Shown here piece by piece: positions 1 to 64,000 of a stretch of DNA of 64,000 nucleotides. The first letter of the stretch is position 1. The number at the start of each line of letters is the position of its first letter. The notes under the pieces were generated by a model. The model saw only the letters and a program-made list of their open reading frames with translations. It did not search any database and was not told the DNA's origin. This DNA is from Cliona cf. orientalis. Its lineage: Eukaryota > Porifera > Demospongiae > Clionaida > Clionaidae. A program made the translations under genes and the position numbers. The stretch lies in assembly GCA_963930775.1 (NCBI GenBank), contig OZ005705.1:4774001-4838000 (forward strand), read 5' to 3'.

Positions 1-320
1 GTGGGACACTAAGACTACTGTATGACAGTAACACAGTGGGACACTAAGACTGGGACAGTATGACAGTGTGACAGTAGGACACTAAGACACTAAGACAGTG
101 GGACAGTAAGATAGTGGGACAGTAAGACAGTGGGACAATAAGACTGTCTTATGGTCCCACTGTCACTGTCCCACTGTCTTAGTCCCACTGTCTTAGTATT
201 CCACTGTCTTAGTGTCCCACTGTCTTAGTGTCCTACTGTCACACTGTCATACTGTCCCAGTCTTAGTGTCCCACTGTCATACTGTCCCGCTGTCTTAGTG
301 TCCTAGTATATCACTGTCTG
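1..320. repeat. Satellite-like repeat arranged as a long palindrome
   Basis: Short units of the GGGACA-GTAAGACAGT type run forward from 1 to about 145 and as their reverse complement from about 146 to 310. Positions 34-88 and 222-276 are perfect reverse complements over 55 bp. The unit length is irregular, so this is a degenerate tandem repeat that has been inverted on itself. It could fold into a long hairpin. No coding sequence is seen here. The array may continue to the left of the window. Confidence 0.85.
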
Positions 321-570
321 TGCACTACATACATGTATACATAGAGATAATTGATAATAATACATAACATACAGTGTCATAATAATATAATACATGTAGT
401 ATTATTATGATGACGTCATTTCAGTACCCCCTAAATGTGCCATGGCGCCACCAGCCCAATTTCCTGACTAAACGATAATGTAATAGTAAAACTTAAAACT
501 TCGATCCTGGCTGAATCCACAATAAGATCTGATCACTAGTACATGTATGTAATATATTTGTATGCTACAG

Positions 571-6453
<5,883 letters not shown>

Positions 6454-7330
6454 CTAGTCACGTTGCAGTAATAGTTCATTTCTGTGGACAAAGGTGATCT
6501 ATCAGTGAGCATAGACTGACCCTGAGCAATGCTTACTGTTCATTTTTTTTGTATATAATATTAAGTCATTAACATGTAGGCTATAGCATGTTGCATTTAA
6601 AACAGTTGATTTGTGTCCAGAGTCCAGACTCTGTATGGTACTCAGTGGTGATGGTAGATAATGCTAATGGGTATTAGCAAGGGTTTGCACTCTCTATTCC
6701 ATTATCAGACCAGTTTTGGAGATTTTCTTATTGAGCAACTGTCAGGGGTGCTGGTATGTTTTGATCTGCTAGCAGGATTCACTTTCAGAAACATTCACGT
6801 TATGTGGTTATTATAAATTTTGCCTCCGATCTCCCCACAACGCTACCACTCAGCAGTTACATAACGAGCCACCAGGTAGCTAAGTGTGATCAAGGGCTTA
6901 TCGGCGGCTCGATAAGCCCTTGGTGTGATTGTGTATACGTATGACATTGTAAGGGAATCTCCTTCGCCATTGTCAGGCATTGCATGCTAACCAAGAATTG
7001 ATCTTCATTTTCAAAGCCTTCTAATGTTTTATGTGATGTGCTGTGAATAGCTATGACTCAATTAACTGAAGGATTTGGTGTATGATGTCGTTATTTCTGT
7101 ATGTACACCATGCTAACTGTCCATAGCAATTGCCAGTGCTCCACTATAAGTACCATTATGCAGCAGCGTAATCCTTTATGATTGTACATGTACTGATATG
7201 CACAATTATTTATAGTGTGACCATGCATGTTTGTTCCATTACCGGGTAATTAACCTCCAGGCCAGATGCCATTGCATTGCATATTGCCGGTATCATGTCA
7301 CGTCATATGCTATGACGTTTAAAAATAACC
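6454..7330. other. Spacer between SLC10A7 and the VWA gene
   Basis: No exon recognised. It holds the probable 3' UTR of SLC10A7 and a short hairpin at 6891-6921 (13-bp arms CAAGGGCTTATCG and CGATAAGCCCTTG). The rest is AT-rich sequence without visible structure. Confidence 0.6.
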
Positions 7331-7378
7331 ACTTCCGGTTCCGGATCTAGGCGGCCGGCGGCCAGCGCGCCTATAAAA
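7331..7378 (+). promoter_or_regulatory. Core promoter of the VWA gene
   Basis: A TATAAAA box at 7372-7378 lies 93 bp before the start codon at 7472. Just upstream is a GC-rich stretch with ACTTCCGG at 7331-7338, which resembles an ETS-type site. The local GC content is well above the surrounding DNA. Transcription would be expected to start near 7400. Confidence 0.6.
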
Positions 7379-7471
7379 AGTAGCTGGCTAGCTATATAGC
7401 TGTTGATATGATCGAATACGTATATATATACACTGATTCAGCAGAAACCCGAAATTACTGAACGAGCCACA

Positions 7472-10400
7472 ATGTACGGTCGACGAGTAGCAGCGCAGGA
7501 GCAAAACTTCGGCTTACTGATTGCTGGTAAAAACACGAAGGTGCCTCTGAAGGAGGTGACGGTGAAAGCGCAGCTGAGGGGCTACCTGGTCGGCCTGGAC
7601 TCCACCCTCAAGTACAGCAACGACACTAGCAACCCTATCGAGGTAGTCTTTCGCTTTCCCATCGACGAATCGTTTGCCGTTGTAGGCCTAGAGGCTGAGA
7701 TTGGAGGTAGAAGGATCAAGGCCGAAGTGAGGGAGAAGGAAGAAGCTAAACAGATGTACGATGACGCCATGGCGAGCGGCTTTACTGCTGCCTACGCGGA
7801 AGAGAAGTCTAGCGACATCTTTAGCATCTCTTTGGGCAACCTGCCGCCCCAGTCGGAGGCAAAGTTGCACCTTAAGCTTGCTGGAGAGCTACCTATAGAT
7901 GCAGAGGGTGCTGTGCGCTTTTCACTCCCTGCTGTATTGAAGCCGCGGTACACACCCTCTGGGTCTACTGATCCCCTCGGGCCCATTGGAGCTGGGGATG
8001 GCAGCAGCGTAGCTCGAGGAAGTGTGTCTGCAGTCTTCAACTTTGAACTGGATGCTCTTGATGGGGCATCGGTTTCGCACATCACCTCACCAACTCACAC
8101 CATCACCACGCAGACCAAATCTGGACACATCCACGTCACCCCTGGAAGTGCCACGCCCCTCGACAAAGATCTAGTGGTGCTTGTCCACCTCAATGAGCCA
8201 CACTCTCCCAAAGCTATCCCTGAGCTTGGCGACCACACGCAAAGTCAAAAGAAGTTCATGGGATCCCCGGCTGTCATGCTCAATTTTTTCCCAAAATTTG
8301 AGAGCAAGCAAGCAGCGTGCGAGTTCATATTTGTTGTGGATCGCAGTGGCAGCATGAACGGCTCCTTCATCCGGAGTGCCAGTGAGACACTGGTCCTCTT
8401 CCTGAAGAGCATCCCTCCAGGCTGTAGCTTCAACATCATCGGATTCGGCTCAAGCTACAGGACACTATTCCCATCGAGTGTGCAGTACAACCAGAAGAAT
8501 CTTGATGTGGCTATCCAACATGCTGAAACTCTACAGGCCGATCTTGGAGGAACAGAGCTGCTCTCTCCATTGAAGTACGTCTTCAGTCAACAGCTGTTGC
8601 CTGGCCTTCCCCGGCAAGTGTTTGTTCTCACCGATGGCTCTGTGTCCAACACCAATGCGTGCATTCAGGAAGTGAAAAACAATGCCAAACGTTCAAGGTA
8701 CGGGCTACATTATACTCTTATTCATTGCCAAAGAAGATATGGTGGGTATAGTTTATTCATGAGTAGAGGATTTGAAGATATTTTCTTTTGTGGGTTCTGG
8801 CCTTATTAGCTCAGTGTGGAATGCAAATTGTGTGTGATTAACCAGTATGTTTACTCTGTCCAGGGTATTTACCTTTGGTATTGGCTCTGGAGCGTCGACT
8901 GCGTTAGTCAAGGGTTTGGCCAAGGCTGGAAATGGAACTGCAGAGTTCATTCAGGAAGGAGAGAGGCTACAGCCCAAGGTACGTAGGTGGATGGTCGTAT
9001 ATATATATGTCTATATACATGTAGTAGTAAGGCCACACCAGTATCAGGGGAATGAAACAGGCTTAGTAGGTTGGAAACTGAATAAAATCAATGCACTTGA
9101 GTGCACAACCCTCACTGCTACACATGCATGTATGCATGACTCATGCGCGTGTATAGCATATGGCTCACTGTGTATGCTATCAGGAGTATTGAACTACATA
9201 TAATAGTTATCTGACAGTAATTGGGGTGCATGAGATGCATGGTCGAATGCACCCCAATTACTGTCAGATAACTATTTTGTTGGTAGTTGACCTATGTTCA
9301 TCATTGGCCTACTTTGTGATGACCCAACCCCTTCCCATAGCCGGCAAATTGCCTATAAAAACTTTGGTTGCTAAGCAACTACCAACAAGTTATGGTAGGA
9401 TGGTACTGTTCTAGGCACCTGGCTATGTCACTATATCATATAGACAGTTACTGTAAGCTTCTGTAAACATTATAGCCACTGCCTATTTGACAACTGACCA
9501 GCAAAGCACAGAATGGCAATCAGTCATGTAGCTGAGGTAGGTGCCTTGTAAACACAGACGGGCAACAGCTACACGCTCTGGGTAGGACTTAACATGACCT
9601 TTTATGTTGGGTATACCTCGAATGCGTACTTTCTCTCAGACAACCCTTACCATTTAGCATAGGAGGGCTGCGACGGACGGATGGACAAAATCACCAAACG
9701 ATAGTAGTAACTCCTCTGCCTACACTTTGCCACAAGGGTTATTTAATGTAGAGCTCTCCAGAGTACCTACATGTACATGTATCCTGTGTGCATACATAAC
9801 AATAATTAGTCATACTATAATTAAAATTTGATGACCCTTGCCTACTCTAAACTCAGTCTTGTCCCCAGATAAGGGAAAGCACTGCCTTTTGAAGCAGAAG
9901 GAGGTAAGTTTTCCCATGTTTTTGACACTACGATGCTGCCTAGATCTCTAAATCTGATGATTTTTGTACTGACCAACACACTTTACCCGAGTGAGGTACT
10001 CAATGTCATTTTTATCTTTTAAAGGTCACTTGAACTATAGGCTTAGTACAATAATTATACTCGAGGTTATAATTGCACTTTGACCTTTATTTATTTGTGG
10101 AATCCACATGGTGGGTCACTGGGATCACTTGAGAAAGAGTGTGGTCTTAGGGATTAATGATATTATGAAGTAAAACACAAGATCTAATTTAGCGCAAGAA
10201 AATTTGCGTTCTAGGACTCTTAATAATTTACCAGAAATCGTACAAAAATTAAAATCATTTTTTAGCTTGAACGCGGTATGTACAGTTGAAAGTTTTCACA
10301 GTTGCCAGTCACAGGCGTAATGAATGTAAAGCCCAATGCATATAAATATTTTTAATGGTCTATACACACAAAATTTAACAATAAAGCCCTAGCACATTGT

Positions 10401-12244
10401 TCTTTAAATGCACAGTGCATGGCATACACCGTGATTGGAGACTGATATTTGCCGTTTGATCGCATACTCAGTACAAGTTGCACACCAGTGATATACATGT
10501 ACAATGTCACGTGAGCCCACATACTGTTATCACAGTGCAGCCATATTGAGTCAGTCCAGTACAATAGCGCTGCCACTGAATGTATACACCCAGTGTCTCA
10601 AGCAGAGCCAATTGCTCTTCCTTGTATCCTTCAAGAGCTCACCAGGAAGTAAAGAAGGCGGCAATAGTTGGAAAATAATGCCAGCACTAGATTTCAATAG
10701 AGTCTACACTTTCACAGCCTTTTCTTGTGTTCTGTTCCGTCAAAAAAATTGTGGAGTGTGACTGGCTTATAACAACCACGTCCTTTCTTGCGGTTTACTC
10801 ATGACTACAAGAATCGAGTTATTGTACTCAACCTGCTATTGAATTAGTGGTACCTACTGTCAGTCATTAACAATGGCCCTTAGATTTATGACTTCGAGAC
10901 TGCATAATTACATCTGCAATGTAATTTTAGGTTATTTCAAGTCTCAAGCGTGCTCTTCAGCCATCTGTGACAGACCTGGAAGTCAGCTTTGATGTGACCT
11001 CAGGATTCGATGCTCTTGAGGCACCTGATAAACTACCAACGATTTTCAACAGTGATAAGACTGTCATCTATGGGATATTCAGGAGCAAAGCAGCCTCTGA
11101 TCAGCCGCTGGAAGCCGGTGTGAGTGGAACTGCTACATTGAAGGGAAAGGTCCTCGGAGTTTCTTTTGAGCACACCATTCCGTTTGAAATTCCAGTTCAT
11201 TCAGATTCTCCGGACTCTGATTCATTTCCAATGCCCATTGTCCACCACTTGGCAGCCAAGTCTCTCATCCGTGACTGGGAGCACAAGGAAGGATGGGCCT
11301 CAACTGCTCCTGAAAGTGAGTGCAAGAAGGAGATCATCCGAGTGAGCGTTGAGTCCAGTGTCGTATCAGCACACACAGCCTACATTGCTGTTGATGAGGA
11401 TCAAGATAAACCAATAGAAGGTGCCATCCAGACCTGGGACCTCAGTGCTACGATGGGTGCTGGTGTAGGGGCCTTTGGAATTGGTGGGGGGTTCAACATG
11501 CGTGGTAGAGGTGGAATGGCATTTGGTGGACCTCCTCCACCACAGTCATTTAATTCATATGCAAGTGCTGCAGTTCCTGCTAGTAGATTAATGCTTGGTG
11601 GGCCACCTCAAATGCAGCAGCAATCTATCTTTGCTCCCTCCTTTGCTTTCGGTGGTGGTGGTGGAGTTGGTGCTGCGTCACTTGGTGCACCACCTCCTCC
11701 CGCTGGTGGTATGCTTGCTGGACCACCACCACCACCAGCTCCATTAATGATGGCTGCTGGTCCTCCTCCTCCTCCTATTGCACGGAATTCAGCATATGGA
11801 GCTCCACCCCCACCAGCATTTGCTGCTGGACCTCCTCCTCCTCCAACGGATAATCTCATTAGCTTCAACAGTGCTCCGCAGTTTCACCAGGTAGCATCAC
11901 AGAGGTCTCGGTCAATGATGCAAGCGGGAGTACGTGCCAGCAGTATCCATTCTCCATCTAATGAGCTGACTCAGCTCATTTCTCTTCAGCAAGCTGAGGG
12001 ATTCTGGAGTCTTGATAAAGTGTCCAGCTTCATGAAGAAAACCATCTCCTGCCCCATTCCTGGTGTCGATCCTATCATCTGGGCTACAGTTATTGCCCTT
12101 GTTCTTCTGGAAAGCCGATTCTCCCAGCAGCAAGATGAATGGGAGCTAGTAGCGATGAAAGCGGAGACCTGGCTCAGTATGCAGCGTCTGCCTGTTGGCT
12201 TTGATGTTCAAAAGCTGAAGGAAGAAGCCAAGAAGCTTGTTTAG
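7472..12244 (+). CDS. VIT and von Willebrand A domain protein, isoform with terminal exon 1 (Pro-rich linker)
   Basis: Exons 7472-8697, 8864-8978 and 10931-12244 join in frame to 884 residues. Residues about 10-130 form a VIT (inter-alpha-trypsin) domain. From about 285 there is a VWA domain with an intact metal site, DRSGS starting at residue 290, plus GGTEL and LTDGS. Terminal exon 1 (from residue 448) begins VISSLKRALQP and ends in a helical domain rich in WATVIALVLLES and WELVAMKAETW. This order fits the VWA5A/PARP4-like family of cytoplasmic proteins; the C-terminal part resembles the vault-interacting region of PARP4 (inference). The middle of this exon is a Gly/Pro linker with repeated GPPPPP, a likely profilin or EVH1/SH3 ligand. 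The start is the first ATG after the TATA box. No catalytic domain is seen. Confidence 0.9.
9202..9276. repeat. Perfect 30-bp inverted repeat hairpin
   Basis: Arms 9202-9231 and 9247-9276 are exact reverse complements around a 15-bp spacer. It lies in the intron between VWA exon 2 and terminal exon 1. The rest of this 1.95-kb intron holds a copy of repeat family R1 near 10186-10280 and no recognised exon. Confidence 0.85.
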
Positions 12245-12511
12245 CTTCAGATGAATAAGGATACTTTTATGTAGTGATAATAGTGTTATAGACGCCATCT
12301 ATAAAGAATTTTTATTAATTTTGTTATAACCTCATGCATCAGGAGCACATTAATTTTAGTTCCTGTCAATATACAAAATAATTATTAATGCTTTGATTGT
12401 GTATTAATGTTTGTTGGATAGAGGTGGATTTTCTGCTTTCCTTATACCATTGGACTCTTTGAGTTAAAACTAGCTTGCATGGTTACTTCTATTAATTTAT
12501 ATACTACTTCT

Positions 12512-12715
12512 GGTTGTTTCAAGTCTCGTGCAAGTGAGCTCTTCTACCCTAGCCCTGCAACAGACGTTGAAGTCATGACCTCGGGGATTCGTTGCTTTTG
12601 AGGCGCACCTGATAAACTACCAATGATTATCGATGGTGATAAAACTGGATATTCTGGGGCAAAGCAACCTCTGATCAGCCACTTGCTTATTAAAATTTTA
12701 GCCACAGATATTTTC
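12512..12715 (+). pseudogene. Relic A of a VWA terminal exon
   Basis: The first 170 bp or so match the start of the terminal exons (GTTTCAAGTCTCGTGCAAG, then the region for EAPDKLP and a truncated middle), with stops and frameshifts. The 3' half is missing. Relic C at 16018-16110 shares its altered sequence, so the two descend from one decayed copy that was duplicated. Confidence 0.8.
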
Positions 12716-12876
12716 ATGTAGAACCAGTTTGTGTGTGTGTGTGTATGTTTTTTTTTTTTTTTTTGCTACTCCTCTTTGAATTAATTTTAGTTACTGGTTG
12801 CTGAGGTTAGGTGGACTGCTAATAGCATGATAATTTATTTGACACTCAACGCTTGCCTTTGTACATAATATTTCAG

Positions 12877-14004
12877 GTTATTTCAAGTCTCAAGCGTGCT
12901 CTTCAGCCATTTGTGACAGACCTGGAAGTCAGCTTTGATGTGACCTCAGGATTCGATGCTCTTGAGGCACCTGATAAACTACCAACGATTTTCAACGGTG
13001 ATAAGACTGTCATCTATGGGATATTCAGGAGCAAAGCAGCCTCCGATCAGCCGCTGGAAGCCGGTGTGAGTGGAACTGCTACATTGAAGGGAAAGGTCCT
13101 TGGAGCTTCTTTTGAGCACACCATTCCGTTTGAAATTCCGGTTCATTCAGATTCTCCGGACTCAGATTCATTCCCAATGCCCATTGTCCACCACCTGGTA
13201 GCCAAGTCTCTCATCCGTGACTGGGAGCACAAGGAAGGATGGGCCTCAACTGCTCCTGAAAGTGAGTGCAAGAAGGAGATCATCCGAGTGAGCATTGAGT
13301 CCAGTGTCGTATCAGCACACACAGCCTACATTGCTGTTGATGAGGATCAAGATAAACCAATAGAAGGTGCCATCCAGACCTGGGACCTCAGTGCTATGAT
13401 GGCAGCTAGTGAAGGAGGATGGGGATATGGAGGAATGGCAGTCAAATATGCCAAGAACGTCAAGTACAAGAAAATGGGTGCAGTCACGCGCATGGCAGCA
13501 GCACCACAACAGCTAGTACAGGGGGAACGTCGAAGGGCTAGTAAAGGAATTTCTGCTCCGAGAGGTTTACGTGCAGCTTCTTCATCTTCCAGAGGAGCAG
13601 CACCTCCTCCTCAAAGCTTGGAGTGCCTTTTCGAGGCTAAGCCAATGATTAAGCTTGAATCTGCAAAGGAAAAAGGACCAGCTACAGCTAGACTAAAATC
13701 TTCTGGTGGATCTCCTTCGGATGAACTGACTCGGTTCATTTCTCTTCAGCTGGCTGAGGGATTCTGGAATCTTGACAAGGTGTCCAGCTTCATGAAGAAA
13801 ACCATCTCTTGCCCCATTCCTGGTGTTGATCCTATCATCTGGGCTACAATTATTGCCCTTGTTCTTCTTGAAAGCCGATTCTCCCAGCAGCAAGATGAAT
13901 GGGAGCTAGTAGCGATGAAGGCAGAGACCTGGCTCAGTATGCAGCGTCTGCCTGTTGGCTTTGATGTTCAGAAGCTGAAAGAAGAAGCCAAGAAACTTGT
14001 TTAA
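12877..14004 (+). CDS. VWA gene alternative terminal exon 2 (basic linker)
   Basis: A second complete terminal exon follows an acceptor ending ATATTTCAG. It starts with the same phase-0 codons (VISSLKRALQP) and ends with the same EEAKKLV and stop. Splicing from the donor at 8978 would give 822 residues. The first roughly 180 codons and the last roughly 80 are nearly identical to terminal exon 1. The linker is unrelated: GGWGYGGMAVK followed by a Lys/Arg-rich stretch with RMAAAPQQLVQGERRRASKG. There is no upstream VIT/VWA exon copy of its own, so it must use the shared 5' exons or be silent. The upstream ATG at 12853 lies in intron sequence and is not a likely start. Confidence 0.82.
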   Translation, partial: VISSLKRALQPFVTDLEVSFDVTSGFDALEAPDKLPTIFNGDKTVIYGIFRSKAASDQPLEAGVSGTATLKGKVLGASFEHTIPFEIPVHSDSPDSDSFPMPIVHHLVAKSLIRDWEHKEGWASTAPESECKKEIIRVSIESSVVSAHTAYIAVDEDQDKPIEGAIQTWDLSAMMAASEGGWGYGGMAVKYAKNVKYKKMGAVTRMAAAPQQLVQGERRRASKGISAPRGLRAASSSSRGAAPPPQSLECLFEAKPMIKLESAKEKGPATARLKSSGGSPSDELTRFISLQLAEGFWNLDKVSSFMKKTISCPIPGVDPIIWATIIALVLLESRFSQQQDEWELVAMKAETWLSMQRLPVGFDVQKLKEEAKKLV

Positions 14005-14250
14005 GCGGATAATTTTACTATAATGCTGTTATAATTTTAATTGGTTTTTTATCCCCCTGTTTACCCTGTGAGCTTTACATAATCTCACGCACTGCATGCT
14101 AACTCAGAGTAGGTACTGATTTTTTTTTTTTTACTTGGTTAATCATTTCTGTGGCCAGGGTGAACTGGAATTGATTTTGCTACGCCATTTGTTATGTGAT
14201 TGTCTATAGCTAGCTACATCCCTCATGTATGTGCACGTTTTTATGGTGTC

Positions 14251-15110
14251 ACAGGCTAGAATGACTCCCAGGCTAGAGTGACTCCCCAGTCATTCTATAG
14301 ATCTAACCTAAGGATGAAATGACTTCCCCCCCCCCCCCCCCCCAGGAGGAAATAATTCCCTGTGATAATTGGAATTTTGCCGTTGTCTTCACACCCCTGC
14401 AGCTGAGTAGCTGCTCTGGACAATCCAGAGGCCCCTGTGCATGCAAAAATGATGTACATAATACAAAAAGAAGCCTTATAGAATCCTTTAAATAAGTTGC
14501 CATTGGCCTTTGCCTCTAAAGCCTGAGCCCCTCACTTTCGCTGAGCGTCCATCCCTTTTTGTGGTTTGATGTGCAAAGGTCAATGATCTCTTGAGTCTTG
14601 ATTCTCAAGACCTGTCAAACAGCACCTAGCTATAGCGAATTCAGAATAACACTCTGCAATCAAAATTTTAATATGATAGCCAACTATGGAAGAAGTAAAA
14701 AAAGTAAGGTACCCAGAGAGCCTTTACATCAGAGAAAAAACAAACTTTCGACGAAGTGCAGACACTCTGAAATACATGGTGGCCTGTGATGGCTGTGATT
14801 ACCGCATGGTTGTATGCATGTGTCAATGTGCACCACAGGGAGATTGGTATGTTGTTCAAACTGTGAAAAACATGAGTCTATAGCTACGTGGCATTAGACT
14901 GAAGTATAGTAACAGAATCCTTTACCCTGGCAATAATAGTTGCATCAATTATTTTGTAGGGGAGTGATTTTATCCTGGAGGGAGTCATTTATTCCTTAGG
15001 TGAAAATGACTGGGGATTCATTTCTATACCTATTGGTGAAAATGAAGTGGGGTCACTTTAGCCTAGGGTAGAATGACTGGGGAGTCATTTTGAGGGGGAG
15101 TCACCTCCAT
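14251..15110. mobile_element. MITE-like element with GACTCCCCAGTCATTCTA ends
   Basis: Blocks of the type GTGACTCCCCAGTCATTCTA near 14278 and their reverse complement (GTAGAATGACTGGGGAGTCA near 15069) bound about 860 bp. Each end carries several diverged copies of the unit. A poly-C run of about 20 lies inside the left end. No gene is recognised inside. Confidence 0.6.
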
Positions 15111-15176
15111 CTATGACAATGGTACTCAGATAGTCTACAACCTTGGTATAATTATAGTATTTTGAGTGTCGACTCT

Positions 15177-15775
15177 CAAGACTTAAATGTCTTTAGCCAT
15201 CTGTGACAGACCTTGAAGTCAGCTTTAATGTTAACGTTATCTCAGGATTCAATGCTCTTGAGGCACCTGATACCAGGAGTAAAGCAGTCTCTGATCAGCC
15301 GCTGGGAGCCGGTGTGAGTGGAACTGCTACACTGAAGGGAAAAGTTGGGGTTTTCTTTTGTATAGCTATAATATTATCATAAAATTCCTGCTCCTACTAC
15401 ATATTTGATTCTGATTCTCTTCCCATGTCCATTCCATACCACTCAGTCTGCTAGACTCAAATCCTCGTCTGATGAGCTGACTCAGCTTATTTTCTTCAAC
15501 AGGCTGAGGGATTTTGACATGAAGTCTCAATGATAAGGTATCCAGCTTCATAAAGATGAAGAAACACTAGCTCTCCAGCTCCATTTCTATATGGTACCAT
15601 CTGGGCTAAAGCTGTTTCCTTGCTCTCCTGGAAAGCAGATTCTTCCAGCAGCGAGATGAATAGAAGCTAGTAGCGATGAACGCAGAGACCTAGCTCAGAA
15701 TGCAGTGTCTGGCTGTTGGCTTTGATGCTCAAAAGCTGAAGGAAGAAGCCAATAAACTAGCTTATAGCCTCCAAA
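15177..15775 (+). pseudogene. Relic B of a VWA terminal exon
   Basis: It contains the TDLEVSF, EAPD and LGAGVSGTATLKGK regions, then a deletion. It resumes at the conserved SSDELTQL and WELVAM region and runs to the 3' end. Stops, frameshifts and loss of the middle show it is dead. Its 3' flank (CTCATGCATCAGGAGCACAT) matches that of terminal exon 1, so it is the decayed duplicate of exon 1. Confidence 0.85.
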
Positions 15776-16017
15776 GGATAAGGACATCATTCACATAGAA
15801 AGATTTTGCTACCATGGCATTCCCTTGCTGTTTAATTTAACCTCATGCATCAGGAGCACATTTGACTCCGATCCTGTCAATATTTAAATATGCAAAAAAA
15901 TCTACTTTGATGGCTAATTATTTTGATAGTGTATTTGATCAATGTTTGTTGGATAGTGGTGGACTTTCAGATTTCCTTACGCCAACAGACTCGTGAGTTT
16001 TTTGCTCTTGCATGTTT

Positions 16018-16110
16018 TTTACTTCTGGTTATTTCAAGTCTCGTGCAAAAGAGCTGTTCTACCCTAGCTCTATGACAGGTCTTGAAATCATGACCTTGAG
16101 ATTCATGTAG
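16018..16110 (+). pseudogene. Relic C of a VWA terminal exon
   Basis: A short fragment starting GGTTATTTCAAGTCTCGTGC shares altered bases with relic A. It sits in the same position relative to relic B as relic A does to terminal exon 1. Confidence 0.75.
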
Positions 16111-16272
16111 ACATAATGCTGTAGATGTTTTTTTTTTGCCTTACAGTCATTCCTCTTTGAATTAATTTGGTCAGTGGTTGCTAAGATTTATAGGTGGACT
16201 ATTATTAATAGCATAATAATTTATTTGACACTCGCCTTATTTCAATACTTGCCTATTTACATAATATTTCAG

Positions 16273-17370
16273 GTTATTTCAAGTCTCAAGCGTGCTCTTC
16301 AGCCATCTGTGACAGACCTGGAAGTCAACTTTGATGTGACCTCAGGATTCGATGCTCTTGAGGCACCTGATAAACTACCAACGATTTTCAACGGTGATAA
16401 GACTGTCATCTATGGGATATTCAGGAGCAAAGCAGCCTCCGATCAGCCGCTGGAAGCCGGTGTGAGTGGAACTGCTACATTGAAGGGAAAGGTCCTTGGA
16501 GTTTCTTTTGAGCACACCATTCCGTTTGAAATTCCAGCTCATTCAGATTCTCCGGACTCAGATTCATTTCCAATGCCCATTGTCCACCACCTGGCAGCCA
16601 AGTCTCTCATCCGTGACTGGGAGCACAAGGAAGGATGGGCCTCAACTGCTCCTGAAAGTGAGTGCAAGAAGGAGATCATCCGAGTGAGCATTGAGTCCAG
16701 TGTCGTGTCAGCACACACAGCCTACATTGCTGTTGATGAGGATCAGGATAAACCAATAGAAGGTGCCATCCAGACCTGGGACCTCAGTGCTATGATGGCA
16801 GCTAGTGAAGGAGGATGGGGATATGGAGGAATGGCAGTCAAATCTGCCAAGAATAAGAAAAAGGGTGCTGCACCACGATACCTAGTACAAAAGGCACGTG
16901 GTAAGGCTGGAGGAATTCCCCTAGCAAGTGCTCGTCTGAAACGTTCTGGAGCAGCACCTCCTCCTCCTCGAAGTGATTATAATTGTGAGGGCCTTTTCAA
17001 GTCTATGCCAATGATGAAGCTTGAGTCTGCAATGGAAAGAGGGCCAGCTACAGCTAGACCAAAATCTTCTGGTGGATCTGCTTCGGATGATCTGACTCAG
17101 CTCATTTCTATTCAGCTGGCTGAGGGATTCTGGAGTCTTGATAAAGTGTCCAGCTTCATGAAGAAAACCATCTCCTGCCCCATTCCTGGTGTCGATCCTA
17201 TCATCTGGGCTACAATTATTGCCCTTGTTCTTCTGGAAAGCCGATTCTCCCAGCAGCAAGATGAATGGGAGCTAGTAGCGATGAAAGCGGAGACCTGGCT
17301 CAGTATGCAGCGTCTTCCCGCTGGCTTTGATGTTCAGAAACTTAAAGAAGAAGCCAAGAAACTTGTTTAA
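16273..17370 (+). CDS. VWA gene alternative terminal exon 3 (basic linker)
   Basis: A third complete terminal exon has the same acceptor context (TACATAATATTTCAG), the same phase-0 start and the same C-terminal EEAKKLV. Splicing to 8978 would give 812 residues. It is closest to terminal exon 2: both introns upstream share TTTATTTGACACTC, and both 3' flanks share GCACTGCATGCT. The linker again differs (KSAKNKKKGAAPRYLVQKAR, then an RLKRSGAAPPPP stretch). The long ORF beginning at 16174 includes intron sequence and is not the true start. Confidence 0.82.
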   Translation, partial: VISSLKRALQPSVTDLEVNFDVTSGFDALEAPDKLPTIFNGDKTVIYGIFRSKAASDQPLEAGVSGTATLKGKVLGVSFEHTIPFEIPAHSDSPDSDSFPMPIVHHLAAKSLIRDWEHKEGWASTAPESECKKEIIRVSIESSVVSAHTAYIAVDEDQDKPIEGAIQTWDLSAMMAASEGGWGYGGMAVKSAKNKKKGAAPRYLVQKARGKAGGIPLASARLKRSGAAPPPPRSDYNCEGLFKSMPMMKLESAMERGPATARPKSSGGSASDDLTQLISIQLAEGFWSLDKVSSFMKKTISCPIPGVDPIIWATIIALVLLESRFSQQQDEWELVAMKAETWLSMQRLPAGFDVQKLKEEAKKLV

Positions 17371-19169
17371 GAGGATAATTTTCACGTAGCTATATAATAT
17401 TATAGCGATGTAAATACGCTGCTATAGAGATTAATTTTAATCGGGTTTTTTTTTCATCTCACTGTTTTCCCTGTGAGCTTTACTTAATCTCATGCACTGC
17501 ATGCTGACTCAGAGTAGGTACTGGTAATATTTTCATTTCTGTGGCCAGGGTGAACTTGAATTGATTTTGCTACGATAATAATAGCACCATTTATTATGGT
17601 TATCTATAGCAGCTGCTACATCCCTCATGTACACATTTTTATGGTACAGGGTGGGGGGGGGGGGGGGGGGTGTGTTCATGTGCGATCGGTCTGTCTGCAC
17701 CCAATCCATACACCTGTGCTTCCTGTGAATATAATAATACTATGTGGTAGCAGTTACCATACCAACATAATTTTCAATCCCAAATTGTGGGATAGTTAGA
17801 GGGTCATTAGTATATTATTAACTGGTCAGTAGTGACTGCTACCAAAAGAGTTAGATGTTGGTTTCGCAATTCTACTCACAGCTTCACTGGTTTGTAGAAC
17901 CAACGTCTAACTATCATAATAATTATCATTGTTTACCTATTATAGCCTATCAAGGTGTTAACACCGTATGCACTAGTCTTTCTATTACACCCCCACAGAC
18001 TAGAAATTTAATTACCTGGAGATACCACTGAGTGTAGCATAACCAGGGACGTGACATAATAATGATCTTATACGTTAGAGAATACACATAGGGAAGTGCC
18101 ATAATAGACAGCAATATTAATCAGTGCAAGAAGTCTAGAATGGATTGGAAATAAAAACATTGTACACAATATTATGACACTGTGTGTGCCATAAATTTAC
18201 ATAATACCATAATAATATTATTAATAATTGCTGCAGTTCTTCATAATAGTGTTATGTTTTACATAATACACTTGTGTAAAAGGGCTTTAGAAAGTGTGTC
18301 TAGTATATTATTATTCTTGTTACATGTAAAATGCATGTGACGTGAGTGCATGGATAGCTCAGAAACTGCCTTCACAGCAAGTATTACTGAGCGGTGGATG
18401 ATGCATTGAGTGCATGCCACCAGTTACATGTATGTACTAAGTCTTATACTACAGGACCAAGAGCAATCATTATTATCATGACTGACAAATTGTGTAGAAT
18501 ATAATACTATATTATTACTATAATAATTATAGCCTTAATTCTCCTACGATGATTAAATGTTTACATCACCCTCTACTATAGAGATTAATAACTATGTGAT
18601 CTGCTATGAGAAAAGGGACCACTTGGGGAAGACTGTACATGTAGTATGACAATTTTTGTTGGTAATATTATATATCAGGACTTACTATCTACGAATGTAG
18701 CCGACATGACTGTATTGATGATGAAAGTCATGGGTCTGGAATGCAATGGATTATAGTCTCAGCTCAAGCTCAGTGGCATTTATTAGCACACTGGGTGCAG
18801 TGTGCACATAACAACCATAATAGTATAGTATTATTATGTGACCAGCTATGAGAAAAGGGATGGACCATTTGAGACTTTTATTTGGAGTATGCATGAAATA
18901 ATGTACTGTATATGACAATTTTTGTTCTATGGATGATAATACCCGGCCGTGGTATGCATTCATAATTTTTATAGAGTGTGCATGCATGCATTATTAATGT
19001 TAATTTTCCTTTTGTTATCAAATGAAAATTTTATCATTGTATATGATAATCTTGAAGACATGCATGCTCACATCAAAGTCAACTATAAAAATTTATTAGC
19101 CTACTAAGTTAAGGCTGTAATGATAAAAAAAACAATCTATCAATTGCGATGGATATTGTACCCTGATGG
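17371..19169. other. AT-rich spacer with repeats
   Basis: No gene seen. It holds the 3' UTR of terminal exon 3, a poly-G run at about 17648-17670, and two same-orientation copies of a CTATGAGAAAAGGGA repeat (about 18606 and 18846) that is also found at the ends of the element at 63596-63851. Confidence 0.6.
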
Positions 19170-20689
19170 CTAGGTGAACAAGTCCATTGCACCACCAACA
19201 ATCATGATCACAATCATCATGATGATACAAAACCTCATGGATTGAATCACAGCAGCATTAGTGGTGGTCACTGAAAGAGAGGAACAATGCTGATTTAGCA
19301 CCTGTTATGCTATAGTCAGTATACTTACCGCTCACTATGGAACAAAATTGCTGATCATCCTTCATCGTTATCTTGTCTGGATCTGTACTCCTGGAAATGC
19401 AATCACTTATGAACTGAAATTCAGTCAAGGAAATCCGAACGAGTTCCCTACTACTGCAGTTCAAATCTCGAAGAAGTGGTAAGTATATATCTGGGAGGAT
19501 AGCAGTACCAAATATGACATTGTAGAAGTGTGCTCCAGGCATACACACTTCCGTTAGGCACCCTTCATTATAAACACTTTGTGATGGTTCTATCATGGTG
19601 TATGTTGCAAAAAGAGTGCGATTAACTTCCGGGTATTTGCTAGCCATGTAGAAAGGATTATCCACCAGAAACAGAACGGTATCTGCAGAAATTCATGATA
19701 ATCACACGAATGAAAAGGGATATGGTGCACATGTACACTAATCTTATGCATACCATTAGAAGTGTTGTGCACAGTATCTGTAACAGTGGTAAAAGTAAAG
19801 GGCAAGTTATTGTCTACACTACAGTCATGCATGCATGTATAAATTACTTATTAACTTACCACAAGACAGGTATACGAGTGACCAATTGGTTGCTTGGGGA
19901 TTTTGTGATACATCCAGCAAGCAATCACTTAAACTGCTTTCATTTCCATTGCATGTGATGTGTTCAATGATAAATTCTAGTTGCCTGGTGATTAAATAAA
20001 CTCAGCTTAGTAACTACAGGGACAGTCCCATGACCCCTTACTGGCTGCTATAGCATAGTATTAGATTGTACCCGCTGACAGTAGCACTAGCTCGACCCTT
20101 TACCATTTTGCGTGCAAATCGCATTACCTTCAGCTTTGTATGCATTATCATTCCTAATCGATCCAAGCAAAATAGCCTATAATATTATATGCACCAGCCT
20201 CCCATGACCCAAGCTGCATGATCCCTACCTTGAAGTCACGCTGAGCATTGAAACACTGGAGACAAAGGAATAGCCCAGTTGCGCACAGACAACCTGAGCC
20301 TCCACGCCTCCAAACCCCGACAGGCTGACTGCACTCCAGCCAGACCCAGTCAACACCTCCAGCACGCCACTGCTAGCGCTGGAGCCAGCATCTCCGTCCA
20401 ACGCACACAAATTGACATCACCTACACTCCCTGCAAGCAAGCAACCACGATCGAAACAAGTATAGTGTCTCTAGCTATTGACTAGTAAATTAGGTGACCT
20501 TTGTATATCAAGACAGAAATTATTAGATATACTAGACAACACGTACTGAGCTCTAAATGGACTGTTATTCTCGATCTACATGCTTACATCAGATTATGTT
20601 ATTAAATATCTCTAGCACATGCACTCACCTTTGCTTTCATTGACCGCCAAAACAATGAGAAAGGCAATAATTTCAATGGGAATACTCAT
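19170..20689 (-). CDS. Small SRCR-domain surface protein (GPI-like or single-span anchor)
   Basis: Exons on the minus strand, 5' to 3': 20629-20689, 20229-20430, 19860-19984, 19329-19682 and 19170-19270. They join in frame to 280 residues. Residues 1-20 are a signal peptide (MSIPIEIIAFLIVLAVNESK). Residues about 22-129 form one SRCR domain split over two exons (VLEVLTGSGWSAVSLSGFG, AQVVCAQLGY, then ITCNGNESSLSDC). Residues about 130-247 are a Cys-containing segment I do not recognise. It resembles the segments after the SRCR domains of the neighbouring kinase gene. The last exon is hydrophobic and reaches nearly to the end (FCIIMMIVIMIVGGAMDLFT), which fits a GPI signal or a short tail anchor. 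The gene has the same orientation as the kinase gene starting at 26290, so a kinase-less relative by duplication is plausible. Confidence 0.78.
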
Positions 20690-21232
20690 TTTTGTCAATT
20701 TAATAAATAAATGCCAAAATGGGCGTCGTCAACTGATTAAAATAGGCTCAAGCTAGGTTATGGATCACCGATTTTACGTAAATCAGTAATAACTAGTCAA
20801 ACGTATAAAATCCACAAATATTTCAAGAATTATTAATTTTTTTTTATTAATGTATGTATGCATGCATGCATTGCGCTACAATGATAGCATTAATGAATCA
20901 CCAGTCACTTACAGAAACAGTTATATAATAACAGAAAGAATCTGTGGAATACTACATAATACCACAGCACCTGTAGATCAGCGGTACATCGCCACGGCAC
21001 TCATAATAATAATAATATACTTATTAATTTAAAAGTGTGTGGAGCAAAAGGAACAATTATTATTATGTGCCAAAAATGGTGCTAGACAAAGAGACGAGAT
21101 GAGAAAATATAATATTCATCATCATTAAATCATACTGGAGTTATTCCTGTGTTCAAAGTTAATACTATAGAGGTAAAGTTGAAGAGATTAATTTTAGTCT
21201 TGCTAAAAATTCTGACGACATCATAGTAACTG
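20690..21232. other. Spacer between SRCR gene and SRCR kinase gene
   Basis: AT-rich, about 540 bp. It should contain the promoter of the 20689 gene and the 3' UTR of the kinase gene. No exon, RNA or clear motif is seen. Confidence 0.6.
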
Positions 21233-26290
<5,058 letters not shown>

Positions 26291-26466
26291 CTTAACGTGC
26301 TCAATCACTTGCATATGCAGCATTGCATGCTGATTAGATTTATCACCCTTTACCTACCCGCGCTGCAGCGCAGACGTTAGCGTAGCCCCGCCCCTTCAGT
26401 TGGAGGGGGTGTGGCTTGCGTGTGGCCAGCGCAGCAAACATAATATATACCTGTAGACACAAAATT
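26291..26466. promoter_or_regulatory. Shared divergent promoter, SRCR kinase / cathepsin O
   Basis: Only 176 bp separate the start of the minus-strand kinase gene (26290) from the start of the plus-strand protease (26467). The middle is locally GC-rich with CCCCGCCCC (GC-box type) and GGGGGTGTGGC. No TATA box stands out. A bidirectional promoter is inferred. Confidence 0.5.
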
Positions 26467-29400
26467 ATGATAAAGATGCGTGTTGCAGTGTTGATCCTGG
26501 CAGCCATACAGTTTTCAGGGACAGCTTTGAACGTCAGTGAAACGGAATCCTTGGAGTGGGTGCTGTTTGAGAGCTTTATGACCAACCACTCCAAAACATA
26601 CACAGACAAGAGAGAGCTGGGCTACAGGTTCCAAGTGTTTCAGGTGAGTTTCAGGCATGACTCTTTAAAATATATCTTGAGGATCATTTCGCATGATGTG
26701 ACTATGCAGCAAAGTCTGGAGCGTCAGAGGCAACTGAATGACTATGAATCTAAACATGGTGGTAGAGCAGTGTATGGTGTCAACAAGTTCTCTGATCTGA
26801 CTCCAGAAGAGTTCAAGAGTGAGTAGCTATTAAATGTATGTGTATCATGATGAGGTTGGTAATTCCACCTTATCCACCCCCCAAAGAACCATTGATTGAG
26901 GCATATCAACTGTCATCGAGAAGGATACTTTTTTGATGGCTTGTTCAACCATAGTCAATTGTAGTCTCGTGGCCAGACTCCTTCTCTCCTCGTGCGTGAA
27001 AGGGGGCTGGGCACGAGACTAAGTCAATTGTAGCCTTGACCACCGTACAATCTTGAGCATTTTTGTAGTATTTTATCACTGAATCACTATAATATTCTCG
27101 CACAGATCTGTACCTCTCTGGCCTTGTGCCTAGTAAGGGGGTGAATTTAGGACAAAAGGATGTCAATGGGAACAGATCTGTCACGGACTTGCCTTCCAAG
27201 TTTGATTGGTCAACCAGGAATGTCATTGGGCCAATCTTGGATCAACAGAGGGTAAGACTTTGATCTCAAGAAGGCGAGCATGTACTTCCCAAGACACACC
27301 CTCCTATTATTTCGTAAGGAATTCTAGGGGAACACTGTCATTGCATGCACCTTCAAAGATACTATGATAATACACAGATGCCTACTCAGCAGTCTTTAGC
27401 ACCTACAGCATTGCAAACATTATTCATTTGTGGGGGAGGAGCTGAAGGTGGCAGGTGCCTGTCAGATGGCTAGTTACCTAGCCTCATCTCCAGGCCATTC
27501 CCATGTTTTCAGTATTACACACTTACTCTGTATATTATTATACTTCCTGCGTATATGGTCCTAGATCCTGCAGCTAGTGTCCCGATTATACACAATGTAC
27601 ATGTACGTTTGCTCAATGAATAGAGGAATCTCACATGTATCATGATAGTAATGCACCATCGTGTAAAAACAACAGTGTCATGCCTCCTGTACAGTATTAT
27701 GTATTGTTGTGGATGTCTGTGTGAATGTGATCTGTACAACATTTATGTTTACTTTTCCATTTATACATGTTATGTGATCTGTGTACTGAATATACAGTGT
27801 GGAAGTTGCTGGTAAGATAACAGAAAAGTTTTGCAATGCGCATGTGTAGACATAATATGTAAATGGCTGCAGGGCATTTGCTGTAGTGGAGACCATAGCC
27901 AGTGCCTATGCCATCGAGACAGGTCATCTCTACCAGCTCAGCCCTCAGCAGCTCATATCTTGCGACTACTACCCCTCGCTCTCTCTCGATGGCTGTAGGG
28001 GTGGCAGCCTCAAGGAGGCATTCCAGACTATAAGAGATGTGAGTTCAGTGACATTAGTGACCATCAGTCATACTGGGCAGGCGCTCATGTACCATACGAA
28101 TGTATGCAGTAATTATGAAAATTCAGTTGGTCTATCCAATCCCAGACCTAAGGGGCAACCATCCCATTGCCTGCTCGGGCAAACCTAACCCAGCGCCCAT
28201 GGGCACTTGCCTGGGACTAATCACGAAATCAATCCTGTACCATATTATTCTTTTATTGGTGCCTTGTCGATAATCAATTAAGAAAAACGCACGTTTTTCT
28301 GGTAAAGGTCGTCAATCGCTCCAGTTATGAGAATGCTAATTTCTTGTGTTAAATTGGATCACGTGTTATATTTGATTAACTACAGTATACTATTATGGTG
28401 TGTGCAGGGATGTTTGTTGTAGTAGAGGGGGGATTTGTAAGACTAATTATATACTGTATGGCGGATAATTTTCGTGGGGTCTAATTTTCGTGGAAAGTCC
28501 GAAAAGGCCCACAAAATTAATTTTCGTGGTTTTAAATTTCGTGAAAGCAACCAGTCCAGGGGTGTGGCACTGCTGCACAAGCGATGATGTAATCGATACA
28601 TGCGCTCGCGATCTTCTTTGTTACTAAGCCATACCTACAGAGATTTGGACAAATAGCATGATATAGAAGAATATTAGTGTTGAAGATACTATTAGCTGGA
28701 TGACAGTGGCTACTGTTGCTTGCTAATACCGAAAGTATTGGCTGCGCTTCCACGATGTTTGTGACCACGCCCATCGTCATGGACTCGTATCACCGTAGGC
28801 ATTAATTTTCGTGGGTGGGAAAATTTCATGACTGCCAAGTCAACCACGAAAATAACGAAAATTAGCACCCACAAAAATTATCTGCCATACGTTATTCGGC
28901 AGATGCTTCAAGGACATACATTTTTGTTTGTAGGTACTAAATTTAGTGAAAGTAGTGATTTGCCCTACTTTTGCTAAAAGTTTTACCCACTAATATTAAA
29001 TTTATTCTGTCAATAAATAGAATGCTAATGCTAATTTTGACGAAAAATTGCTAAAATTAGTACCCTCTAAATGCCTAATTGTAGCCCTACTTGTAATGTT
29101 ACAGGCTATGGTATCATAACCAATCCTATTATTGTACTGACTGCCAGCATACATAGGCCCATGCAGACTATTACTGGAAGCAGGCTCATTCTCTGTCAAA
29201 TCACTATGATGTTCCTGAATAATAGCTCCCTCCTCACTGATTAATACCAGGAATATTATATATGCATGACTATCACAGTATGCGTACATGCTATATACAG
29301 TGGAACCCCGCTTAGCGGACACCCCTCAACGGCGGACACCAGCGATATAACGGACAATTCTGAATGTCCAGATTGTATTTCCATAGACTTCAATACATTC

Positions 29401-30910
29401 AAACCCCCTCAACAGTGGACACCCTGTTATTCCGTATAATGGACACTTATTTTGGTCCCGTTTGAGCCTGCGCAATAGTGAACAACCTCACATAACGGAC
29501 AGTTAGGCCACACCCACCATTAAAATCGGTCGGTTTCAGCGACCAGTAACTACAGTAAAGCCTAAATATGTCTCATATTCTTGCTTAGAAGCTGTCAGTT
29601 GGCAGACTCTCTCATCAATACGGTCTTCATCGTCGTCCACAGTAGTGCTTTATCATAGCTGGCCACGATTGTAGGAGGGGTGTGGTCAACCACTAACCCC
29701 TGAGCTAAGGACAACTCACTACAACGGACAAAATTTTTGGTCCCAATGGTGTCCGCTTTAGAGGGGTTCCACTGTACATGTACAAAATACAGTTATGTTA
29801 ACTGTGCGTATTTTGGCAGAATGGGACAGTGATTGTGCAGGAGAGTGTTTATCCTTTTGCCAGCAAGAATGGAGAGACCTTTTCTTGCAAACAATCTTTG
29901 TGAGTTATCATACGTGTGCATGTACATGTGTGCAGAGCCTTTTCAACTCTGTTGCCTTTCAGACCTCAACAAGGGCTACAGCTGTTCAGTTACAACTATT
30001 CTGTTTAGTGAGTCATGCCTGTGATGATGGATATCCTAGCCTCGTCCCCAGGTGCCTGGGGACGAGGCTAGGATATACAATCATACTGTTAGTTACGTAC
30101 CTTTCTTTTAGTGTTCCTGAGGAAGACATGCGTTTGATGTTGGTATCATCTAGTCCTCTCACCACATCCGTCAATGCCATCACCTGGCAGGACTATATTG
30201 GTACATATACATTATACATTTGACAATACCAGGAATTTGTGAAGCTTAAAAGCAATGGTTTTGACGACCATTACCTACTTTTGTGCGCCTGGGGTTGGCT
30301 ACGTATACTTGGTGGGTGGTGGTGTTCTGGCAACTCCTTGTTCTCCCCAGCACGCCTAAGGCATGTCGGCCCAACAAGCCTACAATACAGAGTTTCCTTT
30401 GATGTGGGAATAGCGATAATCCATGTGCTTTGATGCTCCACCCAAACTATGCCCTCCTATCATGTAATTAAATTTTGCTTGGGGAGAGCACTGTCATGTT
30501 ACCAGCAAAGACTGCAGCCATGGAGCAGTCCATTATTGTATTGTACCAACATTTGTACAAAGTGCCTCTCTGGTGGACTATGTTATCTTTATTCAGGTGG
30601 TATCATCCAGCACCACTGTAGCGGAGACTTCTATGACCATGCCATACAAATAATTGGATATGACTTAACAGGTGATGTTCCATACTGGCGTATTCGTAAC
30701 ACTTGGGGAACAGACTGGGGGGAGGATGGCTTTGTCAGAGTACTCTATGGAAACAAGATGTGTGGTATGTCCTGTGTATACATGTAGCCAAGCGTTTGCT
30801 GTTGTGTGTTGTGATGATACAGTGATCTTCTTACAGGTCTGAATATTGAGGTAACGTCTGTGCTGAAAGTGAATTCAGTAAACTTACTAAGTAACCATCA
30901 TTACAAGTGA
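26467..30910 (+). CDS. CTSO: Cathepsin O-like papain-family cysteine protease
   Basis: Ten exons join to 355 residues: 26467-26643, 26710-26818, 27106-27251, 27798-27811, 27873-28038, 29820-29899, 29963-30007, 30112-30200, 30597-30764 and 30837-30910. A signal peptide is followed by a propeptide (VYGVNKFSDLTPEEF). The mature enzyme begins near LPSKFDWS. The catalytic triad is complete: Cys148 in CGSCWAF, His290 in DHAIQIIGYD, Asn310 in RNTWGTDWGEDGF. The oxyanion Gln is in ILDQQRCGS. TWQDYIGGIIQHHC is close to the cathepsin O signature, so I prefer CTSO to cathepsin L. It should act in lysosomes or be secreted. Exon 27798-27811 is only 14 nt and encodes the catalytic Cys. The start could also be the ATG at 26476. 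The 1.8-kb intron after 28038 contains two MITE-like elements. Confidence 0.92.
28451..28893. mobile_element. MITE-like element with TATGGCGGATAATTTTCGTGG ends
   Basis: The left end TGTATGGCGGATAATTTTCG and the right end AATTATCTGCCATACGT, with inner AATTTTCGTGG/CCACGAAAAT blocks, form inverted repeats around about 440 bp. It lies in the cathepsin intron. Copies of similar type (AATTTTCG and CGCGAAAATT motifs) occur at 50037-50226. Confidence 0.75.
29298..29775. mobile_element. MITE-like element with CAGTGGAACCCCGC ends
   Basis: The left end ACAGTGGAACCCCGCTTAGC and the right end GCTTTAGAGGGGTTCCACTG are inverted repeats, followed inward by repeated GCGGACA and ACGGACA blocks. It is about 480 bp long with no transposase ORF, and lies in the cathepsin intron just before exon 29820. 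Confidence 0.8.
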
Positions 30911-31831
30911 TCATTGTGCTCTGTTCAGTGTCATCAGTTTTGTAAGGCTATGGATATACAATGTCATGATATAGCTATTATGCATTGATATCACTTTCTT
31001 TTTAGGTGGTGTCTCCTTGTAAATGTTATGAAATATTTGTGGCTTCAATAATAATAATTAATTTTAGTTCATTACTAACCAATTAATGTCCATAGTGTCT
31101 ACATTTTCCTTCCACTTATTACATAATATCTCTAGCATGCTTGCATTGCAATTCCTGTGTATTATTAGCTGGTGTGGTCTGGCCTACATAGCATCACGTG
31201 TGGCTCATAGGCTCACTCTAGGAAATTTATGTCACCCGTAGGTACAGTAATAATCATGTATATATTCAGGATTTATTTCAGGGAGGCCAGGGGGTGCTTT
31301 TGCCCCCCCCCCCCCCCATAGAAATTGGCTTTCCCTATTCTTAATATGGGGTTGCCTCCTTGAAGTTTGCTGCCATGTGTATGCCCCCTCTTGAGTATGT
31401 CTATTACATACATGGATATCTAATGGCAGAGCTACTTAAGTATCCTAGCATGAATAAGTACAATATCATGTATGTAAGAGAAACTATTGCACAGTGGAAA
31501 ATTTTTATGGGGTCCAATTTTGCAGATGGCCAGTCTTCAAAGTTTCCACAGTTTAATTTTCACAGACACATGCAATCACACCATTATATAATTATACAAT
31601 CGCGGATAGTAGGTTGTCCATGAAAATTGGACCCCTCAAAATTTCCCCCTACACGGTATATTGTATAGCCAAGAGAACCATGGGCGTGTGCAAGCAAACT
31701 TGCCTGAAAGTCTGATAGAGAAAGAAAATTAAGACTTTTTTTACAGTGAAAATAATGATAATGGGTGCCATTTTAAAGGTGTGCAGTGGAATTGTTAAAT
31801 ATAACAGTAATTATTATACAAAAATAAAACT
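30911..31831. other. Spacer between convergent CTSO and ARFRP1
   Basis: It holds the 3' ends of both genes, a poly-C run near 31301-31317 and a MITE-like element at 31486-31664 (CAGTGGAAAATTTTTATGGG and CCCTCAAAATTTCCCCCTAC ends). A fragment of the same family is seen near 5565-5660. No further gene. Confidence 0.6.
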
Positions 31832-33703
31832 TTACTTGTTCTTGTTGAGAGTTTGTTTAGGAGATTCTTGCACTCTCTGGGCCAGCCATTCCACACCCTC
31901 AGCCATACCTTCACTGAAGGATATCAATAACAAGGGTACACAGAGTACACACGACTGTAAGCACTATGATAACAGTGCAGGCATAGAATTAACACAAGTA
32001 CAGATACACACATTATGGGTAGTCTTGTCCCAGGCGACTCCCATGTTTTCAATATTACACAAATATGGGAGTGGTCTGGGGATGAGGCTAAACATATGGA
32101 CATGTACAAAATTTCACACAGAGATTTTTTTCCACTATTACAGGAAGGTAAGTGTTGTAGCTTACCCTTTGAGTGCAGAGATCCTCTGTATCTTGCAGTC
32201 TCTGTCACCGATAGACTCCACACTCGTGTCAAAAGCACTCTCCACCTCCGTCAGTGGCAGAGCATCCTGAAACACAACCATTAGTACCAGTACATGTAAG
32301 AGTGGAGGTCAAATGTGCTCTCACTAGTTTGTCCTGCTTATTGGCAAGAATTAGCAATGGTACTCCCTCCAAGTCAGGATGAAGAATCACTTTTTCTGCA
32401 AGATACATGCAAAGCCGTGCTCATGTAACAATGCTTTTATTTTTATATCGGCATACTGAAGGTTTGTGAAGAAATCGCCAAATTTTCTGAATCAGATGAG
32501 TCCACAACATAGATCACTCCCTGGCACTCAGCGTAGTACTGTAGATAGAAAGATAACAAACGGCTAATTTTATTCGTACGTTAATGCACACTCAGGTGTT
32601 AAATGGAACAGACTCTTTGCAGAGTGTTGGAGATTACATGTGTAGGTTATAATATTAATAATATTATTATTACACTGAAATACGGGAGGGCCTAGCCGCC
32701 TATGGCTGCTATTCAAGGGTGGCTACAATTTCTTCCAGTGAGTTCCAGGTACAACTATTACTATTAGGGGTGCATCTGTTGGTCTATTTGAATGAATAAT
32801 ATTATGGTACTCTCGGGGGAGGGGGCAGCCAGCTTTGAAAAGGGAAACTGGTCACCAAAGTTTCAGGCTATACAGTATGATAGGAGTTGGCCTAGACCAG
32901 GGGGAAGGATACCTTGTCCCAGAGGCTTTGCAGGTTTTCTTGCCCTCCAAGGTCCCAGAATATCAAACGCACTGAACTAATGTCCACTCGAGCAACTGCA
33001 TACAGACATAATAATATGCATGATAATTATGTGCATATATGTACATGTATGCAAGGGGCTACAGAACTTCACGTTTCCCTTGTCGTTCACCCTACAGTAT
33101 GATATTATTTTGAGCACTAGTTGTGCAAAAAGGGCTCACTTCCATAGACGAACATCCACAACTGCAACTGGGACCAACATACTGTTACCTATTTACTTCT
33201 GGAAATCAGTGCAATGATCACATGGATCATGTAGTGAGTTGAGCAATACTGTCAAAGGCAGGATCAAATTCTTACGCTAGTTGCCATTCAATGGGTCACA
33301 GTACTTATAATACATATACATGCATATATAATGTGAGCCACTTCTCCCTCCCCCTCCCTTTGACAGTACCAAACTATTCAAAGCGAATACCAGAAATTAT
33401 GTGCAATTAAATAACGCGGTTGGTTGTTGTCTGCTTAAGGTCACCTTGATATACCATTGAGCCCCACGGTGCTAGTGATCTTCTCCAGTGGCATTCCAGA
33501 GTAGTTCCTCACAAATAATTGCTTTGTCTTCTCCAGAAACGTCTGAGCATTAGGGTGGGTGAGACAGGACGAATATCAACACATGACAAATGATGTACAT
33601 GTACTCTTACTGTTTTTCCAGCATTATCCAGTCCTAGTATCACAATATAGTATTCCTCTTTTCTGAAGAAATACTTCCATAAGCCTTGAAAAAGGGTGAA
33701 CAT
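31832..33703 (-). CDS. ARFRP1: ARF-related protein 1 (small GTPase)
   Basis: Seven exons join in frame to 199 residues, about the usual length: 33611-33703, 33455-33542, 32913-32995, 32457-32538, 32325-32395, 32166-32266 and 31832-31913. The GTPase boxes are complete: GLDNAGKT (P loop), TVGLNV (switch 1), WDLGGQE (switch 2), NKQD and SALKG. The N-terminal MFTLFQGLWKYFFRKEEYY, the insert LFVRNYSGMPLEKITSTVGL and the later GDRDCKIQRISALKG region set it apart from ARF and ARL proteins and fit ARFRP1. ARFRP1 works at the trans-Golgi and endosomes, acting upstream of ARL1 and golgin recruitment (known of the family). It lacks the Gly2 myristoylation site of ARFs, as expected for this protein. Confidence 0.94.
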
Positions 33704-33825
33704 TTTGGTGAGATATCTGAGGTAGCAATTTCAAAAATTTTAGCAAATTCGACTAATTAGAGGAATGCGACCCCGTACCAACCATAATTTGGCGGGAAGC
33801 AATGGTGGGAAGAATCTAACCAACT
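33704..33825. promoter_or_regulatory. Bidirectional promoter, ARFRP1 / HPF1
   Basis: The two start codons face away from each other with 122 bp between them. There is no TATA box. The segment has TTTGGCGGGAAGC, which resembles an E2F site (inference), and GCGACCCCGTACC. Confidence 0.55.
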
Positions 33826-36800
33826 ATGGCCAGTAAACCGATCTGCAAGTACGGTGCATCGTGCTATCGCAAGAATCCTGATCATTTCAAGCAGTACTCT
33901 CATCCAGGTCGCTCTGAGGAGAAAGCCGATGATGAAAGGCAGGAGAAGAGGAGGGGGAGGGGAGTACCCACCAGACACACTGACGATGTGAGCTGTACTT
34001 ATGTAATCATACTACTCAGTGGATTCTATGGATGTTTTGCACCTATCAGTGTCAAGCCCCACGTTGCCTACCAGACCCAGTGGATGCATAAACTAGAGCT
34101 CTATAGAGCACATACCCCGCACGCTCTGTAGCCACTGTAGAGTAGTTCTGCAACACTCAGCAGAGGCGTTCATGACATGACAACCCTTTCCAACATCGTA
34201 CTTGAGCATGCGCAGTCGCATCCGCACACTATTATGCTAAAAGAGTGGGTATGGTCGATAAACCACAGGCATGCTGAACAGAAAATGCACAATTAGTAGC
34301 ACTAGTAAGCCTTTTTGAGAAATTCGCAACATGTAGAAACCAGTTTTTCACCGATATCTACCGATTGGTTGTGCTTACAGCATGCACAGACGCCTACGAG
34401 ATCTGGCGATTTTCGTGCCGACAACAATGACGACAACAGACGGACAAACCGATTGCTTTACTCCTTGCGCATGCGCGCGGGGTAAAAAATTAATATTAGA
34501 TGATTATCTATGTATGGTGGCACCGTGGGGATTAGGCATTTTTGATAGTTGCTTGCCCTAGGCCTGCTCCTTGGGCCAAGCAGCAAGTCGAGTCTTGGTC
34601 AAATAATAAATGTATATGATACGAGTCATTCAAGTAGCCTATTCTGTTTCTTAAGCAAAGACTCACCCCTAGGGACATCAAGTCAATGCTGATGTCATCA
34701 TGAAGGTCTAATCTCCCTTGGTTAGTATTGGGTGTGGCAGGTGGGACTCAGCACTGATAGGTGCATTATGACTGTGTCTTACTTTGGCTGCAAGCTTGTA
34801 TCTCATTTTGATATCAGGCTGGTGAATGCTCACCCCCTAAAGGTAAAGGAACCATCACTGCCTACTTTGAGAAGAAGCAGCTTCCAGGAAAGAGAACAGA
34901 GAGGGATTCATCTGCTGAGTCAGCTGGGGAGGAGGGAGATAACAGGAGAGAGGAGGAGCCAGAAGAAAAGTCTCCTCCCACCAAGAGACTGAAGCAAGAG
35001 GCAGGGTCACCACCATCAGACAAGAAGGAAAGGTAAGTTCGCTGGGCTGACTAGTCTGGAGTTTGGCGTAGGCAATCTTCACAGAATCAGCAATAGTTGT
35101 GGTTCCTTGCAAAAGTGAAAATTGAGGCAGAATCCCTAATTGCTAGTTCTAAAACAAAAGTAATGTACATGTATGTTATGTTTCATCACCTATAATGAGG
35201 TATTCTGCCCCTTTCCCCTCCTCCTCAGTAGCAGTAGTGTCACTTTTAGTGATGAGCTGGCCAGAGAGAGTGATGACGTGAAGGAGAATGTACAAAGAAA
35301 GTTCCTTATTCAAATGCCAGATGATTTTTATCAGTTTTGGGAATTCTGCAGATCATCCAATCTTCAAAGTAAGTACTTTTTAGACAATAATAATTTTATT
35401 TCATTCGGTTCTTCCAAACCTATGCAGCTGTCCTGGAGTCTATCCTTGGTGTTGTTCTGGTGGGTCCTTATGACGCTCTCTCTGGAAGGCTGAAGGGAGT
35501 TCCATGGGAGAGGTGTGTACTGCACAGCCGGCACTACTATGACCCTCCAGAGATGGTCACAGTGCTAGAGGCGGTGGGAGACAGCACTAATGGCTTCCAT
35601 GTTGGATATTTTAGGTACATGTACATGTACAAGGGTGATATACATGTGTACATGTGTATAGCATGCAGTTATCGCTGTCCATAATTTTGATGTTCCTACC
35701 AAGTGCATCTGCAGATAATTGTGTATGCCACTGGATGAGTTGGAATGCAGAGTTAACTAGAGCTCTGTAGAGCACATACCCCGCGCGCACATTGCACAAT
35801 CTATGGAGTTGCTTTTGTGTGCATGGTTATAATAATAATTCTGTGAACTTCAAAAAATTAGTGGAAATGCTGTTTAATCGTACGTAGCTACCGGAGGTCT
35901 CGGTGACAAAAAGCACTCTCTCTGCACCAGATCTAGACTACTAGGAGATATTGACTGATACTTCCAATATTTATAGCCATCTTACATTATGATTTAGCTC
36001 CATAGGGCTGCAGATTTCAGCTCTGTCGGCAGATATGCGGATAGACTATGGATTTCACAAGCATGATTAATTTCGTTACCAGTCATATTCTTGGCTACTT
36101 GGTTGTGCGCATGAGCAGAAAACACAATGGTATGCATTATGCATTGAGTAGGCACTGTCGATAGGCGTGGTTACATTAGCTAACAAAAAGGCACTATTTG
36201 TGATGCCCGTGGACCGTGTCCATCGATTTGACGCACAATGAAGCCAGTTTTTCGCCGAATTCGATTGATTCATTGTGTTTATGAGTCGCTTAGATGCCTA
36301 CATCTCGAGATATGGCGATTTTTTTGCTCACAACGACAACGACAATGACACGACCGATTACTTTACCCCTTGCGCATGCGTGCGGGGTAATTAATGTGTA
36401 CATGTACCATATCATATAGCGGGAAACTTCAGTGATATTATTGAAAAACGTGTGGTTTTTTCTGATAAAGGTTGTACATCGATCCATATTAAATCCCCAT
36501 GCTCAGTAACAATTTATGTACTTTTCTGCGGTTATTAAGTAATTATGATGTAATCCATGAGGTAATTATGAGAAAATTCAGGGCTTCCATATAGGCCATG
36601 GAGCCTTTCTGAGACTGATCTGAAGTTTGGAAGCTGTACTGCGTTATCAAGTTCGTCTCCTGTGATTGTAGCATCAAAAACTTGTCTCTGTCGAGGTTGA
36701 GAATCGGTCTCAGACTGATTGAGGCACCGGCATCAGACTGTACACACACTATATTGACGACCTTTTACCATATGCATCATTAATGCAGCTACTGGGGATG

Positions 36801-38326
36801 TGGTCAAGTGTTTCATATAAACATCATGAGAATTCGATTTCTTACATTAAATTGGACCATACATTCATTAGAATAAGTTCAGTAATATTGTGCTAACACA
36901 CACACATACCAATAATGACAGGGATGACCCCGGAAACTTAACTGACTTCTGGTTAGTTTCTAATTACTCAGAAGAAGGTTGTGAGATCAACATTGAAGGA
37001 AGGAGCTTGTTCACTGTTGTTAGGTAATTTTACAGTTTAATATAGCCAAGTATAATTAATGCTACCTATTGGCATATGTGTTATATTCTCTCAAAATAAG
37101 TCCCCAGAAACCCTTTTTACCTCGTTCATAGTAATTATAAACATGCAGGATTTTTTGTCTGGACGGGGAAGTTTTGTAAGTGTGCACGAATAATTTCAGC
37201 TCAGCGAGAATCAACAAAAATGCTTTTATTCATAGTCTGAATCGTTTATCTATCAGGCAGTGATGGCCTATTGGTTTGGCTAGTATCATAGAGTTGGTCA
37301 TGTGACAGTAGCTCCAATTCTTACTGCTCTATTGGAGAACCGAGAGTAGACACTGTAGATAGCTGTATGGGGGTTGGTGGTGGGGGTTAAGGTCGTCTGT
37401 TAGAAGTAAGCTTATGTTCGAGGTGCATTGCTGCTGGAAAAAGGTTGGTCTTGTTTTGGGAGGATACGATATACTGCACTGTTTTGATATTGGTGGTGAT
37501 TAGGACACTCTGTATTCCGTTTAGATCCCTTGCCTCCAAAAGACTTGAGGAGAAGTCCCTTCCATCCTTCCAGAGGAAGCAGCTCACCAACCTAATCTCA
37601 CAGTTGGACATTGAGATATCCAAGCAGGATATATCTGACACTCACCAGAAGGAGCTCAGCAAACAGCGTGGCAAGGAAGTGGTCACCAGGTGCTTCCACA
37701 AGATGGGCATTGTGGTACCATATGACAGGAACACAGAGCTGGGATACAGACCACTGCCCCTTACTGATAGTAAGTCAACTGCTATCTCTAATCATATGTA
37801 TAGCTGAAAAATTTGCGCGTGGTGCAAATTTTTGTGGTTGTTGCCACGTCCGCCAAATAATCCTGCATGTGCCTAGTACGGGAACTATTTAAGGGCGGGG
37901 TTGTTTCGTTCAGCTCGAGCCTGTGGGAATAATTCAAGGGTGGAGAGATTTCAAGGAATACGGTGTCCATGTGGGAAGGGACTATCACTGCATCCCTTTC
38001 TCTCCACTCCTCTGTTTGCAGGAGAGCTGCGGAAGTTGCTGAATAAGATCGCCAACTGCTCGAGTGACAAGGCAAGGTGTGACCAAGCATTTGAGCCACT
38101 GCAGGAGATCATCACCTTTGTGCAGTTTGCCAATGATGAGTGTGACTATGGCATGGGCCTTGAACTAGGTCTGAACTTGTTTTGCCATGGTGACGTCTAC
38201 TTTCATAACGTGATTGGTCACTTATTACCCCTGGCTTATGATTTATTGCATAGAGAGGAGTATGGTAAGATTATACAGGAACACTTGAAACATAGAAATC
38301 AAACTCCACTTAATTTTAGACAGTGA
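33826..38326 (+). CDS. HPF1: Histone PARylation factor 1 with N-terminal PBZ zinc finger
   Basis: Seven exons join to 451 residues: 33826-33987, 34818-35032, 35229-35368, 35428-35614, 36922-37023, 37525-37769 and 38022-38326. HPF1 binds PARP1/2 and completes their active site so that serine is ADP-ribosylated. The core begins at about residue 145 ([12 protein letters not shown]) and includes [13 protein letters not shown] and [31 protein letters not shown] holds Asp389-Glu390, matching the catalytic glutamate pair of human HPF1. The first exon encodes a PBZ poly(ADP-ribose)-binding finger with Cys7, Cys13, His20 and His26 ([20 protein letters not shown], then YSH), absent from human HPF1. The linker has a PIP-box-like KGTITAYF (64-71) and an NLS-like PPTKRLKQE. 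The last exon could extend into an unseen intron, but the open frame ends naturally at 38326. Confidence 0.92.
34093..34487. mobile_element. MITE-like element, CCCCGC family copy 1
   Basis: The left end CTAGAGCTCTATAGAGCACA leads into TACCCCGC; the right end reads GCGCATGCGCGCGGGGTAA. Ends are inverted. It closely matches 53348-53761. It lies in HPF1 intron 1. Confidence 0.75.
35755..36392. mobile_element. MITE-like element, CCCCGC family copy 2
   Basis: It has the same ends as 34093-34487 (CTAGAGCTCTGTAGAGCACA and GCGCATGCGTGCGGGGTAAT) but a longer, different interior. It lies in HPF1 intron 4. Confidence 0.7.
36436..36870. repeat. Repeat family R1 copy split by an insertion
   Basis: 36436-36483 and 36822-36870 match adjacent parts of the reverse-oriented R1 copy at 28265-28372. 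About 340 bp of unrelated sequence separates them. HPF1 intron 4. Confidence 0.55.
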
Positions 38327-38902
38327 TATACGTACTCTGTGCAAAAAGATGTTTTTAAATGTAATAATTATATTATCACGAGTGACGTCAGTAAACGCCA
38401 TGCATCCTGAGTGTGCATGATATGACTCCCAAAGGTGCGTTGTACATAATAATATTATTATTATAGCTAGAAATGCACTGCATCTAGCTACAAGCACACT
38501 CAAATTTTAAGTCTACCACAGTAAAAAGATGACATTGTCCGAGTTCATTGACCTTGGTGCCACAATTTGCTCTGCTTATACCTACGTATGTACACATGTA
38601 TAATAATAATAATAATAATTATACAGACTGTCATACACTATACTTGAAATGTTCACACTTATCTGTAGACCACTAGTAATGTTATTACAATGATGGCATA
38701 CACTTAGTGGTGATTATAATATAGTACACTGAGCATCAAATTTAAATGTTTCTTGGTATGCAAGATGAGTGCTTATTATTATAATAATATTATTGCACAG
38801 TATTATACATTATAAGAAAAGGAGTATGTTGGAAATTCTGATGGATTAAGAAATGAGTGATGAATAATTAACTTGTGTTCTTATTTGAAGAGTGATTCAA
38901 AC
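38327..38902. other. Spacer between convergent HPF1 and kinase receptor B
   Basis: AT-rich, with repeated ATAATAATATTATT motifs; it should hold both 3' UTRs. No exon seen. Confidence 0.55.
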
Positions 38903-45888
<6,986 letters not shown>

Positions 45889-46101
45889 CGTTGAGAACTC
45901 TTCTCCTGACTTGTAAGAAAGTTCGCATATCTATTATCATAATAAATATTATTATGCGTCGGTTGAGTGCCAGGAACAGGTGACACCGATCGGACATCCA
46001 CTTTCCTGCCATCCATTCTTCAGCCTTTAATACCCGTTTGCCCTCATTACAAGCCACTCCCCCCGATCTATCGGGACTTCAAAGACCAGACATGATTGAT
46101 C
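45889..46101. promoter_or_regulatory. Upstream region of receptor B
   Basis: 213 bp between the receptor B start and a possible plus-strand gene start at 46102. It should hold the receptor B promoter. It contains TATTATGCG and CCCCCCGATCTATCGGGAC (a short GATCTATC-type palindrome). No clear TATA box. Confidence 0.35.
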
Positions 46102-46556
46102 ATGGCAGACGATGGAACTATCAGTTTGCACTGTCAGCATGCAAGTGCATTAGGAAGTGATGTCAAGGTGAGATGCGTACCGCCGCGCATGCGTACATGT
46201 ACCACGATCAAGTTTGGAAATGACAGCATTAGAAATGTCAAGTTTGAAAATATCAACTTTGGAAATGACCAAGTCTCGAGTTTGAAATGGCCCTTCTCGG
46301 TCACCGTAATGCATGGTTGACCGTCCATTCTGCATCATTGGCATGAATATTATTAAATGGTGATAAATTATTGTAGATCAAAAAATTGGTGTGGGCGGCT
46401 GATGAGAAACTAACTGGGGCCAACTCAATGCCAGCCAACTACCCAAACAATGCTCTTTGTTTCAGGCATATCAGTATCAAATATCTATGCTGCCATGTGT
46501 GCTGCATATTCAGCTCCATCCAATTGTTATGACTCCTCTCAAGTGCCAAGTTGAAG
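46102..46556 (+). CDS. Possible two-exon start of an unrecognised gene
   Basis: An ATG at 46102 opens 22 codons (MADDGTISLHCQHASALGSD, then VK) to a good donor (AAG|GTGAGA) at 46167. A good acceptor (TTTGTTTCAG) leads to 46466-46556 in the same phase (AYQYQISMLPCVLHIQLHPI continuing to KCQVE), which ends at a donor GTACAT. I do not recognise the protein and cannot find the next exon before the convergent receptor C at 48343. It is either a small gene with exons I missed or a chance match. Confidence 0.3.
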
Positions 46557-48343
46557 GTACATAATAATATTATGCTGTGTAAATCAACCATACCTGATCT
46601 ATTCTGATGTGGTTCTAGTCATGAAGTAGTTGCTCTCTCTTAATTAGCGCTTTGGTTAAGAGTAGAGTGTCAATGACATCTTTTAACTGGGTGCAATTAA
46701 TGGACTCAAAAGTGCACATTCCTATGCCATTGTTATATTATAGCTGTGGAGGAAAAATTAGTATCATCAAATTTAACATAATAATAATTGTACTGATTCC
46801 AGCATAATGATTTGGTCTGTGTTCACAACATTCAAGCCGCTAATTAGAATTGGACCTTAATTTCATCACCACCAGATCAGTAAGCTTAGATATAATTTTT
46901 GGGGGATGGATTCCCCAGTCTTTACTGGACATTAATTATGATCAAGCTACATAAGTGGTAGTGTACATACAACTATGAACAAAAAATTTAATAGGTAATA
47001 TAGAAACTGAGGAAATAGATATTATGTATCTAATTATAAATTGAACGTGGGAGAAAATTTAATCCCCATTTTATAGAGTAGTGTATACACCTAACTTAGT
47101 GATAGTTCCGTAATGAAACTATAATTTTAAATAGGATATGGTTCATTCCTTCTATATATTAGGAAAGGGCATTGATTGCTCATAATATTTGTTGTGAGGT
47201 AATAAGCAATCACTGACTTATTTTGCATGTACACATGTGCCCGGCCATGAGAGAATTTGATGTTTGATAGAGATAATAATTTATTACAATGTGTATGTAA
47301 GACAGATTTTAACCACTGGTGAGATTTATATAATTATACTAATAGTGCGAGCGCATGTCATGATCAGTAGCACAATAGACTATGCTTGGTTTCTTCTGAG
47401 GTCAAAGGTGATAATAAATTCCTTGCTCCTTTGTGATTTGTGATTAATGCTGACAGATTTCTGTATGACCTCTCCTACCCCTTCCCCAGCAGAACAATGC
47501 CATGCAACCCTGTTGTTCTAACCCAATATTAAACCCTATACCCTACCCTCTGCCTAATGACTATATACCTCCATGCAGAAATCTGTTAGTAATTGTAGAA
47601 GATACCTCTCGATAGCCAACAGATTGCATTTTGTTACAACTAATGATCTAATAGTAAGTTGCATGAACATCCTCGAAATCAGGACACTGCCTATTATATA
47701 ATACAGCAGACATATACGATATCTGGCTGAGATCCACCCCACTCCCCCCCTCCCCCCCCTCCCCCCCCCCCCCCCCAACCATGTGGTTGTGACAGATCAC
47801 TTCCTGTTTGAAGACAACATAAGTAATGTAACCTTTCCAATGCATCCTTAACTACAATAACCACATCCTACAATCATGAGAGCAGTACCACTGATCCAGG
47901 AACTACTCTTGATCACAGATATATATAATTAATAATATAGGACATGATGTGTATATACGTTGTTGCAAAAGGTAATCTCTCCATGTCTCATCTTCTATAG
48001 TCTCCTAGCTAGGGATTTTGCCCTCTGGTTCTAGCAACCAATACCTATACAATACTGTGATGTTATTACCTCAGTTTCAAAGATGAACGCCGGAGGAGCA
48101 CCTTAGTCATGCATGTAATAATCAGCCCTTGATCTCGTGCACTACCGCGTAATCCACATGGACAAGAATGACAATATCTCACACTGTCTTTCCCTACTGG
48201 ACCTATTACAGGAATGATACTCTACAGTTGTAAAATTTCACACAATTGATATAATAATATTATATAGAAACTGCAAATAAAACATTCCAAAATTATTGGT
48301 TTAGATGGGAAATGTATGCATGATTCAGTTGATTGTAATGCTG
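46557..48343. other. AT-rich spacer between receptors B and C
   Basis: No convincing exon. It contains a long C-rich block at about 47738-47776 and several AATAATATT stretches. The 3' UTR of receptor C lies at its right end. Confidence 0.5.
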
Positions 48344-51300
48344 TTATTTGATTGCTCCATTTACAAGACTGCCATCCTCTGATGGACTCTGTATGCGAAT
48401 CTCAATACCAGTACTGGAGGTTGTGGAGATTTGATCCTCCTTTGGTTTTCTTAGCTTGAGCAGAGGAGAAGCTCTAGGGGAGGCACTTGGGGAGGCTTTG
48501 GGGGAGGGTCGTGGTGACATCTTGGATTTGTTCTTGTCACCATCCTTGAATTTCATCTTATTGGAGTCCAACTGCATTGCTAGTGCTTCAGCACTGACCA
48601 AGACATCTCTGTCGTTATTGGGAGACTCAGCTACCGTAGTAGCATTGGCTGTTTCATTGCTGGGTAGATCATGTGTCGATGTGAATGGGTTAAAATTAAT
48701 GTCCAGATAACCAGCGACGATCTCTGTATATTTGGATATTGTTACAACAGTATCACTGAAGGAGGGTCTGTCTTCAGGTTGTTTGCTCCAACAGTTCATC
48801 ATTAAAGAATACCTGGAGAGGGGAGAGAGAGAGAGAAGAGAACAGATGAAGAGAGAGAGACAGACTACCATATTATACTAATTTTACCCCACACGCACAT
48901 ATGCAGCAAGGGATAAAGTAATTAGTTGTGTCTATCGTCAGCATAAAAATCATCAGACCTGGAGATCTAGGCATCTAAGCACCTCATAAGCGTAACAAAT
49001 CAATCGAACTTGGTGCAAAACTAGCTTCAGTATGTTTCAGGATGCAGATGCAGCGTGCGGGGTATGTGCTCTACAGAGCTCTAGTTCCTCAACCAAAAAG
49101 TGCTCCCCGTATGGAAGGGCTAAAATAGCTGGTATAATACTGTGCATGCTCACAGCTGACAGTCATAGCCAGCTACAGCCGCAACAACTTTGGATTATCC
49201 CCATTACATGAACACTAAAGGGAATTTGTTACAGTACTCTGGAGGCTTATTGGGCCAACACACTTCATACATGTATATGCTTGGAAGAATGGAACTCATA
49301 GCCACAATTGTGGTATCCAACAAACCAAACTACTTCAGACAAGTTTCAAGCCGTTAGCTATTTGCTATTAGTCACCTATACTACTTTGAGTGGAGCTTCT
49401 AGCCACTAGGTAACTAGAGCTCTCTAGAGCATATACCTAACCCCACATGCACTGGATATTTGGCATCATAGCATACTGCTGTGTACATTGTACCATAGTA
49501 GCCAAGTTTTGAAGAGGAGAGACTGGGACAAAGTGGAAAATATAATTTAAGTGCGCGAAATTTTACGGACTACGCCCACTTTTGAGCGACCACACCCATT
49601 TTTGGGTGACTATTTACTGCCACACCCACTAAACTTCGAGATATACGGACTGAACTTTGATAATAGTACTGAGTTTATGCTTGTGCCACACCTCCATTTG
49701 TGTAATCGAGCTGGATTCTGGGACAATGCTGCAAAATCAGGCAAACCGGGACACAACCGGGACATAGGGCCAAATTCTGGGACTGTCCGGCCAAACTGGG
49801 ACACTTGGCAACTATGTTGTACATAGCCTGTACTGTACCTTCTTAAGTTTTATGATATTATGACAACCATTACCTACAATGAGTTCAAGCATGCATACCT
49901 AGGCGTCGTCACTAGGCATGGCTGAATAAGAGCAAGATTTGTTGCATTCATGGCCGTTATCAAGTTTTTTAAATTTGAAGCCAAAATTCATCAGTTGTTC
50001 ACCAGTTTTGATGGTATTTTGGCCCCCACTTAACATGTACCGTATAGCACTTAAATTTCGTGGGACCTAATTTTCGCTGTTTTCGCGGATACAGCGGCTT
50101 CCGCGAAAATTATTCAACGAAAATTTCCAATGCCCACGAGCGCGCGCCCATACCAGGCCGGAACCGCGAAATTTATTCAACGAAAACTTTGTAGAGAGCT
50201 ATCCGCGAATTAAGGCGCTATACGGTACTCCTAGCATACATGCACTGGCATGGTTTGCCATGATCAAAATTAATAGTACAGTTATCTACTATATTACAAC
50301 GCAGAGGTATACCCTCATGATTGATAGATTACTAGCCTGCTTTGTTACCCCACACTGCTAGGGGTGAAATAATTGGCTCTATCATTACAATAAATTTGTT
50401 GTTGTCTACTACATACAATCACCTGATCTCGACTATTAGGCATTTTAGTTGGTGGCCAATGCTCTCACAATAAGTTTGGCTTAGCCAATTAGGTACCAAA
50501 CAAATATCAAAGCCATGCAGAGATCCGTACTACCTATTTAATACTAAGTTGCATAAAACTTGCAGTTGTATGGATTTTATTATTACCGTATTTCCTCGAA
50601 ATCTTGCCGCACCTCGAAATCCCGCCGCCCTCGAAATCTCGCCGCATGAAAAAGGGTTGTCGGATTCAAAGTACGCGGAATGCAGGTGCACGCGTGCGAT
50701 TCGCACTATCAGCACATGCTAGCATTCAATTCTAACTAACGCACATGGACGAGTGCGCAGGCACGAGGCGGGTGAGTGGACTAGTCGACGCCCTCGAAAT
50801 CTCGCCGCCCTTGAAATCTCGCCGCAGAGTGCAGCAACTTGAAATTAAATCTTGCCGCGGTGAGATTTCGAGGAAATACGGTATCCCATGCATCGCAAGG
50901 AGTTAAGCAATCCATTTATATATCTGCTTGTCTGCCTTTTTATCCATCAGTCAGTCTGTCAGCACAAAATTGCCAGATATAATATAGTAGCGCTCACATT
51001 TCATCCGGGCAAGCTGCATTCAGTGGTTTGTTCAATCTCTGTTCAGTGTCGAGCATCTGAGAGAGCAGCAGAGGGTCCACCCCAGGATAGGGAGTCTTTC
51101 CTCCACTGAATATCTCCCAACATGTTACTCCAAATGACCACTGTTGGGAATAAAGAATAGTTGAGTACACAGTACCTTTAGAATTCGGCTCTAGTTTGTC
51201 CCCCCCCCCCCCCCCGCCCCATACACGTACCAAACCGTTAATTATTCTAATTCAATTGACCAGAGTAGTTTGCCTTAGAAGTAGAAGCAGTATTATTCTT

Positions 51301-54300
51301 GTAAGGTGCATACCAGTGAGCACAAAACCAGGGCAGAATAGTGGCAAGCCATATTATGCACAAGTGCGTGGCAAACAATGGCAACCACGAACATGTGCTT
51401 TATTACAACTACATAATCTAAGCCCTAGCCACTGGGTAGATGGCCATGTAAAACGAACAGTTCAAATACCTACTAGGAGTAGTAGGGGTAGTACAACTCT
51501 AGACTGAAACCTACCACATCTGACTTCTCTGAGAACACACCATCAGAGAGACTCTCAGGCGCCATCCATTTGACAGGAAGTTTAACGGACTTATCTGATC
51601 CACTCTGCCTGAAGTAATTCTTGGAATAGACATCTTCAGAAAGACCAAAATCAGCAATCTTTATCACAAAGTGGATATCAATCCTGCATATACCGAAAAT
51701 CAGTATGAATTCTCTTATATCATTCCATTGTGAGAACACTCACATGCAGTTCCTTGCAGCGAGGTCTCTATGGATGAATTTCTCTCCAGCAAGATACTCC
51801 ATCCCACTAGCTATTTGCAAACACATCACAGTCAGTCTCTTCCTCACATCAATTTTCTGGAAACAAAATACAATGTCATATTATTATACAAGTCCCTATA
51901 TGTAGGCGGAGGAATTAAACATGTCGGGAGTTTGGGGGGGGGGGGTACGTGTGAAGTTTGCAGTCTTTACGCATGTACTTCCCTTTTTTTAATTACTCTA
52001 TGCTTACATAATATAATTAATATGACCAGGGTTTATGCCTGAGTTATGCAAGACACCAAATCTTATCAAACAATAAATTAGGGTCACAGTATTGATAAGC
52101 ATGGCTTGGCTCTGCAAGGGAGGAAGGGGGACACTACCCCCACTTCCGGCTAGTTGGGGGGAGGGGGGGGGGCCTGGGTATAAGACTGTGGTGATATCCT
52201 GTTTATGACACTGAAGTCTCGGCCAGCTGGCTTGGTTTGGTATTTTGACATCCTCTGTATTAATAGAGATATCTACTCCAGACAGGGGGCCACTAAAATG
52301 GCCATAACTCACTACTACTATCAAGGCATTATACTTGACTCCCACCCATGCACTGGTTGTAATACTAGTAAAAAGTGGTGGAAGCAGGGAGGCACCATGC
52401 AGGGGCACATGCCCCCTCCCCACCACCCCCCCCCCCCCCCCCCAGCTCAAATCCAGTTTGGACCAGCCTTCATTGGCACAACTTGTGTCACTGATATGCA
52501 GATATATGGACTAACAATACCAGTAGCACTTTACACACATTTTACAACCAGATAATAACAATGATGGTAATAATTAAGGCCTGTCCCTTGACAAGGAAAC
52601 AGCCACATTCCTGAAATTACAACAATCCACCAATTTGAAATACAAATTAGGAATTTTTGGACACATAAAATGACCATGACTCACCACATCATCATCAACT
52701 CCAACTGGTAGTACTAGATTGTTTCTCTCTTTCTTGAGGTAGTGGAGGAGGCTCCCATTGGCCATGTAGGGCATCACCACATAGGGAGCTGGACCTGCGT
52801 CCAGGCACACACCAATCAGATGGAGGACATTGGGATGATCAAAGTGCTTCATCTTGATGCTTTCCTCCATAATCTTATTCACTTGACTGTCGTCGAAGAA
52901 ACCTGGGTTGAATGTCAACACTACAGGTGCTGCTATCAAAAGAGGAAAATTTCCCTACCTTTCAAAGTCTTCACAGCCACTGTTGATGTCTTATATCCAA
53001 TATCTCCCTCAGGTTCAGTGTGTTGTGCCTTGTATACAACACCAAACTCTCCTGTTGTGTGAAGATAGGAACATGAATTGAGGTTGATGCACAAATCATT
53101 TCTGATATCATACCTTGACCGACACACTCCAGTAGCTTTAGTCTGGTGTAGGGGATGAGCATGTTACTGGACAGCTCTCTGATGATGCTGGAACTGATCC
53201 TGTTCATCATCTTGTTGTCCCTTGGTGTCAGTAGTGGTGCGACTGAGAGGCCCAGTTCCTGCTCTGTAGGGAAGTGGTCAAATTAATGCTTTTAACTGTA
53301 GCACTAAGATATCAATGAGGATCCAGAGGTGATACATGCATATTCATACTAGAGCTCTATAGAGCACATACCCCGCGTGCTCTGTAGCCACTGTAGTATT
53401 GCAACATTCTGAGGCATACATATGTAGCTGTTTCATGACGTGACGACCCTTTCCAACACCGTGCTTGAGCATGCGCAGTCGCATCTGCATACTATTATGC
53501 TAAAAGAGTGGGTGTGGTCGATAAACCACAGGCATGCCGAACAGAAAATGCACGATTTGTAGCACTAGTAAGCCCTTTTGTGAAGTTTGAAGCGCGTATA
53601 AACCAGTTTTTCACCGATATCTACCGATTGGTTGTGCTTACAGCACGCACAGACGCCTAGAACTCGAGATCTGGCGATTTTCGTGCCGACGACGACGACA
53701 ACGACGACGACAGACGGACAAACCGATTGCTTTACCCCTTGCGCATGCGCGCGGGGTAATAAACTAGCATACACACAAACGAAAGTGGACTTTACCCTAC
53801 TGCCAAGTAATCCATCCTATTCAAACCACACTGGGGAAAGATAAGTACTATGCTATTGTCTCTCTTCCTTGATGTATATCAAGGGTTTCAGTGGCCCTAA
53901 CTAGCTGCTCATGTTAACAGTTCCTTTTTATGGTGGAGAGGGTCTTTTTGGTGGCTAAAGTCCCCCCTTATCCCCTCCCCCCCACCACCAATTTTAAGCT
54001 CTGCATATATTATTTATAGGCATGGCAAATATCGCTGAGCTTAATTAGACCAAATTCTGGTTGTCACCAATAATAGTTACATGGCTGAAAGTGTACCAAT
54101 ATTGAGATACTGTAGCAGAGCATAAAGCAAAAACTCACTATTGCTATAGGGGTTAGGAACAGCTTGTGCTAGCCTTCTTGATCCATTGCTGCGGAGCTTC
54201 AAATCACCTCCAAAGTCAGAATCTTCTAGCTTATCTGTGAAGCTTGCATTGAGAGGTTCAATAGAAGTCCTACTTGGACTGTAGCAGACATACATGTACA

Positions 54301-57300
54301 AACAAGTTATATGAATTATAGCGAAATTACACAAAAGTAGGTTAGATCTAGCCATATTAGCTTAGAGTACTATCTACATAATTTTTGAGGAAGACAAGGA
54401 GGTCATACTATCTTACTACAAGTATGAAGGTTATTTCCAATGAAACTGTAAGCATAGGATGGTGGCACAAAAGTATACAAACAAGGACAATAGCTAGTGA
54501 TGGTATAATACAAGATGTTTGGTATTGACGTACATAAAAATTTAATTCTACTGGTACATTACAAGTACCCAAATCTAGGTAACTTTTAGGATTTCTAACT
54601 TGAATGTCCAGCAAATTTTGTATCTATCAAGTCCAAACATCTTCTGGATTTGGGTATTGTAACGTACCAGTATTATATATTAATTTCTTTGTACATGTCT
54701 GGGCCATGCCTACTTGTAGAGTCTACCAACTCTCTAACACCACATTAAAGAGTATGAGGTATCCTTTGGTAGCTTTAGGTAGTTGAGACCATTGACACTT
54801 TTATGACTAGGGGAAAATATCTATCCAACTCTATGAGTCTTTAATAGAAATGTTCGAATTCCATTGCATAGCCTGTTTGTTGCACACGTGATGAGTCGTT
54901 AGGCATGATAAATGGTGGGGCTTCACGAGTGCCTCCCCCATAAACACTACACCTACTAGACTGCCACACACTGACCTCGTTAGTACAGCCATCTGTAAGT
55001 TTCTTACAGTCTTCTTCCTCTTCGTCACAAACAGCAGACTGGCTAGGCAGATCACCACAATGACTATACACACTAGGATCACTACAAATGGCACGAGAAT
55101 CCCAATCACTATCCCTAGTATCCGACTCTCAGGACTTGGCATCTCTGTGACAGCAGTTGGAATATCTATTGGGAAGAGAAGGGGAAAGGAATGGACAGAG
55201 AGAAGAAAGAGGAGAGAGAGAGAGAGGGAGAGAGAGGGAGAGGAGAAGGGGATTTGAATAAAGTGGTATCCTCCTAGCGTGATTATCACTACTCACTTGT
55301 GATTTCAATTCCTGCATCGATGCAGCACGGAGCAAGGCCTTGAAGGAGGGATCCATCAGTGCAATTGACAGGGCTCAAATCTGTAAAGCTTAACATAGTG
55401 ATGACACTTCTCCACTGAACTGGGCAAATAGACTGAACATAGTGACATGCATCCGGACACACTGCCAGAGGGAGGTGGAGTTGGCCATTTGCTCCACAAG
55501 GGGCAAAGTAGTAGTGACACAAAAGTCTGGATATCAGATCACCACACTGTTCATCATCAATCAAGGAGGGACGGATCCTTTGGTTCAGTAGAGTGGAGAC
55601 ATACAACTGATTCATAGCAGTGAAGATGTAATCAGTGGATTCATAAAACTGATCACAGAGGTCATTGTCAGATTGTCGATGATATTTCTGACAGGTGCCA
55701 ATGCTACAGGTACAGATATTATAATACATATCGTTCACAGATACTTTATTTCCTTTACCTTCCAGCAGTAAGGTTTACAGAGCTACTGCCGTCTACTGAG
55801 ACTGTCTTGTTAGTGTGCTCGCTTGTGCACTTTGTGCTAAAATCTTTCCGCAATAATTATTCAATAATCATACAACTCATTTTAGTATTGAGTGAAATAA
55901 TGTACCTTGAGTAACACCACATATGACTCCTGCTTCTCGATTACTCACTAACGGGCAATTTATCCTTTCATTCACTGGATACTGACAGTCAAAAATATTG
56001 GACTCATTTCCAGTACAGTTGACATTGTTGAGAGCAAAATGCACTCCAAATGTTCTACCAAATATTGACCCGGTAGTAGCCACACCCCCTGCAAGACACA
56101 GACTAATGATAAGAAGGATATGGATCAAATATGAACAGCTTCTACCTGTGTATCCCAGCTGCCTGCAGACTATAGAGGCATCAGAGTCATCCCAGTTATC
56201 ATGACAGACAAGGCCCCATTGTCCAGCCATACACACCTCTACTCGACCAATTTCATCAGACAGTTCTCCACCTTGCAATCTCACATCGGTGTCATTACAT
56301 TCTGATACTAAAGTTTTTAGCACATTTGATACAGAAAAATTAATTTGGAACCCATAATAACTAGAGCTCTCTCGAGCACAAAACCCTCGGCATGTTGCAT
56401 GACATTAGCTACATGCTTCAACAGTTGCATGCAGAAAAGGGGGTATAGCTAAAGGGCAGGGACTAGGGTGAGGCTACTATATATAATACAAGTATAAAAA
56501 CAATTGAATAAAATTGAAGAATGAAGTAGGGATGGCAGGATCAAAAAGTACACAAACAAGAGATAATCGTATCTACTATACATCCCTACGCTTGCTTTTC
56601 TCGACTATTGTGCACCTATTAATCATGGTTGATGAGTGCAGTATGTGGGAGACATTAATTTGTACAGGTTGTTTCCTAGTTGTCACGATGGTTCGGGTTT
56701 ATTAGTTTGATTCAATCGTATTATTACTGCACCCCTCAAAAAGCAAGCGTAGGGATGTATAGTAGATACGATTATCTCTTGTTTGTGTACTTTTTGATCC
56801 TGCCATCCCTACTTCATTCTTCAATTTTATTCAATTGTTTTTATACTTGTTTCTGTTCTTTTTTATTGCACTTAGTGTAATTTATCAATGGTTTGCTCAC
56901 AACTTCTGATTAAGTGGAAGATGGGAGGTGCGCAAAATCCTTTGCCACGCCCCTCATTAACGCGTTCATCATAACTGATAATAATTATAGGATGACAAAG
57001 AAGGCTGCTTTAGGCGGCCCAAGTAGTGATGATACTCTTCTGCTTATATTAGGGAGAAAATTAAGCTCTAAGTTTTACTGTTGGCAGCAGCTAGCTACCC
57101 GGTATATTTTTATGATCTGTACGTTTACCGCTGCTCGAGCCCGGTTGCGCCTTCGTATCACAGTGACAAATTATGTCCACATCTATGATCGATCCCGGCA
57201 CTGGATCCAGCGTAGCACTAGCGCTGCAAGCGCTAGCGAGTAGCTCGCTTATGCCTAGCGCCTTACCGCTCCTCGAGCCTTGAACCTTCATATCCATGAG

Positions 57301-60300
57301 CTCGAGCGGTCCAGCGATGTACGAGCTCGATCGTGCATCTGAGCTAGGCGCCTAGCGCCTAAGGCCACGCGCTGTCACATGACTTCACCATGGCAACATA
57401 TTCCGAGCATGCGCATTATATCACAAAAATGGCATATCTGACACACCCATTCGATAATGCGCCGTACACACCCACTATTACGTAACTGTTGAGATAAAGC
57501 CAAACTAGCGTGCCACTGCACTGCGCGCTACAAAATAGAGTTGATTTATATAAAAACTAAGGTGAGTGGTCCAGACAGTCTTGAGGTAGCCCTGGAAATG
57601 AGAAAGAAAGAAAGAAAGAAAGAAGAAAGATTGACAAATGTCCTATTTTTTGAACATCTGGTTCTGACGTGTACGATTGTTTTGATGAATGATCTTGGTC
57701 TTATTAGATGCATAATTTGCTGGAGATTCTGATTTTCACACTTAGAAATTTCACAAAATTACCTATTTTGAGATATTTGGGTATTTGTAATGTATTACAT
57801 ATATGGCATATCCGGGCCATCCCTACTTATAGAGTCTACCGACTCTATGATTAAGGACTGGGACGAGATAGCAGTGTTGTTTTACAGCAGCAACATCCCT
57901 GGTGTGTTGCATCGAACTCCACACTGTGGTGCCGACATCAATTCAACTTCCCTCACTGTAGCCTAACCTCCAATTCTTGGGGACTTAGCTAGCTACATCT
58001 TAAAGGACTACGATGCAAAGCCTTGGCGCAAGACTGAAGTACAGAGCAATATTGTATGTCCAATATTACGGTAATATTATTGCAACTAACTTGGTTCAAG
58101 CACTGTAATACCATGCATGCATACAAGCTTAGATAGCCAGAGAGTCAAAGGAATACACATGGCAATTGGTAGTTAAGCCTTAGAGTTGAAAAGAAGCCAC
58201 TATCATCCCACGATCGTCAAGAGCTCACCCGTGGACTGAGCGAGAAAGGCGGGGCAACCGTGCCTAAAGTGCATGCGCTGAGGGTTAATAGACGTACATA
58301 CTGTATATAGCGTACAACACACACGTTCTATTTATATGTTAAGTCATGCTATTGCTAGCTCAGGCAAAGCCAAGAAGCTTAGAATCGGCAAATGACGCCA
58401 AAATTGGCGAATAAAGCATTTTTGGAGAAATCCACACAAATCATGCCTTTGGAACGCCATAAGGAACCTTACAACACCACACTCTGGACTCGCAAATGAG
58501 GTATGTAGCAGTTAGCATGGTAACAGACAGACAGAGAGACAGACAGACACGCAGAACGACTACAGTAACCCTGGGGCGCATGCGCCGAGGGTTAATAATT
58601 GGATAGTGGCCACGTGCAATTTTGACCTATTAACCTACAAAAGGAGTACTAGGTAACCTTTACACTAATTATCAATAAAAACTATCCAATACTGCCTTAG
58701 GTCAATTCATATTGGCTGGTCCTATTTCTCTATCTCTAGCTCATGCATCCGACTATGGTGTCTGGTATTCCTCTGCTACATGTGATAAACTCATTCAAAT
58801 TACCATTTGGACATATGACTCCGGCACCAATGTTGAGACATTCACTGGCAACCACTCGAGGGCACTCATCGATGTTACCTTCACTGCCAACACAATTAAT
58901 CACTTCCTTTAGTACTGTGCCGCTTGCAATTACATCAGTAGCCAACACACTTCGATCTGCATGCAGTAAACTTCATGAATTAAATAATTTATTTGCATGC
59001 ATTAAACTTGCTTTCTACGTTGAATCCCAGCTGGCGACATATCACCCTAGCATCGTTATTGTCCCAGGAGTCATGGCACACCATAATCCATTGACCTCCA
59101 CTGCAGTATTCAACTCGACCTTCATTCTCCATGTCTCCAGGAAGTTGAACCAACCTCACATCAGTATGATTGCATTCTATGAAGGAAGATACAATGCATT
59201 TTGTTTTGTAGTTGATTGATGATTCTTTTACCTCTATCACGGACACAAAATGCTCCAGCATCATCTGAGTGGCTACAATACTCCACAACAGGTAGACGAT
59301 CACATTGACCAAGACTAGGATCAGTAACTCGACATCCCAAACCATCCAGGACAATTGGAGTCTGGATATCTTTGACTTGTGGTACTTCATCAAGAACTGT
59401 GGGATCTTTGAAGAGAACAGCATTCTTATTTTTAATTTAATACGCACGTTGAAATATACTAATCACCATATAATGGATCTGTATTCAATCCAAGTTGTTG
59501 ACATACAACAACAACATCAGCAATACTCCACCTGAAGTTACACACAGTTCCCCATCGTCCACCAACACAGTACTCCACCCGGCCTGCAGTGGCATTGTAG
59601 TTGTCTCCATCCACCAGCCTCACAGAACCATCTATGCAGTCTAATGATGTAATTATTAATAGGTGCATGATGAATTAATTTGTCTGTTCTACCTTGGGAC
59701 TGCTGACAAATTATTCCAATATCTTGTTGATGATCACAGTCATGTACTCCAATGCCACCATGAGTGCAATTTAACAGACTTGATTCGTTACCAAGGCATC
59801 GGACATCATCAAGGTGAATGGGTGTGAATGAACTTCCTCCTCCAAAGAACACACCAGCTATTATCTCCGGTAACACTAATAGTGCATATACACAGAATAA
59901 TCACCATTATAGTTACATTGTCAATACATCATGGCTCTTATAATAATAGTCTTGCTGGTCAGACTCTCTTATCCTTTTCCATGACAGGAGAGGGAGTGGC
60001 AGGGAACTGTGGCCAGAGTATTGTGACGGCAGCTTCAGAGTGTGTGGCGCAGCTTCCAGACTCTCTTCCCCTTCTTGGAAGTGAAGGGGGGATATATGAG
60101 TCTGGCTAGCAAACTACCTAATTTTATTTATAATGCTATTCAAAGTACTCACTACTTTCTGAGAATCCTAGTTGCTTGCACACCACTTCTGCAGCATGTC
60201 TATCAAATATATCATCAACCCCATCATTACATACAGTGCCCCAATAATCATTGACACAAATTTCCAGCCGGCCCTCAGTCATATCGACACTGCCAACCAG

Positions 60301-60489
60301 TCTCACATCTCCTGTGTTTCTACACATTTCTGCATAGATAATGAACAAGCTGAATACTTCATATGTAGCTAGCTCTTAAGCTTATTTTAATTTTATTGAT
60401 ATTATCCCGTTACCTTGAGACAATGCACTGGTGATGATTTGAGCCAGCAGCAGTGCAAAGAAATAATAAAAACCAGTGGTAGACACCAT
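48344..60489 (-). CDS. Receptor tyrosine kinase C: four SRCR, Frizzled-like CRD, TM, kinase
   Basis: A paralogue of receptor B with the same twenty-exon plan, summing to 1207 residues. Exons: 60414-60489, 60153-60329, 59693-59875, 59467-59640, 59232-59405, 59012-59176, 58804-58956, 56146-56307, 55906-56088, 55759-55843, 55297-55703, 54976-55165, 54139-54278, 53114-53263, 52959-53051, 52685-52902, 51744-51856, 51515-51683, 50998-51140 and 48344-48812. A signal peptide ([14 protein letters not shown]) precedes four SRCR domains, the Frizzled-like exon ([23 protein letters not shown]), the span [25 protein letters not shown] and an intact kinase ([35 protein letters not shown]). The tail has YLDINFNPF, Ser-Pro repeats and the end [13 protein letters not shown]. 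The intron after 59012 uses a GC donor (GCAAGT). A 2.5-kb intron (56308-58803) is packed with insertions. Confidence 0.87.
48886..49090. mobile_element. MITE-like element, CCCCGC family, reverse copy
   Basis: TTTACCCCACACGCACATAT at the left and GTGCGGGGTATGTGCTCTAC at the right form inverted ends. It reads in the opposite direction to 34093-34487. It lies in receptor C's last intron. A truncated start of the same family is at about 49411-49450. Confidence 0.65.
50037..50226. mobile_element. MITE-like element with ACCGTATAGC ends
   Basis: The left end TACCGTATAGCACTTAAATT and the right end GAATTAAGGCGCTATACGGTA are inverted repeats. The interior has repeated TTTTCGC and GCGAAAAT blocks. It lies in an intron of receptor C. 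Confidence 0.7.
50584..50883. mobile_element. MITE-like element with TACCGTATTTCCTCGAAATC ends
   Basis: The left end TACCGTATTTCCTCGAAATC and the right end GATTTCGAGGAAATACGGTA are perfect 20-bp inverted repeats. Several CTCGAAATCTCGCCGC subrepeats follow inside. Intron of receptor C. Confidence 0.85.
53348..53761. mobile_element. MITE-like element, CCCCGC family copy 3
   Basis: CTAGAGCTCTATAGAGCACA at the left and GCGCATGCGCGCGGGGTAAT at the right. The interior matches 34093-34487 over most of its length (for example TATTATGCTAAAAGAGTGGG). Intron of receptor C. Confidence 0.8.
54520..54690. mobile_element. Fold-back element with GTACATTACAAGTACCCAAA arm
   Basis: The block CTGGTACATTACAAGTACCC followed by AAATC is matched in reverse by GATTTGGGTATTGTAACGTACCAG. 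The adjoining CATGCCTACTTGTAGAGTCTACC block recurs, diverged, near 57820-57850. Intron of receptor C. Confidence 0.55.
56362..56476. mobile_element. Left part of a split CTCGAGCAC-family element
   Basis: It matches the first roughly 115 bp of 3379-4177 (CTCTCGAGCACA, GCTACATGCTTCAACA, AGAAAAGGGGG). The right part is at 57855-58596, with about 1.4 kb of other sequence between them. Confidence 0.7.
56488..56850. mobile_element. Fold-back element with perfect 112-bp arms
   Basis: 56488-56599 and 56739-56850 are exact reverse complements over 112 bp, around a 139-bp loop. The complete identity of the arms points to a very recent insertion or to gene conversion between the arms. There is no ORF of note. 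It lies inside the split element above. Confidence 0.9.
57120..57372. other. Palindrome-dense GC-rich patch
   Basis: GC-rich compared with its AT-rich surroundings and crowded with short palindromes (GCTAGCG, AGCGCT, GAGCTC, CTCGAG, GGCGCC-like). It is intronic in receptor C and I see no coding logic. Confidence 0.5.
57855..58596. mobile_element. Right part of a split CTCGAGCAC-family element
   Basis: It matches 3525-4177 through shared blocks (CATCGAACTCCACACTGTGG-like, CCTAACCTCCAATTCTTGGG) and ends CGCATGCGCCGAGGGTTAAT. Confidence 0.75.
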
Positions 60490-62826
60490 GATACAGTAGT
60501 AATACGTGTGGCCTCTCAACATAAGTTAGGTAGAGTAGCTAATGATCGCTCTAGTCATCTGCACTGAGTCTGAGAGTGAAGGCTGAAGCTTGTGGTGGCT
60601 TTATTTTAACTCGATTCTCCACCGGCAGATCGTAAAACAGGAAGCAAAATGCTCTCACCCTGATGAATAATGAATACAGGACTAGGACCCGTGTCGCTCG
60701 TGCAATTCGCAACATACAGTGCAGTGCGCGCCAATCAGATGCACGGATCAAGTCACATGACTACGCGGACACGAACGGAATGCATGTGACACACACATAC
60801 CTAGTACCGAACCCGAACTCCCCTTTGGGGTCTAAAGCCCTTGCTAGTATATACCTCAAGTCAAGCCTCATGGATACATCAGGACATTGAACAAACCCAT
60901 TTCCGCTGATCTGGTGGTCTTACATGGCTTCTGTGTGGGTGACTGGACAATGCTAATGAAGTGACCTTATACAAACAGCTGGCTATACAGTTCTCCCTGT
61001 GCATGCTATTGATAGCCAATGGCACATAACCTACATGCATGCTACAATAATAGGCTCATGCATGAGCCACAATAACTATGCATCATGACTCATCGACGGG
61101 TGTCATGTCAGAATGACCCGGGAGTCCCCATTTCAGGTCCCATATTTATATGCAATTGGGGACCTGGGTCCCTTGGTGTTAAGGACCAAGGATCCCTAGA
61201 ATCATATGAATAATATTATTATGGTCATGAAATTTTAATAGGCCCCTCCAATAACTATTGCATTTTTGACATCCATTGTTATGCATGCAATGTACACTAG
61301 GTACATCAACGACCCTAACATCAGCATGCGATAGAGTCTGGTCACGAGACTACATTGGGATTTTACGCTTTCAAATTAAATTGCCTCATTATCACATGCA
61401 AATGAATCAATGACCCTTAATATTGTGATGAAGAGTCTGGGCACGAGACTTACTGGTACTACATACACATTGGGACTTAGGTGCTAAATTTTTCAACCAC
61501 ACCACCAGTCATGCTTGCTGACTAGTGTAATAATAATTATGTGTATTTGGATAGGGTAATTCTGATGATGCATTTGTGAAACTCTGTGTGTGCACTGCAT
61601 GATAAATTAGCTGATTCCTCTTGTGAAATAGACTCCCATTTCTTACCAGTAAAGCAGATAATGGCATTATGTCACGATGACATTAACCAGTGTCACATGA
61701 TCTTCAGCTTGCAGAGGGCAAGCTCAACTTACTCAGTTGCTTACACTTAGTTTTTCACACCTTATGTCACTTTATATACAATATCTTATTTACTTGGATT
61801 CTTACCTTTTGGTCAAATTGTACCGAAAAACCACATCGAGTTTAAAACCATGCAACAGTGTGGTGTGGAGGAAGTTCCTATCGCCTTATTATGACACTAG
61901 CCACTATGAACTTCCATATTATTATTATTATGCTGTCATCCACTGGGATGCTACAATAATGCATGCCTAATTAATTGATGGCTTACCCCCATGTATGAAG
62001 TGGGACATGTACAGGACGTTTGATGAGGAGCTTCATGGTATCCTATTTCCTTATAGAATCCAAATCACTACACTCTCTATGCATGACCTAATTTGTTGAT
62101 TACAATAATTATGTTAAAGGAAATAGGGTCAAATACTCCCCAGCATGTACATGATTTAATAATACCACGATTCAAACTATGGTGCTCCTGAAAGCTTACC
62201 ACATCCCTGGTAGCTCCATTGTATAATATGGTAAAGGGTCACTATGTATGTAAGTAGTATAATAATATAATTATGCAATATTATGCTATGTAATCTTCAA
62301 AAAAATGCTTCAAAAATTAATGGCATAACTTCAATATGAATTGACGAGCTTTATAGTATTTACAGAATGGATTTCAATATTCACCCATGTCTGTGTCATG
62401 ATGCAGATAGAAGTATAAGTCAGGGTGTATATAAGGCTGCAAAATAGGCAAGTTTCAAGTTGGGAACTATGGGCAATAGTTTAGGAATTGAATAATCAAT
62501 AATAACTATTCTGGGCCAATACACAATATTTTTATGGTGTGTAAGCATGAATGATAGCATATACCAGCGTAATGGGGTGTGGCCCCTCTCCATCTTACAC
62601 CTGCAAAATGTGATAAGGACCATAATATTATTATGTTAACATGCTGCCAGCCATGGCAATAGTGAAGGGAATTAAATAATGTTTATTCCACTAGTGTGGG
62701 ATCTTAAATTCACACAGTGTTGTTATCATCATACATACAAATAGCATCAAAAACATTAAAAATTAGTAGTACTGATTTGTGATTGAAAAGCTCCACACAC
62801 GATATTATGTTATTATTATTATTGAG
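60490..62826. other. Spacer between receptors C and D
   Basis: It should contain the receptor C promoter near 60490-60900, where GC content is raised, and the 3' UTR of receptor D near 62700-62826. Between them I see no exon. An inverted pair of the type GAGTCTGGTCACGAGACT and GAGTCTGGGCACGAGACT occurs as two direct copies near 61334 and 61433. Confidence 0.5.
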
Positions 62827-64000
62827 TTATTTGACTGATAAAAGTCCACTTGTGACACTGCCATCCTCCGATGGACTCTCAATGCGAATCTCAATGCCAG
62901 AAGTTGTCGATAGTTGATCCTCCTTCAACTTTCTTATCTTGAGTAGAGGAGAAGCTCTAGGAGAGATGCGTGGAGAGGCTCTGGGAGATGGTCTGGGGGA
63001 TGCTTTGGGTGATGCTTTTGGGGTGCCCCTTGGTGATTTGGATTTCTTCTTGTCCTTTGCCTGTTTGCTGGAGTTGAGTTTTACCAGCAGTTCAGCACTA
63101 ATTAATACATCTTTTTCGTCGGTGGGAGAATCAAGAGTAGTGGCAGCAGGTGAGTCGGTGTTTGTGAGATCATGTGTTGATTTGAAGGGGTTAAAATTGA
63201 TATCAAGGTAACCGGCAATGCATTCTGTGTAGTTAGAGACGGTAGTGACGATCTCAGAGAAAGGTGGTCTCTCGGCGGGCAGCTTGGACCAACACTTCAT
63301 CATTAAAGAATACCTAAATGATACATTATGCATTGTGCAGTGTAGCAAATACCAAATTCAAATGTGATGCAAGTAAATAATATTATAATAATGATGATAC
63401 CACGTACACATCAGTGGGAAATATGATTCCACTACAATTATATGACCAGTAAACCACAATTAGTGGGATAGAAATCTAGTCTACAGGTCCTACACTTAGG
63501 GGTTGTGTCACAGCACACACACACCAATCGTATATTCTTTGGACTGCAAGTCCAAGGTACAGATACGCTTTATTAAGTTATACAGAACCAATTTATATGT
63601 GACCAGCTATGAGAAAAGGGACCATTTGAGAGTTTTTTTTTGTTCATAGTATGTGGCTTGTTGCATGTATGGAGTAATGTATTGTTCATGTAGCTGATCC
63701 GCTCTGCTTGTGCCTATACATGCATAGCTAGGCTGTAGCTACTCACTACCAGCTACATAATTTTATTGAAAGCAAGCTAATTGGGCATAAAAATTGAATA
63801 CTAGCTATCATCGTCCGCAAATGGTCCCTTTTCTCATAGCAGGTCACATATGCTCAATTAGTACCAGGTAGGTATACTGCCTCTGTATGAACAGCTTGAT
63901 CATACCTACCCACTCATAGTTATTAATTGTACTCACATTTCATCCGGGCAAGCTGCATTCAGTGGTTTATTCAATCTCTGTTCAGTGTCTAGCATCTGAG
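62827..64000 (-). CDS. Receptor tyrosine kinase D, 3' end only
   Basis: The last exon 62827-63313 and part of the previous one (63937 to beyond 64000) match receptors B and C. The partial exon differs from the same part of receptor C at about two of 65 bases by eye. The last exon gives YSLMMKCWSKLPAERPPFSE (end of the kinase), then YLDINFNPF, an acidic stretch and a Ser-Pro repeat (SPRGTPKASPKASPRPSPRA continuing). It ends IEIRIESPSEDGS plus a short tail. The ectodomain must lie to the right of the window. It makes the family at least three in tandem. Confidence 0.85.
63596..63851. mobile_element. MITE-like element with CAGCTATGAGAAAAGGGACC ends
   Basis: The left end ATGTGACCAGCTATGAGAAA and the right end TTTCTCATAGCAGGTCACAT are inverted repeats, continuing with AGGGACCAT/ATGGTCCCT inward. 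It lies in the last intron of receptor D. Single ends of the family occur at about 18598 and 18836. Confidence 0.8.

Follow-up and report, generated by a model that had tools for sequence, protein, structure and literature searches.

A VWA5A-like gene of a sponge is likely to exchange the linker of its protein by means of alternative terminal exons, and, as the genomic sequence and its relatives suggest, several forms of a single protein are probably made from it. The gene lies in the 64-kb window that was analyzed (G000:C17:4774001-4838000, within a 216.8-Mb assembly). Downstream of one donor stand three homologous terminal exons that share a phase and have an acceptor and a stop codon each (3/3). 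These exons, designated here as tails or copies 1 to 3, differ almost only in a linker in the middle, and their ends are nearly identical. The exons and relics are listed in Table 1.

Table 1. Exons and relics of the VWA5A-like gene, with positions in the window.
Feature	Position	Strand	Description
Exon 1	7472..8697	+	ATG at 7472 opens the frame; VIT and most of VWA; donor AAG/GTACGG
Exon 2	8864..8978	+	End of VWA; phase-0 donor AAG/GTACGT, which can serve each tail
Terminal exon 1, A type	10931..12244	+	Constant N part, Gly/Pro-rich linker (~11450-11965), constant C part
Relic, 5' terminal-exon fragment	~12505..12683	+	12512-12683 is 72% identical to 10930-11109
Terminal exon 2, B type	12877..14004	+	K/R-rich linker (~13396-13725)
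Decayed terminal exon	15190..15764	+	All three frames interrupted by stops; linker largely lost
Relic, second copy of the 5' fragment	~16020..16096	+	84% identical to 12505-12581
Terminal exon 3, B type	16273..17370	+	Linker ~16792-17091

The head of the protein is encoded by exons 1 and 2. Pfam matches in the exon-1 ORF were VIT (4.3e-30 at 46-155) and VWA_3 (3.2e-21 at 305-435), and among named sequences the closest relatives are proteins of the sponges Ephydatia muelleri and Geodia barretti. The initial annotation had described the two 5' exons as single-copy, and this was confirmed, as tblastn (E <= 0.01) found no second head in the window. Among the tails, similarity to the head was not detected by tblastn between 8979 and 19500 even at E <= 10, and the search for head relics with blastn returned short matches only (best E 0.63). 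Because no trace of a head is present between the tails, the duplicated units appear to be terminal exons and not whole genes. Intron 2 also contains a MITE-like self-complementary stretch of ~100 nt (84%) at 9192-9288.

The three intact terminal exons reported in the same annotation were reproduced to the base. When joined to the head, they give proteins of 884, 822, and 812 residues, and all three frames are open with one stop each. Every tail is preceded by AG and starts with GTTATTTCAAG. No Pfam family was recognized in the three tail ORFs at E <= 1. No tail has an in-frame ATG in its first 100 codons, and the short open stretch that precedes copies 2 and 3 has none; together with the absence of head similarity among the tails, this indicates that a whole tail needs upstream exons. 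Canonical AATAAA occurs after the array only at 18150. Poly(A)-like signals at copy 1 are TATAAA, AATATA, GATAAA, and ATTAAA, and those after copy 2 are only AATACA and TTTAAA, more than 450 nt away. The scarcity of AATAAA says little, since three control genes from contig C5 of the same genome also have none within 1 kb. Two short repeats (83-88%) occur both beyond the array, at 18593-18883, and near the window's end, at 63596-63850.

The decayed tail and the two 5' fragments were absent from the initial annotation. The 3' flank of the decayed tail resembles that of terminal exon 1, and the end of copy 1 with its 3' flank (11957-12581) is 71% identical to 15468-16096. The neighboring segment 12755-14247 is 84% identical to 16128-17645.

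In each intact tail, a linker of 100-172 residues separates the constant N part (173 codons) from the constant C part (92 codons). Copy 1 carries a long, Gly/Pro-rich linker (A type), and copies 2 and 3 carry a short, basic linker (B type). At the 5' end the copies share 546 nt at 97% identity (97-98% in the first 300 nt), and at the 3' end 283-293 nt at 93-95%, a similarity far beyond chance. The dS values for the N part, linker, and C part are 0.05, saturated, and 0.23 between copies 1 and 2; 0.05, 2.1, and 0.14 between copies 1 and 3; and 0.034, 0.30, and 0.20 between copies 2 and 3. Gene conversion would keep the exon ends alike, although the low dS there may stem from another cause. The dN of 0.24 between the linkers of copies 2 and 3 indicates that the linker is under weak constraint. 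No indels were found in the N part between copy 1 and either of the other copies, or in the C part between copies 1 and 2. Between copies 2 and 3, 17 indels fall in the 342 nt of flank that align, versus 11 in 1,071 nt of the exon, and both exon frames are open despite these indels. Constraint on the intact tails is thus seen in open frames beside indel-rich flanks and in the broken frames of the decayed copy. The initial annotation proposed that different C-terminal parts are fitted to one head. The single head, the several maintained terminal exons, and the lack of a head relic among the tails agree with this proposal, but the C-terminal parts are not different as wholes: all tails share a beta/helix region and the C-terminal domain, and the linker alone changes.

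Both linker types are also present in relatives. Searching with copy 2 gave 155 proteins, the best 120 of which were listed; the best 30, three of them from this gene, were analyzed. Tails were typed as A or B from the K/R content of the linker, by which P0025 is intermediate. Contigs of relatives were told apart by their listed length, which also serves as their label. Among these best 30 tails, seven contigs hold at least two, and six of the seven hold both types (the contig of this gene, 3756, 4360, 392396, 1711061, and 155291), while 816868 holds two A tails. The nearest linker was of the own type for 30/30 of the best tails, with scores standardized against shuffled linkers; 97 of 224 A-B linker pairs also exceeded z 4. 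Linkers group by type across contigs, and the ends often group within contigs. In the N-part tree, whose support is modest, A joins B within 1711061 (100/98), 155291 (100/100), and 4360 (87/79), and between the JGI contigs 9511 and 10587 (100/99), and copies 1 and 2 of this gene join the B tail of 3756 (97/84). An exception is 392396, whose A tail joins the A tail of 342369, and homogenized N parts were not seen there. A minimum of 11 A/B changes is needed on the N tree and of 8 on the C tree. P0007 is the partner of copy 2 (99/97), and P0035 that of copy 3 (99/95); the nearest contigs could come from the same or a sister species.

AlphaFold models were obtained for copy 2 (alignment of 52 sequences) and copy 1 (42 sequences). 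In both, the N part is predicted to form a beta/helix region and the C part a helical domain (pLDDT 82-97 per ten-residue block), and the linker, with pLDDT mostly <50, is predicted to be disordered. Taken as a whole, both models are of modest confidence (mean pLDDT 67 and pTM 0.42 for copy 2; 63 and 0.38 for copy 1). The C-part profile matched 20/20 chosen relatives with a whole-sequence E <= 1.4e-11 in a database of 20. The match is a single stretch near the C-terminus in 17 of the 20, split in two VWA5B1 proteins, and internal in P0231. The tail profile matched one distinct PDB sequence, PARP4 (E 8e-16), mainly at 1041-1182; a second stretch at 1572-1639 is weak (7.1 bits, i-Evalue 29 on its own). 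PARP4 is defined by a PARP catalytic domain and a BRCT domain upstream of VIT. The gene described here shows no PARP or BRCT match at E <= 1 in the exon-1 ORF and three tail ORFs, and no stop-to-stop ORF of at least 120 aa is present in 1-7411.

The gene has two features of the VWA5A clade, VIT followed by VWA and the C-terminal domain shared with VWA5A. According to the available text of PMC10539598, the C-terminal domains of Dictyostelium Vwa1 and human VWA5A are homologous, and ITIH1 and the predicted Vwa1 have a part of the hybrid domain, a helix bundle, and the VITpt2 strand after VWA. By analogy, the N part of the tail may complete the fold of the head itself, in which case the linker alone would be exchanged. 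Section 22 of the same article places VWA5A and PARP4 in intracellular clades and the VWA5B clade outside the cell, and the available text of PMC13174449 names the MINT domain. With regard to the MINT-type C-terminal domain, through which vault-bound proteins bind MVP, the tail profile gave the weak PARP4 match at 1572-1639. Judged from its family, the protein would be intracellular. Of the receptor and adaptor readings in the initial annotation, the first finds no support, since VWA5A and PARP4, the closest families, belong to intracellular clades in the consulted part of PMC10539598.

Other ORFs in the window match different families. Two ORFs at 37391-38323 (+) match HPF1 (histone PARylation factor 1; 7e-16 and 6e-31). 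An SRCR domain (5e-19) adjoins an Fz match below the curated cut-off at 55292-56404 (-). ORFs at 38906-39460, 48347-48877, and 62830-63357 (-) match the last 23-24 residues of the Tyr/Ser-Thr kinase domain, below the curated cut-off; they are perhaps tandem kinase genes.

ORFs from elsewhere suggest that such tails are used by splicing. The search with the head found 1,103 proteins, the best 120 of which were listed; removal of 8 full-length proteins already among the relatives left 112 head ORFs. The end of exon 1 coincides with the break of the alignment (residues 395-415) in 104 of these 112, including the ORF of this gene, and among the tail ORFs the alignment begins at 441-465 in 106 of the 120 listed. 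Among the listed relatives with lengths between 600 and 1,100 residues, heads identical at 100% over 434-454 aa precede different tails within a single ORF in four JGI groups: P0132/P0133, P0135/P0138/P0139, P0136/P0137, and P0142/P0143/P0155. P0155 has no middle and little of the C part, and one group is Geodia-like, with a head 96.6% identical to that of P0141. The same is observed in annotated cnidarian proteins from Dendronephthya (P0145/P0149) and Oculina (P0161/P0163). The JGI frames run through both junctions, whereas most head ORFs cease to align at the end of exon 1, and the JGI ORFs therefore probably represent spliced RNA; they could also be intron-less paralogues or result from assembly mixing. 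For P0132/P0133 and P0142/P0143, the contig sizes differ by exactly the difference between the ORFs (78 and 33 nt), which suits shared UTRs but could also reflect internal alternative segments. In the other two groups the contig and ORF differences do not fit. The idea of a cassette system in the initial annotation gains from these proteins with a constant head and different tails, as well as from the two tail types common to other contigs.

Heads with at least 80% identity among those listed came from ten contigs, four of which also have listed tails. The ratios of heads to tails among the matches listed are 1:3 for the contig of this gene, 1:2 for 1711061, 1:2 for 816868, and 1:3 for 155291; the remaining six contigs are mostly short and have no tail among the matches listed. 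For distant contigs, where the counts are at least those given, the ratios are 1:1 (50186 and 541021), 1:3 (571090), 2:3 (404378), and 2:1 (1141903). A different arrangement is found on contig C5 of the same genome (G000:C5:6055908-6083774; L009, L011, and L012), where three heads and three tails within 40 kb form separate, complete VIT/VWA genes. Their heads are 90-91%, N parts 85-95%, and C parts 71-89% identical; in the linkers, the short stretches that can be aligned are 24-33% identical. In five of six Ephydatia muelleri VWA5A-like proteins (P0131 did not fit the motif and was left out), the corresponding values are 95-98%, 96-99%, 92-96%, and 16-84%. In both cases each divergent linker belongs to its own complete gene or gene model, whereas here one head is accompanied by three tails. 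The shared pattern of constant heads and tail ends suggests that linker diversity is a property of the family, and that the terminal-exon array is one way of housing it.

Several other explanations of the array were weighed. It is unlikely that a single tail is used and that the others are duplicates which have not yet decayed. Copies do die at this locus, as the two fragments and the decayed tail show, and divergence of the N parts is low (dS 0.03-0.05). This explanation does not account for the distinct A and B linkers common to other contigs, for the separate closest outside relatives of copies 2 and 3, or for frames that stayed open while the flanks gained indels. The extra tails could instead be silent donors, from which gene conversion refreshes the linker of the one tail that is expressed, as the homogenized ends would allow. 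A donor needs no acceptor, phase, frame, or stop, yet every copy keeps all of these, and with the nearest linker always of the own type no clear mixing of A and B is seen; such a role is quite improbable.

Even less probable is an origin of copies 2 and 3 as headless remnants of whole tandem genes, or their expression from promoters of their own. Whole-gene clusters of this family do exist on C5 and in Ephydatia muelleri, but the array region lacks any head similarity and none of its tails has an early in-frame ATG. A false tandem duplication in the assembly is scarcely credible in spite of the near identity at the start of the copies: change between the linkers of copies 1 and 2 has reached saturation, the flanks differ by ~9-18% (depending on aligner settings) and contain indels, relics lie between the copies, and A and B tails occur together on other contigs.

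Under the preferred explanation, alternative terminal exons of one gene, the donor at 8978 would be joined to any of the three acceptors, and the choice of acceptor would decide which linker (A, or B in two versions) stands between the two constant parts. In the simplest history, duplication of terminal exons would have been followed by one duplication of a block of an A tail, the fragment, and a B tail, with later decay of the second A tail. Selection would preserve all three reading frames and the difference between A and B linkers.

Tandem terminal exons are already known. In the available text of PMC9013439, Drosophila pip and PGRP-LC are described with tandem 3' terminal exons and mutually exclusive choice; like the gene described here, they combine common upstream exons with a set of homologous terminal exons or 3' variable regions. 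The sponge array, whose alternative use is predicted from DNA, differs in that the ends of its tails are nearly identical and only the linker varies. No competing RNA structure was found here: docking/selector pairing did not exceed that of shuffled sequences for copies 1 and 2 and was borderline for copy 3. Members of the VWA5A clade (VWA5A/BCSC-1 and Dictyostelium Vwa1), as far as the consulted sources describe them, share with this gene the order VIT, VWA, conserved post-VWA region, variable stretch, and conserved C-terminal domain, and here three terminal exons behind one head would exchange that variable stretch. No report of a terminal-exon array in sponge VWA5A genes was found in the parts of the literature covered by the search, and within that coverage the linker-swapping array is a new variant.

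Known tandem alternative exons mostly swap part of a folded domain, whereas the piece swapped here is a predicted-disordered linker between near-constant parts. The choice of tail may alter the partners or the spacing of one intracellular adaptor. As a tentative generalization, sponge VWA5A adaptors could diversify by a constant-variable-constant scheme, in which the folded ends are gene-converted and the disordered linkers are driven apart into discrete types, housed as alternative terminal exons or whole-gene clusters depending on the lineage; a single adaptor, perhaps vault-associated or immune, might then address many partners. The array is a natural test of the role of the linker in VWA5A-type proteins. 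It also tests whether a splicing array can stand in for a gene cluster, and vice versa, as a source of the same diversity.
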